DNA of 61,613 nt from contig CAJXNM010000016.1 of assembly GCA_913057135.1 (NCBI GenBank), positions 1 through 61,613 on the forward strand, read 5' to 3'. This DNA is from an uncultured Halieaceae bacterium. GTDB taxonomy: Bacteria > Pseudomonadota > Gammaproteobacteria > Pseudomonadales > Halieaceae. Position 1 is the first letter of the stretch, and each line of letters opens with the position of its first letter. A program made the translations under genes and the position numbers. The notes under the pieces were generated by a model. It made no database searches. It saw only the letters and a list, made by a program, of their open reading frames with translations, and was not told where the DNA came from. This document shows positions 1-61,613 of the stretch, piece after piece.

Positions 1-696
1 CTCGAGCAGATACCCGGCCGCGTCAGTACCGAAGTCGACGCGCGCTTATCCTTCGACACCGCAAAGACGGTAGCGAAGGCCCGCAAGCTGATCGCCATGT
101 ATGCGAATGAGGGCGTCGCCGCAGAGCGGATCCTCATCAAAATTGCGGCCACCTGGGAGGGTATCCGTGCGGGGGAAATTCTGGAGCGCGAGGGTATTAA
201 CTGCAACTTGACCCTTCTGTTTGGCTTTGCGCAAGCCCAGGCCTGCGCCGATGCCGGTGTCTACCTGATATCGCCTTTTGTTGGACGCATACTGGACTGG
301 TACAAAACCAACACCGATCGGATCATTTCCGGGCCCAGCGATGACCCCGGGGTGCAGTCGGTCACCCACATTTACAACCACTACAAGCGCCACGGCTACA
401 ACACGGTGGTCATGGGCGCAAGCTTCCGTAATGCTGGGCAAATCGAGGCGCTTGCGGGCTGCGATCGACTCACCATTAGCCCAGATCTACTGGAAACACT
501 GGCGGCAGATACCGGCCCACTGCCGCGCTATCTGCACCCGGCTACCGACAAACAGCCTGCGCCCACAGCACTCTCAGAAGCGTCTTTTCGTTATCAACTC
601 AACGATGACCCCATGGCCAGTGACAAGTTAGCCGATGGTATTCGGCGGTTTGCGGCAGACCAGGAAGCGCTGGAGAGTTTATTAAGGGGTCAATAA
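1..696 (+). CDS. tal: Transaldolase, 3' part (5' end outside window)
   Basis: Transaldolase of the non-oxidative pentose phosphate pathway, cytosolic, moving a dihydroxyacetone unit between sugar phosphates. Reading frame 1 is open from the first base, so the start lies upstream; 231 residues are present and roughly 85 N-terminal residues are missing compared with the ~317-residue TalB family. The Schiff-base lysine is in the ILIKIA motif (codon 139-141), followed by [27 protein letters not shown] and VVMGASFRN, all hallmarks of class 1 transaldolase. It ends just 3 bases before the convergent STAS gene, so no room remains for a separate terminator. Confidence 0.97.
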
Positions 697-699
697 ACG

Positions 700-1182
700 T
701 CAGTGGGATTCAAGGGTTTGCACCAAGCCTTCGAAGGCGCTGCGGTTGTCATCGCTTAGGGCCATCAAGGTCCGGTGGGCCTCTATGACTTTCTGCCTCA
801 CCTCATCCTCCGTCGCTGCCCGCATGGGTATCTCGTGCGCCGACTCGCCGGCACAACAACTCTCGGTACGTACGTCGAATAGCTGAGCAAACCCCATGGT
901 GGCGAGTAGGCGATTAATGCCCGGGTTACAGCTGAAAATAGCGGGTTTGAAGTCAAAGCGCTCCTGGGTAGTAATGGCCAACTTCGCCAGCATACCCAGG
1001 GTCGTGCTATCAAGCCCGGTGGCGTCGGTCACATCAACCCAAACGGATACAAACGACGGGTCGTTGAACATTCGCTCAAAATGCTCATCGAGGGCGGTAC
1101 ACATCACCAGCCGGACATCCCCTTCAAGCCGCAATACGTGCGCACCTTCATCGCTGGCGGCACTGATACGGCACTCGCTCAC
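700..1182 (-). CDS. STAS-domain anti-sigma factor antagonist
   Basis: A 160-residue STAS protein of the SpoIIAA/RsbV type, expected to bind or release an anti-sigma factor according to phosphorylation of one serine. Residues about 10-110 form the STAS fold and LDSTTLGML carries the expected phosphorylatable Ser59 after Asp58. The last ~45 residues are a helical extension beyond the usual ~110-residue family length. The GTG start overlaps the TGA stop of the upstream phosphatase gene (GTGA), so the two are translationally coupled. The pair resembles the HsbR/HsbA partner-switching pair of Pseudomonas, but no anti-sigma kinase (HATPase) is encoded here, so the actual partner is unknown. Confidence 0.88.
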   Translation of the reverse strand: MSECRISAASDEGAHVLRLEGDVRLVMCTALDEHFERMFNDPSFVSVWVDVTDATGLDSTTLGMLAKLAITTQERFDFKPAIFSCNPGINRLLATMGFAQLFDVRTESCCAGESAHEIPMRAATEDEVRQKVIEAHRTLMALSDDNRSAFEGLVQTLESH

Positions 1183-2387
1183 GCCAGTCCTCGGCTGATA
1201 AATAGCGCAGCAACGTCATCGGGCAAGGCATCTCGATCGACATGTTCAATACCCAGACGATCTGACAGCGCCGATGGGCGCACTACCGGACCGCTGAGCC
1301 GCGCCAGCAAGCTTTGCTCTTTGGCAATAAGATCATCGTCGTCAAGCAACTCGAGAATACCGTCTGAAAACAGGGACAAAATAAAGGTATCCGGCAGCTT
1401 CAGCTGTTGCTCGTTGAATTGTGCGTTGGGTAGTAGCCCCACGGGCGAGCCCTCACCAGTCAAATAGACCGCACCCTCGTCGGACAACAACAGGGGCAAC
1501 GGTAAGTGGCCAGCAATGCTATAGCGAAGTGAGTGGAGACGGAAGTCCAAAACACCTACCACCATAGTGGCATATTTATTTAGATCCAGTTCGAGTAACT
1601 CGCGGTTCGCAAGGGTCAACATGCTCACCGGTGAACTAATGGCAAGATCCCGGCGACGGAGATAGTCCGAGCGCTTTCTGGCAAACAAATTCTTCAGTAA
1701 GACAGTGGCAAACGCCGACGAACTGCCATGACCCGACACGTCTGCCAAGAAAAACACCACCTCGTGATCACCCACTTGGAAGTAATCGACAAAATCACCA
1801 CTGAGATACAGCGAGGTATAAATCGTTTGGCTGAACCAGTAATCCTCTACCTTCAAGGCTGCACTGGGCAGCAGCGCCATCTGCACTTGCCGACCCGCCT
1901 GCTGATCCTGCTCTAATATCCGTAATGAATGGCGCAGTCGCGCATTGGTTCGCTCTAGTCGCTGTTTACTGGCCTGCAATTGACGCTGCAGGCGCCTGTG
2001 GTGAACACAGCGCTCAATCGATCGTTTGAGCAAACCCGGGCGCTCTTTGGGGCGCACGAAAAAATCGGTGGCCCCCAGGCCCAAGGCCGTCGACATGCTG
2101 TCGAGATCGCGGTCGTCCGCAATCACAATCACCGGCACCTGCACATCGAAATTACGCATGGCACGGCGCACCCCGGCCCAACTGACATGCATTAAATCAC
2201 TGGTACAGAGCACGCAATCCCAGGGACTCTCGGGGCCGAGTGTGGCCTCAAGGTCATCCACCTCTGCACAGCAATCAAATTGAAAATTGGCGTCTTGAAG
2301 GACAGTGATCAGATTGCGCGCTCGCTCCCCTTGATCATCGATCAGTAGCACTCTGCCATCTACGAAATCGGAACTCATGCCCTGCAC
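1179..2387 (-). CDS. Fused receiver-like domain / PP2C (SpoIIE-type) serine phosphatase
   Basis: A 402-residue cytoplasmic protein likely to dephosphorylate the STAS protein encoded immediately downstream. Residues ~12-125 have a response-regulator fold (VLLIDD at the start), then a coiled-coil linker ~130-165, then a PP2C/SpoIIE phosphatase domain with the metal-binding acidic motifs SGDFVDYF, ADVSGHGSSSAF, LFSDGILE and DDVAALF. The receiver looks degenerate: the phospho-accepting Asp position reads Ser (CTSDLM), the conserved Thr reads Ile (VIVIAD) and the conserved Lys reads Arg (FVRP). Related HsbR proteins carry a further C-terminal HATPase kinase domain that is absent here. The start is a GTG; an ATG three codons in (2378) is equally plausible. 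Confidence 0.9.
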   Translation of the reverse strand: MQGMSSDFVDGRVLLIDDQGERARNLITVLQDANFQFDCCAEVDDLEATLGPESPWDCVLCTSDLMHVSWAGVRRAMRNFDVQVPVIVIADDRDLDSMSTALGLGATDFFVRPKERPGLLKRSIERCVHHRRLQRQLQASKQRLERTNARLRHSLRILEQDQQAGRQVQMALLPSAALKVEDYWFSQTIYTSLYLSGDFVDYFQVGDHEVVFFLADVSGHGSSSAFATVLLKNLFARKRSDYLRRRDLAISSPVSMLTLANRELLELDLNKYATMVVGVLDFRLHSLRYSIAGHLPLPLLLSDEGAVYLTGEGSPVGLLPNAQFNEQQLKLPDTFILSLFSDGILELLDDDDLIAKEQSLLARLSGPVVRPSALSDRLGIEHVDRDALPDDVAALFISRGLA

Positions 2388-2399
2388 TTATCCATAGAC

Positions 2400-3242
2400 C
2401 TAGAGGGGGTCAGATTCCCAGTCATCATCGAAGGTGGAAAAGTCATCGATGATCACGCCATCACCCAACTGTTGGGCACGGGTTTGCAAATAGGCGTCCC
2501 GGAAGAAAATATATCTATCACCCGACATCAGTTGATCTGCTCCGAGCAAGCTGGCCCTGAAATTAATCACATCTGCCGAACGCAAACCCCATTCGGTGAA
2601 CTCATTATCCACTTGGCCCATAGGTGATACCCAGCCATCGACGAAAACACCAACCCCAGCGCGAGCCGTGCGCGGGCCCAGCAACGGTAAAACCACGTAA
2701 GGTCCTTGGGGAATGCCCCAGTGGGCCATGGTCTGACCAAAATCGGTGGCATAACGAGGTATGCCCATATCTGACGCCACATCGAACAAACCAAAGATAC
2801 CCAGGGTACTGTTTACGACCACTCTCAAACTGGTCTCTGCAGTGCCCTTGATTTGACCCTGCAACATGGCGTTCAAGGCGTTGTTAACATCAAGCAAATT
2901 GGAAAAAAAGTTATTGACGCCAATGCGTCCCGGAGTGGGCATGACGGCATCATAAGCCTTTGCCACCGGCCGCAAGATATAGCGATCAGCTCGGTCATTA
3001 AAGGCAAAAACAACACGATTGACCGGCTGCAGCGGGTCTTCGGTGGCTTTGACAGTGACGCTACCGACCAGCAGCGACGGCAGAATAATGAGGGCAAGGA
3101 GCCAGTGGCGTGCTCTCGCATGTGCAGGCGAGACAACCCAATGGCTGCAGACAGACTTGAGCGATCTGACAGCAACAGAGCCAGAAAACGTAGAGAACAC
3201 GGATAATATGGACGTTAGGGTCAAGGTAATGGCCACCACCAT
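2400..3242 (-). CDS. mlaA: MlaA/VacJ family phospholipid-asymmetry protein
   Basis: Outer-membrane component of the Mla system, which removes misplaced phospholipids from the outer leaflet. The body from about residue 68 shows family motifs: DPLQPVNRVVFAFND, the amphipathic NNFFSNL segment, TSLRVVVNSTLG, GQTMAHWGIPQGPYVVLPLLGP and YIFFRDAYLQ. A hydrophobic signal segment (LLALIILPSLLVGS) precedes it. Where a lipobox cysteine would stand (LLVGC) the codon at 3062-3060 is AGC, serine, so it looks like a signal-peptidase-I substrate (VKA/TE) rather than a lipoprotein. The annotated ATG leaves ~45 residues before the signal segment and has no good ribosome site, so the true start is uncertain. 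No other mla genes are nearby. Confidence 0.92.
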   Translation of the reverse strand: MVVAITLTLTSILSVFSTFSGSVAVRSLKSVCSHWVVSPAHARARHWLLALIILPSLLVGSVTVKATEDPLQPVNRVVFAFNDRADRYILRPVAKAYDAVMPTPGRIGVNNFFSNLLDVNNALNAMLQGQIKGTAETSLRVVVNSTLGIFGLFDVASDMGIPRYATDFGQTMAHWGIPQGPYVVLPLLGPRTARAGVGVFVDGWVSPMGQVDNEFTEWGLRSADVINFRASLLGADQLMSGDRYIFFRDAYLQTRAQQLGDGVIIDDFSTFDDDWESDPL

Positions 3243-3314
3243 GCTATTTAGAATATGTATACGTTAACAAACGCCGATCCGATGGGCGATAATCAGTTTG
3301 GCTCAGCTTGTTAC

Positions 3315-3407
3315 TGCCAAGGTGCCTCTTACAAAGAGCCTCTGCCCAAGTGAATCTGCCAAAGTCACTCTCCCAAAGAGTCTCTGCCCAAGTACCTCTG
3401 CCAATGT
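3315..3407. repeat. Imperfect 42-bp tandem repeat, two copies plus a partial third
   Basis: Between the stop of hrpA and mlaA, 3315-3356 and 3357-3398 are two copies of a 42-base unit (each beginning TGCCAA and containing AAAGAG, then TCTGCCCAAGT) with a third start TGCCAATGT at 3399-3407. Each unit can fold a small hairpin, CTCTT/AAAGAG at ~3326-3338 and ACTCT/AGAGT at ~3366-3381. The function is unknown. Confidence 0.8.
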
Positions 3408-3409
3408 CC

Positions 3410-6400
3410 CTAGCGTGGGTTTGCTAACAACCACTGTTCCACTGAAAGCCACTGCTCGTCGAGACGTTTTGCTGACACCGGGGTTTTCGTTCCCAACTGC
3501 TGGGCAAACAGCGATACCCGAAACTCTTCGAGCATCCAGCGATAGTGCTGCGCCGGGGCTGACAACGCAAGCAAACCGGGGTAAGCCGAGGCTTTTTTTC
3601 CTAGCCGCTCCAAATGGGGCGCCAACAACTGCAAGCTTTTTTGGTCTTTGCCGTACTGGCCGCTGAGACGCTCAGCTCGATGGGCTAACGCACGGCCATA
3701 GCGTGGGTATTGGGCCAACCAATTAGCCGGTGCATCCAGCAGTGCGCCCGGGCCCGCAAGCTGGCGTATTTGCTGCTGAATATCCTGACGACTATCACTG
3801 TATTGATTGGCGGAGTACTGACTCAACCGTTTGAGGGTATCAGCGACACCCGTCAGAAAAGTCATTAATTGACGCTCCAATGTCATCGCTGTGGGCACCC
3901 ATGTACCCCTAGCCTGCTCCAACAGGCTCTCAAACGCCGCTTGATCCCTGGGTAATGGCGAGCCATCGGCAGTGGCCAGCAAGGCTACCAAGATCACCTC
4001 TTGCGCCCATTGCACACGATCAATACCCGAGGCTGCAAATGCCAGGGCCGCGGCGTTATCGGCAAATAAATTCTTGCGTAAATACTTTGCGGTTTGGGCA
4101 CTGGCCTTGGCAGCCAACGCCGCCACCCCCCGCCGGTGGCTATGCATCGCCTCAGCGGGATAATCAAATAAATCCACCGCAACGCTGTCGCCACGATCGA
4201 CCAGCGCCGGGTAAGAGACCACTTCAAGCCCCGCCGAGCGGCTGCTCACCTCCGCGGGCAGATCACCAAAATCCCAACGGGTCACCCGTTCACGAATAAG
4301 ATCAGAGCGCTGCACCTTCGCTGTCACTGGTGTGCTGTCGCGGAATTGGGCCACCAACGCCGCCATATCACGACCTTGCGCCAACAGCTTTCCTCGATCG
4401 TCTACCACGCGAATATTCATGCGGTAGAAATCTTCTAGGCGCTCGAGTCCCCAATCGGCGGGCTGAATAACAATGCCCCGTTGCTGTTTTAACACCCGCG
4501 CCATTGCGACAGCCAAATCCGTATCGTCGGGCTCAAGTACGGCCAATACCCCATCCACCACATCGGGCACCGGTACCAGCTGTTTGCGCAGACCCTTGGG
4601 CAAGCCCTTGAGCATGGCAATGCATTTGTCCCGAAGAAGACCGGGCACCAACCAATCGAAGCGGTAGCGGGGTGCGCGATTGAGGAGCGGCAAGGGGATG
4701 GTGACCGATACGCCATCATTGCTGCGCCCAGGCTCAAACTGATAGCGCAAGCGGTAATCAACCCCCTGCCAGTGCAGTGTGGAGGGGAAGTGGGCTTGAA
4801 CATCGGCGCCCGGATCTCGGGTAAGAATTTGCTCTCGGGACAGGCGTAGGTAGCGATCTCGATCGGGCTGATTGCGCAGCCATTTATCCAAGGCCGTCGC
4901 ACTCATGCAGTCACTAGGTAAGCGTTCATCATAAAACGCGAACAGTGCCTCCTCATCGACCAGCAAATCGCGACGACGAACCCGCGACTCCAGGTCTTGG
5001 ACTTCGCGCACCAATCCCATGTTGTGTTTTAAAAAAGCGGGAGGCGATGAAAACTGACCTGTCACCAGGCCTTCTCGGATCATCAGAATGCGCGCTTCTT
5101 CGGGGGCCACCTCCCCGTAATGAACCCGTTTACCGTCACTGACGGTCAGGCCGAACAGGGACACCCGCTCGCTGGCCATGACGCGTCCCGAGCGCATCTG
5201 CCAGGCGGGTTCATAATGGTGCCGTTTCAGCAGTCGCGGGTTAACAGTGAGCAACCACTGGGGTTCAATGGCAGCGCACTGTCGTGCGAATACCTGACTG
5301 GTTTCAACAATCTCCCCCGCCACTATCCATTTGGGCGGTTTTCGATACTGTCCGGAGCCAGGAAAAATGTGGAGTTTGCGGTTTCTGGCGCCATTGAATA
5401 CACGCCCCTCATCCTGCTGGGCTATCTGTCCGAGCAAGCCCGCGAGTAGCGCCCGATGCACAAACTCATAATGGGGTTCGTCCGACAATTGGGGCTTGGG
5501 CTTAAAACCCAACTGCCGACAAGCAATGGTCAGCTGACTGTGTATATCGCGCCACTCCCGCAGCCGCACAAAAGACAAATAATCGGCCTTACACTGCTTG
5601 CGCAGCTGATTCTGACTCAATTGCTGACGTTGCTCTTCGTAATGGCGCCACAGGTTCAGCCAACTGAAGAAATCCGAGTTGGGATGATTAAATCGCGCAT
5701 GGGCCTGATCGGCTTGGGCTCGCTTGTCACTAGGGCGCTCTCTGGGATCTTGCACCGATAGCGCACTGACTATGACTAATATCTCGGGCAAAACCCCCAA
5801 CTCGGCAGCTGACAGCACCATACGTGCCAAACGCGGATCGATCGGTAGAGCAGCCATCTTATGGCCGATAGCGGTCAAGCGTCCTCGATGAGAGACAGCA
5901 CCCAACTCCTCGAGCAGCTTGTAGCCATCGCGAACCATCTTTGGCTCTGGCGGATCGACAAAAGGGAAATCCTTGACCGATCCCAAACCCAATTTGAGCA
6001 TTTGCAGAATGACCGCCGCCAAATTGGTGCGCACAATCTCGGGGTCGGTAAATGCCGGTCGCTGCTCGAAATCCTGCTCAGAGTAAAGCCGCAAACACAC
6101 CCCTTCAGCAACGCGCCCACAACGCCCCTTGCGCTGATTAGCGCTGGCCTGGGAGATCTTTTCGATGGGCAGTCGCTGCAGGCGGGAGCGATGGCTGTAG
6201 CGGCTGATGCGCGCATCACCGGGGTCAATGACGTAACGGATACCCGGCACCGTCAGGGAGGTCTCTGCCACGTTCGTGGCCAGTACCACCCGCATACCAC
6301 TCCCCGAGGGGTTAAAAACACGGTTCTGTTCAGCGGCGCTTAAGCGCGCATAGAGGGGTAAAATTTGGCGCCGATCATTGCCTTTTAACCGCTTCGACAA

Positions 6401-7153
6401 TTCTCGAATTTCCCGCTCGCCGGGCAGAAACACCAGCACGTCACCACGCGCCCCAAATACCTGAGCCTCGATATCGTCAATGACCTGGGCAATCTGCTCC
6501 GATAGCCCCTCTTCCCGATCCTCTAAATCCCCTAAGTAATGAACACTAACGGGGTAGGTGCGACCAGAGACTTCGATAATAGGCGCATCGTTGAAATGCC
6601 GAGCGAAGCGCTCGACATCGATGGTGGCAGAGGTAATGACCACTTTAAGGTCGGGGCGCCGGGGCAGCAGTTGCTTCAGGTAACCCAAAATAAAATCGAT
6701 GTTAAGGCTGCGCTCGTGGGCCTCATCGATGATGAGTGTGTCGTACTGGCGCAAATCCCGATCGCGCTGCAGCTCCGACAGTAAAATACCGTCGGTCATG
6801 AGCTTAATGGCAGTGGCGTCGGAGACAAAGTCGTTGAATCGGACCTGGTAACCCACCAGCTCGCCCAGGGGGGATGACAGCTCGGATGCAATGCGTTGAG
6901 CGACTGTGCGCGCCGCCAGTCGGCGAGGCTGGGTATGACCAATTCGGCCATAACGCCCACGCCCAAGTTCAAGACAGATCTTAGGCAGTTGGGTGGTTTT
7001 CCCGGATCCGGTCTCGCCAGCGACGACCACAACCTGATGTTTGGCTATAGCGTCCGCAATGTCCTGCCGGCGCTCGGCGATGGGTAGGGATTCGGGGTAA
7101 TCAATAACAGCGGGGACAGCCCGAGGGGGCGTCCCCGTTTCAGTGTGCGTCAT
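3410..7153 (-). CDS. hrpA: ATP-dependent RNA helicase HrpA (DEAH box)
   Basis: A 1247-residue DEAH-box helicase, close to the ~1300 residues of E. coli HrpA, which acts on RNA and rescues stalled ribosomes. Walker A GETGSGKT is at residues 46-53, the DEAH motif lies in LIIDEAHERS near residue 140, motif III reads ITSAT, and motif VI reads QRKGRCGRV. The helicase-associated winged-helix, ratchet and OB regions follow, and then the long C-terminal DUF3418 region typical of HrpA. The ATG start has TTG-rich upstream sequence and lies 33 bases after the fadD stop codon side; the gene reads in the same direction as fadD and may be transcribed with it. Confidence 0.97.
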   Translation of the reverse strand: MTHTETGTPPRAVPAVIDYPESLPIAERRQDIADAIAKHQVVVVAGETGSGKTTQLPKICLELGRGRYGRIGHTQPRRLAARTVAQRIASELSSPLGELVGYQVRFNDFVSDATAIKLMTDGILLSELQRDRDLRQYDTLIIDEAHERSLNIDFILGYLKQLLPRRPDLKVVITSATIDVERFARHFNDAPIIEVSGRTYPVSVHYLGDLEDREEGLSEQIAQVIDDIEAQVFGARGDVLVFLPGEREIRELSKRLKGNDRRQILPLYARLSAAEQNRVFNPSGSGMRVVLATNVAETSLTVPGIRYVIDPGDARISRYSHRSRLQRLPIEKISQASANQRKGRCGRVAEGVCLRLYSEQDFEQRPAFTDPEIVRTNLAAVILQMLKLGLGSVKDFPFVDPPEPKMVRDGYKLLEELGAVSHRGRLTAIGHKMAALPIDPRLARMVLSAAELGVLPEILVIVSALSVQDPRERPSDKRAQADQAHARFNHPNSDFFSWLNLWRHYEEQRQQLSQNQLRKQCKADYLSFVRLREWRDIHSQLTIACRQLGFKPKPQLSDEPHYEFVHRALLAGLLGQIAQQDEGRVFNGARNRKLHIFPGSGQYRKPPKWIVAGEIVETSQVFARQCAAIEPQWLLTVNPRLLKRHHYEPAWQMRSGRVMASERVSLFGLTVSDGKRVHYGEVAPEEARILMIREGLVTGQFSSPPAFLKHNMGLVREVQDLESRVRRRDLLVDEEALFAFYDERLPSDCMSATALDKWLRNQPDRDRYLRLSREQILTRDPGADVQAHFPSTLHWQGVDYRLRYQFEPGRSNDGVSVTIPLPLLNRAPRYRFDWLVPGLLRDKCIAMLKGLPKGLRKQLVPVPDVVDGVLAVLEPDDTDLAVAMARVLKQQRGIVIQPADWGLERLEDFYRMNIRVVDDRGKLLAQGRDMAALVAQFRDSTPVTAKVQRSDLIRERVTRWDFGDLPAEVSSRSAGLEVVSYPALVDRGDSVAVDLFDYPAEAMHSHRRGVAALAAKASAQTAKYLRKNLFADNAAALAFAASGIDRVQWAQEVILVALLATADGSPLPRDQAAFESLLEQARGTWVPTAMTLERQLMTFLTGVADTLKRLSQYSANQYSDSRQDIQQQIRQLAGPGALLDAPANWLAQYPRYGRALAHRAERLSGQYGKDQKSLQLLAPHLERLGKKASAYPGLLALSAPAQHYRWMLEEFRVSLFAQQLGTKTPVSAKRLDEQWLSVEQWLLANPR

Positions 7154-7186
7154 GTTGTGTCAGGGTCAAAACCCAGCTTTGAGGCC

Positions 7187-8863
7187 TCAGGCGCTGTCGC
7201 GCAGCTCCCGACGCAGAATTTTACCGACGTTTGTTTTCGGCAGCTCGTCGCGGAATTCTACCTGTTTTGGCACCTTGTAGGCGGTCAGGTGCTCACGGCA
7301 AAACGCGATCACCGCCTCCTCCGTGAGCGCTGGATCTTTGCGAACCACAAACATCTTCACCGCTTCGCCGGTACTGGCATGGGGTACGCCCACAGCCGCG
7401 CATTCGAGTACGCCGGGATGCCGGGTTAACACGTCCTCGAGCTCGTTGGGATAGACGTTAAAGCCGGACACCACAATCATGTCTTTTTTACGATCGACAA
7501 TGCGCAAATAGGCATCAGGCTGAATCACCGCCACATCACCGGTAGCGAACCACCCGTCTTTTAGTACTTCCGCTGTGGCCTCGGGTCGCTGCCAATAGCC
7601 CATCATGACCTGAGGCCCTCGAATACAGAGTTCACCGGCCTGCTCAAGCCCGAGGGTATTGCCCTCTTCGTCGATGACTTTTACGTCGGTTAGCGGCAGC
7701 GGTACGCCAATGGTGCCAATCTGCTGGCCATGGCCCGGATTGGTGGTGGCGACCGGGGATGTCTCGGTTAGCCCATAACCCTCGGAGATCGTACATCCAG
7801 TTACGCTCCGCCACTCGTTGGCAGCCGCTTCGGTCAACGCCATACCCCCGGATAAGGTGACGGCCAGTTTAGAGAAATCGAGAGCCCGAAACCCCGCATG
7901 ATTGCACAGGGCAACAAACAACGTATTCAGCCCGCAGAATAAGCTGGGCTGGTAATCCTTGAAGGCTTTCACCACGCTATCGAGGTCCCGTGGGTTGGGG
8001 ATGTAAACCGTGTGGGCGCCGACAAATAGCCCATACATCGACGCCGTGAACGCATAGATGTGGTACACCGGCAGGGGCTGCATGAACACATCCCCGGCTC
8101 CGTTCAGCCCATGGGTTGCAAACACCGCCTCACACTGGAGCACATTCGCCACTAAATTTCGGTGAGATAGCATGGCACCCTTGGCGACACCGGTGGTGCC
8201 ACCGGTGTATTGCAGCATAGCCAGCTGCTCGGGCTGAGCCTGCACCGGTGTCAAGGGTTGCTTGGCCCCCTCTTTGAGCACGCCCCGCAGTGTCAGCGCA
8301 CCGGGAATGTGGAACGGCGGCACCATCTTTTTAATGTATTTAGCCACATTGTTGATCAGCTGCCGTTTCGGGGTTGGGTGCAAATCCGCCAACTCGGTAA
8401 CGACCACCCGGGTGACGCCGGTGCGGGGCAACACGGTGGCTGCGGTTTGGGCCACGTTTGCCTGTACCACTAACAATTTGACGTCCGCATCGTTGAATTG
8501 ATGCTCCAGCTCCCGCTCGGTATAGAGCGGATTGGTATTCACAACCACCATGCCCGCACGCAGCGTGCCCAATACCGCAACCAAATATTGCACGAGGTTG
8601 GGCATTTGAATGGCTACACGGTCACCGACCGCCAAGCCCGACTGATGCTGCAACCAAGAACCGAACTGGGCGGAATAGCTGTCGAGCTCTGCAAAGGTCA
8701 GGCTATGGCCCAAACTACTGCAGGCTTTAAGGGTTGCGTGGCGGCGAAAGGCATCCTCAAACAGCGCCACGATATTGGGGTATCGATCGATGTCCAGCTC
8801 GGTGGCGATATTTAATTCGTGAAGCCTGTTTGTAATAAGGGTGTGAATAGCGTCGGTTGTCAT
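7187..8863 (-). CDS. fadD: Long-chain fatty-acid--CoA ligase
   Basis: Activates free fatty acids to acyl-CoA by way of an acyl-adenylate, at the inner face of the cytoplasmic membrane, the first step of beta-oxidation. At 558 residues it has the length of E. coli FadD (561). The AMP-binding signature YTGGTTGVAKGAMLSH starts near residue 218, followed by EGYGLTETSP, the WFATGD motif and DRKKDMIVVSGFNVYPNE, and the C-terminal catalytic lysine region KTNVGKILRREL. It is divergent from a MaoC-type hydratase gene 167 bases away, which fits a lipid-metabolism pairing. Confidence 0.95.
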   Translation of the reverse strand: MTTDAIHTLITNRLHELNIATELDIDRYPNIVALFEDAFRRHATLKACSSLGHSLTFAELDSYSAQFGSWLQHQSGLAVGDRVAIQMPNLVQYLVAVLGTLRAGMVVVNTNPLYTERELEHQFNDADVKLLVVQANVAQTAATVLPRTGVTRVVVTELADLHPTPKRQLINNVAKYIKKMVPPFHIPGALTLRGVLKEGAKQPLTPVQAQPEQLAMLQYTGGTTGVAKGAMLSHRNLVANVLQCEAVFATHGLNGAGDVFMQPLPVYHIYAFTASMYGLFVGAHTVYIPNPRDLDSVVKAFKDYQPSLFCGLNTLFVALCNHAGFRALDFSKLAVTLSGGMALTEAAANEWRSVTGCTISEGYGLTETSPVATTNPGHGQQIGTIGVPLPLTDVKVIDEEGNTLGLEQAGELCIRGPQVMMGYWQRPEATAEVLKDGWFATGDVAVIQPDAYLRIVDRKKDMIVVSGFNVYPNELEDVLTRHPGVLECAAVGVPHASTGEAVKMFVVRKDPALTEEAVIAFCREHLTAYKVPKQVEFRDELPKTNVGKILRRELRDSA

Positions 8864-9030
8864 AGGTCTCGTCTTATTTGTTGTGGTTAACGACGTTTCT
8901 TAGGGTGAATGACAGGAGCTGTCGTATCATCCTGTGCCACGAACGAGCGGTCAATTGTCCACACTTGTAACGGTTGACACGCTCTACTCAGAAACAGCAC
9001 AAAACTGCGTCACAAACGAGGAGCCACAGG
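8864..9030. promoter_or_regulatory. Divergent fadD / maoC control region
   Basis: This 167-base gap must carry promoters for both flanking genes. A perfect TTGACA hexamer lies at 8974-8979, facing the hydratase gene, but no convincing -10 hexamer follows at normal spacing. A short inverted repeat GACAG-gag-CTGTC at 8911-8923 could be an operator. No FadR or PsrA consensus was recognised. Confidence 0.35.
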
Positions 9031-9546
9031 ATGACGTCCACCGATCAGGCACAAACCGTTACCAACAAAACCTTTGATGAGATCAATGTTGGCGATACCG
9101 CTAGTTACGCGCGGTTGGTAACCCATCGTGAGGTACAGCTATTTGCCGCTGTATCGGGAGATCACAACCCGGTTCATCTTGATCCCAGCTACGCCGAGGG
9201 CACCCAATTTGGCGAGTGCATAGCCCACGGTATGTTGACCGGTGCATTTATCTCCGCCGCTATTGCCATGGAACTACCCGGTCCTGGCACTATCTACCTG
9301 GGGCAAACATTGAAGTTCCGAGCACCGGTCACCCTCGGTGACACCTTAACGGTGGCCCTTGAAGTCACTGAAAAGCATCCCAGCAAGCCCTGGGTAACGA
9401 TCGATTGCCGCGTACTTAATCAGAACGATAAGACCGTGGCCCTGGGTGAAGCGCAGGTCATGGCACCCACCAAAAAAGAGACGGTCACCGTGGTACCGCC
9501 GCCGGCGATTCAGCTTGTCGATGACGACTCGACAACAAACTGCTGA
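9031..9546 (+). CDS. MaoC-family (R)-specific enoyl-CoA hydratase
   Basis: A 171-residue single hot-dog-fold hydratase of the PhaJ type, expected to hydrate trans-2-enoyl-CoA to (R)-3-hydroxyacyl-CoA. The catalytic dyad is visible in SGDHNPVHLD (Asp44, His49), with AEGTQFGECIAHGML and FRAPVTLGDTL as further family motifs. The ATG at 9031 was chosen over an upstream TTG (8974) because an AGGAG-type ribosome site sits just ahead of it and the family starts here. PhaJ enzymes often feed polyhydroxyalkanoate synthesis, but no pha genes are present in the window, so that use is unproven. The last 37 bases overlap the convergent gene. Confidence 0.9.
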   Translation: MTSTDQAQTVTNKTFDEINVGDTASYARLVTHREVQLFAAVSGDHNPVHLDPSYAEGTQFGECIAHGMLTGAFISAAIAMELPGPGTIYLGQTLKFRAPVTLGDTLTVALEVTEKHPSKPWVTIDCRVLNQNDKTVALGEAQVMAPTKKETVTVVPPPAIQLVDDDSTTNC

Positions 9547-10019
9547 GGATCGACGTAGAGCAGGTGCAGTGCCACTACCGGCTGCACTGGATCTGGCTCT
9601 ACCCCCAGCATAAGAGCGTTTACCATGCCGTCGTGGTTGGTGATACCGGGTACACCGAAGATACGCGTGCTGGCATAACTGTCGCTAGTGCTATCTTGGT
9701 CTTTGATAGGATCAAAAACAGTGATGGCAGCTCCGGCTCGCAGTGTGTCTGACAGGTTGGCAACCAGTGCCAGTAGGCCGTCGCGGAAAGCGGAGAAATT
9801 CAATACCCCATTAAACCCGTCGGCATCCATACTCAGATCGAAGCGTAGCTCACCGCCATCTTCCATCCTGAGGCGGGTCAAAGAGACTCTACGCCCCTCT
9901 TCCAGTTCGCGAAAAATACGCTTAGCGGTGGTACGCTGGGTTTCTAGTACCCCCTGATGCAGCAGGTTTGCGGCGATGGTGGCAAACTGTTGGGTGTCGA
10001 TGGTTTTGCTTTCACGCAT
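9510..10019 (-). CDS. Conserved hypothetical protein, function unknown
   Basis: A 169-residue soluble protein with no signal peptide or membrane segment and no family I can name. It begins with a helical stretch (FATIAANLLHQGVLETQRTTAKRI), has a beta-rich middle (RFDLSMDADGFNGVLNFSAF) and an acidic-serine tail. The ATG at 10019 is preceded by GAAGGGCAG at good spacing, so it is preferred over a GTG two codons earlier. Its 3' end overlaps the convergent hydratase gene by 37 bases. Codon use and composition look native. Confidence 0.7.
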   Translation of the reverse strand: MRESKTIDTQQFATIAANLLHQGVLETQRTTAKRIFRELEEGRRVSLTRLRMEDGGELRFDLSMDADGFNGVLNFSAFRDGLLALVANLSDTLRAGAAITVFDPIKDQDSTSDSYASTRIFGVPGITNHDGMVNALMLGVEPDPVQPVVALHLLYVDPQQFVVESSSTS

Positions 10020-10136
10020 GGTCACTGCCCTTCGGAAAAGGCAGCAGTGTAGCCGCTAATAGGGCCAATGCTCTAGCGCCCCGCTTACACCCCGCCCTTT
10101 GCTAAGCTCTGGGTGTGACAACAGAGACCCATACGC

Positions 10137-12248
10137 TTGATACAGCACGACAACCAACCCTGGACACTGGCCCCTGCACCGACCCTTGAATGGTTGGACG
10201 CCACACCGCGCTCGACGACCTTCGACGACATCTATTTTTCGCCCCAAGACGGTCTCGCCGAGAGCAACTATGTCTTTATTGAGGGTGCTGGGGTTGAAGC
10301 GCGCATCCGTGAACTATCGAGCAGGCAAACGCTCACCATCACAGAGACCGGATTTGGTACCGGATTGAATTTTCTGCTGACCTTATCGCTCTGGTTACGT
10401 TACCGACCCCCAGGCAGTCGTCTGCACTATATTGGCATCGACGCCTACCCTCTGCGCCATTCAGATGTCAGCAGAGCACTGACTGCCTTTCCTGAGCTTC
10501 ACAACTGCAGTCAGTGGCTATTGAACCGCTGGCCTCATCCTGTAAAGGGCTGTCATCCCTTCATTGATGATGAAGCGGGCGTACGTCTGGATTTGTGGTG
10601 GGAGGACGCCACCGAGACCTTAAGGGACTTAGCATCCTCCGAAAGGCGCTGGGTCGATATTTGGTATCTCGATGGCTTCGCGCCCGCCCGCGAGCCGGCG
10701 CTATGGTCACCAGCGCTGCTCGGCGCCGTTGCCGCCCTGAGTAAGCCAGAAGCCAGCTTTACTACCTTTACCGCCGCCGGTGACGTCAAGCGCCAGTTAC
10801 AGGCGCTGGGCTTTGAGGTCACTAAGCGGCCGGGGTTTGGGCGCAAACGCGACTGCTTGCAGGGCCAGTTTCGATTGTATGAAAAGGACTGCACTTATGA
10901 AGAGCACCGCCCTCATGAAGAGCACCATCCTGCCCATTCCGCCCCTGTCCATTCCGCCCCTGTCACGAACACACTGACGCCCTGGGATATGCCGTCTACC
11001 ACATCGCCACCCAACACCGCTTTGGTCATCGGTGCCGGCTTGGCCGGCGCCTGTGTAGCAAGGCGCTTGGCCGAGCGAGGCATCCGTGTCACCGTGCTTG
11101 AGGCAAAAACCATTGCCAGTGGCGGTTCAAGTAATTTACAGGGCATCACCTACACGCGCTTATCGCGCAAACACAACCCACTCAGTGACTTCTCAATTCT
11201 CAGCTATTTGTTCGCCACACGTCATTATCAGCAGCTGGTAGCCGCTGGACGCCTGGGTGAGAGCGACGGCAGGCGCTGCGGTTTTGCTCAGCTGGGTATC
11301 GACGCAGCGACCGCCCGCTACCTTGAGCAAACCCTGGGGGATGCGCCTGAGTTCGCACAGTGGCTCACCCCCGATACAAGCGCCGAGCACCTGGGCATTG
11401 CGCTTGAGACACCGGCACTGCTTTTTCCGGATGCTTTTTGGCTAAATCCCCCGGCTGTGTGTGAAGAGCGGCTAGATCACCCTCTCATCGAGGTCATCGA
11501 AAACACCGGTCAAGTCGCCCTTAGCAACGTACAACAGCTCGGCGAGAGGGGATTCGCGGCCAATGCCACCCCCCCATGGCAGGCAACCCATCTCAGCACC
11601 GGCAAAACCTATGCTGCCGACATTGCCCTATTAGCCAACGCAGGCGCTGCACTGGACCACGCAGGTCTCGACTGGCTGCCTTTGCAGCAAATTCGCGGCC
11701 AAACAAGCCACATGGCTGCAAGCCCGGTTAGTGAAAAACTGAAAGTAGCCTTGTGCCACGAAGGCTATTTTCCGCCGGCGCGCCACGGTTTGCATTGCAT
11801 GGGTGCCAGCTATGGCCCCAATGACACCGCACTCGATGAACGGGGCGCTGATCACGCCCACAACTTGGCGACTTTGGCTGCGGCGGTTCCCGCCCTGCGC
11901 CGGGGCCTAGCCGATGAACCCCAGGGCGGGCATGTGGCGCTACGCTGTACCAGCACCGATTACTTACCACTGGCGGGCAGTGCCCCCGATCGGGAGCGTT
12001 TCAATACCTGCTATGCGGCACTGGGGCAGCGTAAAACCCAGCTGATAGCTGAAAACCAACCCGCGCTCACGGGGCTTTGGTTACTCATTGGGCTGGGCTC
12101 ACGAGGTCTGTGCTCTGCGCCCTTATTAGCCGAGCACGTGGCCAGCCAAATCTGCAATGACCCACCACCGCTTCCGCGAGCACTTGCAAGGGCGTTGAGT
12201 CCAGCGCGCTTTTTGGCTCGGGCGCTCATCCGAGGAAATCCATTGTGA
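10137..12248 (+). CDS. mnmC: Bifunctional tRNA mnm5s2U34 methyltransferase / FAD-dependent cmnm5s2U oxidoreductase
   Basis: Completes the 5-methylaminomethyl-2-thiouridine modification at the wobble position of tRNA. The N-terminal MnmD methyltransferase domain (residues ~1-245) has TFDDIYFSPQDGL, the SAM-binding ETGFGTGLNFL and WYLDGFAPAREP. The C-terminal oxidoreductase has the FAD dinucleotide motif VIGAGLAGACVARRL near residue 295 and the family end GLGSRGLCSAPLLAEH. At 703 residues it is somewhat longer than E. coli MnmC (668); part of the excess is a repetitive His/Pro-rich linker encoded by tandem repeats at 10897-10963. Translation starts at TTG. The stop overlaps the GTG start of the next gene. 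Confidence 0.95.
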   Translation: MIQHDNQPWTLAPAPTLEWLDATPRSTTFDDIYFSPQDGLAESNYVFIEGAGVEARIRELSSRQTLTITETGFGTGLNFLLTLSLWLRYRPPGSRLHYIGIDAYPLRHSDVSRALTAFPELHNCSQWLLNRWPHPVKGCHPFIDDEAGVRLDLWWEDATETLRDLASSERRWVDIWYLDGFAPAREPALWSPALLGAVAALSKPEASFTTFTAAGDVKRQLQALGFEVTKRPGFGRKRDCLQGQFRLYEKDCTYEEHRPHEEHHPAHSAPVHSAPVTNTLTPWDMPSTTSPPNTALVIGAGLAGACVARRLAERGIRVTVLEAKTIASGGSSNLQGITYTRLSRKHNPLSDFSILSYLFATRHYQQLVAAGRLGESDGRRCGFAQLGIDAATARYLEQTLGDAPEFAQWLTPDTSAEHLGIALETPALLFPDAFWLNPPAVCEERLDHPLIEVIENTGQVALSNVQQLGERGFAANATPPWQATHLSTGKTYAADIALLANAGAALDHAGLDWLPLQQIRGQTSHMAASPVSEKLKVALCHEGYFPPARHGLHCMGASYGPNDTALDERGADHAHNLATLAAAVPALRRGLADEPQGGHVALRCTSTDYLPLAGSAPDRERFNTCYAALGQRKTQLIAENQPALTGLWLLIGLGSRGLCSAPLLAEHVASQICNDPPPLPRALARALSPARFLARALIRGNPL
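10897..10963 (+). repeat. Two short in-frame tandem duplications in the MnmC inter-domain linker
   Basis: An 18-base unit starting ATGAAGAGCACC occurs at 10897-10914 and 10915-10932, followed by a perfect 15-base duplication CCATTCCGCCCCTGT at 10934-10948 and 10949-10963. Both periods are multiples of three, so the reading frame is kept, and the protein shows EEHRPH/EEHHPA and HSAPV/HSAPV. They sit exactly between the two enzyme domains. Confidence 0.85.
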
Positions 12249-13120
12249 GCTGGTATGTACATCTGACAGCTGACCGAGCCAAGCGCTCAAAGAGTTCGCA
12301 TGTCCATACAGGGCCCTACTTCAAATACGCTGTCAGCCTGTTGTTGATGCTGCTCTGGGCCACCCTTGCTCACCCTAAGGAATCCTCCAATAGCAATAGC
12401 ACCGCTGAAAGCATTGTGAGTCCCGTGCGTTACCGCGTGCGGGTACTGGAGCGCAAACCCTTTGATACCCGTAACTTTGTACAGGGACTCGAGTTCCACA
12501 ACAATCACCTATATGTGAGCTCAGGCCTCTACGGCCAATCCGCGGTACGGCGTTATACCTGGCCTGAGCTCGAGTTAGACGCCGACAAATCCCTCCCAGA
12601 CAATCTCTTTGCCGAGGGCATTACTCGCCTCGGCGAGCGGCTACTGGTACTCACCTGGCGAGCACGGCAGCTGCTGATACTCGACCGCCACACTCTCGAT
12701 ATTCTGGGCAAAGTTGAATTACCCGGCGAGGGCTGGGGCATCACCCACCACAAGGATACGGTTTATTTTAGTGACGGCTCCCACCGGCTTTTTCATTTCA
12801 ACGTGAACGGCAAGGGCTCGCTGGGGGTTATCAATGTGACGTTAGCGGGAAAGCCCGTTAATCGACTCAACGAGCTCGAATGGATTGACGGGGAAATTTG
12901 GGCCAATGTTTGGCAAACCGACACCATCGTACGTATAGACCCGGGCTCTGGGCAGGTAACAGGGGCCATCGATTTAGCAGGCCTGTTATCTGAGGAGGAT
13001 CGTTCACCCGGCACCGATGTTCTCAATGGCATAGCAAAACACCCAATTACCGGCGATATCTGGGTGACCGGGAAACGCTGGCCAGCATTATTCCGGATAA
13101 GCCTTGAAGCGGTGGACTGA
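12245..13120 (+). CDS. Glutaminyl-peptide cyclotransferase (glutamine cyclotransferase family)
   Basis: A 291-residue exported beta-propeller-like enzyme that would convert N-terminal glutamine of peptides or proteins to pyroglutamate. A hydrophobic signal segment (residues ~28-45, SLLLMLLWATLAHP) is followed by the PF05096-type domain: FVQGLEF, SSGLYGQS, FAEGITRL, GEGWGITH, NELEWIDGEIWANVW and VLNGIA. The GTG start overlaps the mnmC stop (GTGA), giving translational coupling although the two functions are unrelated. No internal ATG precedes the signal segment in frame. Confidence 0.85.
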   Translation: MSWYVHLTADRAKRSKSSHVHTGPYFKYAVSLLLMLLWATLAHPKESSNSNSTAESIVSPVRYRVRVLERKPFDTRNFVQGLEFHNNHLYVSSGLYGQSAVRRYTWPELELDADKSLPDNLFAEGITRLGERLLVLTWRARQLLILDRHTLDILGKVELPGEGWGITHHKDTVYFSDGSHRLFHFNVNGKGSLGVINVTLAGKPVNRLNELEWIDGEIWANVWQTDTIVRIDPGSGQVTGAIDLAGLLSEEDRSPGTDVLNGIAKHPITGDIWVTGKRWPALFRISLEAVD

Positions 13121-13209
13121 CACCCTCATCTCTAACCCAACAAACGGTTACAATACGCGTTTAATCCTCAGCAGCGCCCTACCGGTCGCTGACAAACAAC
13201 GGGAGCCCC

Positions 13210-16164
13210 ATGGAAGCCAAAAGCGAGCAGACCGCCACCGTTAACACCTTCGTGCAGCAACGTGCAGTCGTCATCGATGCACTGAAACTCACCGTCGAAG
13301 AGTACCTGCACCCAGCAACCGGTGCCGTGCACCTGCACCTGGCGGCGGATAATCCCGAAAACGTGTTTATGGTGGCCCTGCGCACGGTACCCGAGGATTC
13401 CTCTGGGGTAGCACATATTTTGGAGCATACGGTGCTCTGTGGCAGCGAACGGTTCCCGGTGCGCGATCCCTTCTTCATGATGCTGCGTCGCTCACTTAAC
13501 ACCTTCATGAATGCATTCACCAGCTCCGACTGGACCGCTTATCCGTTTGCCACCCAAAACCGAAAGGACTTCGACAACCTGTTATCGGTATATCTGGACG
13601 CGGTGTTTTTCTCCCGCCTCGACCCGCTCGATTTCGCACAAGAGGGCCACAGGGTTGAATTTGAAACCCGTGATGACGGCGAGCAGCAGCTGGTGTTCAA
13701 AGGGGTCGTCTTCAATGAAATGAAAGGCGCCATGTCATCAACGCCATCAGTACTGTGGGATCGGCTGAGTCATGAACTATTCCCGACCAACACCTATCAC
13801 TTCAACAGCGGGGGCGATCCCGAAGCAATCCCTGATCTGAGCTATCAACAGTTGCGCGAGTTCTACAACTCCCATTACCACCCGAGCAACGCCATTTTCC
13901 TAACCTTCGGAGACATTCCTGCAGAGCACCATCAACAGACTTTTGAGTCACTGGTGTTACATCGATTTGAGCGCTCTACAGACACCATTGAGGTGGCACT
14001 GGAGCAACCCTTTAAAGAACCCAAGCGCGTCCAGCACCGTTATGCCCTTGATGGTGACGACTGCACTGCCGGAAAAACACACCACGTCCTGGGTTGGAAG
14101 CTGGGCGAGAGTGCCGATTTAGTCAGTATGCTAGAAGCGCAATTGTTATCGGCTGTGCTCATGGAAAACAGCGCCTCTCCGCTCATGCACTACCTTGAAA
14201 CCAACACCTTAGGCTCAGCGCCCTCCCCGCTTTGCGGCGTGGAGGAGTCCATGCGGGAAATGGTGTTCTGCTGCGGCATTGAAGGCAGCGAACCGGAGTG
14301 CGCAGAGCAATTCGAGCAAGAGGTACTCAAGCTACTTGAGCAGGTGGCAACCACCGGCATCGAGGCTGAGCGACTCGAGGCCATCTTGCACCAGATTGAG
14401 CTGCATCAGCGGGAAATCACCGGTGACGGCATGCCCTACGGTTTGAACCTGATGCTGCGTGCACTTGGAGCAGCCACACACTATGGCGACCCGGTGGCGG
14501 CACTAGACCTAGACCCGGTTTTAGCTAGCATCCGAGCGCGCTGTGCGGACAGCAACTACATCCCAGAATTGGTGCAAAAACTGTTGCTCAACAACCCCCA
14601 TCGCGTATTACTCACGGTACAACCCGATACCGAACTATCAGCACAACGTCGCCAGGCGGAAAGGGCAAAACTCGATGCCCTTGAACAGTCCCTGGCAGAT
14701 CAGGAACGCAGCCATATCCTCGATCTCACAGAAAAATTAAAAGCGCGACAAGCCGCCGAAGATGATCCTAATTTATTACCGCGCGTTGAGCTCAGTGATA
14801 TTCCCGCTCAGATTCCGGAACCACAGCCAGCCATTCATACCGAAGGCAGCAAGCAGCACTATAGCTACTCGGCGGGAACCAATGGTCTGGTCTATCAGCA
14901 GATCGCGCGTCCCCTACCGCCACTCACAGCCGAGCAATACGCACGGCTACCCCTGCTTTCAGGCTTGATGGGTGAAGTGGGGCTGGGTACTTCCAGTTAC
15001 CTCGATGTGCAAGATCGACACTCGGCCACGGTGGGCTCGCTGGGTGCCGCTACCTTAACCCGCAGCAGCCGCGACGATGTTCAAGACTGTAAGGCCTACT
15101 TCATTGTGTCATCAAAGGCCCTTGCCAACCGTGCCGATGAGCAGATGGCGCTCATGCTGGACACCCTCAAGGACACCCGCTTTGATGAACGCAGTCGCAT
15201 TAGGGAGCTGATCACACAGCTGCGATCCCGCAAAGACCAGTCCATCACCGGCAGTGGCCATAGTCTGGCCATGAACGCCGCCACAGCAGGCATGAATCCA
15301 CTTGCTCGCTTCAGCCACGAGCAGGGGGGCCTGGAGGGAATCCGCCGCTTGCGAGCGCTCGATGAGGCGATTAAACACGATGGTGCACTCGACGAACTGC
15401 TAAGCCAATTGCAATCGCTGCACGAACAGTTGCAGACCGCTAGTGGCACAGCCGTGGCAACCATTGGTGACACGGAACATCTAGCCCGCGCCCAGCAACT
15501 GGCGAGGACTGCCGCTTCACAGTTAACCATCGATGCCAATGCCCAGACTTGGCAGCCTGATGCTATTCGAGAATCGCGACGCGAGTATTGGGTAGCGAAT
15601 ACCCAGGTTAATTTCTGCGCAAAGGCTTTCCCGACAGTAGCGGCAGGGCATCCGGACGCACCGGTACTAACGGTACTCGCGGCCTTTTTGCGTAACGGCT
15701 TTTTGCACCGCGCTATTCGGGAGCAGGGGGGCGCTTATGGGGGTGGTGCCAGCCACGATGCCAATATCGGTGCCTTTAGGTTCTTCTCTTACCGAGATCC
15801 ACGACTCAAGGGCACCTTGGACGATTTCGATCATGCCATTCGCTGGCTGCTCGATCATCAACACGAACAACTCGCCCTTGAAGAAGCTATCTTGGGCATC
15901 ATTGGCAGTATCGATAAGCCCGGATCTCCCGCCGGAGAGGCGAAGAAGCATTTCCATGAGTCACTTTTCGATCGCACAGCGGAGCATCGGGGGGCATTCA
16001 GACAAGGTGTCATTAACACCTCACTCGACGATTTGCGGCGAGTGGCTGACACCTATTTGTTAAATCCGGACAGCAGCATCGCCGTCATTACCAGTGTCGA
16101 GCAGGCGCGGCAAGAACAGGCCTATCTCGAGAGCGCGCAGCTCATCCGTCGGGAGTTACTCTAG
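13210..16164 (+). CDS. M16C-family zinc metalloprotease (PreP / presequence-protease type)
   Basis: A 984-residue peptidase of the insulinase superfamily that degrades short unstructured peptides. The inverted zinc motif HILEH places ligands His69 and His73 with catalytic Glu72, followed by the family signature TVLCGSERFPVRDPF and SLNTFMNAFTSSDWTAYPFAT; the distal zinc glutamate region (NEMKGAM) follows. A second, catalytically inactive M16 half makes up the C-terminal part, with AIREQGGAYGGGA as its conserved substrate-binding Arg/Tyr segment. A GGGAG ribosome site lies just before the ATG. No signal peptide is seen, so a cytosolic role in peptide turnover is likely. Confidence 0.93.
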   Translation: MEAKSEQTATVNTFVQQRAVVIDALKLTVEEYLHPATGAVHLHLAADNPENVFMVALRTVPEDSSGVAHILEHTVLCGSERFPVRDPFFMMLRRSLNTFMNAFTSSDWTAYPFATQNRKDFDNLLSVYLDAVFFSRLDPLDFAQEGHRVEFETRDDGEQQLVFKGVVFNEMKGAMSSTPSVLWDRLSHELFPTNTYHFNSGGDPEAIPDLSYQQLREFYNSHYHPSNAIFLTFGDIPAEHHQQTFESLVLHRFERSTDTIEVALEQPFKEPKRVQHRYALDGDDCTAGKTHHVLGWKLGESADLVSMLEAQLLSAVLMENSASPLMHYLETNTLGSAPSPLCGVEESMREMVFCCGIEGSEPECAEQFEQEVLKLLEQVATTGIEAERLEAILHQIELHQREITGDGMPYGLNLMLRALGAATHYGDPVAALDLDPVLASIRARCADSNYIPELVQKLLLNNPHRVLLTVQPDTELSAQRRQAERAKLDALEQSLADQERSHILDLTEKLKARQAAEDDPNLLPRVELSDIPAQIPEPQPAIHTEGSKQHYSYSAGTNGLVYQQIARPLPPLTAEQYARLPLLSGLMGEVGLGTSSYLDVQDRHSATVGSLGAATLTRSSRDDVQDCKAYFIVSSKALANRADEQMALMLDTLKDTRFDERSRIRELITQLRSRKDQSITGSGHSLAMNAATAGMNPLARFSHEQGGLEGIRRLRALDEAIKHDGALDELLSQLQSLHEQLQTASGTAVATIGDTEHLARAQQLARTAASQLTIDANAQTWQPDAIRESRREYWVANTQVNFCAKAFPTVAAGHPDAPVLTVLAAFLRNGFLHRAIREQGGAYGGGASHDANIGAFRFFSYRDPRLKGTLDDFDHAIRWLLDHQHEQLALEEAILGIIGSIDKPGSPAGEAKKHFHESLFDRTAEHRGAFRQGVINTSLDDLRRVADTYLLNPDSSIAVITSVEQARQEQAYLESAQLIRRELL

Positions 16165-16168
16165 AACC

Positions 16169-16191
16169 CTAGGCGCCACCCATAGGCCTAG
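16169..16191. terminator. Weak inverted repeat between convergent genes
   Basis: CTAGGC at 16169-16174 pairs with GCCTAG at 16186-16191 in the 44-base gap between the convergent protease and C39 peptidase genes. There is no U-tract on either side, so an intrinsic terminator is only a possibility. Confidence 0.3.
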
Positions 16192-16208
16192 TAACTAAGT
16201 AATTGTGA

Positions 16209-16796
16209 CTATGTAGGCGGTGGGGAATCGACGATCAGGGCACTCAATTTATCGTTAGTGCCCTTGTCATTATTAGCGCTCTGATTGCGCGCTAGGAGGC
16301 TTGATAGCGCTAGCCAGTGGTTGCCCACAGCCGGATCAAATACCTGGGCCATCTGACCTTGAACCTGCCATAACACCACAAAGTGTGGCAGGGGTTCCCT
16401 TAAGAGACGGATAATAGCGGGCGTTGGCAGCGACCGTAGAGCGGTAGCCGGCACCCTTACGCCCTTGGTGCTAATGCCCGCCCGATGACTTAAGCGCTTC
16501 AAGTCAGCCAAACTCAAACCGCCATGGGGGATACCCAACGGCATCTGCCGGTAGTCCTGTTGTGCCCATTGCCAAAGGGCATGCTCGTCGATCGACCCGT
16601 GACCCAACGACTGCAGCACCGCTGCCAGCGCTGCTGCGCCACAGCTATTGATGCGCGACTGTAGCGCATAGTGTGGCAGTTGTCCCCAACTTGGCGGACT
16701 GCAAACAAACATGATGGACCACAGCAACCCGAGCACAGCGGTGTGCCTAAGAAAGCCCCTTAAGCGCGAGCGCCTACCACAACAGACAAGCGCCAC
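16209..16796 (-). CDS. Secreted C39-type (double-glycine) cysteine peptidase
   Basis: A 195-residue stand-alone peptidase C39 domain. Residues 1-38 form a Sec signal peptide (HTAVLGLLWSIMFVCS, cleavage near SWG/Q), so the mature domain should be periplasmic or outer-membrane-associated. The catalytic residues line up: oxyanion Gln46 and Cys52 (INSCGAAAL), His138 (LPHFVVLW) and Asp154 (FDPAVG). Unlike bacteriocin exporters there is no ABC transporter attached. The GTG start follows an AGGGG ribosome site, 11 bases after the upstream small membrane-protein gene. It resembles FapD-type periplasmic C39 proteins in layout. The 94-residue Gly-Gly protein encoded two genes upstream is the obvious candidate substrate (inference). 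Confidence 0.85.
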   Translation of the reverse strand: MALVCCGRRSRLRGFLRHTAVLGLLWSIMFVCSPPSWGQLPHYALQSRINSCGAAALAAVLQSLGHGSIDEHALWQWAQQDYRQMPLGIPHGGLSLADLKRLSHRAGISTKGVRVPATALRSLPTPAIIRLLREPLPHFVVLWQVQGQMAQVFDPAVGNHWLALSSLLARNQSANNDKGTNDKLSALIVDSPPPT

Positions 16797-16807
16797 CCCT
16801 TCAACCC

Positions 16808-17047
16808 CTAAGACTTATCCCACAAACCGCTGCGGTGTGCTGTCACCGCGACCAGCACGCCACTGCCGCCAAAAAAGATGGTAGCCATGACGGCCAGTGA
16901 CACAGGTTTGAGCAACAGAAAGACACCCCCCATAAGCAATGACCACACTGCCATGGCCAGCAGATATTGCTCCAACCACCGACGCCCCACATCGCGCTCG
17001 TGTTGGTCATCCGCTAATTTGCGTTTTAACTGCTGAATTGCATTCAT
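16808..17047 (-). CDS. Small two-helix membrane protein in the C39 operon
   Basis: A 79-residue protein with a charged N-terminal helix (QQLKRKLADDQHERDVGRRW) and two predicted membrane helices at ~28-46 and ~50-69, ending in a short basic/polar tail. A strong GAGGAG ribosome site is placed 8 bases before the ATG, good evidence for expression. No family recognised. It lies between the Gly-Gly protein and the C39 peptidase, 32 and 11 bases from its neighbours, so it probably serves the same process, for instance as a membrane anchor or immunity-like partner; neither role can be shown from sequence. Confidence 0.78.
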   Translation of the reverse strand: MNAIQQLKRKLADDQHERDVGRRWLEQYLLAMAVWSLLMGGVFLLLKPVSLAVMATIFFGGSGVLVAVTAHRSGLWDKS

Positions 17048-17079
17048 GCCATCGCTCCTCGGGGGCTGTGTTGTGGGCC

Positions 17080-17364
17080 TTAGGGCAGATTTGTATTGAA
17101 GCTGGGTCCCTTAGGCGCATAGTGCGGTACGTAAATACCCCAATAAACACCCATCAAAGCCAAATCAATAGACGCTACACCCAGCGCCAACGCCAAAGGT
17201 GCAAAACCACCACGCTGACTTTCCATGGTGATTGGATCCAGATGTTCAACGGTGGGCATATGCGGCTCACTGGCTGGTGGCGTACTAGTAGTTGCCCCAT
17301 TGGCTGTGAGCGTAGTGGCAGTGATGAGTCCTGCGACGATTACAGTTGGTATATTCATTTTCAT
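17080..17364 (-). CDS. Small secreted protein with Gly-Gly motif, candidate C39 substrate
   Basis: A 94-residue protein with a clear Sec signal peptide (residues 1-24, VIVAGLITATTLTANGA), a Pro/Ser/Thr spacer, then HLDPITMESQRGGF, which looks like the tail of a double-glycine leader (Gly52-Gly53), and a hydrophobic Gly-containing segment 54-80 with a short polar tail. Cleavage after Gly53 would release a 41-residue hydrophobic peptide. An AGGGA ribosome site precedes the ATG at 17364; a TTG two codons earlier is less likely. It is first in a three-gene operon ending in the secreted C39 peptidase. No family is known to me. The leader-like reading of the GG motif is inference. Confidence 0.75.
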   Translation of the reverse strand: MKMNIPTVIVAGLITATTLTANGATTSTPPASEPHMPTVEHLDPITMESQRGGFAPLALALGVASIDLALMGVYWGIYVPHYAPKGPSFNTNLP

Positions 17365-17584
17365 AAGCAATCCCTGTCAGTTGTGTGCCCATCCATGGGC
17401 AATCATGAGTTGGTAACTGATGTCAGCGGCATGGCTGACCCCTTTAGACTAGTCACCCACCGGGAGAGACACCAGCACAAACACAAGCAGAATCCTGCGG
17501 CGACATACCAGGGACAAGGACTGGCTTGCGATGAGACGTTTTGGCCGCCTTTCATTAGAGGGCAAATATTGGGCGTCAAGGGTT

Positions 17585-19312
17585 TTAGGGCGTCAAAGGA
17601 AACACCACTGTCAGTAAGCTGAGCACCACCGCCGAGTAGACCAATGACACAGGGGCCCCCATGCGCAGATAGTCAATACGCCGGTAGCCACCCAAGTTTT
17701 GCACCATCAAGTTGGTGGTGTAACCGAACGGCGTGACAAACGAGGCACTGGCACCAAAAGCCACCGCCATAACAAACGCCATCGGGTCTGCCCCTGAGCT
17801 TAACGCCAGAGAATAGGCAAGAGGAAATACCATTGCTGCGGCGGCGTTATTGGTCATCAGCTCAGTGAGCACTAGCGTCAGTAAATACACCGCAACAAGC
17901 GCCCATATTGGCGAGATACCCGCCAGCAATGGAGCCGCGTGGGCAATAAAACTCTCAATAAGACCACTGTCATTGAGTGCCTGAGAAACCACCAGAGCAG
18001 AGCTAATGATGAGCCACATCTCAAAGGGAAAGCGGCGTCGCAAATCGCCCCCCGATACCACCCGCAGTGCCAGCATAGCGGCTAATAGAAACGCCAGTCC
18101 TTTAATCAGCGGTAGTAACCCCGCCGCCGCGCCGGCCACTACCGCAATCAAGGTGCCCGACACAAACAGGCTTTGAAACAGAGGCAAGCTGGCGCTGTCG
18201 ATGCTGTCATCGACCACCAAAAAATTCTTACGGAGGTTGCCACGGTATTGAAAGTCTGGGCCCACGGCCAGCATGAGCGAATCACCGGGGCGAAGTACAA
18301 TACTTCCCAGCTTACCGCTAAGACGCTCACCATCGCGCTTAAGCCCCACGACAGCCGCATCGAAACGCGCTCGGAAGCTGGTTTGCTTGATGGTCTGCCC
18401 CGCAATAGCCGCGTTTGGCATGATGACCACTTCGGTCATGTTAGTGCTCAGTAACCCCTCTTCCACCGCGAAGAGTTTCAAGCCGTGAAACCGGTCGAGG
18501 GTGCCGACACGGGTAATATCACCCGAGAAAATCAGACGGTCCCCCGCCTCCAGCCGCTGGGTTGGTGCCACGGGCGACAGTAGCTCACTACCGCGTACCA
18601 CCTCGACCAGAAACAAATCCCCCAGATCCCTCAGACCATTAGCTTGAATGGTTTTGCCAACCATTTTAGAGCTAGGCAGCACTTCAGCTTCAATCAGGTA
18701 TTCGTCAATGTGCACCTGAGCGCGACCTCGCTCTGGTAACCAGTGCCGCAGCAGGACAAGGGTGCCTATACCGGCAATTGCGGCGGGAACGGCCACCGGG
18801 AGGAAGGCAAAAAATTCAATCCCTTTGCCGGTAGTATCCTGCAGAAAACCACTCACGATGAGATTGGTGGAGGTACCAATCAGGGTAAGTGTTCCCCCGA
18901 GAATCGCGCTATAGGATAACGGCAGCAGTAATTTACTGGGGCGATGGTGCCTGTTGCGGCGCACCGCACCGGCTAAGGTGGCCACAACCGCCGTGTTATT
19001 GACGAAGCCAGAAAATAGCGCCGTCACGCTGGTTAATCGCAGCAGCGACCCGGGTAGCGATGGCCCTACCAGACGCTGAGAAACCGTGCCCAGCCAAGGC
19101 AAGCGCTCGAGCCCGACCGACACGAGCAGCAACAACACAAGTGTGATCAGACCCTCATTACTGGCTTTCGCCAACAGCGTGTCTGTGGAGACTAAGCCGA
19201 ACAGGTAACAGGCCAACATCGCCGCGGTGAAGACGAGTGGCGGCGGCCGCTTGGTCAATACCAAACCGCCGAGCAGCCCCAGCACAACCAATCCCGCGAG
19301 TACCTGTGTCAC
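17585..19312 (-). CDS. SLC13/DASS-type permease with two TrkA-C (RCK-C) domains
   Basis: A 575-residue inner-membrane transporter of the divalent anion:sodium symporter superfamily. Hydrophobic helices fill residues 1-195, two soluble TrkA-C domains occupy ~200-370 (EVLPSSKMVGKTIQANGL and EVVIMPNAAIAGQTIKQTSF), and the second half of the helices runs to the end with the conserved ELMTNNAAAAMVFPLAY and FVTPFGYTTNLMV, mirrored by the N-terminal SGFVNNTAVVATL. The substrate (sulfate, dicarboxylate or other anion) cannot be told from sequence. GTG start. It is codirectional with the C39 operon, 220 bases upstream of it. Confidence 0.9.
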   Translation of the reverse strand: MTQVLAGLVVLGLLGGLVLTKRPPPLVFTAAMLACYLFGLVSTDTLLAKASNEGLITLVLLLLVSVGLERLPWLGTVSQRLVGPSLPGSLLRLTSVTALFSGFVNNTAVVATLAGAVRRNRHHRPSKLLLPLSYSAILGGTLTLIGTSTNLIVSGFLQDTTGKGIEFFAFLPVAVPAAIAGIGTLVLLRHWLPERGRAQVHIDEYLIEAEVLPSSKMVGKTIQANGLRDLGDLFLVEVVRGSELLSPVAPTQRLEAGDRLIFSGDITRVGTLDRFHGLKLFAVEEGLLSTNMTEVVIMPNAAIAGQTIKQTSFRARFDAAVVGLKRDGERLSGKLGSIVLRPGDSLMLAVGPDFQYRGNLRKNFLVVDDSIDSASLPLFQSLFVSGTLIAVVAGAAAGLLPLIKGLAFLLAAMLALRVVSGGDLRRRFPFEMWLIISSALVVSQALNDSGLIESFIAHAAPLLAGISPIWALVAVYLLTLVLTELMTNNAAAAMVFPLAYSLALSSGADPMAFVMAVAFGASASFVTPFGYTTNLMVQNLGGYRRIDYLRMGAPVSLVYSAVVLSLLTVVFPLTP

Positions 19313-19444
19313 GTTCCGCTCGACGCCTCTACTGTTACAAAACCCAGAGCATACGTGGACTCAACACGGGATAACACGCCGTTTATGCAATCTGTGATGA
19401 CTGTCTCAAGCACAGGAAAACCGATGAATCGGCAGCAAGCGATA

Positions 19445-21235
19445 TCAATCGACATTGAGATTTTTTATGGCAACGTCAGGGGTAGCACCCTCGTAATAAT
19501 GGTGTACATCACGCTGGGGGAACGGAATACAAATACCCTCCGCGTCGAACCGCAACTTAACCTCCCGTTGCAGACGCCAGTAGACATCCCAGTAATGCTC
19601 TGTCGCCACCCACGGTCTAACAATAAAGTCGACCGAACTTTCCCCCAAGCGATGCACCCGGATATTTGGTGGCGGGTCGGGCAACACCTCGGGCGTATTG
19701 GCAATGATGTCGCTCAAAATAGCCTCAACATGCTCAATACTGTCGCCGTAGCTAACCCCAAACTCTAAGTCGACACGCCGCATCCGTTGTCCGGTGTAAT
19801 TACGAATCACATCTCCCCATATCTTACTGTTTGGGATGATTAGCGACTGATTATCGGGCGTGGTAATCGTTGTCGACACCAAGTTCATGCGTTTGACAGT
19901 GCCCTGCACGCCCGCCACATCAATGTAATCGTCGGTATCAAAGGGCCGATAAGCTAAAATCATGGCACCTGCAGCGAAATTACCTAACACGTCTTGTAGC
20001 GCAAAGCCCACGATAAAACCGGCCACCCCTAAGCCTGCGAGCATGGGCGCCACGGAAATACCCAGTTGCGACAAAGCAACGAGAAAACCTAAGGCCATGA
20101 CCACAGCGCCAGCCATACGGGTGAGGACATCTTGCAGCAATACGCCCATGCGATTTCCTCGGCTCGCCAAGACCCGCGCCACACCGCGACGAGTCAATCG
20201 CGCCAAGAGCCTCGCCAGCAGCACAATACCGATGAACATCAACAGACTGAAAATCAGATCAAACGCCTCTTGCTGCCACCAAGCAACGGCTGTTGTGGTC
20301 ACATCGTCCAGCAGCGCCGACAACACCGTGGCATCGACCAGGGAGACAGAGACCGCACTGGATTGCCTGAGCAAAACACGGCGCTCGGCACTGGTATCAA
20401 CCCCTAATCGCTCGAGTAGATCGACCACTTGAGCAAGTTGCTCACCGGCGCGCTCGATGCGCAAAACTTGCAAATCTAAGGCAGCCTTTAACTCTGCATT
20501 ATCGGGGTTATCAGCCAACTGTCGAACGAGCATTGCCCGTGCACTTTCACTGTAACCAATGGTGCCCAGCAACGCTTCGCTAGAGTGATGCAGGCGCTCG
20601 CGCAGCATCGACAGCAACACCGCATCGGACAGACCGGTTGCGGCTCGTGCTTCAATGACATCGACCAAGGTCACCAAATACTGCATGCGCAGCTGAATCA
20701 GCCCCTCGGTGTAAGCCTCAGCGGTGATTTGCTCAACCCCCGACAAGGTCTCAGCCAACAAGCTCCGCTCTTCAATACGCGTCTCCAGACCCGTTAGGCG
20801 ACGGGCAATTAGGCTGTCTAGGGGCTCGTCGAGTTGCACCAGAGCCGACACTACAATGCCCTCAGATGCGGCGTCAGCGCTATTTGATGCCTCAGATAGC
20901 ACCCGAACATAGCGCTTCAAAAACTGAAGTAAGCGCTGATCCTGTTGATAGGCAAAGGCGTCACTTTGATCATTACGTGCCCCCACTGGGGACTGAACGC
21001 TTTCCGATAGCGACGCGAACGCCTGTTGCAATTGGTCGACGGGGACTGCGGGACTTTCGTTGGCGGTCTCGGCAACAGTGGCTGAAGGACTGCCGATCCA
21101 CATGAAGAACAGCAATAGACCGAGGCAAGCCAGCTGATACGCTCCTGAAGTGGCCAAGCCGGCTCCTTTACGGGGCTGATAACCGGCATCGCTCAGGTGC
21201 GACTGTCTTTCAGAGCAAACCATAGATTGCCTCAA
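19445..21235 (-). CDS. MscS-family mechanosensitive channel with a large periplasmic N-terminal domain
   Basis: A 596-residue inner-membrane channel that would release solutes on hypo-osmotic shock. A signal segment (residues ~28-50) precedes a ~250-residue helical periplasmic domain, then transmembrane helices ~335-440. The pore-lining helix and MscS beta domain are clear: LAGLGVAGFIVGFALQDVLGNFAAGAMIL, then FDTDDYIDVAGVQGTV, TPDNQSLIIPNSKIWGDVIRNYT and the C-terminal alpha/beta domain. It lies 15 bases after aroG on the same strand and is probably cotranscribed with it. Similar in layout to larger MscS relatives such as YbdG/YnaI, but the exact subfamily is not resolved. Confidence 0.9.
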   Translation of the reverse strand: MRQSMVCSERQSHLSDAGYQPRKGAGLATSGAYQLACLGLLLFFMWIGSPSATVAETANESPAVPVDQLQQAFASLSESVQSPVGARNDQSDAFAYQQDQRLLQFLKRYVRVLSEASNSADAASEGIVVSALVQLDEPLDSLIARRLTGLETRIEERSLLAETLSGVEQITAEAYTEGLIQLRMQYLVTLVDVIEARAATGLSDAVLLSMLRERLHHSSEALLGTIGYSESARAMLVRQLADNPDNAELKAALDLQVLRIERAGEQLAQVVDLLERLGVDTSAERRVLLRQSSAVSVSLVDATVLSALLDDVTTTAVAWWQQEAFDLIFSLLMFIGIVLLARLLARLTRRGVARVLASRGNRMGVLLQDVLTRMAGAVVMALGFLVALSQLGISVAPMLAGLGVAGFIVGFALQDVLGNFAAGAMILAYRPFDTDDYIDVAGVQGTVKRMNLVSTTITTPDNQSLIIPNSKIWGDVIRNYTGQRMRRVDLEFGVSYGDSIEHVEAILSDIIANTPEVLPDPPPNIRVHRLGESSVDFIVRPWVATEHYWDVYWRLQREVKLRFDAEGICIPFPQRDVHHYYEGATPDVAIKNLNVD

Positions 21236-21250
21236 GAGCCCATTGCCAAC

Positions 21251-22309
21251 TTAAGCCCGTAAGCGGCGGGCACTGACAGCACTCGCCAAGTTTTCCAGTA
21301 CCAGCTCGGTCTGGTCCCAAGCCATGCAGGGATCAGTAATACTCTGACCATAACGCAGGGCAACCCCCGGCTCGACATTTTGTCGACCCGCCTCAATAAA
21401 ACTTTCGAGCATAATGCCCACAATCGCGGTATTGCCGCGCCGGATTTGGGTGGCAATATCATCGGCCACGTCGACCTGTCGCGCGGGAATTTTTCGGCTA
21501 TTAGCGTGACTGGCGTCAATCATCAATCGCTGGGGCAACCCGACCTTGGCCAGTAGTGCACAAGTGTCATCCACCGAGAACATATCGTAATTGGGTGAGC
21601 GTCCACCCCGTAAAATGACATGGCAATCTTCGTTGCCAGTGGTCTCAAAAATAGCCGACTGCCCCTCTTTCGTCACCGATAGAAAATGATGGGAACGCTG
21701 TGCAGCGCCGATAGCATCGACCGCCACTTGCACATCACCGTCGGTGGCGTTTTTAAAGCCCACCGGGCACGACAAACCCGATGCCAGTTCCCGATGGGTT
21801 TGGCTTTCGGTGGTACGGGCACCAATAGCTCCCCAGGCGACCAAATCGGCAATGTATTGGGGTGAGATTAAATCGAGGTACTCGGTACCCGTGGGCAGGC
21901 CCATCCTGTTGAGGTCGACAAGCAGCTGTCGGGCCAAATGCAGACCTTTATTGATTTGAAACGAGTTATCGAGATCGGGGTCGTTGATCAGCCCCTTCCA
22001 ACCCACCGTTGTTCTGGGTTTCTCAAAATAGACACGCATAACGATGAACAAATCATCTTGTAAACGGGCGGCGGCACCGCGTAATCGCTCTGCATAATCA
22101 ATAGCCGCTTGGGTATCGTGAATACTACAGGGGCCCACCACCACCACGAGCCGATCATCATCGCCGTGAAGCACGTGGTGAATAGCCTGTCGAGATGCCG
22201 CCACATGCTCCGCAAGATCTGTATCAATGGGAATATCAGTCAGCAATTGCTGGGGTGACACCAACTCTTTCAATGAGTGGATTCGGGTGTCATCGGTAAG
22301 TGCGGGCAT
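21251..22309 (-). CDS. aroG: 3-deoxy-7-phosphoheptulonate synthase, class I (AroG type)
   Basis: Condenses phosphoenolpyruvate with erythrose-4-phosphate, the first step of the shikimate pathway to aromatic amino acids. At 352 residues it matches AroG/AroF/AroH (350-356). VVVVGPCSIHDTQAAIDYA starts near residue 53; KPRTTVGWKGLINDP, PTGTEYLDLISPQYIADLVAWGAIGARTTESQ, GFKNATDGD, HVILRGG and DASHANS are the family motifs for substrate and metal binding. The N-terminal feedback region is present, but which amino acid inhibits it cannot be assigned with confidence, so the symbol means type only. ATG start. Confidence 0.94.
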   Translation of the reverse strand: MPALTDDTRIHSLKELVSPQQLLTDIPIDTDLAEHVAASRQAIHHVLHGDDDRLVVVVGPCSIHDTQAAIDYAERLRGAAARLQDDLFIVMRVYFEKPRTTVGWKGLINDPDLDNSFQINKGLHLARQLLVDLNRMGLPTGTEYLDLISPQYIADLVAWGAIGARTTESQTHRELASGLSCPVGFKNATDGDVQVAVDAIGAAQRSHHFLSVTKEGQSAIFETTGNEDCHVILRGGRSPNYDMFSVDDTCALLAKVGLPQRLMIDASHANSRKIPARQVDVADDIATQIRRGNTAIVGIMLESFIEAGRQNVEPGVALRYGQSITDPCMAWDQTELVLENLASAVSARRLRA

Positions 22310-22360
22310 ACAGGCATAACTCCAAGTATCAGAGGGCTAATGTGTTGAAAGAGGGCTGGC

Positions 22361-22933
22361 TCAATTAGTGGTGGTCATCGGGTCTGGTTGGCTCATCCTG
22401 TTCTCTGGCGAGCCCGCTAATAGGGCGTCGGTCAGCTTTCCAATCGTATTAGGCTGAACCAAATGGGCGGCATACCAGGTGTGCAAGCAGCGCACCCGAG
22501 AGGGCTCGCTAATGCCGCCAATACCGCGTTCGGTTAGGGCTGTCATCATACCGTTGCGCTCCAGCAGCTCACGCTCCCCAGCGCTGAGAAAGGAAGCACG
22601 CAGCGCACGATGGCGCTGATGATCGCAGCTCATTGACTGACGCAAGCTGTCACTGCTGTCGATCAGAGACTGTAATTGTGCTATCCAGCCCGCCGCTTCC
22701 AATCGATCGAGGCGCAGGCAAAGATCAGCGTCAATCAACCAAAATAAGGTCGGAAACGGCTTGCCATCGACCACCGATGCTACCCGGATGACCGCCGGCT
22801 CACCCATCGGATTCCAGGCTGCAATGGCCCTTAACCCTCTGGGTGTCCGACCAAGACGATGGCTTATCCAATCAAGCCACTGATTCAAGGCCCGGGGATC
22901 ACTGTCGGTTTTAGTGCTGTTCACGTGCGTCAT
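22361..22933 (-). CDS. DUF501 domain protein
   Basis: A 190-residue soluble protein of the DUF501 family, biochemical function unknown. Family motifs are LGRTPRGLRAIAAWNPMGEPAVIRV, DGKPFPTLFWLIDADLCLRLDRLEA and a late RCLHTWYAAHLVQPNTIG with a conserved His/Trp/Tyr cluster. The tail (~20 residues) is polar and unconserved-looking. It is upstream of and codirectional with aroG, 51 bases away. In other gammaproteobacteria DUF501 genes are often near stress/phosphate genes such as ppx; nothing of that kind is visible here. Confidence 0.87.
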   Translation of the reverse strand: MTHVNSTKTDSDPRALNQWLDWISHRLGRTPRGLRAIAAWNPMGEPAVIRVASVVDGKPFPTLFWLIDADLCLRLDRLEAAGWIAQLQSLIDSSDSLRQSMSCDHQRHRALRASFLSAGERELLERNGMMTALTERGIGGISEPSRVRCLHTWYAAHLVQPNTIGKLTDALLAGSPENRMSQPDPMTTTN

Positions 22934-22995
22934 TGCGCCAGTTTAACACGACCCTTGGTTTGACCGAGTTATGTCCAAGGCGTAAAGTTCACGCC

Positions 22996-23132
22996 GTTGG
23001 GTGCCTGCCGGTCGTCGATCTGGGTAGGTTAAAAGGGAAGTCTGGTGCGTCTAGGACAAGACCAGCGCTGCCCCCGCAACGGTAACAGTAGGGCCGTAAC
23101 AGCCCGCTACTGAAGCCCGATACCTGCCCAAC
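22996..23132 (+). ncRNA. Cobalamin (adenosylcobalamin) riboswitch aptamer
   Basis: Aptamer upstream of the TonB receptor gene. The closing stem P1 is a perfect GTTGGG (22996-23001) with CCCAAC (23127-23132). Conserved blocks appear in order: AAAAGGGAAGTCTGGTG near 23031-23047, GCTGCCCCCGCAACGGTAA near 23068-23086 and the B12 box with GATACCTGCC ending at 23128. This is a full class-I layout. Binding of the cofactor is expected to repress the receptor. Confidence 0.93.
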
Positions 23133-23245
23133 ATAACGATAACCGCGGAGCGGAGGGCTCTGTCAGGTGCGAACCTCCCTTATGGGAGAGCCCCGCCTGC
23201 GTCATAACGACGATCCTTCCTCCCGCCTCCCTACCGGAGTGCAGG
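23133..23245 (+). promoter_or_regulatory. Riboswitch expression platform hiding the ribosome site
   Basis: Between aptamer and ATG, GGGCTCT (about 23155-23161) can pair with AGAGCCC (about 23187-23193) around an inner CTCCC/GGGAG hairpin. Close to the start, CTCC at 23227-23230 can pair with the ribosome site GGAG at 23236-23239. There is no U-tract, which suggests control of translation rather than transcription termination. Confidence 0.6.
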
Positions 23246-25138
23246 ATGAACAACACCACCAATGCAAGAAATCAGCGAGCGACTTTCCGTTTAGCCAGCT
23301 GCGGCTTTGCCGCATTCAGCCTAGGTTTAGCAGGGTCGGTTCTAGCTGATAGCAAAGCAGCGACTAACGAACCACAAGAAGAGATCATTATCGTGGCATC
23401 ACGGGTTGCCACACCCCTAGCCGACACGGGACTGTCGGTGAGCACCTTGTCTGCGGATGACATTGAGCTCTTGGGATACAACGATTTAGCCCCTCTGCTC
23501 GATATTCAGCCGGGGGTCAGTGTCAGCCAGGACGGCGGCCTCGGCAAAGCCGCTGCGGTTCGCATTCGGGGTGAGGATGGATTTCGTACCCGTATTCTGC
23601 TCGATGGCATCGATATTGCCGATCCGTCGTCGCCGCAGGTCAGTCCGCGTATCGAGCAGTTACTGAGTGCCCCTCTACAGCGCATCGAAATTCTTCGTGG
23701 CCCCCAGGGTCTGTTGTATGGGGCTGATGCGGGCGGTGTCATTGCCATCAGTACCCTGCAACCGGAAGACGGTATCAACGGCCAGCTAGGCATGGAAACC
23801 GGCGCCAATGGCTTCAATCGGGTGAGCGGTCAAATAGCCGGCGGCAATGAGCGACTGCAGGGAAGTATTAACGTGGCGGATTTGAGCACCGATGGCTTCA
23901 ATGCACGCAGCGATGACCAAGCCCTGTCGGACCAAGATGGCTATAGCAATCAAACCATCCACGCCACCGCCACCGCGACGCTTAACCCCCACTGGCAGAT
24001 CGGCGCCAGCATTCACGACGTGGAGGGTAACAACGATTACGACAATTGTTTTGATGCAGTCACCTCTGCGACCCTAAATACCTGCAACGACGATTATGAG
24101 CAGCGCGCCTGGCGAACCTGGGCACGGTGGGAGGACGATAACCTCGTCTCCGAGTTAAGCCTCGCCGATAGCCGTATCGACCGGACATTATTCAGCGCCA
24201 CAATCCCGACCTTTGACACGCGAGGAGAGCAGCGGGAACTATCTTGGTTAGGTAGTGCGGCCCTGGGTGACGCACAGTTCACTGTGGGCATCGATCTACT
24301 GGAACAGGCATTCACCGACGGCGGTGAGCGCAAACAACGGGATAATCAAGGTGTTTACGGTGAATACCGCCGGAATCTGCTGAGCGGCAACATCAGCCTG
24401 GGCGTACGCCACGACGACAATGATGATTTTGGCCAACACACCTCTTGGCGTATCAGTACGCTGCAACCGATCGCTAACGAGACAATGCCTATGGCGTTAC
24501 ACGCCGCTATTGGCACCGGGTTTCGAGCACCCAGCCCCTACGAGATTGCTTATAACGCCGGACCCTTTGCCAGTGCCCCCGCCACAGACCAAGCACTGCG
24601 GGAAGAAAATAGCCGTGGCTGGGAGTTGGGCTTACGACTGGGTAATGCTGACAACTGGACGCGCATCACGTGGTTTGATCAACGCATCGACAACGCCATT
24701 GACTTCGATCTGGCAGGATTTTCCGGATACATTCAACAGCCGGGAGCATCGACCTCTGAGGGGCTAGAATTCGAGGCGCAATCACGCATCCATAACCAGT
24801 TACGTCTGGTCGCCAATGCCACCTGGAATAAAGCGGAAAATCCCGAGGGCAATCGACGAGCTTACCGCCCACGTCTGAGTGGTGCCGCTTCACTGCAATG
24901 GCAGCAAGATGCGTGGCAATCGGCCCTAACCGCCCGTATCAGCCGCGACAGCGTCGATAACAGCGGTCTGGCCATGGATGACTATGTGGTGGTCGATTGG
25001 TCACTACAGCGGGCAGTCACAAACGGGATCACGGCCACGCTGCGACTGGAGAATGCCTTCGACCGGGACTATCAGCAAATTCGAAACTTCAACACCAGCG
25101 GCCGGCTTTGGTACCTTGGCCTGCGTTACAGCCTCTGA
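23246..25138 (+). CDS. btuB: TonB-dependent outer-membrane receptor, BtuB type
   Basis: Outer-membrane importer for vitamin B12, energised by TonB. The 630-residue protein has a signal peptide (cleavage near SVLA/DS, residue 34), a TonB box EEIIIVAS at ~45-52, a plug domain with DLAPLLDIQPGVSVS, VRIRGEDGFRTRILLDGIDIADP and RIEILRGPQGLLYGADAGGVI, and a 22-strand barrel ending in the terminal phenylalanine-type motif WYLGLRYSL. The upstream cobalamin riboswitch makes B12 or a B12 precursor the likely ligand. GGAG lies six bases from the ATG. Corrinoid adenosyltransferase follows 69 bases downstream on the same strand. Confidence 0.93.
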   Translation: MNNTTNARNQRATFRLASCGFAAFSLGLAGSVLADSKAATNEPQEEIIIVASRVATPLADTGLSVSTLSADDIELLGYNDLAPLLDIQPGVSVSQDGGLGKAAAVRIRGEDGFRTRILLDGIDIADPSSPQVSPRIEQLLSAPLQRIEILRGPQGLLYGADAGGVIAISTLQPEDGINGQLGMETGANGFNRVSGQIAGGNERLQGSINVADLSTDGFNARSDDQALSDQDGYSNQTIHATATATLNPHWQIGASIHDVEGNNDYDNCFDAVTSATLNTCNDDYEQRAWRTWARWEDDNLVSELSLADSRIDRTLFSATIPTFDTRGEQRELSWLGSAALGDAQFTVGIDLLEQAFTDGGERKQRDNQGVYGEYRRNLLSGNISLGVRHDDNDDFGQHTSWRISTLQPIANETMPMALHAAIGTGFRAPSPYEIAYNAGPFASAPATDQALREENSRGWELGLRLGNADNWTRITWFDQRIDNAIDFDLAGFSGYIQQPGASTSEGLEFEAQSRIHNQLRLVANATWNKAENPEGNRRAYRPRLSGAASLQWQQDAWQSALTARISRDSVDNSGLAMDDYVVVDWSLQRAVTNGITATLRLENAFDRDYQQIRNFNTSGRLWYLGLRYSL

Positions 25139-25207
25139 CGGTACCTGAATGCATCAACGACCTTGCAAAACCGCTTATTGCCCCCCGCTTACGGAGTCGC
25201 CACACCC

Positions 25208-25819
25208 ATGACCTCAACCACAGCACGTGACCAAAAACACCAACGCGCCATGGCGAAACAAAAGTCCGCGGTCGATGCGGGTATTGCCGCGGCCACGGAA
25301 GAACGCGGCGTGGCGGTACTGCTAACAGGCGATGGCAAAGGTAAAACCAGCTCCGCCTTTGGCATGGTGCTGCGCGCGTTGGGTTACGGCCAACAAGTTG
25401 CCGTCATTCAGTTCATCAAGGGCGTGCAATTGTCAGGTGAGGAGATGTACCTGCGTGATCAGTGCCCTCAGGTACGCTTTTACCAAATGGGTACCGGCTT
25501 CACTTGGGATACCCAAGACCGGCAGGGGGATATCGCCGCCGCGCGAACCACCTGGGAAGTCGCCAAGGAAGCGCTCCAGAATACATCCATCGATCTGGTG
25601 GTCCTCGACGAGATCACCTATATGCTGGCGTTCGACTATTTACCCGAGGCCGAGGTATTAGATGCGATTGCGAACCGTCCAGAGCAGCAGAGTGTTGTCG
25701 TGACCGGGCGCGGGGGTGGTACAGCGCTCCGAGACATCATGGACACCGTGTCGGAGGTCAAAGAGATAAAGCACGCCTACCGCGCAGGTATCAGCGCAAG
25801 GCGGGGTGTTGATTATTAA
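25208..25819 (+). CDS. cobO: Corrinoid (cob(I)yrinic acid a,c-diamide) adenosyltransferase
   Basis: Transfers the 5'-deoxyadenosyl group of ATP to cob(I)alamin-type corrinoids (CobO/BtuR/CobA family), making imported B12 into coenzyme B12. The 203-residue chain has the P-loop GDGKGKTSSAFGM at 41-53, QFIKGVQLSGEE, DLVVLDEITYMLAF and VVVTGRGG as family motifs. The ATG at 25208 fits the family's length; a TTG at 25163 is in frame but too far upstream. Its position just after the btuB gene suggests both belong to a B12 salvage operon under the riboswitch. No other cobalamin genes are seen, so de novo synthesis is not supported here. Confidence 0.95.
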   Translation: MTSTTARDQKHQRAMAKQKSAVDAGIAAATEERGVAVLLTGDGKGKTSSAFGMVLRALGYGQQVAVIQFIKGVQLSGEEMYLRDQCPQVRFYQMGTGFTWDTQDRQGDIAAARTTWEVAKEALQNTSIDLVVLDEITYMLAFDYLPEAEVLDAIANRPEQQSVVVTGRGGGTALRDIMDTVSEVKEIKHAYRAGISARRGVDY

Positions 25820-26453
25820 GGTGCCCCGCCCTTTGCAAGACAGCTCATTGCAGAACAGCACTACGATGGGCGGCGCCATCGCCCTACCCTGGTTTTTGGC
25901 TTATAAGTTTACCAACTCCCTGTTTCTAGGGCTGTCGATAGGGTCGGTGTTTGCCCTCTACAGCCCATTGCCGCCATCGGTATTTTCAGCTGGGGGAATT
26001 GGTTTAGCACTGGCGACCCTTGTCATAGCCACCCAATACCACCGACTCTTCAATGTCTTGTGGTTTTTTAGGCTGTCACTACTGGTGGAGCTTGTGGTGT
26101 TGGCCGGTGTTATCGCGGTGTTGCTGTACCCGGTCGACCAGCCTTTGGCGCTGTTTATCTACCTGGGCTATCAAATCACCTTTGCCCTTGGCAGTTACTT
26201 GGTACGCTGCGAGACGCTGCTCATTACCGAAGATCGGCGTCTCGCCCAACTCGATATCAGCAAGCAGGCGGGTTACCTCGGGGGCATGGGCCTGTCATGG
26301 GCGCTCTACACACTCTTTGAAAATCATTGGGGTATAGCAGAAAACATTGACCAGGTAGTGGCGCTGCATTGGCCGCTGTTAGTGGTCGAAATAGCCACCG
26401 TGGTGCTGCTACTGGCGGCCTTTGCACCCGCGTTGCGCAGGCGATCATCCTAG
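25806..26453 (+). CDS. Integral membrane protein, function unknown
   Basis: A 215-residue very hydrophobic protein with about five or six transmembrane helices, starting GGAIALPWFLAYKFTNSLFLGLSIG and ending in a basic RRRSS tail. It is not a family I recognise. The GTG start overlaps the last 14 bases of cobO; an in-frame ATG at 25866 begins the hydrophobic part directly and is at least as likely. Because it abuts cobO and follows the B12 riboswitch, a role in corrinoid or metal handling is conceivable, but it could equally be an unrelated gene sharing the transcript. Confidence 0.7.
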   Translation: MLIIKVPRPLQDSSLQNSTTMGGAIALPWFLAYKFTNSLFLGLSIGSVFALYSPLPPSVFSAGGIGLALATLVIATQYHRLFNVLWFFRLSLLVELVVLAGVIAVLLYPVDQPLALFIYLGYQITFALGSYLVRCETLLITEDRRLAQLDISKQAGYLGGMGLSWALYTLFENHWGIAENIDQVVALHWPLLVVEIATVVLLLAAFAPALRRRSS

Positions 26454-26459
26454 TCAGAG

Positions 26460-26476
26460 GACCCCGGGCTCGGGGT
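26460..26476. terminator. Short GC-rich hairpin between convergent genes
   Basis: ACCCCG at 26461-26466 pairs with CGGGGT at 26471-26476 around GGCT, just after the membrane-protein stop. A second hairpin AGCGAG-TGAT-CTCGCT at 26518-26533 reaches the aldolase stop codon. Neither has a U-tract, so intrinsic termination is uncertain. Confidence 0.4.
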
Positions 26477-26532
26477 GTCACGGCTAGGTAGCGCTGGCTG
26501 AATTGAGCCTCCGCTTCAGCGAGTGATCTCGC

Positions 26533-27327
26533 TCAATCGAGCAAGTCGGGCTGTTCTTTCAAAATCACATTGAACAGGGGTTGCCCACTGAACCAACCAG
26601 CAAACGGCGTACCAATTTCAGAGCAGGCATGGCGCGCCACTTCCTGGGAAATGGGCTTGGGTTTACCTGCAGCCTCGGCCAACAATTGTGCTTGGCAACT
26701 TCGCTCCATGGTCACATACCACCAAACAGCCTCTTCCACCGAGTGACCGACCGTCAAATGGCCATGATTCTGCAGGATGATCGCTTTTTTCTGACCCAGA
26801 GTAGTTGCCAGCGCTTCTCCCTCGCCCATGTCGAGCACAACACCGCTATAGGTATCGAGAAGAGCGTGATCCTCGAAAAAAGCGCACGCATCTTGGGTTA
26901 GAGGGTCGAGTAAACGCCCCAGACTGGACCAACTTTTGCCGTACAGGGAGTGGGCATGGGCGGCAGCAATGACCTCGGGCCGAGCTTGGTGTATGTGGCC
27001 GTGAATGGTGAATGCCGCACCGTTTAGCAGACCGCTGCCCTCGACAACCTCCCCGTCGTGATTCACCCGAATCAGGTCAGAGACCCGTACGAGTTTAAAC
27101 GAACAACCCATGGGATTTACCCAAAACGTCTCGGGGTCTAGGGGATCCCGGACGGTAATGTGCCCTGCGATACCCTCATCGAAGCCAAAACGGCCAAAAA
27201 TGCGTAACGCAGCAGCCAAGCGTTGCTTGCGAAATAACTGCTCCTGCTCTGGGGTACGAGCTGTTCTCGATAAGTCTTCGATGTCACCAGAGGTATTCAT
27301 GACCAGTGGGTTAGTGGCCTGATTCAT
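26533..27327 (-). CDS. Class II aldolase/adducin family protein
   Basis: A 264-residue cytosolic protein with the zinc-dependent class II aldolase fold. The histidines for zinc are seen in FTIHGHIHQARPEV and AAHAHSLYGKSW (about residues 107-130), with the third in LQNHGHLTVGH. EGIAGHITVRDP and FWVNPMG are the N-terminal motifs. Homologues include fuculose-phosphate-type aldolases and adducin-related proteins; the substrate here is unknown. A good AGGAG ribosome site precedes the ATG, which overlaps the stop of the HxlR regulator by 4 bases (ATGA), so regulator and enzyme are cotranscribed and coupled. Confidence 0.9.
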   Translation of the reverse strand: MNQATNPLVMNTSGDIEDLSRTARTPEQEQLFRKQRLAAALRIFGRFGFDEGIAGHITVRDPLDPETFWVNPMGCSFKLVRVSDLIRVNHDGEVVEGSGLLNGAAFTIHGHIHQARPEVIAAAHAHSLYGKSWSSLGRLLDPLTQDACAFFEDHALLDTYSGVVLDMGEGEALATTLGQKKAIILQNHGHLTVGHSVEEAVWWYVTMERSCQAQLLAEAAGKPKPISQEVARHACSEIGTPFAGWFSGQPLFNVILKEQPDLLD

Positions 27328-27914
27328 GTGGAGAACTCCTTTTCTGTGGCTGCTAGGCCTTTATCTGACTGAGTATACCCGCGATTAAATTCGGCGGCTG
27401 CCAGGGGTAAAGCGGCATCATCGGGTACACCGATACCCGTTTTGAGACAGTGATCGATGTAATCCGCTAATACCTGGCCGTGGCGGGTAGAGACCTCTTC
27501 GGGGCGCAGCGGGTCACCACATTCTCGACAGGTCAGCACCGGCTCAGTGGGCTTGCCACAGCGGCTATGCCAATAAATAAGCGGCTGCCCTGCGTCATCA
27601 GCCAACCACTGATCGCCCCAGTGACTCAAACTGACCAACACCGGATACAAGCCCAAACCCTTGCGGGTCAAGCGGTATTCATAGCGCACCGGGCGTTCAC
27701 GGTAGGGTACTTTGGTAAAGACACCCGCTTCCACCAAGGCCTTCAAGCGCTCGGCCAAACGGTGCCGAGAGACACCTAAATTGCGCTGAAAATCATCGAA
27801 ACGACGGGTACCCTTGAAAGCATCGCGCACCAATAGCAGTGTCCAGCGCTCCCCAACAATCGCTAACGCGCGAGCCACGCTACATACCTGCTGATCGACG
27901 TCATCCCATTTCAT
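27324..27914 (-). CDS. HxlR-family winged-helix transcriptional regulator
   Basis: A 196-residue DNA-binding protein. The HxlR winged helix spans residues ~10-100: CSVARALAIVGERWTLLLVRDAF, FDDFQRNLGVSRHRLAERLKALVEAGVF, then the wing YRERPVRYEYRLTRKGLGLYPVLV. A C-terminal extension includes a likely zinc knuckle CRECG, with an outlying CG in the HSRCGKP part. As first gene of the pair it is likely to control itself and the downstream class II aldolase gene. Its ligand is unknown. Confidence 0.9.
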   Translation of the reverse strand: MKWDDVDQQVCSVARALAIVGERWTLLLVRDAFKGTRRFDDFQRNLGVSRHRLAERLKALVEAGVFTKVPYRERPVRYEYRLTRKGLGLYPVLVSLSHWGDQWLADDAGQPLIYWHSRCGKPTEPVLTCRECGDPLRPEEVSTRHGQVLADYIDHCLKTGIGVPDDAALPLAAAEFNRGYTQSDKGLAATEKEFST

Positions 27915-27980
27915 GGACGTAGTTTACATCGCAATGAAATACGAGGGACATAACCCTAAAGTCGCGGATGAACAGAGACG

Positions 27981-28013
27981 AAAAAGCCCGCGGGTCTCAG
28001 ACCGGCGGGCTTT
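27981..28013 (-). terminator. Rho-independent terminator of aceA
   Basis: Read on the minus strand, AAAGCCCGCCGGTCT and ACCCGCGGGCTTT pair into a GC-rich stem with a short loop, followed by a T-run (TTTTT), 18-50 bases after the isocitrate lyase stop. A textbook intrinsic terminator. Confidence 0.9.
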
Positions 28014-28030
28014 AGCTATCGAACCGTGGA

Positions 28031-29629
28031 TTAACCGAACTGGTTCATCGTGTTGTCGTCGCCAGCCGCTTTCAGTGCTGCATCACCCGAGAAGTACTCT
28101 TTGTGATCATCACCCATATCAGAACCGGCCATATTTTGGTGCTTCACACAGGCAATGCTTTGACGGATCTCTTTGCGTTGAACCCCCGCAACATAACCCA
28201 ACATACCCGCATCACCGAAGTACTCTTTGGCCAGATTGTCAGTAGACAATGCTGCAGTGTGGTAAGTCGGCAGGGTAATCAGGTGATGGAAAATACCCGC
28301 TTCACGTGCTGCGTCTGCCTGGAATGACTGAATCCACTGATCCGCCAACTGTGCCAATTCGGTGCTGTCGTACTCTTCGCTCATCAGCGCCGCACGATCA
28401 TAGGCAGACACATCTTTGCCCTCTTCTGTCCACGCATCGAATACCTGCTGACGGAAGTTGAGGGTCCAGTTGAATGACGGACTGTTGTTGTACACCAACT
28501 TGGCATTGGGCACTGCTTCGCGAATACGATTCACCATCGCAGCAATTTGACCGACATGGGGCTTCTCGGTTTCGATCCATAGCAGATCGGCGCCGTTTTG
28601 CAGTGAGGTGATGCAGTCAAGGACAACACGGTCTTCGCCCGAACCCTTCTTGAATTGGAACAGACCCGATGCCAAACGCTTAGGCTTGAGTAACTTACCG
28701 TCAGCCTTAACAACCACGTCACCGTTGTCGATATCCGCTGCGCTCTCAATGTAATCCCCATCGAGGAAGCTGTTGTACTTGTCGCCCAAGTCCCCTGGCG
28801 CGTTAGTGACGGCGATCTGCTTGGTCAAACCAGCACCCAGTGAATCGGTACGGGCAACGATGACGCCGTTCTCAACACCGAGCTCGAGGAAGGCGTAGCG
28901 GATGGCGCGAATTTTCGCCAAAAAGTCCGAGTGAGGTACGGTGACCTTGCCATCTTGGTGGCCGCACTGCTTCTCGTCCGATACCTGATTCTCGATTTGG
29001 ATGGCGCAGGCACCCGCTTCAATCATCTTCTTCGCCAGCAAGTAGGTGGCTTCTTCGTTACCAAAGCCCGCATCAATGTCAGCAATGATGGGCACGACGT
29101 GGGTTTGGAAATTGTCGATCTTGTTCATCAGATCGCGCTCTTCAACCTGGTTGCCCGCTTTACGTGCCGCATCGAGAGCACGGAATAGGCCACCTAGCTC
29201 ACGGGCATCGGCTTGGCGCAAGAAGGTGTAAAGCTCTTCAATCAACGAGGGCACAGAGGTTTTTTCGTGCATCGATTGATCGGGCAGTGGGCCGAACTCT
29301 GAACGCAGAGCAGCAATCATCCAACCCGACAGATAGAGGTACTTTTTGTCAGTGGTGCCAAAGTGCTTCTTAATGGAAATCAATTTCTGCTGACCAATAA
29401 AACCATGCCAGCAACCCAGCGACTGGGTGTACTTGGCGCTGTCCGCGTCATACTCAGCCATATCATTGCGCATCAGATCGGCGGTGTAGCGCGCGATATC
29501 CAGGCCCGTTTGGAAACGGTTTTGCACTTTCATACGCGCCGCGTACTCGGGGTTTATGTCGGCCCAAGTACTACCTTGCTGGCTGCAAAGACCTTCAAAT
29601 TCTTTAATGGTGTCGAGATAAATACCCAT
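28031..29629 (-). CDS. aceA: Isocitrate lyase, long gammaproteobacterial type
   Basis: Cleaves isocitrate to glyoxylate and succinate, the entry to the glyoxylate bypass used on acetate and fatty acids. At 532 residues it belongs to the long form found in Pseudomonas and marine gammaproteobacteria rather than the ~434-residue E. coli type. The catalytic loop is EKQCGHQDGKVTVPH, with metal site IADIDAGFGNEE and substrate motifs ARTDSLGA and VYNNSPSFNWT. A GAGGAG site is just upstream of the ATG. No malate synthase is in the window. A palindrome and -10 hexamer upstream suggest repressor control. Confidence 0.96.
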   Translation of the reverse strand: MGIYLDTIKEFEGLCSQQGSTWADINPEYAARMKVQNRFQTGLDIARYTADLMRNDMAEYDADSAKYTQSLGCWHGFIGQQKLISIKKHFGTTDKKYLYLSGWMIAALRSEFGPLPDQSMHEKTSVPSLIEELYTFLRQADARELGGLFRALDAARKAGNQVEERDLMNKIDNFQTHVVPIIADIDAGFGNEEATYLLAKKMIEAGACAIQIENQVSDEKQCGHQDGKVTVPHSDFLAKIRAIRYAFLELGVENGVIVARTDSLGAGLTKQIAVTNAPGDLGDKYNSFLDGDYIESAADIDNGDVVVKADGKLLKPKRLASGLFQFKKGSGEDRVVLDCITSLQNGADLLWIETEKPHVGQIAAMVNRIREAVPNAKLVYNNSPSFNWTLNFRQQVFDAWTEEGKDVSAYDRAALMSEEYDSTELAQLADQWIQSFQADAAREAGIFHHLITLPTYHTAALSTDNLAKEYFGDAGMLGYVAGVQRKEIRQSIACVKHQNMAGSDMGDDHKEYFSGDAALKAAGDDNTMNQFG

Positions 29630-29708
29630 AGAAACTCTCCTCGCTGGGGTCAGCTTTTGTTCTGCACTGATCTAGACAATCAGCATGGCGAGATACTAGG
29701 GGGCACAG

Positions 29709-29740
29709 CTATATTTTTGAAATATATAGATGGGATTATA
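29709..29740 (-). promoter_or_regulatory. Probable aceA promoter with near-perfect palindromic operator
   Basis: On the minus strand a perfect TATAAT hexamer lies at 29740-29735. Directly after it, 29729-29709 is a 21-base palindrome (CTATAT arm to ATATAG arm, with one mismatched pair per arm) covering the expected transcription start, 80 bases ahead of the ATG. No good -35 hexamer is seen at 17 bases. Confidence 0.6.
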
Positions 29741-29814
29741 GGCATTCACGGCGGGAATACTTGGTCAAAACACGAGGCACACGCAGCCCGGGGGTGGCAC
29801 GAGCGGGCAGCAAC

Positions 29815-31248
29815 TTACCGGATCTTATTATTTTTTTTCTTCTTTTCGGCTTTTTTGATATGCGATACCAGTCGACGGCGGCGCTGAACTTGACGCTGGG
29901 TCAATTTGTTACGTTTACCCGCGTAGGGGTTGTCACCGGTACGCAACTCGATGCGCACCGGCGTGCCAAATAAATCTAAAGCCTGACGAAATGTTTTCTC
30001 CAGATAGCGCACGTAGCTCTGGGACAACTGGTCGGTTTGGCTGCCGTGGATAACCACCAGAGGCGGATTTTGACCACCGGCGTGGGCATAGCGCAGCTTT
30101 ACGCGTCGACCATTGACCATCGGTGGCGGATGGGCAGCAACGGCATCTTCCAAAATACGTGTTAAGCGCGGTGTACTTAAAGAGGCTGTCGCCGCAGCGT
30201 GGGCTCTGTGCACAGAGGTGTAAAGGTGACCAACACCAGTGCCGTGCAGCGCTGAGATGAAGTGGATGTCCGCATAATCAACAAATTGCAGCCGCCGATT
30301 AAGCTCCGTACGAATCCAATCACGTTCGTCAGACTCAATACCATCCCATTTATTCAGTGCAATGACCAAGCCCCTACCCGCTTCGATACACTGCCCCAAC
30401 AGGTGCAGATCTTGCTCTACGATACCCTCGTGGGCATCCATGAGCAGAATCACCACATGCGCATCGGCGATCGCCTTTAAGGTTTTAACGATCGAGAACT
30501 TCTCGACCATCTCACGCACATTCTTTCGGCGACGCACTCCGGCGGTATCAATAAGGGTGTACTGCTGCCCCCGGCGCTCGTAATCAATATAAATACTGTC
30601 GCGGGTGGTACCGGGTTGGTCGTAAACAACCACTCGATCATCCCCCAACAGGCGATTGACCAACGTCGACTTGCCGACATTCGGGCGCCCCACAACCGCC
30701 ATGCGAATCGTGTCGCTGCCAAAGGTATCGGCTAAACCGTCGGCGTGCTGATCGTCATAGGCAATGGGGGCCAGCACCTCTTCAATCATGCCGCGCACAC
30801 CCCGGTTGTGGGAGGCGGCAATCGTGTGCAGGTTGTTGGTGCCCAATCGATAAAAATCACTGGCCGCCACTTCTTCGCCGACACCGTCGATCTTGTTAAC
30901 GACCAGGTGGAATGGCTTGCTCTGCTGGCGCAAATGTTGGACGAGCACCTCATCACCCGGGTGCAAGCCCGCGCGACCATCGACCAAAAGCAGGACGACG
31001 TCCGCCTCGTCGATCGCGGCCATGGATTGCTGTGCCATAGCGGCGTCGATACCGTGTTCGTCGCCGCTGATGCCACCGGTATCAATCACCATGTAGGGCC
31101 TGTCGCCCAACTTGCCGGCGCCGTATTTGCGGTCTCGGGTTAAACCCGATAGATCGGCAACCAGTGCGTCACGGCTGCGAGTTAACTGGTTAAAGAGGGT
31201 TGATTTACCCACATTCGGGCGCCCAACAAGGGCGATAACCGGTGGCAT
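29815..31248 (-). CDS. der: Ribosome biogenesis GTPase Der (EngA)
   Basis: Essential GTPase with two tandem G domains that helps assemble the 50S subunit. GRPNVGKST occurs twice (about residues 8-16 and 187-195), with DTGG, NKID, DTAG and NKWD completing each G domain. A KH-like C-terminal domain ([38 protein letters not shown]) follows, and the end is strongly basic ([13 protein letters not shown]), longer in lysines than in most family members. The start overlaps the bamB stop (TGATG). It closes the conserved ndk-to-der gene block. Confidence 0.97.
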
Positions 31249-32417
31249 CAGTCGCTCAATGCTCGCACATCGTACGCTGTCAGCTTACCGCTGTTGCCAT
31301 AAACCCATAATCGGTTACCGCTAGCAATCATGTCGGCGCGAGCACCGTCACTGTCGGGACGGCTGCGACCCACAAGCATACCGTCAACTTGGGATAACAA
31401 ATGCAGATATCCCTCGAAATCCACCACAGCTACGTAACTACTGACCGGTGTCGGCCGCGACAGCTCGCGATAACCCAAATCGATATTTTGCCAGCGCACA
31501 CCCTGACCGTTGCGCAAAAATGCGCTCAGTGTGCCGTCTTCGTCGGCGACATAGACATTGCCAAACCCCAGTGATACGCCGGATACTGAGGACACATTGC
31601 GTTGCCACAGTTTGCGCCCAGCCCGTGTTTCAAGGGCAGCGAGCCGCCCATGATAGCTCGCGACATACAGCTCAGCCCCTTGCATAGCCATGGTGCCGTC
31701 AATATCAACTATGCGGTCTATCTCGGAGCGTCCCTGGGCAATGGCCACCCGTGCCTCCCAGACCACATTGCCTGAACTTAACGAAACGGCCACCACTTTG
31801 CCGTCGGCAAAGCCAGCGATTGCAATATCGTTGGTCACAATCGGTGTCGATGTTCCGCGCAGGGTGAGCACGGGCACATCACTGGTATACGTCCACAGTT
31901 TGTTACCGGTGACTTGATCGAATCCAATGAGCTTGCCGTCATAGGTTTGAGCAACCACCGTTTTACCATTGCCCTGGGGTGCGGCCAGTACCTCACCGGA
32001 TACAGGGGTGCGCCATAGTTCGCTGCCATCGGTGGCGTTCAAAGCCATCACGAGGCCATCGGCACCCCCCAAAAACAGATGGTTGCCCTGCTTGCCAACA
32101 CCGCCAGAGATGGGCAATTCCAAATCGACCTGCCAGCGCACATCGCCATCGCTGGCATCGACAGCAGCGACCTCGCCATCGGCTGATGCTACATAAATGA
32201 CACCTGCATCGAGCAAGGGGTTGATGTGATATAACCCTTTACCCTGCCCATCGCCGATGGAGCGCGACCAGCGACGATCAAGCTTTACCGTCTCGTCGAT
32301 GTCACTCAGCTCAACTGGCGCACGGGGGTCGTAGTCCTCATCTTCAAACCAACCGCTGACCGTCTCGCAGCCCGATAACAGCAACAGGGGAACGAGCAAC
32401 AAAACACCTGCCCTCAT
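31248..32417 (-). CDS. bamB: Outer-membrane assembly lipoprotein BamB
   Basis: Accessory lipoprotein of the BAM complex that folds beta-barrel proteins into the outer membrane. The 389-residue chain has a lipobox LLLLSGC with Cys17, then an eight-bladed beta-propeller built of repeated PQQ-like blades ([52 protein letters not shown]). It overlaps yfgM by 4 bases upstream and der by 1 base downstream, fixing the operon order yfgM-bamB-der. Confidence 0.96.
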
Positions 32418-33079
32418 GAGGCGTTCTCAGTTCCAGCTAAACGTGTTTCAAGGCTAGTAATTTTTGCGTCGAGTAAACCAGGGGGGGCACCTAGCTCAAG
32501 CCCAGCCTGGCGCGCTGTTCGATACGCGGTCAGCGCCTGCGTTTCTCGCCCAGCGGCCAAGTGGATATCCCCAAGTGCTGCGGCATAGGCGACCGGATAG
32601 GCGACACTGCCGGCCTCTAGAATGGCAAGTGCCCCTTGCTCATCGCCTTTAGCGGCCAATACCCGGGCCAAGCGCAGCTCAATAAGCTCACCTAGCACTG
32701 AATCGCTAGGTCCCGATGTTAAGGCCTGTCGTAGATGAGCCTCTGCGCTGCCAAAGTCACGCTCAGCTACCGCTAATGCAGCGAGTTTCATCGCCGCGTA
32801 CCGGGCATAACTGCTGCCCGAGTACTCACCAATCAACAACTCCGCCTGCACCATCGCCTGGGTGCGCGACTCGGGGTCGGTACTATCAAGGGCTATACTG
32901 ACCGCATCCCAAGCCTCTGAAGCCGCTTCGGTGCGGGCTGCATCCCAGCCCTGATACTGCTGCCACCCTACTGTGCCGGCAATGGCCAGCACCACGGCGG
33001 CAACCGTGCTGCGACCATTCTCCTGCCACCAACGCTTGAGCGCCTCTACCTGTTCATCGTCTTCTAAATGATCGCTCAT
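32414..33079 (-). CDS. yfgM: YfgM-family tetratricopeptide membrane protein
   Basis: A 221-residue inner-membrane protein with a single N-terminal helix (STVAAVVLAIAGTVGW, about residues 24-40) and periplasmic TPR repeats. The start MSDHLEDDEQVEALKRWWQENGR is the family signature. In E. coli YfgM binds the SecYEG translocon with PpiD and assists periplasmic chaperones. It sits between hisS (4 bases upstream) and bamB (overlapping) as in most gammaproteobacteria. Confidence 0.94.
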   Translation of the reverse strand: MSDHLEDDEQVEALKRWWQENGRSTVAAVVLAIAGTVGWQQYQGWDAARTEAASEAWDAVSIALDSTDPESRTQAMVQAELLIGEYSGSSYARYAAMKLAALAVAERDFGSAEAHLRQALTSGPSDSVLGELIELRLARVLAAKGDEQGALAILEAGSVAYPVAYAAALGDIHLAAGRETQALTAYRTARQAGLELGAPPGLLDAKITSLETRLAGTENAS

Positions 33080-33083
33080 CGGT

Positions 33084-34370
33084 TCAATCCTGTGAGTTTA
33101 TTGAGAGTGCTTGTTGCAGGGACCCGCAAAGGTCTGCATCTGACAAGGTTTGCTGATCGACCCCGGTGCCTTGTCGCAGGGGCTTTAGGGTCACCTGCTG
33201 CGCTGCCACTTCAGATGCCCCGTAAATTAATGCCACCGCAGCACCGCTTTTATCCGCGCGTTTAAACTGACTTTTGAAACTACCCCCGCCCAAATGGCAT
33301 TGAATGCGCAGTTGCGGCATAGCGCGACGCAGTGACTCTATTCGGGGTAGCGCATGGCGCTGGGCGGCTTCATCGGCGGTTACCACATAGACATCCGCAG
33401 TAGCCGGAGGTTCCTCGGCCAGGGACTGCAATAACAAGACCAGACGTTCAAGGCCAATGGCGAAACCAGCACCGGGAGTGTCTTTGCCACCGAACTGGGC
33501 CACAAGGCCGTCATATCGGCCACCACCACAGACAGTCCCCTGAGCTCCCAATGCGGAGGTTGTCCACTCAAAGACGGTCTTGTTGTAGTAATCAAGGCCG
33601 CGCACCAAACGATGGTTGATTCGGTAGGGCTGCCCTGCCGCATCAAGCAGGGCTTGTAGTTGCTGGAAATCGGCCCGTGCGTCGTCGTCAAGGTAATCGA
33701 CCATGACGGGTGCCTCTGCGAGCAGTGCTTGGGTATGGGGATCCTTGCTATCGAGAATGCGCAACGGATTGGTTTCTAGCCGCCGCTGGCTATCGGCATC
33801 TAACTGCTCGCGATGGGGCGACAAGTAAGTCACCAATGCCTGTCGATAGTTGGCCCGGGCCTCGGGGGAGCCAATAGAGTTGAGTTCCAGCGTCAGGGCA
33901 TCGGCGACACCTAACTGTTGCCACAAGGCTCTGCACAACAGCAAGAGTTCAGCATCAAGATCGGGGGTAGAGACACCGAAAGCCTCTACGCCCAACTGAT
34001 GAAATTGGCGTTGCCGTCCCTTTTGGGGCCGCTCGTACCGGAACATAGGTCCCGTGTACCAAAGTTTTTGAGGCGTTGCGATGAGATTGTGCTGAACCGC
34101 GGCACGCACGCATCCCGCGGTGCCCTCGGGACGCAGGGACAAACTGTTATCGCTGCGATCGGTGAAGGTGTACATCTCCTTCTCGACAATATCTGTCACC
34201 TCGCCGATAGAGCGGGCAAACAAATGGGTCGACTCGATAATAGGTAATCGAATTTCACTGTAGCCATAACTGTGCAGGACAGCACTAGCTACACGCTCAA
34301 CCCGCTGCCAAGCGGCACTGGTGTCGGGCAGGATATCCACCATGCCCCTGATCGCACGATAATCGGTCAT
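33084..34370 (-). CDS. hisS: Histidyl-tRNA synthetase
   Basis: Class II synthetase that charges tRNA-His. The ATG at 34370 is chosen because the family begins with [10 protein letters not shown]-like sequence within a few residues and the nine extra codons from 34397 would overlap ispG; this gives 428 residues (E. coli 424). Motif 1 lies around [16 protein letters not shown], motif 2 at [21 protein letters not shown], the histidine A motifs at [13 protein letters not shown] and [10 protein letters not shown], and the C-terminal anticodon-binding domain follows. It is 10 bases downstream of ispG. Confidence 0.96.
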
Positions 34371-34380
34371 GTTGTGGGAT

Positions 34381-35508
34381 TCACTCGCTGCGGGCAATCA
34401 GATCCCGCTCACTGGCTTCTCGCTCAGCCTGTAACGCGGCGGCTCGCTGGCGGATGACCTGCTCCAAGTGATCAACAAAGTCTTTGTTACTCACTTTGTG
34501 ATCGGGCTCCCCATTGAGGTAAATAAGGTTGTTAGGATCGGCACCCGTGAGTCCCACATCCGCTTCACGGGCTTCACCGGGCCCGTTCACGATACAGCCA
34601 ATCACGGCCACATCCATGGGTGTACGAATATCCTCGAGCCGCTGCTCCAACTGATTCATGGTGCCTATAACATCGAAGTTTTGCCGTGAACAACTGGGGC
34701 AGGCAATGAAATTAATGCCGTTAGTGCGCAGCTTTAAGCTCTTTAAAATTTCGAAACCGACCTTCACTTCTTCGACGGGGTCGGCGGCCAACGAGATCCG
34801 AATGGTGTCGCCAATCCCCTCCATAAGCAGCATGCCAAGCCCCACCGCTGACTTCACGGTACCGCCACGTAAACCACCCGCCTCGGTAATACCCAAATGC
34901 AGTGGCTGGTCTATTTTCGAGGCCAACATTCGGTAGGCATCGACCGCCATGAATACTTCGGATGCTTTCACGCTGACTTTAAAATCGGGGAAGTCATAGC
35001 GGTCGAGAAAATCCACATTTTTCATGGCCGACTCCACCAGCGCCTCGGCGGTGGGCTCGGGATATTTGCGCAACAATTCTTTCCCCAATGAGCCGGCATT
35101 GACCCCTATGCGGATGGGGATACCGCGATCTTTGCAGGCGGCGACCACTTCCCGAACCTTTTCTTCGCGGCCAATGTTGCCCGGATTGATACGCAGACAA
35201 TCGACGCCGTACTCGGCGACCTTAAGGGCAATATTGTGATCAAAGTGGATGTCCGCCACCAAGGGCACTGACACCGCAGACCGTATCGCCTTGAATGCAT
35301 CCGCCGCCTCGAGACTCGGTACTGAAACCCGCACAATATCGGCACCGGCATCAGCAATGGCCTGAACCTGCGCAACGGTGGCCGCAACGTCACAGGTTTC
35401 GGTATTGGTCATGCTCTGCACACTAATGGGTGCATCCCCTCCGACGGGGACATTTCCCACCATAATTTGGCGGCTTTGTCGGCGTTTTATCGGCGATTCC
35501 ATTGTCAT
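34381..35508 (-). CDS. ispG: 4-hydroxy-3-methylbut-2-en-1-yl diphosphate synthase (flavodoxin)
   Basis: Penultimate enzyme of the MEP isoprenoid pathway, reducing MEcPP to HMBPP with a [4Fe-4S] cluster. The ATG at 35508 was chosen over the far upstream ATG at 35646 because the family starts a few residues before [19 protein letters not shown]; it gives 375 residues (E. coli 372). Cluster ligands are in ACPSCSR (two Cys) and [11 protein letters not shown] (third Cys). [10 protein letters not shown] and DLVRVSVP-like motifs mark the TIM barrel. rodZ, which usually precedes ispG in this cluster, is absent. Confidence 0.96.
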
Positions 35509-35566
35509 GGCGTTGATCCAGTGAGGTGGTGCGACATTGTAACGCCACAGACGGCAAGACTCACGA

Positions 35567-36343
35567 TTAAGCGTCAGGCTTTTGTTGTTGGGCGTAACGC
35601 TTGGCTTCTGGGGAGTCAGGGTAGAGATTACGCAGCGCCAGTGCATAACTACTCTGCGCGTCTTTATCGCCCTTGGCTGCCGATAATTCGATACCCAACA
35701 CCAAGCCCCTCGGTGGTTGTCGGTTCATGACCGTGCGGTATACGTTGTAATAGCTCTCAGCGGCGGTAATGTCACCACGCCCCAGGGCTAAAAACCCCAT
35801 TTCCAGTAGCGCGATGGGATTGCGTCGGTCCATACGCAGTGCACGCCCAAAAGCGGCCTCTGCACCGTCGGCATCATTGAGACGCAAGCGGGCCGTCCCC
35901 AGATTAATAAACGCCCGGGGGCGCCCAGGGTATAGGGTGTCTTCGGTTACACGCTCTAGCTCTCGCTCTGCCTCGGCGTAGCGATTTTGAGACATAAGAA
36001 AAACCGCAAAGTTGTTTCTAGCCCGAGAAAACTTTGGGTCGACCTTTAAAGCCCGTCGGAAGCTGCTCTCGGCCTGCTCGAGCTCACCGGTGCTCTGATA
36101 TAGCAAACCAAAGGCCTCGTACACCTCGGCATTGTCGGCATCCAGATCGACAGCAAGATCAAGGTTGCGCTCTGCATTCTCCCAATCACCGCGCGCAATA
36201 TATTGACGAGCCAAACCAATGCGGCGCTCAAAAGCTGCTTTAGGATCGGGGGTTAAATCGGTGCCGCCAATTGTTTCCGTGACACAGCCCGTCAGTGCCA
36301 ATACTAGAGTGATAATGATCGACAAGGGGACCAAGCTACTCAT
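35567..36343 (-). CDS. pilW: Type IV pilus biogenesis/stability lipoprotein PilW (PilF)
   Basis: Outer-membrane lipoprotein needed to assemble and stabilise the PilQ secretin for type IV pili. A lipobox LALTGC puts the acyl cysteine at residue 20; the rest is a run of about six TPR repeats ([41 protein letters not shown], and so on). 258 residues, family length. The start overlaps the last base of rlmN. Its presence implies type IV pili elsewhere in the genome. Confidence 0.93.
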
Positions 36344-37506
36344 CAGCGGGGTAGCTCCGATACCGACTGCTGGCGTTGATACTGCTGACGATAGCGCTCT
36401 GCCCGACGCGTCCTATCAACCACTTCACCCACGAGCTGGCCGCACGCCGCATCGATGTCGTCGCCACGGGTGGTGCGCACCGTCACGACATAGCCCGCAT
36501 CAATCAACACTTTCCAAAAGCGGCTCACTGCATTACCACTGGGGCGCTGGAATCCGGAATGGGGGAAGTCGTTAAAGGGAATAAGGTTGATCTTACAGGG
36601 AAAGTCTCGCAACAAATCCCGCAGCTCACGGGCGTGCTCCGGCTGGTCATTCACCCCCGCAAGCAAGGTGTACTCAACTGTCACAACGCGCTTGCGATCG
36701 GACTGGGCATCGAGATAGCGTCGCGCACTCGCCAACAAATCGGCAATGGGGTAGCGTTTGTTAATGGGTACGATTTGGTTGCGTATCGCATCGTTGGGCG
36801 CATGCAGCGAAATTGCCAAACTGACATCGGTGTAATCCGCAAGCTTATCGAGTGCCGGCACCACACCCGAGGTGCTTAATGTGACCTTACGCTTCGACAA
36901 ACCGTAACCTAGATCATCGGTCATGAGACTCATGGCAGCCACCACATTATCGAAATTGAGCAGGGGTTCACCCATACCCATCATGACGACATTGGTGACC
37001 ACTCGTCCCTTACCCGACTGCCAACCGTCGTAGGAATTGATCGCCAACCACACCTGACCGATGATCTCAGCACTGGTCAGATCGCGCTGGAATCCCTGTT
37101 TACCAGTGGAGCAAAATTTACAGTCAAGGCTGCAACCCACCTGGGACGACACGCACAAGGTTGCGCGATCCCCATCGGGGATAAGTACGGTTTCAACCAG
37201 CGCACCGCCAGTAACTCTGATCGCCCATTTGCGCGTGCCATCACTGGAATCATGCTGTTCAACAACGTCAGGTGGCGTAATTTCGGCAACGGACTCGAGC
37301 TTATCGCGGAGCGCCTTGCCGAGATTGGTCATCTGCTGAAAATCACGCACACCCTGATGATGGATCCATTTCATCACCTGCTGGGCACGGAATTTTTTGT
37401 CACCCAGATCGAGGAAGAATGCCTCCATCTGGGCGCGGTCAAGACCCAGCAGATTGGTCTTGCTGGCCGGTTCGGAGCTGGCAATCAGCATATCCGGCGT
37501 CGTCAT
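36343..37506 (-). CDS. rlmN: Dual-specificity 23S rRNA A2503 / tRNA A37 C2-methyltransferase RlmN
   Basis: Radical SAM enzyme that methylates C2 of A2503 in 23S rRNA and A37 of some tRNAs. The radical-SAM motif is CSLDCKFC (CX3CX2C), with the resurfacing catalytic cysteine in [13 protein letters not shown] and [17 protein letters not shown] in between. The ATG at 37506 follows the ndk stop by 16 bases and gives 387 residues (E. coli 384); the longer open frame upstream would lie inside ndk and is rejected. Confidence 0.96.
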
Positions 37507-37522
37507 GGACCGAATCGGGCGC

Positions 37523-37948
37523 TTAGCGCTCGCACAACTCGCTGGCGGCGAAGAAGTAAGCGATCTCTCTCGCTGCCGACTCAGGGGAGTCGGAGCCGTG
37601 TACCGCGTTGGCGTCGATGGTTTCAGCGAAGTCAGCGCGAATGGTGCCAGCGGCAGCTTCCTGGGGGTTCGTGGCACCCATCAACTCGCGGTTTTTGGCA
37701 ATGGCACCCTCGCCTTCCAAGACCTGAACCACAACAGGACCAGAGGTCATAAAACCAACCAGATCTTTAAAGAAAGGGCGCTCGCGATGCTCGGCGTAAA
37801 AGCCACCGGCCACATCATCGGACAAACGCAACATCTTGGCGGCGACAATCTTCAAACCGGCCTGCTCAAAGCGTGTGTAAATCTCGCCAATGACATTCTT
37901 GGCAACGGCGTCGGGTTTGACGATAGAGAGCGTGCGTTCAACAGCCAT
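37523..37948 (-). CDS. ndk: Nucleoside diphosphate kinase
   Basis: Balances nucleoside triphosphate pools through a phosphohistidine relay. The ATG at 37948 is preceded by GGAG at good spacing; the ATG four codons earlier is not. The 141-residue chain has the catalytic histidine His117 in NAVHGSDS and the P-loop-like [21 protein letters not shown] and GATNP motifs. The first gene of the ndk-rlmN-pilW-ispG-hisS-yfgM-bamB-der block. Confidence 0.97.
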
Positions 37949-38109
37949 GGAAATCTCCAATTAAAAAAGTAGCGCCACCGCTGGGTTGCGGCGATTTCAA
38001 GGGCGCGCAGTATACGGATTTCCACCGCTGCTGTCACAACAGCCCAGAGGCAAATTTTCCCAGCTTTTGGGCCCACAGCGCACCCACCGCAAGCCTTGGG
38101 TAAACAACC
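37949..38109. other. Intergenic region between fdx and ndk; no iscX
   Basis: This 161-base gap is where iscX is found in Pseudomonas-type genomes. I see no small reading frame of IscX type here on either strand and no clear terminator. It must hold the ndk promoter. Confidence 0.55.
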
Positions 38110-38448
38110 TCAGTGGCGCTCCGAGGCGTGGTTAATCGTGTATCGGGGAATCTCAACCACAAGGTCCTCATCGGCAACCAGCGCCTGACAAGACAAGCGC
38201 GACTCGGGCTCTAGCCCCCATGCCTTGTCGAGATAGTCCTCTTCCAACTCATCGGCTTCGCTCAGTGAATCGAAACCCTCTCGCACAATCACGTGGCACG
38301 TAGTGCACGCGCATGACATTTCACAGGCGTGCTCGATCTCGATATCACTGCGCAACAAAGCCTCGCAAATGCTCTCTCCGGGCTTGGCCTCGATAGCGGC
38401 GCCCTCGGGGCAAAGCTCATGATGGGGCAAGATAACTATCTGGGTCAT
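38110..38448 (-). CDS. fdx: ISC-system [2Fe-2S] ferredoxin
   Basis: Adrenodoxin-type ferredoxin that supplies electrons for Fe-S cluster assembly. Of 112 residues, the cluster ligands are Cys42, Cys48, Cys51 (CX5CX2C) and Cys87, within EMSCACTTCHVIV and RLSCQALV. It overlaps hscA by 4 bases (ATGA) and ends the iscRSUA-hscBA-fdx cluster. Confidence 0.96.
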   Translation of the reverse strand: MTQIVILPHHELCPEGAAIEAKPGESICEALLRSDIEIEHACEMSCACTTCHVIVREGFDSLSEADELEEDYLDKAWGLEPESRLSCQALVADEDLVVEIPRYTINHASERH

Positions 38449-40307
38449 GGGTTCAATTCCTCATCGAAGTCAGCTACCGACAGACCACCCAATGCCTCTT
38501 GAATGCTGCGATCCATTCGTTTCGCCGCAAACCCCTCGGTGGCCTTCGCCGTTTGATCAAAGGTCTGTCGCAGCGCATCCACATCGTTGCTGGCAAGCTG
38601 ATCACGCAATGCCCCCAAGGCGGCATCCAACGCTGCTCGCTCTGACGGATCAAGCAGATCGCCATCAGCCTCGAGGGCAGCAGTGGTAGCCTCAAGCAGC
38701 TGCTGTGCCTCTATTTGCGCCTCGGTGAGCTGCCTTGCTTGCATATCGGCGGCTGCATGCTCGTAACTGGCGCGCAGCATCTCCGCTACCTGATCGTCGG
38801 CCAAGCCATAGGCGGGCTTAACCACCACATGGGCACTGGTGCCCGTGGTTTCCTCGCGGGCAGACACCTCTAATAATCCGTCAGCATCGACCTGAAAGGT
38901 CACCAGGATCCGCGCGGCGCCGGCGACCATGGGTGGAATGCCTTTTAATTCGAATCGAGCTAAAGAGCGGCAATCGACCACCTGCTCACGCTCACCCTGA
39001 ACCACATGCACCACCAGACCTGTTTGCCCGTCTCGAGCGGTGGTGAATTCTTGAGCGCGGGTCACCGGTATCGTGGTGTTGCGCGGCACCAGGCGCTCGA
39101 CGAGCCCGCCGTACGTCTCCACCCCCAAAGACAATGGCGTGACATCAAGCAATACCATCTCATCGCCAGTCCGATTGCCAACCAGCACATCCGCCTGGCG
39201 AGCAGCACCCATAGCTACCACCAGATCGGGATCGATGCTGTTCAGGGGTTCTCTGCCAAAGAGCGCGGCCACAACCTCGCTAATGATGGGCATCCGGGTC
39301 GACCCGCCCACCAAAACGACACGATCAACCGCTGTTACCTGTGCATCGATCACGCACTGTCGACAGGCATCGAGAGATCGATTCACCAAATCGGCTGTAA
39401 GACTATTAAATGCGCTGCGATTGAGCTCAACCGGAGGGGCGTCGGAAACCACCGTCGACATTGACACACGGATAGCCTCGTTGTGGGTGAGCGCTTCTTT
39501 CGCCTGTCTAGCCACCGCAAGAAGTTGACGCCGCTGGGACGCCGTCAGCTGATTCAGGCCTGCGTGGTGTTGCAGGAAGTTGGCCAACGCCAAATCAAAA
39601 TCATCACCGCCTAAGGCGCTGTCACCACCCGTGGCCAACACCTCAAAGACGCCCCGATGCAGCCGCAAAATAGAAACATCGAAGGTGCCTCCGCCCAAGT
39701 CGTAAACCGCAATAACGCCCTCTTCATCACTATCGAGACCGTAGGCAATGGCCGCTGCAGTGGGCTCATTGAGCAGTCGCAATACACGCAGCCCAGCGAG
39801 TTCCGCAGCTTGCCGGGTGGCTTGGCGCTGAGCATCATCAAAGTAGGCCGGCACCGTGATAACCACACCATCGGCTTCTTGAGCAAGAGCGGTGCGCGCA
39901 CGATCCGCAAGAGCTCCCAAGATCGCCGATGAAACCTCAACCGGGGTCTTCGGCCCTTGGGAAGTCGCAAACGCCAGCGTGTCGCCCTCGGCAAAGAGAA
40001 GATGCCCCCCATCGCTGACATCATCGCGGGCCCGTCCCATGAAACGCTTCGCAGACGCAATAGTGTCATGGTGGGCGCCGTCAACAGCGGCCAAGGCTGA
40101 CGAACCTACAGTGACCCCATCGGGGTGATAATGCACGACCGAGGGCACAATACTGTGCCCGCTCTCGTCCGCAAGTACCTGGGTGTCTTGGCCATCAAAA
40201 TGCGCGACGAGACTATTGGTCGTGCCCAAATCAATACCGAGACCCACTTTGCGCCGCGCGTGGGCGGCTGGGGCCGCTCCGGGCTCCGCTATCTGGAGTA
40301 AAACCAT
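38445..40307 (-). CDS. hscA: Fe-S cluster assembly Hsp70 chaperone HscA
   Basis: Specialised Hsp70 that pulls on IscU to release its cluster, driven by ATP with HscB as J-protein. 620 residues (E. coli 616). The ATPase domain begins GIDLGTTNSLVA, with AVYDLGGGTFDVSIL, NEPTAAAIAYGLD and VVLVGGSTRMP; the peptide-binding domain follows (GQTGLVVHVVQGERE). It lacks the acidic C-terminal DnaK tail, as HscA does. It follows hscB by 12 bases. Confidence 0.97.
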   Translation of the reverse strand: MVLLQIAEPGAAPAAHARRKVGLGIDLGTTNSLVAHFDGQDTQVLADESGHSIVPSVVHYHPDGVTVGSSALAAVDGAHHDTIASAKRFMGRARDDVSDGGHLLFAEGDTLAFATSQGPKTPVEVSSAILGALADRARTALAQEADGVVITVPAYFDDAQRQATRQAAELAGLRVLRLLNEPTAAAIAYGLDSDEEGVIAVYDLGGGTFDVSILRLHRGVFEVLATGGDSALGGDDFDLALANFLQHHAGLNQLTASQRRQLLAVARQAKEALTHNEAIRVSMSTVVSDAPPVELNRSAFNSLTADLVNRSLDACRQCVIDAQVTAVDRVVLVGGSTRMPIISEVVAALFGREPLNSIDPDLVVAMGAARQADVLVGNRTGDEMVLLDVTPLSLGVETYGGLVERLVPRNTTIPVTRAQEFTTARDGQTGLVVHVVQGEREQVVDCRSLARFELKGIPPMVAGAARILVTFQVDADGLLEVSAREETTGTSAHVVVKPAYGLADDQVAEMLRASYEHAAADMQARQLTEAQIEAQQLLEATTAALEADGDLLDPSERAALDAALGALRDQLASNDVDALRQTFDQTAKATEGFAAKRMDRSIQEALGGLSVADFDEELNP

Positions 40308-40319
40308 GAAAATCCTTGG

Positions 40320-40922
40320 TCAGTGCTGAGCTGTCGCTAGCTCGATCTCCTGCCGAAGTTTGTCGACAAACAAAAGGCGCTGCCACACGGATCCTGCCAC
40401 GTCAAAATCGCCGGCCTGCAGCGCCACTTGAAAGGCCTCGATATGCTGCTCATACAGCTCTGCAACCTGCTGGTGTAAGGTCGTACGTTCGCTGTCATTA
40501 CCTTGTTTGAGCTGTGTAACCGCCTCTCTGAGCTCCATTTGCTGTAGCAGAAAATCCCCAGGCATGGGCTGGCGCTCGACCTTCTCCAGGTTCATTCCCG
40601 CCCGCTCGAGCATAAACCGGGCGCGACTCACGGGATTACTCAGCACACGGTAACCTGTGTTGATATCGGCAGATATCTGCGCCGCCACCCGCTGCTCCAC
40701 AGCGCCGGCGGAGACAAATTTATCGGGATGGAAACGCATTTGTAACTTGCGAAAACGCACCGCCAAATCGTCGATGTTGATATCGAATTGCGCGGGCAAG
40801 CCGAACAGCTCGAAATAATCGCGACTGCGCTGCGGCGGCGCCTCAGCGGCCAAGGTCGGGTCAGACAGTGAAGCTTTCACCACAACCGCACTCGCCATTG
40901 ACATTCGGATTTCGGAATTCAA
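40320..40922 (-). CDS. hscB: Fe-S cluster assembly J-domain co-chaperone HscB
   Basis: J-protein that brings IscU to HscA. The J domain includes [15 protein letters not shown] and MRFHPDKF with the HPD motif; the C-terminal three-helix IscU-binding domain follows (QQMELREAV). The open frame from 40922 would give 200 residues with the first 62 bases inside iscA. The family normally starts just before DYFELFGLP, so the true start is likely an in-frame GTG at ~40883/40880 or TTG at ~40853 and the real protein ~175-186 residues. No clear ribosome site settles it. Confidence 0.94.
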
Positions 40923-41184
40923 GCCCCTCGTTCAACCCCTCCTTGGCGAAATCGACGACGGTTCCGTCGAGATACACCAAGCTCTTGGGATCGACAAATA
41001 GCTTGACGCCGAAGTCTTCAAATACCTGATCGTCCTCGGTGGGCTCGTCGACAAACTCGAGCACATAGGCTAAGCCTGAGCACCCTGATGTCTTCACACC
41101 AATACGGATGCCCTCCCCTCGGCCTCGGGCCGTGAGCTGCCGAGTCACATGTTGTGCCGCCGATTCAGTGACACTAATAGCCAT
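40861..41184 (-). CDS. iscA: Fe-S carrier protein IscA
   Basis: A-type carrier that takes clusters from IscU to target proteins. The 107-residue chain has the three conserved cysteines at Cys35 (TSGCSGLAY), Cys99 and Cys101 (GECGCGESF), positions identical to E. coli. It overlaps iscU by one base and is overlapped by the open frame of hscB. Confidence 0.96.
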
Positions 41185-41567
41185 TACTGACCCTGCTTCT
41201 CACGGTAGTTCTTAACCGCAGCCTTGATGGCATCCTCGGCCAGTACCGAGCAATGGATTTTTACCGGGGGCAAGGACAACTCCTTTGCGATCTCGGTATT
41301 TTTGATCTGCTCGGCCTCATCCACCCGCTTGCCTTTAACCCATTCGGTCAATAGCGAGCTTGATGCAATGGCACTGCCACAGCCGTAAGTTTTGAACTTG
41401 GCATCCTCAATAACACCATCGGCGTTGACCTTGATTTGTAAACGCATGACGTCACCACAGGCCGGTGCACCGACCATGCCCGTACCGATCCCCTGATCAT
41501 CATCGTCAAATTTGCCGACGTTGCGGGGGTTCTCATAGTGATCGATCACTTTTTCGCTGTATGCCAT
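41184..41567 (-). CDS. iscU: Fe-S cluster scaffold protein IscU
   Basis: Scaffold on which IscS sulfur and iron are built into a [2Fe-2S] cluster. 127 residues with cluster cysteines Cys37, Cys63 and Cys106, the conserved Asp39 (PACGDV) and the HscA-recognition motif LPPVK at 99-103. A near-perfect AGGAGG ribosome site sits ahead of the ATG (GAGGTATC region). Confidence 0.97.
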
Positions 41568-41625
41568 GTTGATACCTCCTCAGCACGCGCCCCATAGCGC
41601 GTCAATGTGGGTTCAGGGGAGCCGC

Positions 41626-42852
41626 TTAATGGGCTGCCCACTCGATACTGTTCAAATCGATACCGTCTTGGTACATGTCCCAAAGCGGCGATAACTCACG
41701 CAACTTGTCGACGGCGTGACGCAGCTGGGCGATGGCGTGATCCACCTCGTCATCGGTGGTAAAACGTCCAAAACTGAATCGTAGGGAACTGTGCGCCAAC
41801 TCATCATTCAAACCAAGAGCGCGCAACACGTACGAGGGCTCGAGGCTCGCCGATGTACAGGCTGAACCGCTAGAGATCGCCAGGTCCTTGAGCGCCATAA
41901 TGAGAGACTCACCCTCAACAAAGGCGAAGCTCACGTTGAGCGCCCCGGGCAACCGCTGCTCAACATCGCCATTTATGTGCACTTCAGGGATATCTTTGAT
42001 CCCATCCCAAAACCGGTGTCGCAGAGTGCTTAAGCGGACCGCTTCACTTGCCATTTCTTCCTTCGCAATCCGTGCTGCCTCGCCCATACCAACAATTTGG
42101 TGGGTAGGTAGGGTGCCTGAGCGCATGCCTCGCTCGTGCCCACCACCATGCATCTGGGACTCGATGCGAACCCGCGGTTTGCGCCGAACATACAACGCGC
42201 CAATGCCTTTGGGTCCGTACATCTTGTGACCCGACATGGACAGCAGATCAATTTTCATGGTCTCCATATCGATGATGACCTTACCTGCACTTTGAGCCGC
42301 ATCGACATGGTAAAGCACACCGCGCGCGCGGCAGACCTCACCGATACCGGCGACGTCGTTGACAACACCAATCTCATTGTTAGCGTGCATGACACTGACC
42401 AAAATGGTGTCGTCTCGCAGGGCCGCTTCCACCATCGCCGGGGTTGTTAAACCGCGCTCGTCGGGCTCAAGGTAGGTCACTTCATATCCCTCCCGCTCTA
42501 ATTGACGGCAGGTATCGAGCACGGCTTTGTGCTCGATTTTTGAGGTGACAATATGCTTGCCTTTCTTTTGATAAAAGTGGGCCACGCCCTTGATGGCGAG
42601 GTTATCGGATTCAGTGGCACCCGACGTCCAAACGATCTCACGGGGATCGGCGTTGATTAGCTCTGCCACCTGAATACGTGCATTCTCAACCGCCTCCTCG
42701 GCTTTCCAACCGAACAGGTGAGAGCGCGACGCGGGATTGCCAAAGGTGCCGTCCATCGACAAGCACTGGGTCATCGCATCGACTACCCGCGGGTCGACCG
42801 GTGTGGTGGACAAGTAATCGAAATAAATCGGTGTTTTCAACGGCGCGTTCAT
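41626..42852 (-). CDS. iscS: Cysteine desulfurase IscS
   Basis: PLP enzyme that takes sulfur from cysteine for Fe-S clusters, thiamine, molybdopterin and tRNA thiolation. 408 residues (E. coli 404). [15 protein letters not shown] begins the fold; the PLP lysine is in [22 protein letters not shown] provides cofactor contacts and the persulfide cysteine is in [10 protein letters not shown]. The C-terminal IscU/ThiI-binding tail [22 protein letters not shown] is conserved. MnmC upstream in the window depends on thiolated tRNA made with IscS. Confidence 0.97.
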
Positions 42853-42879
42853 GATTGAGCTACCTCCAAATAACGGTCG

Positions 42880-43356
42880 TTAGCGCAGTACCAATTGCTG
42901 CACTTGCGGCGACGTGAGTCCATACAGTGCCTGTCGAGCGCTAACCGCCTGTACTTCACGTCGTCCTACTAAATCGCCCAGGCTAATTTGACTGAGAAAT
43001 GCGTGAATCTGCTCGCTTAAATCCAGCCAAAGGTGATGGGTTAAACACACCTCCCCTTGCTGACAATTACCTTTGCCATGGCAGTTGGTGACATCCACCG
43101 ACTCGTCAACCGCATCAATAATTTCAGCCACAAAGATGGCGCTTTCAGCCCTGGCCAAATGATAGCCGCCACCCGGACCACGGACGCTGTGCACCAGTCC
43201 ATTTCGACGCAGCTTTGAAAACAGCTGCTCCAAATAGGACAGTGATATTTCCTGTCGACCGGAGATGTCGGCAAGAGACACTGGCCGCTCACTACCGTGA
43301 ATGGCTAAGTCCAGCATAGCGGTTACCGCGTAGCGGCCACGGGTTGTCAATTTCAT
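42880..43356 (-). CDS. iscR: Iron-sulfur cluster regulator IscR
   Basis: Rrf2-family repressor that senses Fe-S status through a [2Fe-2S] cluster and controls the isc operon. The ATG at 43356 has GGAGG nine bases upstream; the in-frame ATGs at 43362 and 43392 do not fit. This gives 158 residues (E. coli 162). [18 protein letters not shown] starts the winged helix, and the cluster cysteines are Cys92, Cys98 and Cys104 in [14 protein letters not shown]. Autoregulation is supported by an operator-like sequence at its promoter. Confidence 0.97.
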
Positions 43357-43382
43357 GGGCATCCCCCTCCACGACTGAAGAC

Positions 43383-43413
43383 AAATTAGCAAAACCCACT
43401 AATTTACTCAAGT
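43383..43413 (-). promoter_or_regulatory. isc promoter with candidate IscR type-1 operator
   Basis: On the minus strand TTGAGT (43411-43406), a 17-base spacer and TAATTT (43388-43383) form a fair sigma70 promoter about 27 bases ahead of iscR. Overlapping the -35 and spacer, 43395-43413 reads CCCACTAATTTACTCAAGT on the plus strand, which resembles the recalled IscR type-1 site (core ACTAATTTACTC). This would give autorepression by holo-IscR. Confidence 0.65.
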
Positions 43414-43428
43414 AAAAAACCCAGCTTT

Positions 43429-44193
43429 TTAGTCGGTTTTTATGTCCCGATCGTTCGGTTTAATCGCCCGTTGGGTCTCTTTGAGGATGCCTCGCAGAAT
43501 GTTCAGCTCCATCTCATCGAGACGTACTCGGTTGTACAAACGTCGCAGACGGCGCATGAGTTGCCGTGGGGCCTTGGGATCCAGGAATCCTATGTCAATG
43601 AGTGTCTGTTCCAGATGAGTGTAGAACCGGGCCATATTGTCGGCGGTTGCAAACGGCGTATCCCATTGGGCATCCTCGGGCTCGGGCTCAGACTGGGATG
43701 CATTCAACGCATGCATGCGAATCTCATAGGCCACAATTTGTACTGCCATGGCCAAATTAAGAGACGGATACCCAACGTGGGTGGGTATGTGACAGTGTAA
43801 ATTGCACAACTCCAGTTCCTCGTTCAACAAACCCCGGTCTTCCCTACCAAACAGTATAGCCACCCGCTCGCCCCGCCCGCTGTTGTTCAGCACTCGCGCA
43901 GCGCACTGGCGGGCGTCCTGAATCGGCCATGGAATGGTGCGACCGCGGGCGCTCGTACCCACAATAAATTGTGCATCGGCAACCGCCTCTTGCACCGTCT
44001 CGACAATTCGCGCCCCATCGAGCACATCACTTGCGGATGCAGCGCGCCAGATGGCTTCGGGAGCGGGATATTCCAACGGCTTGACGAGGGTTAAGCGGCT
44101 CAAGCCCATGTTTTTCATCGCACGGGCAACACCACCGATGTTCCCGGAGTGCAGGCTGTTAACGAGCACAATGTCGATATTCTCAAGCGCCAT
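43429..44193 (-). CDS. trmJ: tRNA (cytidine/uridine-2'-O)-methyltransferase TrmJ
   Basis: SPOUT-class enzyme that methylates ribose of nucleotide 32 in tRNAs. 254 residues. The motifs VLVNSLHSGNIGGVARAMKNMGLSRLTLV, GTSARGRTIPWP, ILFGREDRGLLNEEL and HIPTHVGYPSLNLAMAVQIVAYE are typical. It is codirectional with and just upstream of iscR (73 bases, stop to ATG). cysE, found between them in Pseudomonas, is absent. Confidence 0.95.
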   Translation of the reverse strand: MALENIDIVLVNSLHSGNIGGVARAMKNMGLSRLTLVKPLEYPAPEAIWRAASASDVLDGARIVETVQEAVADAQFIVGTSARGRTIPWPIQDARQCAARVLNNSGRGERVAILFGREDRGLLNEELELCNLHCHIPTHVGYPSLNLAMAVQIVAYEIRMHALNASQSEPEPEDAQWDTPFATADNMARFYTHLEQTLIDIGFLDPKAPRQLMRRLRRLYNRVRLDEMELNILRGILKETQRAIKPNDRDIKTD

Positions 44194-44373
44194 AAAGCGT
44201 AGACCTCACATCGCCACATCCAAGAAGCGGTGTTTGTAGGGGAAAAAGGCTGCGGAGTGTAACAAAGCCCGTGAATCTACGACCACAGCCCTGCTATGAT
44301 GCGCGCCCGCGGTTCCTGCGACCGCCGTTCTTTGCCAACCGATGCGTTTAACCAACCGACCAGGGAGTCAGCC

Positions 44374-45168
44374 ATGGAACCGATGACCACTATCGCACTG
44401 CGTGCCGCGCGCAAAGCGGGCGATATGATCGTGCGCGCCTCAGACGACCTAGACTCGGTTCGACGACACGCAAAAGGCGCCGCCGATTTCGTGACGGAAA
44501 TCGATATCGCTGCCGAGAAAGAAATTCTTTACCAATTGCGCAAAGCCTATCCTGATCACGGCTTTTTATGTGAAGAAAGCGGACGCACGGGTGCGGAGCA
44601 GGCGGAATATGTCTGGGTTATCGACCCCCTCGATGGCACTACTAACTTCATGCGTGGCATCCCCCACTACTGCATATCTATCGCCTGTCTCAAAGGCGGC
44701 AAGATAGAGCATGCGGTGATTGTGGACCCAGTGCGTCGTGAGGAATTCATTGCTTCGCGGGGACGAGGCGCTCAGCTCAATGGCCGACGTATTCGCGTGA
44801 GTAGCCAAACCGATCTACAGCGCTCTTTATTGGGCACCGGCATTCCGTTCATGGGTCACATGGCCGATAAATTGCCCGCCTATGCCCAATCGATGGCGGC
44901 ACTGGCAGGACAATCGATGGGTATTCGGCGCGCAGGTGCCGCAGCACTGGATCTTGCCTATGTCGCTGCAGGGCGCCTGGACGCCTTTTGGGAGATTGGC
45001 TTGAAGCCGTGGGACATGGCAGCCGGTGCTCTGCTTATTCGCGAAGCGGGTGGCCTAGTCGGCGATATTGACGGCTCCGAGAACTATCTGAGCAGTGGCA
45101 ATATTGTGTGTGGCGCACCCAAGATTTTCAAACAGGTGCTCCAAGTGGTCGCACCTGCACTGCGCTAG
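44374..45168 (+). CDS. suhB: Inositol-1-monophosphatase SuhB
   Basis: Magnesium-dependent inositol phosphatase; in enterobacteria it also works in rRNA antitermination with NusA. The ATG at 44374, after CAGGGAGTCAGCC, is preferred over one 26 codons upstream, giving 264 residues (E. coli 267). Metal-site motifs are ESGRTG, VIDPLDGTTNFMRG and KPWDMAAGALLIREAGG. It is transcribed divergently from trmJ, with 180 bases between the two starts. Confidence 0.95.
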   Translation: MEPMTTIALRAARKAGDMIVRASDDLDSVRRHAKGAADFVTEIDIAAEKEILYQLRKAYPDHGFLCEESGRTGAEQAEYVWVIDPLDGTTNFMRGIPHYCISIACLKGGKIEHAVIVDPVRREEFIASRGRGAQLNGRRIRVSSQTDLQRSLLGTGIPFMGHMADKLPAYAQSMAALAGQSMGIRRAGAAALDLAYVAAGRLDAFWEIGLKPWDMAAGALLIREAGGLVGDIDGSENYLSSGNIVCGAPKIFKQVLQVVAPALR

Positions 45169-45169
45169 T

Positions 45170-45185
45170 CAGTCAGACCTGACTG
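45170..45185. terminator. Inverted repeat at the convergent suhB/secF ends
   Basis: CAGTCAG (45170-45176) is mirrored by CTGACTG (45179-45185) across the four-base gap between suhB and secF, so the secF stop codon is inside the arm. A bidirectional terminator is possible, but there is no U-tract. Confidence 0.4.
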
Positions 45186-46087
45186 CCATCCTCCTCTAAA
45201 CCCTCTTTTATGGGGATGGCCACATCGTCCTTCGAGACGCCCATGGCAAGTAACGTGGTGGCAGATACGTAGATAGACGAGTAAGTACCAATAGCAACAC
45301 CCACCAAGAGAGCAAGGGCAAAGCCGTGAATCATGTCGCCACCAAACACGGCAAGTGCAACCAACACCAGCAACGTTGTTAAGGATGTTACTAACGTCCG
45401 CCCAAGGGTCTCGGTCAGCGAAACGTTAATCACATCGAGCGGTGCAGTACGACGCAGTTTTCGCAAGTTTTCCCGAATACGATCGGCAACCACAATAGTG
45501 TCGTTGAGGGAGTAACCGATGACCGCCAAAATGGCGGCCAGTACGGTGAGGTCAAATTCGATGCCGGTCAGGGAAAAGAAACCCAACACAAACAGCACGT
45601 CGTGGGCCAGGGCAACCACAGCCCCTACCGCGAACTTCACCTGAAATCGAAAGCCCACATAGAGCATCACAAGCCCGAGGGCCAGTAACATGGCCAAACC
45701 ACCTTGCTCACGGAGTTCGTCACCGACCTGGGGCCCTACAAACTCGATACGGCGCAGCTCGACCTCCAAATCGGTTACCGATCGCAGCACATCAACCATG
45801 GCAACCCCTTCGTCATCGGAGTAACCCTGGGGCAAGCGCACCAAGACATCGCGATCGGTACCAAAGCTCACCACAACAGCACCCTCATAGCCCTGGGTAT
45901 CGAGGGTGCCGCGAATCTTGTCGAGATCAGCACTGTCACTGTATTCAATCTCTACCAGTGTGCCGCCCGTGAAATCCAGTCCCCAGTTGAGCTGATTGAC
46001 AGCAAGGGAACCAACAGCAATCAGCATAGCAACAAGCGAGAAACCGGCGGCGAGCATGCGCCACTTCATGAAAGGCAACACGTTCAT
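45173..46087 (-). CDS. secF: Protein translocase accessory subunit SecF
   Basis: Inner-membrane partner of SecD that uses the proton gradient to help preproteins leave the Sec channel. 304 residues with six helices: one N-terminal (FSLVAMLIAVGSLAVN), the periplasmic loop NWGLDFTGGTLVEIEY, then five helices from ~130 including IGYSLNDTIVVADRIREN and TLGRTLVTSLTTLLVL. The start overlaps the secD stop (ATGA). Confidence 0.97.
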   Translation of the reverse strand: MNVLPFMKWRMLAAGFSLVAMLIAVGSLAVNQLNWGLDFTGGTLVEIEYSDSADLDKIRGTLDTQGYEGAVVVSFGTDRDVLVRLPQGYSDDEGVAMVDVLRSVTDLEVELRRIEFVGPQVGDELREQGGLAMLLALGLVMLYVGFRFQVKFAVGAVVALAHDVLFVLGFFSLTGIEFDLTVLAAILAVIGYSLNDTIVVADRIRENLRKLRRTAPLDVINVSLTETLGRTLVTSLTTLLVLVALAVFGGDMIHGFALALLVGVAIGTYSSIYVSATTLLAMGVSKDDVAIPIKEGLEEDGSQV

Positions 46088-47985
46088 GCGTCATCCCCCT
46101 GGGCAATTTGCTGGGGTATTCGACCGATCGATAGGGTATCGACCCTACGGCCCCCATAAATAACGTTAATGAGCGCGCGGGTGCCCAAAATGGCAGTGAA
46201 CATCGATGTCATGATGCCCAGAGACAGGGTCACCGCAAATCCTTTAACAGGTCCAGTGCCCACGGCGTAGAGAATGATCGCAACAATAAGCGTTGTGATG
46301 TTGGCGTCTAAAATGGTGGCAACAGCTCGCTCAAACCCCGCGTGAATCGCCATTTGCGGCGACATGCGATTAGCCAACTCCTCGCGAATGCGCGCAAATA
46401 TCAACACATTGGCGTCGACCGCCATACCGACGGTTAACACGATACCGGCAATACCCGGCAGGGTCAGGGTGGCCCCAAGGAGCGACATACACGCGAGCAG
46501 CAATACCAGGTTGCAGGACAGGGCAATAACCGCTGCGATACCAAACACCCGGTAGTACAAGAGCATGAAGACCACTACCAGCGCCAGGCCAATCTGTACT
46601 GATTTCACCCCGAGGGCGATATTCTCAGCCCCTAAGCTCGGACCAACAGTTCGCTCCTCAACAAAGCTAATGGGCGCTGCGAGGGCACCAGCGCGCAACA
46701 TAAGCGCAAGTTCAGACGCTTCACCGGGGCTGTCGAGTCCCGTTATTTGAAACGAAGCCCCCAGAGCCGATTGGATGACCGGTGCAGTCAGCAATTTTTT
46801 CTCATCGTAGGGCACGCGAATCGCTACTTCGTTGCCGTCCTCATCCCGCTCGTAACGGGTCCGGTACTTGCGCTCAATAAACAGCACGCCCATACGCCGC
46901 TTGATGTTATTGCGGGTTGCCCGTGACATCAGCATGCCGCCTTCGCTGTCGAGATTAATCAAGACATTAGGCTGGCCGTTCTGGTCGAACCCTGAGCTGG
47001 CTCCCGACACGCGCTCACCACTGATAACCAGGTCACGCTCAAGCCACTCGGTCATACCAGCGCGGTCGTCACTGCGATATTCAAATCGCTGCCGCTCGGT
47101 GACCGGGGCATTGGTTTCTGCCACTAAACGGAATTCAAGATTCGCGACTTTACCCAAAATCCGTTTAGCTTCAGCGGTATCCTGAATACCCGGGAGCTCA
47201 ACGACGATGCGATTGCTGCCTTGGCGTTGTACCAAAGGTTCAGAGACACCTAATTCATTAACGCGATTGCGAATGGTGGTGAGGTTCTGGGACACCGCAT
47301 AATCGACCACGTCTTTAATGGTTTGCTCGGTCACTTGAGCGAACAGATTCCAGCTGTCTTCCTCATCCACACGATCGAGGAGTAGCTCAGGGTAAAGCTC
47401 GGCGGTTATGCGACGGGCAGCCTCCCTCGACTCTTCATCCCGGAACCGCATGGCGACCTGACGGTTGTCCAAGGTCACCAAACCACGCACTCGCGCTTCT
47501 CGCAGGCCACGTTTAATACCGTTCTCGTACATTTCCAAGCGTCGGGCGGTGGCCGCCTCGGCATCGACCTCAAGCTTGAAGTGAACACCACCGCTTAAAT
47601 CGAGCCCTAATTTCATGGGCTGGGCACCACCAGCGGTGAGCCAGGCGGGGGTTGTGGGGGCCAAATTCAGAGCCACAATATAGGCATCGCCCAGTGCTCT
47701 GGCGAGCAGCGCCTGGGCACGCAATTGCTGGTCACGATCTTTCAGCCGTATCAGAGCCGTCTTGCCACCCTGCTGTAGCTCTTCACCGAAATAAGCGATA
47801 CCCGCATCATCGAGGGCCTGCTCCGCCTGCGCTAGCAGCGCCGCATCGAGGGTTTGCGAACCATTAGCCCCACCTATCTGCAAAGCGGGATCGGGGGTGT
47901 ACAGGTTTGGCGCCGCATAGTAAAAGCCAAACACCACCACGGCGATGATGAGCAAATTCTTCCAAAGTGGATAACGATTCAGCAT
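46084..47985 (-). CDS. secD: Protein translocase accessory subunit SecD
   Basis: Six-helix RND-like subunit with a large periplasmic head, acting with SecF in late protein export. 633 residues (E. coli 615). MLNRYPLWKNLLIIAVVVFGFYYAAPNLY is the classic N terminus; LGLDLSGGVHFKLEVD, RNRVNELGVSEPLVQRQG, IVVELPGIQD and the membrane motifs GMAVDANVLIFARIREE and AILDANITTLIVAIILY follow. yajC, which usually lies just upstream, is not here; purL is. Confidence 0.97.
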   Translation of the reverse strand: MLNRYPLWKNLLIIAVVVFGFYYAAPNLYTPDPALQIGGANGSQTLDAALLAQAEQALDDAGIAYFGEELQQGGKTALIRLKDRDQQLRAQALLARALGDAYIVALNLAPTTPAWLTAGGAQPMKLGLDLSGGVHFKLEVDAEAATARRLEMYENGIKRGLREARVRGLVTLDNRQVAMRFRDEESREAARRITAELYPELLLDRVDEEDSWNLFAQVTEQTIKDVVDYAVSQNLTTIRNRVNELGVSEPLVQRQGSNRIVVELPGIQDTAEAKRILGKVANLEFRLVAETNAPVTERQRFEYRSDDRAGMTEWLERDLVISGERVSGASSGFDQNGQPNVLINLDSEGGMLMSRATRNNIKRRMGVLFIERKYRTRYERDEDGNEVAIRVPYDEKKLLTAPVIQSALGASFQITGLDSPGEASELALMLRAGALAAPISFVEERTVGPSLGAENIALGVKSVQIGLALVVVFMLLYYRVFGIAAVIALSCNLVLLLACMSLLGATLTLPGIAGIVLTVGMAVDANVLIFARIREELANRMSPQMAIHAGFERAVATILDANITTLIVAIILYAVGTGPVKGFAVTLSLGIMTSMFTAILGTRALINVIYGGRRVDTLSIGRIPQQIAQGDDA

Positions 47986-48105
47986 GGATGACCTGACAAG
48001 GTTAGCGATGACCCATGGACTCGACCACAGGCTCTACGTAAAGACGCGCGGCAGTTTAGCGGCTGACGCGCGGGATTGACAGGCCTCAGAGGGCCACGGG
48101 AAATC

Positions 48106-51100
48106 CTAGCCCAACCAGACACGGGCGTTACGGAACAATCGCATCCAGCCCGAGTCCTGCTGCCATCCCGGTGGCACCCAAGACAATTGCGAGGCTCGGT
48201 AGACCCGCTCAGGATGGGGCATCATGATGGTGACACGTCCATCATCGCTGCATAAACCGGCAATACCCCCCGGCGACCCATTGGGATTAGCCGGATAGCG
48301 CTCGGTTACCTGTAAATGGTTGTCGAGGTAGCGCAGTGTAATCGTACCGGAGCGCTCCGCTTGGGCCTGCACCGCTTCGCTGGGGAACTGTGCCCGCCCT
48401 TCACCATGGGCGACCACGATAGGCAGATGGGATCCCCCCATACCCGCGGTGAGTATCGATGGGCTCGGTTCCACCCTCACCAGCGCCAGGCGCGCCTCGT
48501 ACTGTTCAGAGCGATTGGGTGCAAAGCGTGGCCAGTGATCGGTGCCTGGAATCAGTGGCTGCAGTGCTGAGAGCATTTGGCAGCCGTTACAAACCCCGAG
48601 GGTAAAAGTATCGGGGCGCAAAAAGAAATCGGCGAACTCGGCTCGCACATCATCATGGAACAAGATGCTTTTTGCCCACCCCTCCCCGGCACCTAAGACA
48701 TCCCCATAAGAGAAACCGCCACAGGCGGCCAAACCATGAAAATCCTTGAGCGAAACAGCACCGCTCAGCAGGTCGCTCATATGAACATCCACCGCTGAGA
48801 AACCCGCCCGATCAAAGGCAGCCGCCATCTCCAATTGACCATTCACCCCCTGCTCCCTGAGCACCGCGAGCTTGGGTCGATAACCGGTTGCAATATAAGG
48901 CGCGGACACATCGTCATCGACGCCAAAGGTTAAGGCGGCGGATAAGCCCGGATCATCGGCATCGATGGCCGCAAACTCATCGTCAGCGCACGCCGCGTTG
49001 TCCCGCAATCGCTGAATCTGGTAGCTAGTGCGCGACCACAATTTTTGCAGTGCTGCTCGTCGGCTATCAACGAGCTCAAATTTGGGGGTCGTCACTACAA
49101 TCCGCTCGTCTAAGCGAGGCTGGGCCATGTCGATAATTGCATCCTCAAGACCGACACTCGCTGCCAGCGCTCGAACCCTTGCCACTTGCACTGTGTCGAC
49201 TTGAATCAGCACACCAATTTCCTCGCTGAAAAGTCGAGCAATAGCAGCCTGACCTTCCAAGCCAACATCGATATCGAGGCCTACACGAGCGGCAAAGGCC
49301 ATCTCAAGTAGTGCTACCAGGGCACCACCATCGGAGCGATCGTGGTAGGCAAGTATTAACTGCTCTTGTTTTAGCGCAGTCATCAGTGAAAAAAGGGCGC
49401 GCACATCGGCGGCGTCGACATCGGGTACCGCGCCACCCAACTGACCCCAACATTGGGCCAACACTGAACCGCCCAGTCGGTCACGCCCGCGACCCAAATC
49501 GATCAGCAGTAAGCGGGTATCTTCACGCCGCTCAAGCTCCGGTGTCAGGGTATGACGCACATCGCCCACCGGCGCAAACGCGGACACGATAAGTGATACC
49601 GGTGCAGTCACCGCCTTCTCGTGGCCAGACTCGTTCCAAACCGTTCGCATGGACATAGAGTCCTTGCCAACGGGTATGGTGATACCTAGATCGGGGCAAA
49701 ACGACAGTCCCACCGCCTGCACTGTGTCGTAGAGCACTGCGTCGTTGCCACCTGAGCCCGCCGCACACATCCAGTTCGCCGACAGTTTAATGTCTGACAG
49801 GGCTGCCACCGGCGCCGCCAGCAAATTGGTAATGGCTTCAGCGACAGCAAGCCGTCCAGACGCCGGGCCATCGAGAACGGCAACGGGGGTGCGTTCACCC
49901 ATAGCCATCGCCTCACCCAAATGGGTGTCGAGGGCGACGGTCGTCACCGCGCAATCGGCAACGGGAACCTGCCACGGTCCCACCATTTGATCCCGAGCTA
50001 CCATGCCCGTCACCGAGCGATCACCGATAGTGATCAAAAAGCTTTTACTGCCCACCGCGGGAAACTGAAGCACCCGCTCCAAAGCGTCGGCCACCGAGAC
50101 CTGTCCATCGAAACTGTCACCGTCAACCTGCACGCGCTGAACGCTGCGATGCATTTTCGGGGGTTTCCCAAATAGCACGGACATGGGTAAGTCGACGGGT
50201 TTGTTGTCAAATTGGCTATCGGACAGCTCGAGATGGTGCTCTTGTGTCGCTGCGCCCACAACCGCATAGGGGCAGCGCTCCCGTTTACAGATAGCCGCAA
50301 AGGTATGGAGCTGCGCCGGCTCGACGGCGAGTACGTAGCGCTCTTGGGACTCGTTACACCACAATTCAAGGGGCGACATACCGGGCTCATCACTGGGAAT
50401 GCTGCGCAGTGCAAACCGACCACCTCGGCCACCGTCTTTGACCAGCTCGGGTAAGGCATTGCTCAAACCGCCGGCCCCGACATCATGGATGAACGCTATG
50501 GGATTGTCGCTGCCCAGGGCCCAACACCGGTCGATGACTTCCTGACAGCGCCGCTCTAATTCTGGGTTCTGTCGCTGCACCGAGGCAAAATCGAGCTGCT
50601 CGTCACTATCACCACTGGCCATCGACGAAGCTGCACCACCCCCCAAACCAATCAACATGGCTGGCCCACCCAATACCACCAAGTGGGCGCCGGGTTGGAA
50701 GTCACCTTTCTGTACATGTTCGCTGCGAATGTTACCAAAGCCACCCGCAATCATGATGGGCTTGTGATAACCCCAAACACCGTCGGCTGTTGCCACTTCG
50801 AAAGACCGGAAGTAACCCGACAGATTCGGTCGACCAAATTCATTGTTAAAGGCGGCGGCCCCAATGGGTCCGTCGAGCATAATTTGGAGCGGCGACACAA
50901 TGCGATTAGGGCGGCCATAGTCAATTTCCCAGGGCTGCTCCAAACCGGGAATCGACAAATGGGATACCGTGAAACCGACCAGACCCGCCTTTGGCCGAGA
51001 GCCGCGTCCGACGGCACCCTCGTCTCGAATCTCACCACCCGAACCGGTACCAGCACCGGCAAAGGGGGCTATGGCCGTGGGATGGTTGTGGGTTTCGACC

Positions 51101-51975
51101 TTCATCAGCAGATGGATGGGCTCCTGGTGGTATCGGTACTCACCCGTTGCAGGATCGGCAAAAAATCGCCCCGCCGTATGGCCTCGGACCACAGCTGCAT
51201 TGTCGGCATAAGCGGACAGCACACCTTCGCCACCCCGCTCAAAGGTGTTGCGAATCATGCCAAATAGCGAGTACTCGCAGTCAATGCCGTCGATAGTCCA
51301 GCTGGCATTAAAAATTTTGTGCCGGCAATGCTCAGAGTTAGCCTGGGCAAACATCATCAACTCGACATCGGTTGGATTGCGCTCAAGTGACGTGAACGCC
51401 TCAACCAAGTAGTCGATTTCATCGTCCGCCAAGGCCAAGCCAAGGCTCAGATTGGCCGACGCAAGGGCACCCCGGCCACCCGAGAGAATATCAACCGATG
51501 TGTAAGAAGAGGCTGTGGCTTGCTCGAGTAATCCCGCTGCCGCCGCGGGCTCGGGCAGCACGGTTTCCACCATGCGGTCATGCAAAAGGGCATCGATGGC
51601 ACGCTGCTCGGACGCGGTGCAACCATCGAACCCCGCAATACCGTACACAATCCCACGCTCAATCCTTTTAACCTGTTTAAAACCGCAGTTTTTTGCAATG
51701 TCGGTAGCTTTACTGGACCAAGGGGAGATGGTGCCCAAGCGAGGTGTTACCACGCGACAGGGTCGCACTTCGAGGATGCTGGCATCGAGAGCCGTAACCG
51801 TACCGGGCAACAGTAACCGCTGCAATGGCGCAATATCGACACTCGGATCGGCATCAATCACATAAAAATAAGCGGCAAGCGTAAGCGATAGCGAGGGCGA
51901 GATGGCACACAGCTGAGTATTGAGTGCATCAAAGCGTGGCGCCGAAAGCGCGACGTGGCCGGGCAAGAGCAACAT
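48106..51975 (-). CDS. purL: Phosphoribosylformylglycinamidine synthase
   Basis: Fourth step of de novo purine synthesis, converting FGAR to FGAM with glutamine. At 1289 residues it is the large single-chain gammaproteobacterial form (E. coli 1295). It has the N-terminal domain, two AIRS-like halves ([58 protein letters not shown]-type motif) and a C-terminal class I glutamine amidotransferase with nucleophile in [19 protein letters not shown] and PHPERVYR triad part. It is divergent from mltF. Confidence 0.97.
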
Positions 51976-52069
51976 GAGCGGGATCCGTACTGATTAGCCC
52001 CCTAGTATACCGGTGGTGATGGATTGTCTGAATGCCGCAGAGCAGTGAATTCGTCGCTACAATGCCACC

Positions 52070-53497
52070 ATGGTTCAACATCTTGCCCATTTACTCTCGA
52101 TCCTCTGTTTGTCACTGCTGGCCGGCTGTGTCGAGCGGCCATTATTTGATGATCTCAAAGCCGGCGATGAGCTTGTCGTTCTCACCCGCAACAGCCCAAC
52201 CACGTACTACTTCGACAACGATAGAGAAACGGGCTTCGACTACGAGCTGATCAAAGCCTTCGCTGACGCAGCGGGCTACAAAGTTCGTATCAAAGTTGCC
52301 TTTACCCTCGAAGAGCTAATCCACTCACTAGCGGCAGGCGAGGCGCATATTGCAGCAGCAGGACTCACGGCGACCCCCGAGCGACTTGAACGTTTTCACG
52401 CTAGCAAGCCCTACCTGACCCAAAGACCATTGGTGGTCTATAAAAGCGGCTTATCACGCCCCAGAACCGCTACGGACTTAATTGATCGGGACATCATTGT
52501 TCTGGCTGGCAGCAGTCACAGCGAAGCCCTCGCGGGCATTGCCCGGGACTTGCCCAAATTGCGCTGGCGAGAGATTCGTGCGGCGGACACCCTAGAGCTC
52601 ATGCAGTTGGTTGCCGAGGAAAAAGCTGACTTGGCCATCGTCGATTCGGTGGAGTTTCGCATGCAACAACGGCTGTATCCGCGCCTAGTTGCCGGCATGG
52701 AGCTCGATGACGAGGCGGGAATGGTTTGGTACCTACCGAAGCTACCCGGGGCCGAGGCACTGACCGATCGGGTTAACGATTTCTTCGACACATTCAAGGA
52801 ATCGGGAGCCTTGAAAGCACTACAAGATCAACACTTTGGACACACGCGCGGAGCATCCCGCATCGGCTCTTTAACGTTTCAGCAAAAGATTCACAGCGAC
52901 CTGCCCAAATGGCAGTCACTCATCGAGACCGTGGCCAAAGACTATCGCCTGGACTGGCGATTACTGGCAGCGGTGGCCTATCAGGAGTCCCACTGGAATC
53001 CCAGAGCTCGCTCACCAACTGGGGTGCGCGGTCTGATGATGATCACCCGTGCGACCGCGCAGGATCTTGGGGTTGATAACCGGCTGGATCCCGAGCAGAG
53101 CCTACGAGGAGGCGCTCGATTTTTAAAAGATCTAGTGCGGCGGCTGCCCGATGACATTGCCGAACCCGATCGGACCTGGATGGCGCTAGCCGCTTATAAC
53201 ATTGGGATGGGGCATTTAGAGGACGCAAGGATTCTGACCGAACGAGCGGGCCTTGATCCCCATCGCTGGCAGGATGTGCGCAGCCAGTTGCCGGCACTGC
53301 AGGATCCCGATGTCTACCCTGGCACCCGCTTTGGTTTTGCGCGGGGCAGGGAGGCTATGACCTATGTGGACAACATACGTCATTACTACGCTGCGCTACG
53401 CCTGCGGGAGCTGCCCAACAATCGCATCCAACCACCCATCGACATGGGTGAACTTCTGTCCTCAGAACATACGCGTGTGTTGCCGAGAGCCCTTTGA
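52070..53497 (+). CDS. mltF: Membrane-bound lytic murein transglycosylase F
   Basis: Outer-membrane lipoprotein that cuts peptidoglycan to 1,6-anhydromuropeptides. 475 residues; lipobox SLLAGC puts Cys20 as the lipid site. Residues ~35-265 are a solute-binding-protein-like regulatory domain (RNSPTTYYFDNDRETGFDYEL), and ~290-450 is the lysozyme-like catalytic domain with AYQESHWNPRARSPTGVRGLMMITRATAQDLG carrying the catalytic glutamate. Divergent from purL, the arrangement seen in Pseudomonas. Confidence 0.95.
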   Translation: MVQHLAHLLSILCLSLLAGCVERPLFDDLKAGDELVVLTRNSPTTYYFDNDRETGFDYELIKAFADAAGYKVRIKVAFTLEELIHSLAAGEAHIAAAGLTATPERLERFHASKPYLTQRPLVVYKSGLSRPRTATDLIDRDIIVLAGSSHSEALAGIARDLPKLRWREIRAADTLELMQLVAEEKADLAIVDSVEFRMQQRLYPRLVAGMELDDEAGMVWYLPKLPGAEALTDRVNDFFDTFKESGALKALQDQHFGHTRGASRIGSLTFQQKIHSDLPKWQSLIETVAKDYRLDWRLLAAVAYQESHWNPRARSPTGVRGLMMITRATAQDLGVDNRLDPEQSLRGGARFLKDLVRRLPDDIAEPDRTWMALAAYNIGMGHLEDARILTERAGLDPHRWQDVRSQLPALQDPDVYPGTRFGFARGREAMTYVDNIRHYYAALRLRELPNNRIQPPIDMGELLSSEHTRVLPRAL

Positions 53498-53508
53498 GCG
53501 TCTGTTAA

Positions 53509-53982
53509 TTAACGACGACGTCGAGCAAAAAATGTCTTTAGGAGCTGGGCGGATGCATCAGCCATGATGCCCTCATGCCAGATCACTTTGTGGTTGAGCG
53601 CTGGGTTGTCGAGGGCCTGACAGGTGCTTACCACCGCCCCCGCTTTGGGTTCTCGTGCTCCAAATACCAGTCGGGCAACTCTGGCGTGTATCAATGCACC
53701 ACAGCACATGGTGCAAGGCTCAAGGGTGACGTACAAGGTTGTGCCGGGCAATCGATAATTACTTAACGCCTGTCCTGCTGCGCGCAGCACAGCAATTTCA
53801 GCATGTGACGTCGGGTCATGGCTCGCTACCTGACGGTTGCCCGCACCCGCAATGACCACACCCTGAGCATCCACTAATAGTGCGCCAACGGGTACCTCAT
53901 CAGCCTCGGCCGCAGCGGCCGCAAATTCAAGCGCCCTCGCCATATGCGCTTGATCGATCGTATGGGTGTTAGAGGAGTCCAC
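53509..53982 (-). CDS. tadA: tRNA-specific adenosine deaminase TadA
   Basis: Deaminates A34 to inosine in the anticodon of tRNA-Arg(ACG); essential in E. coli. The GTG at 53982 overlaps the preceding glycosylase stop as TAGTG and gives 157 residues (family ~150-167); a longer open frame upstream lies within the glycosylase gene and is rejected. Zinc ligands and catalytic Glu are His60-Ala-Glu62 and Cys90, Cys93 in LEPCTMCCGA; DPTSHAEI and RLPGTTLYVTLE are the family context. Translation is probably coupled to the upstream gene. Confidence 0.95.
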   Translation of the reverse strand: MDSSNTHTIDQAHMARALEFAAAAAEADEVPVGALLVDAQGVVIAGAGNRQVASHDPTSHAEIAVLRAAGQALSNYRLPGTTLYVTLEPCTMCCGALIHARVARLVFGAREPKAGAVVSTCQALDNPALNHKVIWHEGIMADASAQLLKTFFARRRR

Positions 53983-54674
53983 TACAGCGGCGCCTCGCTG
54001 TAAAACTTCCAGCACAACAGCGCCAGTGCACTGCGATAAGGACGATAGGGTTCCGCCAGCACGTCGGTTTGCTTGGGGGTTGGGCGTTCGGTAAGCCCCA
54101 AGAGACGCCCAAAGCCGGCGCGGATTGCCAAATCGCCGACTGGCCATATATCGGGACGCCCCAGGGAAAACATCAAATACATATGGGCCGACCACACACC
54201 AAAGCCTTTCACCGCCGTAATCCGCGCGATCGCATCCGCATCCGTAAGTGCGGGAAGAGCATCAAGGGGCAACTGCCCGCTTTCAACCGCCTCGGTGAGT
54301 GCTCGTAGGTAGCTGAGTTTCTGTGCAGATAAACCCGCCCCTCGTAGGCTGGCATCGTCGGTTGACGCGATGGCGTCTGGGGTTACCGAGCCACCCAATG
54401 CAGCCTCGAGTCGAGTCGCAATCGCCGCCGCAGCCTTTGTCGATACCTGCTGACCCACCGCGATGCGCACCAGCGCGCCAAAACCCGCTTCCTGTCGTCG
54501 CTCAGACGGATAACCCACGGCCGCCAATGCAGCTGCCACCGAGGGGCATCGTGCTGCCAACTCATCAAGGGCCTGCTGAATGGCGCCCGTGTCAAGCTGA
54601 TCATTGTTGAGATGTGGCACTGGATCGGCAGTCGCTTTAGAAACGTGTGGGAAACAAGAGTACACGGCGAGCAC
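53982..54674 (-). CDS. DNA-3-methyladenine glycosylase II (AlkA/HhH-GPD type)
   Basis: Base-excision repair glycosylase removing alkylated purines. 230 residues from a GTG at 54674, or ~212 from an in-frame GTG at ~54620. The helix-hairpin-helix-Gly/Pro-Asp module is visible: ITAVKGFGVWSAHMYLMFSL followed by WPVGDLAIRAGF, whose Asp is the catalytic residue. VGQQVSTKAAAAIATRL is the AlkA-like N-terminal motif. E. coli AlkA has an extra N-terminal domain, so this is the short form. The upstream GTG overlaps the first bases of the divergent MFS frame, so one of the two starts is too long. Confidence 0.88.
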   Translation of the reverse strand: MLAVYSCFPHVSKATADPVPHLNNDQLDTGAIQQALDELAARCPSVAAALAAVGYPSERRQEAGFGALVRIAVGQQVSTKAAAAIATRLEAALGGSVTPDAIASTDDASLRGAGLSAQKLSYLRALTEAVESGQLPLDALPALTDADAIARITAVKGFGVWSAHMYLMFSLGRPDIWPVGDLAIRAGFGRLLGLTERPTPKQTDVLAEPYRPYRSALALLCWKFYSEAPL

Positions 54675-54685
54675 CGCTCAACGCT

Positions 54686-55966
54686 ATGCTTGGAATCAGG
54701 GAAAACCCCACACCATTGAACTCGAATTGTAGGTATTCTGCTCACCCCCAAGCTGTGGTGTCACCGATCGTGTTAAATCGTAATCTTATAGTGCTGTTAC
54801 TGGCACAAATGGTGTTTGTCTCGGCGTCAGCGCTCAACGTGACCTTAGGCGGTATTGTGGGAAGTGAACTGGCACCCACAGCGGCACTGAGTACGCTGCC
54901 GGTATCGCTTACTATTTTGGGAACAGCACTGGGCACCGTACCCGCAACCTTACTGATGCAGCGCATTGGCCGCCGCCGGGGCTTCATGATGGCAGCGTTA
55001 ATGGGGGTGGCAGCGAGTCTGGTGTCACGTGCCGGCGTCACCAGCAATAGCTTCATGCTGTTCTGCACTGGCACAGCCTTAACCGGCGTTTGCTTGGCGT
55101 TTGGCCAACAGTTTCGATTTGCCGCCGCTGAAAGCGTGGTGCTGGCAAAAGCTGGCAAAGCCATTTCCATCGTGCTGCTTGGCAGTATAGGTGGAGCTAT
55201 AGTCGGACCAGAGCTAATGGCCAGCGGCACTGTCTTGGATACTAGCAATCCGGTGACCGGAGCCTTGTGGGGCGCTGCAGGCTTATTCTTGATCGGTGCG
55301 TTGCTGCTTGCGGGTTATCGAGATGCACCCATCAAAGACACAACAAAAAGTGCTGATAACCCTGCGGATTCGCCCATTTCAAGCCTATTCAGGGAGCCGC
55401 TTTTTTTACTTGCGGTAGCAGGCGGAGTCATTGGACAGGGCATTATGGCATTCATCATGACGGCCACGCCGGTCTCTATGCATGTCATGGATGGACACTC
55501 TTTACCTCACACCGCCGCGGTCATTCGCGCCCATGTGCTCGCCATGTACATACCGTCGCTGGCATCTGGCTGGTTGATTAGCCGATTCGGAGAGCGCCCA
55601 TTAATGCTTGCCGGGCTATGCATCTACGGCGCCACTTTGTTAGTGGGGTTGGCGGGACAAGAAGTGATGCACTACACCGGCTCCATGGTGCTATTGGGCG
55701 TGGGTTGGAACTTCCTGTTCGTCGGTGGCACGACCCTGTTGGTGCGGACCTATCCGGAACATTTACGCTTCCGTGCCCAAAGCATTAACGAGGCCGCTGT
55801 CTTTGGCACCTCGGCGCTGGGCAGCTTATTGGCTGGCACTGTGCTCAGCGCTATCGGTTGGCAAGCGGTGCTGCTGGCCACACTTCCGGCTATTTTTGCC
55901 ATGACTGCAGCCGTCTCGCTATTGCTGCGACGCCCGCTGCCGGTGTTCAACAAGAACGAGCAATAA
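54686..55966 (+). CDS. Major facilitator superfamily transporter
   Basis: A 426-residue inner-membrane MFS permease with about 12 helices. The motif between helices 2 and 3 is MQRIGRRRGFM, and the second half repeats it (ISRFGERPLMLAGL). The substrate is unknown. The open frame begins at a GTG (54647) that overlaps the divergent glycosylase; the first ATG (54686) is used here, but a GTG at 54755 just before the first helix (VLNRNLIVLLLAQMVFV) may be the true start. No ribosome site decides. Confidence 0.88.
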   Translation: MLGIRENPTPLNSNCRYSAHPQAVVSPIVLNRNLIVLLLAQMVFVSASALNVTLGGIVGSELAPTAALSTLPVSLTILGTALGTVPATLLMQRIGRRRGFMMAALMGVAASLVSRAGVTSNSFMLFCTGTALTGVCLAFGQQFRFAAAESVVLAKAGKAISIVLLGSIGGAIVGPELMASGTVLDTSNPVTGALWGAAGLFLIGALLLAGYRDAPIKDTTKSADNPADSPISSLFREPLFLLAVAGGVIGQGIMAFIMTATPVSMHVMDGHSLPHTAAVIRAHVLAMYIPSLASGWLISRFGERPLMLAGLCIYGATLLVGLAGQEVMHYTGSMVLLGVGWNFLFVGGTTLLVRTYPEHLRFRAQSINEAAVFGTSALGSLLAGTVLSAIGWQAVLLATLPAIFAMTAAVSLLLRRPLPVFNKNEQ

Positions 55967-55996
55967 AAAACCCCGGGGCGCTGCGCTCACCGGGGT
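55965..55996 (-). terminator. Rho-independent terminator of the EF-G gene
   Basis: On the minus strand ACCCCGG and CCGGGGT arms pair into a GC-rich hairpin followed by TTTTTTA, 25 bases after the fusA stop. The plus strand has no T-run here, so the MFS gene, which ends against it, is not its main user. Confidence 0.85.
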
Positions 55997-56021
55997 CTGG
56001 GTGTGTCCCAATGACTTGGAC

Positions 56022-58115
56022 TTAACCGTTGGCTTTCGCCGCCTTGCGCTCTTTCTCAGCGGCGATAACTTTCTCAGCCACTTGCGCAGGACAAGGTAAG
56101 TAATGGGAGAATTCCATCGAGAACTGGCCGCGACCTGACGTAATCGTGCGCAGGTGCCCGATGTAACCGAACATCTCTGACAGAGGAACGTCGGCCTTGA
56201 TACGAATACCCGTAGGACCGGGTTCCTGATCTTTGATCATGCCACGACGACGGTTGAGATCACCGATAACATCACCGACGTTATCTTCAGGAGTGAAGAC
56301 GTCGACCTTCATGATGGGCTCAATCAGTTGAGGACCCGCTTTGGGCATGGATTGACGGAAGGCGCCCTTCGCTGCAAGCTCAAAGGCGATCGCCGATGAG
56401 TCCACCGCGTGGAATGCGCCATCGTACAGCTCTACAGCAACGTCGAGCACGGGGAAGCCAGCCAAGGGGCCTTCCTCCATCATCACCTTGAAACCCTTCT
56501 CAATAGCGGGGAAGAATTCCTTCGGTACATTACCGCCCACAACAGAGGACGTGAACTGGAAGCCACTACCGGGCTCGCCGGGGTTAATACGGTAATCGAT
56601 TTTACCGAACTGACCAGAACCACCCGACTGCTTCTTGTGGGTATAGCTGTCTTCGACAGGCATAGTGATGGTTTCACGGTAAGCCACCTGAGGCTGTCCA
56701 ACGGTGAGTTCCACGCCGTAGGTTCGCTTGAGGATGTCGACCTTGATATCGAGGTGCAGCTCACCCATACCCTTGAGGATGGTCTCGCCGGAGTCTTCGT
56801 CGGTTTCAACACGGAATGACGGATCCTCAGCCACCATCTTACCGATGGCGATACCCATTTTTTCGACGCCCGCTTTGTCTTTGGGCGCGACCGCAATCGA
56901 GATAACCGGGTCGGGGAATACCATCGCTTCTAGGGTACAGGGGTGGTTAGGATCACACAGGGTGTGACCGGTCTGGACCGCTTTCATACCTACGCAAGCA
57001 AAGATGTCGCCCGCCTGGGCTGTTTCAATCTCATTGCGGTCGTTGGCGTGCATTTCCACCATGCGACCGACGCGCTCGGTTTTACCAGTAGCAGCGTTAA
57101 GGATGGTGTCGCCCTTCTTGATTTTGCCCGAGTAAACCCGGATGAAGGTGAGAGCGCCAAAGCGGTCGTCCATGATTTTGAACGCCAATGCTCGGAAAGG
57201 CTCGTCAACCGACACAATGGCTTTCTCACCAGTCGGGTTACCTTCCTCGTCGGTGATTTCCTGTGGGTCGACTTCTTGGGGGGCAGGCAGGTAATCGATA
57301 ACCGCATCGAGTACTAGCTGGATACCTTTGTTCTTGAACGCGGATCCACAGTACGTGGGGAAGAACTTCAAGGTACGTGTGCCCTCGCGAATACAACGCT
57401 TGATCTCGTCAATGGATGGCTCCTCGCCCTCCATATAGGCCATCATGAGGTCATCATCCATTTCAACGGCGGCTTCAACCAACTGCTCACGATAGGCGGC
57501 AGCATCATCGACCATATCCGCAGGAATATCGGTCACCTCGTAGTTCTCAGGGAGACCAGAGTCATCCCAGATATAGGCTTTTTGAGTCAACACGTCGACC
57601 ACACCGCAGAATTCATCTTCGCGACCAATTGGCAAGGTCATCACAAGGGGGTTGGCTGCCAATACTTTCTTAACCTGCTCTACAACGCGATAAAAATCCG
57701 CGCCCATACGATCGAGCTTATTAACGAAAATAATACGGCTGACTTCCGATTCATTAGCGTAGCGCCAGTTGGTCTCTGACTGGGGCTCTACACCGCCAGA
57801 ACCACAGAAAACACCGACACCGCCATCAAGCACCTTCAGCGATCGGTACACCTCTACCGTGAAGTCCACGTGCCCGGGGGTGTCGATGATGTTCATGCGG
57901 TGGTCTTTCCAGAAACAAGTCGTTGCCGCAGACTGAATCGTGATACCGCGCTCCTGCTCCTGCTCCATGAAGTCGGTGGTGGCAGCGCCGTCGTGAACCT
58001 CACCGGTTTTATGGATTTTCCCGGTCAGTTTAAGAATACGCTCGGTGGTGGTGGTTTTACCCGCGTCTACGTGGGCGAAAATACCGATGTTGCGGTAATG
58101 GGATAGATCTGACAT
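56022..58115 (-). CDS. fusA: Elongation factor G, EF-G2-type paralogue
   Basis: GTPase that catalyses ribosome translocation or recycling. 697 residues with all five domains: G1 [13 protein letters not shown], switch [24 protein letters not shown]3 DTPGHVDF, G4 NKLDRMG, then domains II-V ([21 protein letters not shown]). Details such as CFWKDHR and [24 protein letters not shown] match from memory the second EF-G (EF-G2) of Vibrio and relatives rather than the str-operon copy. It stands alone here, without rpsL, rpsG or tuf, which also points to an extra copy. A canonical fusA is expected elsewhere in the genome. Confidence 0.95.
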
Positions 58116-58455
58116 TGCTGCACTCGTCTCGTAAGGTTGCTCTGAACGGAAATGACTCGTGCTCGGACGCTCTACAACGCCAAAACCATAGTGTGAACTA
58201 CAGTGCGTATTACTGTGCAGCTGCCTTGCAGCAACACGGGAACAAGCAGAAGTCGACGGTGCGGAACGCCGGCTCTAAAGCCTCGGTGTAACCGCACCTA
58301 ATTTTGGGTGGCGATTGGACCACATCCTCGGCCATCTAAGAAGGGCTTTCGAGACAAAAGCGCCATATTTCGCCAAAAATTCAAGAATGGCCCTGTACTA
58401 TTTTCCCTCTACCCCACTGTAGAGCACGGTGAGGCCTTATAGGTATACCCAGTCG
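58116..58455. other. 340-base gap upstream of EF-G2, with stem-loops
   Basis: Between the EF-G2 start and the hemN stop I see no gene. It holds the EF-G2 leader and promoter. A long stem-loop is formed by GGTGCGG (58258-58264) with CCGCACC (58292-58298), with a second inner stem CCGGCT/AGCC-CGG. Smaller hairpins are GCTGC-CTT-GCAGC (58220-58232) and CTCTAC/GTAGAG (58407-58424), the last possibly acting after hemN. No U-tracts mark a terminator and no known RNA family was recognised. Confidence 0.55.
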
Positions 58456-59877
58456 TCAAATGGCCTTTGAGAAACGGGGCTGGCCACTGCCCGTATCTGA
58501 GCGCAAGTATCGGTCGAAGACCATGCAGATGTTGCGAATAAGTAATCGCCCCTTGGGGGTGACAATTAAGCGCCCGTCATTGAGCGTCACCAAGCCATCA
58601 TCGGCCATAGACTTAAGGGCTAATAGCTCATCCGCAAAGTACGTATCAAACCCAACACCGCAATCTTGCTCACAACGCGCTATGTCCAGCTCAAAATGGC
58701 AGATCAGCTGCATGATGACGTAACGCCTAACGCGGTCGTCGTTATTGAACTCGATACCGCGCCATACCGGTAGCAAGCCAGCGTCGATGCGAGCGTAGTA
58801 ATCGCTGAGGGTTTTGACGTTCTGAACGAAACTGTTGCCGACCGTGCCAATAGCGGTAATACCTAATCCCACCAGATCGCAATCCGCATGGGTGGCGTAT
58901 CCCTGAAAGTTCCGATACAGCTTGCCCGCACGTTGTGCCTTAGCGAGTTCATCATCTGGCTTAGCGAAGTGATCCATACCAATAAACACGTAACCCGACT
59001 CGGTGAGTGTTTCGATACTCAAACGCAGAATGTCTAGCTTCGTCTCTGGGCTGGGTAAATCGCCCTCTCGGATACCGCGCTGGGTCTTGAACATGTCGGG
59101 CATGTGAGCGTAATTGAATAGTGAAATCCTATCGGGTGACAGTGCCACTATTCGCTCCAAGGTCCGGGCAAAGCTCTCGGGGGTTTGCAAGGGCAGCCCG
59201 TAAATAAGGTCGACGCTTACCGATTTAAAACCCTCATCCCGTGCAGCGTCGACCACAGAGACGGTCAGTGCTTCGCTCTGCAAGCGGTTCACCGCTTTTT
59301 GCACTGCGGGGTCGAAGTCTTGCACACCCAGGCTCAACCGATTGAAGCCAATATCGCGCAGTACTTTGACCCCCTGGCGGTCGATCTCTCGGGGATCTAT
59401 TTCAATAGAATACTCACCTGAATCGTCGTCAAGGAGACTGAAATGACGCCTGGTCACTGCCATCAATTCGATCATTTGCTGATGGCTAATGAATGTAGGT
59501 GTACCGCCACCCCAGTGCAGCTGATTGACCGGTTTGGTGCGATCGAATAATTCGGCCTGCAAGGCGATCTCTTTATGCAGACGCTGCAGGTACGAAACGG
59601 CGCGACTTCGGTCCCGGGTCACAATTTTATTGCAGGCGCAGTAGTAACAGATGGTGCTGCAAAACGGCAGATGAAAATACAAGGATAGCGCTCTATCTGA
59701 GCCATTACTCATTGCTGCGTGGGCCCGATAATCCGTCTCTTTATACCCCTCTGAAAATTGCACAGCGGTGGGGTATGACGTGTAACGGGGACCGGCCTTG
59801 TCGTAGCGGCGTAAAAGCTCGGCGTCGAACTCTGGTGACTTGTTCATGAACGACTGATTCACAAGCGATTGGTCCAT
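58456..59877 (-). CDS. hemN: Oxygen-independent coproporphyrinogen III oxidase
   Basis: Radical-SAM enzyme that decarboxylates coproporphyrinogen III to protoporphyrinogen IX for haem under low oxygen. The ATG at 59877 has AGGGA ahead of it at good spacing; the 21 extra codons upstream (from 59940) are AT-rich and not family-like. 473 residues. Cluster ligands are Cys73, Cys77, Cys80 with Cys82 in HLPFCSTICYYCACNK, the HemN signature; ARYDKAGPRYTSYPTA, LHWGGGTPTF and SLGVQDFD are further motifs. I found no FNR/ANR consensus upstream. The only proper HemN gene in the window. Confidence 0.95.
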   Translation of the reverse strand: MDQSLVNQSFMNKSPEFDAELLRRYDKAGPRYTSYPTAVQFSEGYKETDYRAHAAMSNGSDRALSLYFHLPFCSTICYYCACNKIVTRDRSRAVSYLQRLHKEIALQAELFDRTKPVNQLHWGGGTPTFISHQQMIELMAVTRRHFSLLDDDSGEYSIEIDPREIDRQGVKVLRDIGFNRLSLGVQDFDPAVQKAVNRLQSEALTVSVVDAARDEGFKSVSVDLIYGLPLQTPESFARTLERIVALSPDRISLFNYAHMPDMFKTQRGIREGDLPSPETKLDILRLSIETLTESGYVFIGMDHFAKPDDELAKAQRAGKLYRNFQGYATHADCDLVGLGITAIGTVGNSFVQNVKTLSDYYARIDAGLLPVWRGIEFNNDDRVRRYVIMQLICHFELDIARCEQDCGVGFDTYFADELLALKSMADDGLVTLNDGRLIVTPKGRLLIRNICMVFDRYLRSDTGSGQPRFSKAI

Positions 59878-60088
59878 GACGATTTCCCTGTCCGATACAT
59901 TTTGTAATATTTTATATGACTGTTTTATAAAGGCCAGCACTTTTTCAAGGCCGTTTCATCTGCGATGATCCGAGGTGTTCATCGCTGTCTACAGTGAAAC
60001 ACCTATTACAAAGACCGTGAAATCAGCTGTGGCATCACGACCCTGGGAAGCGCTCGCAAAGCGCCCCCCCCTTGCAGGATTGCGCACT

Positions 60089-60832
60089 ATGACAGACAGA
60101 GCACCGATCGCTATCAGTTACCGGCCTAAAGACCCCGATTACCTACCGATAGTAGTGGCAGCCATTAGGGAACACTTGGGGGATTGGCCCATCACTCTAT
60201 TGACGGAAACCGCTCATCTGCCCCCCAAGGCTTGGCTGGATTACCACCAGATTCACTGTTTAACCGACTGGGTACACACTACAGGCGCTAATAAGGTCAA
60301 ACGCCTGTGGGAGCATCAGTATGTCTTTGCTCAGCACTACGAGCGATGGATTTGGTGGCACGACGACATGCTGCTATTGCGACCCGTTGACAATCCAGAA
60401 GAGGAATTTGCAGTGCCCCGCGTTCGCTTCAAAGAGCGCAATCGGCCCAATAAAGAGTTGAACAACTGGCATACCTGGCTATGGGATACCCTGAACTTTT
60501 TTAAGTGTCAGTCCATCGCAGCACCGAACCCGGTGCTGCATATCCCACGACTCATCAAACGAGACGCTCTATTCAGTATTCCGCACAACTGGGATCGGAG
60601 CAGACTACTATTCGAGCCCACCTATTTACTGTGGCACTGGCACCGCGAAGGGCTGACACCCACAGTGGACAGTGTTTTTCGGTGTGCTGTCTTTGATGGC
60701 GCCCTACCCGATACAGCAGCGCTCCGAGAGGCGGGGCACACGATCCTAACGTGGGGTAAAAAGATCGATCACGAAACCTCCGAGCAGAATCTGAATAATG
60801 CCGGGCAAACATCATTCAATATCACCACCTAG
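60089..60832 (+). CDS. Glycosyltransferase/Stealth-like protein, family uncertain
   Basis: A 247-residue soluble protein resembling GT-A-type enzymes. APIAISYRPKDPDYLPIVVAAIREHLGDWPITLLTE is a typical nucleotide-sugar fold start; WIWWHDDMLLLRPVD (HDD at 91-93) looks like the metal-binding DXD region, in the way Stealth proteins show NDD; then come HIPRLIKRDALF and TYLLWHWHREG. The exact substrate is unknown and no signal peptide is present. The ATG at 60089 is preceded by AGGA at good spacing and is preferred over a GTG at 59975. It is divergent from hemN. Confidence 0.75.
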   Translation: MTDRAPIAISYRPKDPDYLPIVVAAIREHLGDWPITLLTETAHLPPKAWLDYHQIHCLTDWVHTTGANKVKRLWEHQYVFAQHYERWIWWHDDMLLLRPVDNPEEEFAVPRVRFKERNRPNKELNNWHTWLWDTLNFFKCQSIAAPNPVLHIPRLIKRDALFSIPHNWDRSRLLFEPTYLLWHWHREGLTPTVDSVFRCAVFDGALPDTAALREAGHTILTWGKKIDHETSEQNLNNAGQTSFNITT

Positions 60833-60844
60833 CGCGAATGGGTA

Positions 60845-60913
60845 CGCTGATGACTGACTATTATTCGCTGATGACCGACTATTAGTTGTCCCACCACTAG
60901 TTGTCCCACCACG
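60845..60913. repeat. Two short tandem duplications in an intergenic gap
   Basis: A 21-base unit (CGCTGATGACTGACTATTATT and a near copy with ACCGACTATTA) occurs at 60845-60865 and 60866-60886, and a 15-base unit AGTTGTCCCACCAC(T/G) at 60884-60898 and 60899-60913. These lie just after the glycosyltransferase-like gene. They are not CRISPR-like, having no spacers. Confidence 0.75.
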
Positions 60914-61007
60914 CGCTCAGCACATGACAGTCCACACAGGGCTTGGTACACAATGTGCGCTGAGCCTACTAAAACACGCGCCACATAAAACTTGACGCAT
61001 ATCATCA

Positions 61008-61027
61008 ATTGGGATTATTTTCCCAAT
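61008..61027 (+). promoter_or_regulatory. Inverted repeat against the DUF6502 start codon
   Basis: ATTGGGA (61008-61014) and TCCCAAT (61021-61027) are perfect arms around a six-base loop, ending one base before the ATG at 61029. A TTGACG hexamer lies at 60992-60997. The repeat could be an operator or an mRNA hairpin blocking initiation. Confidence 0.5.
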
Positions 61028-61028
61028 A

Positions 61029-61613
61029 ATGGGCGAAAAGTCTTCACTACAACAGGTACTACTCAAAACCACGGAGCGATTACTGCGTCCGGTTGTCCGT
61101 GTGCTTCTCACCCATGGCTTAGGTCACTCAGCATTGACGGACCTGTGTAGGCGTATCTTTGTGGAAGAGGGCCATGGGATATTACAGGCTAAAGGTCAAA
61201 AACCGACCGTATCGGCCATTTCAGGCATGACCGGGCTCAGTCGCAAAGAGGTGACCAGACTTCAAAGCCTGCAATCCGAGGCACTGGCCGAGGCCAGTAC
61301 GCGACGGCATCGGGTGGTTCAAGTCCTCAGTGGCTGGGCCAATGACCCGCAGTTTTCTTCGCCTGGGCAAGTGAGAACATTACCCATGCAAGGGGCTGAG
61401 CGTAGCTTTTCAGCACTCGTCAAAAAATACAGCGGTGATGTAACCCCGGTTGCCATGCTGCGCTTATTGCTGGACAGCGGCAATTTGCGACTGGAAGACG
61501 AGACCGTTGAACTTCTCTCTGAAGCCTACCTACCCATGCAGACATCTACGGAAAAGCTGGAAATTTTTGGCACCGATGGGGCAGAGCTATTAGCCACAAT
61601 TGAACACAATATG
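61029..61613 (+). CDS. DUF6502 family protein, 5' part (runs off the end)
   Basis: 195 codons from an ATG at 61029, open to the last base, so the 3' end is outside the window. It begins LLKTTERLLRPVVRVLLTHGLGHSALTDLCRRIFVEE, then VSAISGMTGLSRKEVTRL, which looks like a helix-turn-helix. That layout is the DUF6502 family, whose function is unknown. It is soluble, with no signal peptide. No good ribosome site is visible, and the inverted repeat directly before the start may control it. Confidence 0.85.
   Translation, partial: MGEKSSLQQVLLKTTERLLRPVVRVLLTHGLGHSALTDLCRRIFVEEGHGILQAKGQKPTVSAISGMTGLSRKEVTRLQSLQSEALAEASTRRHRVVQVLSGWANDPQFSSPGQVRTLPMQGAERSFSALVKKYSGDVTPVAMLRLLLDSGNLRLEDETVELLSEAYLPMQTSTEKLEIFGTDGAELLATIEHNM

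What the first reader, a model, noticed from the sequence alone, without database searches (positions are those of the whole stretch)
16209..17364. Secreted C39 peptidase operon with a small Gly-Gly protein, possibly a novel peptide-maturation system
Three genes are packed on the minus strand: a 94-residue Sec-exported protein with ESQRGGF at Gly52-Gly53 and a hydrophobic tail, a 79-residue two-helix membrane protein with a strong ribosome site, and a C39 peptidase with all four catalytic residues (Gln46, Cys52, His138, Asp154) and its own signal peptide, but no ABC transporter. Known C39 domains usually cut double-glycine leaders inside ABC exporters. Here both enzyme and putative substrate would be exported by Sec and meet in the periplasm, releasing a 41-residue hydrophobic peptide. 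FapD of the amyloid system is the nearest known layout, but no fap genes are present.
Basis: partly seen in the sequence, partly recalled or inferred. Interest (0 to 1): 0.75.

Follow-up and report, generated by a model that had tools for sequence, protein, structure and literature searches.

The report
Exported peptide paired with periplasmic protease
A marine bacterium carries a conserved gene set that probably exports a small membrane-loving protein and a matching cutting enzyme separately, so that the enzyme trims the protein outside the cytoplasm; the same kind of recognition tag appears beside similar enzymes in many other bacteria, including ones with genes for amyloid fibres.

Summary
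The three genes are real and lie where described. The window is from a Luminiphilus-type Halieaceae genome. The cassette (Sec-type small protein, 2-TM protein, stand-alone C39 peptidase) recurs in the family: a profile of the small protein matches 61 of 140 genomes, and 55 of 56 fetched loci have a same-strand C39 just downstream. A leader matrix built only from Halieaceae also finds such leaders next to stand-alone C39s elsewhere: 43 of 77 loci, against a mean of 0.8 with permuted columns. FapE beside FapD and FilA-like proteins beside FilB-like peptidases are among the partners. Best reading: a Sec-then-C39 maturation relay that releases a ~41-residue hydrophobic helix in the envelope. Cleavage is inferred, not shown. 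It is a new variant of a known kind (FapD-type periplasmic C39) and offers a testable recognition rule for FapD.

The parts
17080..17364 (-). Small Sec-type protein, 94 aa, putative C39 substrate
   Evidence: profile matches in 61 of 140 family genomes; purifying selection
17293..17364 (-). N-terminal Sec-type signal peptide, about residues 1-24 (boundary estimated by eye)
   Evidence: sequence; hydrophobic stretch at residues 3-21; helix 6-23 in the model
17206..17247 (-). Double-glycine-type leader, residues 40-53 (EHLDPITMESQRGG; -14 to -1): L42 at -12, D43 at -11, M47 at -7, G52 at -2, G53 at -1
   Evidence: position counts in 31 relatives; one search score 25.1, best non-cassette Sec-like ORF in the window and 7 relatives' loci 7.7
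17083..17205 (-). Predicted mature core, residues 54-94, hydrophobic helix 54-82 with invariant D67, G76, Y78
   Evidence: dN/dS 0-0.11 in the pairs where it is defined
16808..17047 (-). Small membrane protein, 79 aa, N-terminal charged helix and two hydrophobic stretches (28-46, 51-69)
   Evidence: family model found between the two genes in 39 of 56 loci with the script's position filter; no room for it in L038-L044
17055..17060 (-). Likely ribosome-binding site GAGGAG of the 79-aa gene
   Evidence: by eye
16209..16796 (-). Stand-alone C39 cysteine peptidase, 195 aa, N-terminal signal or anchor, catalytic Q46, C52, H138, D154

Best explanation
The cassette is a Sec-then-C39 maturation relay. 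The small protein and the peptidase each cross the inner membrane by Sec. In the periplasm the peptidase docks the leader helix that follows the signal peptide (hydrophobic anchors at -12 and -7, glycine at -2), as ABC-linked C39 domains do with double-glycine leaders in the cytosol, and cuts at or next to the Gly-X pair. This releases a conserved ~41-residue, mostly helical hydrophobic peptide that probably stays in or on the inner membrane, with the 2-TM protein as an auxiliary partner in many species. Shown: gene conservation, synteny, leader register, intact catalytic residues, purifying selection. Inferred: export route, cleavage, exact bond, location and role of the product.
For: Same-strand C39 directly downstream in 55 of 56 loci; 39 of 40 among loci not used to build the C39 profile. 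Cys in 55 of 55, His and Asp in 54 of 54 with the residue covered. Leader positions in 31 relatives: -12 hydrophobic 31/31, -11 S or D 22/31, -7 L/M/I/V 27/31 (A in the other 4), -2 G 31/31. These are the positions that matter for LahT (-7 and -12 sensitive, -4 Thr accepted, -3, -5 and -8 tolerant; PMC6363468 section 8) and fit the ComA consensus quoted there, L-12 xxx E-8 L-7; -4 is most often Thr here. A class IIb bacteriocin model matches 7 of 26 relatives at E up to 10, best 0.0069. The C39 model's top Foldseek hits are PCAT1, a leader-bound double-glycine protease (6mpz) and ComA. Outside the family, 43 of 77 stand-alone C39 loci have a same-strand Sec-like neighbour scoring 12 or more with the Halieaceae leader matrix; 200 column-permuted matrices gave mean 0.8, maximum 6. 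Partners include FapE (346 bits, cut-off 250) and FilA-like DUF6160 proteins. FapD needs its catalytic Cys, and FapE is the only Fap protein reported with complete N-terminal processing (PMC5557850 section 8). The leader is about as constrained as the core.
Against: The residue at -1 is charged or polar (R, E, K, Q) in 23 of 31, whereas characterised C39 leaders typically end in GG, GA or GS. No cleavage has been observed for this family. Gln46 is not conserved in 6 of 55 cassette C39s. One genome (62% complete MAG) has the C39 with the other two genes apparently deleted, and G087 has a stand-alone C39 but no small-protein match. 19 of 77 stand-alone C39 loci had no neighbour scoring 8 or more. 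Control ORFs also reach 12 at times: 5 of 155 on the opposite strand and 3 of 78 same-strand ones 1.5 kb or more away. The leader statistics count related loci, not independent events.
Confidence: 0.62

Rival explanations
1. A bacteriocin (microcin-like) system: the released hydrophobic helix kills related cells, the 79-aa 2-TM protein is the immunity protein and C39 matures the toxin.
For: Gene order of peptide then small membrane protein; weak class IIb bacteriocin match in 7 of 26 members; an unrelated genus has a classical cytosolic double-glycine peptide with a similar core, GGLGPLAxIGIDLALNG, in 5 of 15 genomes; G781 pairs a Gly-rich, bacteriocin-like protein carrying this leader with a small membrane protein and a C39.
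Against: The core is strongly conserved (dN/dS 0-0.11 where defined) and the cassette keeps its place beside PreP in 6 of 10 genera, unlike typical variable toxins. A group of loci lacks the membrane protein but keeps small protein and C39. No match in the plasmid, phage or viral-contig collections.
Confidence: 0.17
2. The small protein is not a substrate. It is a membrane-anchored partner or inhibitor of the C39, and the invariant Gly followed by Pro at +3 is only a turn before its helix; C39 cuts something else.
For: The -1 residue is free, and Pro at +3 is near-invariant (29 of 31), as expected of a helix N-cap; predicted helix 54-82.
Against: Hydrophobic -12 and -7 at fixed spacing to Gly -2, outside the core, are conserved and also occur with different cargo next to other stand-alone C39s: 49 partner ORFs fall into 13 cargo clusters.
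Confidence: 0.14
3. The C39 acts as a non-cutting chaperone for the small protein, like C39-like domains of some type 1 exporters.
For: Leader docking without a classical GG site would fit a binding role.
Against: Cys, His and Asp are kept wherever the residue is covered in 55 cassette and 77 other stand-alone C39s; in FapD the Cys-to-Ala form does not support secretion (PMC5557850 section 8).
Confidence: 0.07

Closest known systems
FapD and FapE of the functional-amyloid (Fap) system
   Same: Stand-alone, Sec-exported C39 peptidase next to a Sec-exported protein. FapE is the only Fap protein reported with complete N-terminal processing.
   Different: The window C39 scores 43 bits against the FapD cut-off of 330. 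Cargo is a 41-aa hydrophobic helix instead of a fibre-associated protein. No FapE match in the host assembly (that search rang in no control genome, so it is weak). No Fap family other than the weak FapD match among the neighbouring proteins scanned.
FilB and FilA (putative pilus system)
   Same: FilB-like stand-alone C39 (L292, 302 bits, cut-off 475) has a FilA-like neighbour (205 bits, cut-off 220; DUF6160 over its cut-off) with leader EALEDSALSDVTGQ after the Sec signal. Both names rest on below-cut-off matches.
   Different: Different cargo; the window C39 scores 28.9 bits against the FilB cut-off.
Peptidase-containing ABC transporters (PCAT1, LahT, ComA) and double-glycine leader peptides
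   Same: Peptidase fold and leader anchor positions -12, -7, -2.
   Different: No C39-type transporter in the assembly; the leader lies after a Sec-type signal, so recognition would be periplasmic; residue -1 is not restricted to Gly, Ala or Ser in the family.
Classical GG-leader peptide of genus g71 (G246, L159)
   Same: Core GGLGPLAVIGIDLALNG resembles the Halieaceae core (profile E 6.9e-5).
   Different: No Sec signal; leader MRELTQTEVEQVSGG near the N-terminus; no C39 recognised beside it, and the genome's only C39 match is weak and on another contig.

Membership tests
Peptidase C39 (PF03412) | Profile score over the curated cut-off and catalytic Cys, His, Asp | tested here: met
   58.2 bits against 22; C52, H138, D154
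FapD equivalog (NF058616) | Score over 330 bits | tested here: not met
   43 bits
Fap system | FapE homologue in the genome | tested here: inconclusive
   no match in G000, but nothing rang in the control genomes
Fap system | FapB/FapC amyloid repeats and FapF pore nearby | tested here: inconclusive
   no such family named among the flanking proteins scanned; FapF and FapC models were not searched in the genome
FilB (NF050078) | Score over 475 bits | tested here: not met
   28.9 bits
Canonical double-glycine leader peptide | Hydrophobic -12 and -7, Gly at -2 | tested here: met
   -12 hydrophobic 31 of 31, -7 L/M/I/V 27 of 31, Gly -2 31 of 31
Canonical double-glycine leader peptide | Gly, Ala or Ser at -1 | tested here: not met
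   Gly or Ala in 8 of 31 relatives; the window protein itself has Gly
Class II bacteriocin with type 1 secretion | C39-type ABC exporter in the genome | tested here: not met
   only the one stand-alone C39 in G000, assembly 97.7% complete
Periplasmic C39 with leader-bearing Sec partner (FapD-FapE-like arrangement) | Cleavage of the partner by the C39 | not testable with these tools
   needs expression and N-terminal sequencing

The most novel reading that the evidence does not exclude
Stand-alone, Sec-exported C39 peptidases form a general envelope maturation route in Gammaproteobacteria. Their substrates carry a double-glycine-type leader after the Sec signal with a relaxed rule (hydrophobic -12, hydrophobic -7, Gly -2, many residues allowed at -1), and the route serves unrelated cargo: amyloid-linked FapE, FilA-like proteins, and, in Halieaceae, a hydrophobic helical peptide of unknown role.
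Probability: 0.5. Interest if true: 0.78.

Novelty: new variant of a known kind. Interest (0 to 1): 0.62.

Why it matters
The Fap papers I read in part leave FapD's substrate and recognition sequence open (PMC5557850 section 8; PMC6173800 passages), and a 2025 review says FapD is thought to process the FapE N-terminus and the periplasmic region of FapF (PMC12822426, one passage). A simple leader rule found independently in a marine peptide cassette predicts the FapE site to within a residue and can be tested by mutagenesis. It would also separate leader recognition from ABC export, and show that a Gly-charged pair may stand in for Gly-Gly.

Tried and rejected
Linkage to the DASS (CitMHS/TrkA_C) transporter upstream: in the window it is the next gene, and in G246 the GG peptide also follows a DASS gene (39% identity); but only 1 of 5 g71 loci shows it, so I treat it as chance. 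Fast-evolving toxin: disfavoured by dN/dS. Plasmid, phage or viral-contig origin: no match. Pfam/NCBIfam names for the small protein: none; the weak DUF6130 and other hits were ignored. DASS, PreP and glutaminyl-cyclase neighbours were considered as part of the system, but in 4 of 10 genera (Haliea-type loci) the cassette has neither DASS nor PreP within the fetched stretch.

Weak points of the leader test: the Sec-like filter is a crude script rule, not a signal-peptide predictor. FapE-like loci are related; two tandem L287 copies are identical and both counted. Of the stand-alone C39s, I fetched 55 regions from the capped listing and 20 regions from the listing. L299 (Halieaceae), L249 (no C39) and C39 frames of 420 aa or more were left out before counting. 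Among controls, 5 of 155 opposite-strand and 3 of 78 distant same-strand Sec-like ORFs scored 12 or more; four of the five opposite-strand ones (two in L196, one each in L237 and L298) look like leaders themselves. The matrix was trained on 31 Halieaceae rows, so Halieaceae hits are by construction.

Full report
1. The observation. The three genes are as described. On the minus strand, in order: a 94-aa protein (17080-17364), a 79-aa protein (16808-17047) and a 195-aa C39 peptidase (16209-16796), with gaps of 32 and 11 nt. The C39 scores 58.2 bits in Pfam, cut-off 22. The nearest NCBIfam models are FapD (43 bits, cut-off 330) and FilB (28.9, cut-off 475), both far below their cut-offs. The 94-aa protein has no Pfam or NCBIfam match at E up to 1.

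2. Who carries it. Named relatives include Luminiphilus MAGs, Marine gamma proteobacterium HTCC2080, Haliea salexigens and Haliea alexandrii (27 loci); the window is thus from a Luminiphilus-type Halieaceae genome. A profile of the small protein (A3) matches 61 of 140 family genomes and 10 of 28 genera (these include the genomes that supplied the profile). I examined 56 loci from 56 genomes (L053-L056, from genomes without a small-protein match, were left out). In 55 of 56 a C39 lies on the same strand downstream, its domain starting 11-919 nt after the small gene. The miss (L124) is on a contig that ends 429 bases after the small gene's frame. Sixteen of these loci supplied the C39 profile, so the clean figure is 39 of 40 for L111-L150. 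In 6 of 10 genera a PreP (M16C) gene lies beside the cassette; in the other 4 (Haliea-type loci) no PreP or DASS gene was found in the fetched stretch.

3. What is conserved. In 31 aligned relatives (A4) the invariant residues are G52, D67, G76 and Y78. G53 is not conserved: position -1 is R 11, E 7, G 6, K 3, Q 2, A 2. The positions around it do follow the double-glycine leader pattern: -12 is L/M/V/I/F in 31 of 31, -11 S or D in 22, -7 L/M/I/V in 27 and A in 4, -2 G in 31, +3 P in 29. For LahT, changes at -7 and -12 impair cleavage, Thr at -4 is accepted, and -3, -5 and -8 are tolerant (PMC6363468, section 8). Here -4 is most often Thr. A class IIb bacteriocin model matches 7 of 26 A3 members at E up to 10 (best 0.0069).

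4. Selection. Nei-Gojobori estimates from 13 same-genus pairs give dN/dS of 0-0.11 for the core and 0-0.11 for the leader where defined, except one leader value of 0.41 from a very close pair; some synonymous rates are saturated. The signal and spacer give 0.15-0.45 in the RGG group, but only 0.07-0.10 in the RGR group (3 pairs). So the leader is about as constrained as the core, and in the RGG group clearly more than the rest.

5. The peptidase. Cys52 is present in 55 of 55 cassette C39s, His138 and Asp154 in 54 of 54 that cover them, Gln46 in 49 of 55. The AlphaFold model (mean pLDDT 82.5) matches PCAT1 (E 5.3e-8), a leader-bound double-glycine protease (6mpz, 8.7e-8) and ComA (5.2e-7) in Foldseek. 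The small-protein model (pLDDT 74.9) has a signal helix, a short leader helix 44-50 and a long helix 54-82.

6. The middle protein has a charged N-terminal helix and two hydrophobic stretches. A model of it finds a copy between the two genes in 39 of 56 loci under the script's position filter. At least three more (L046, L047, L049) hold a visible copy that the filter missed. There is no room for it in L038-L044, where the C39 domain starts 11-57 nt after the small gene. Gln46 is replaced in five of these seven (L038-L042). I built no tree, so whether this is a single loss is not shown.

7. Beyond the family. Searching 369 class genomes with the C39 profile gave many stand-alone C39s (listing capped). 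Two observations pointed to a shared leader. G556 has seven stand-alone C39s, several preceded by Sec-type proteins of differing sequence that carry leaders such as QFMNDAEMAETQGR. In G781 a Sec-type protein with SVLSHDEMQKTEGE lies about 1.2 kb from a C39. I then tested this with a matrix for -14 to -1 made from the Halieaceae rows only. Of 77 stand-alone C39 loci outside Halieaceae (60 genomes), 43 have a same-strand Sec-like neighbour within 1.5 kb scoring 12 or more; 200 column-permuted matrices gave mean 0.8, maximum 6. By genome it is 35 of 60. Controls in the same loci: 5 of 155 opposite-strand and 3 of 78 distant same-strand Sec-like ORFs reach 12. Among 86 Sec-like ORFs of the window and seven relatives' loci, only the eight cassette proteins reach 10, the next best being 7.7. 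Of the 49 partner ORFs, -1 is R 19, G 13, Q 7, E 5, K 4, D 1, and post-leader sequences form 13 BLAST clusters; the matrix itself favours Gly at -2, and related loci are counted separately. 19 of 77 loci had no neighbour scoring 8 or more.

8. Link to known systems. FilA-like proteins (205 bits or less, cut-off 220; DUF6160 over its cut-off in L292 and L294) beside FilB-like C39s have leaders such as EALEDSALSDVTGQ; these two names rest on below-cut-off NCBIfam scores. [quoted passage not shown] PMC6173800 (passages) says the FapD substrate is yet to be determined. [quoted passage not shown] Full-text searches (listings capped) showed no paper whose title or shown abstract start describes this leader rule or this cassette. 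Besides those named I saw passages of PMC3223724 and PMC12392863. The library lacks most subscription papers.

9. Mechanism. I think the small protein is a Sec-exported precursor, the C39 its envelope maturase, and the product a hydrophobic helix of about 41 residues. Which bond is cut (after -1 or after the invariant Gly -2) is open; the charged -1 residues make the second possible. The role of the product is unknown. Conservation suggests a standing envelope function more than a toxin. A core-like sequence also occurs behind a classical cytosolic GG leader in genus g71 (5 of 15 genomes), which hints at common origin with exported GG peptides, on one weak profile match (E 6.9e-5).

10. Verdict. 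Observation confirmed; interpretation partly supported and widened; new variant of a known kind. The strongest doubts are the absence of any cleavage evidence and the unusual -1 residue.

Noticed in passing
L211, L224, L227, L229, L235, L239 (genome G556): One gammaproteobacterial genome has seven stand-alone C39 peptidases, several preceded by different Sec-type proteins that begin MKKLT; four of them (L211, L224, L227, L235) share FAFHGDVPL before the leader.
   Followed up: partly
L249:7996-8175 (G246) and L302-L305: Classical cytosolic double-glycine peptide MRELTQTEVEQVSGG with a core like the Halieaceae one; in 5 of 15 genomes of genus g71.
   Followed up: partly
L053 (G026), reverse complement of 8401-10400: The start of the small gene seems to run straight into the C39 region: small and middle genes appear deleted, C39 frame intact; fragmentary MAG.
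   Followed up: partly
L043:4637-7628 (G002): The PreP (M16C) gene next to the cassette is split into four frames; pseudogene or sequencing error.
   Followed up: no
window 12245-13120 and 13210-16164: A glutaminyl-cyclotransferase gene (PF05096) and a PreP-like M16C protease gene lie next to the cassette: a run of peptide-processing functions.
   Followed up: no
L069-L071, L114-L118, L146-L150: In Haliea-type relatives the small protein ends in a Gly-rich stretch and a CxxC pair, absent from the Luminiphilus-type sequences in A4.
   Followed up: no
L196:3-452, L237:1848-2222, L298:6026-7036: Leader-like Sec-type ORFs on the opposite strand from the stand-alone C39, so divergent pairs may exist.
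   Followed up: no
L299 (G087): A Halieaceae genome of another genus has a stand-alone C39 without the small protein; its neighbour begins MNFLRNLTAASIVVLSAAASAEQPLTSAQMDGVSAGG, which looks like another Sec plus GG-leader protein although the matrix scored it low.
   Followed up: no
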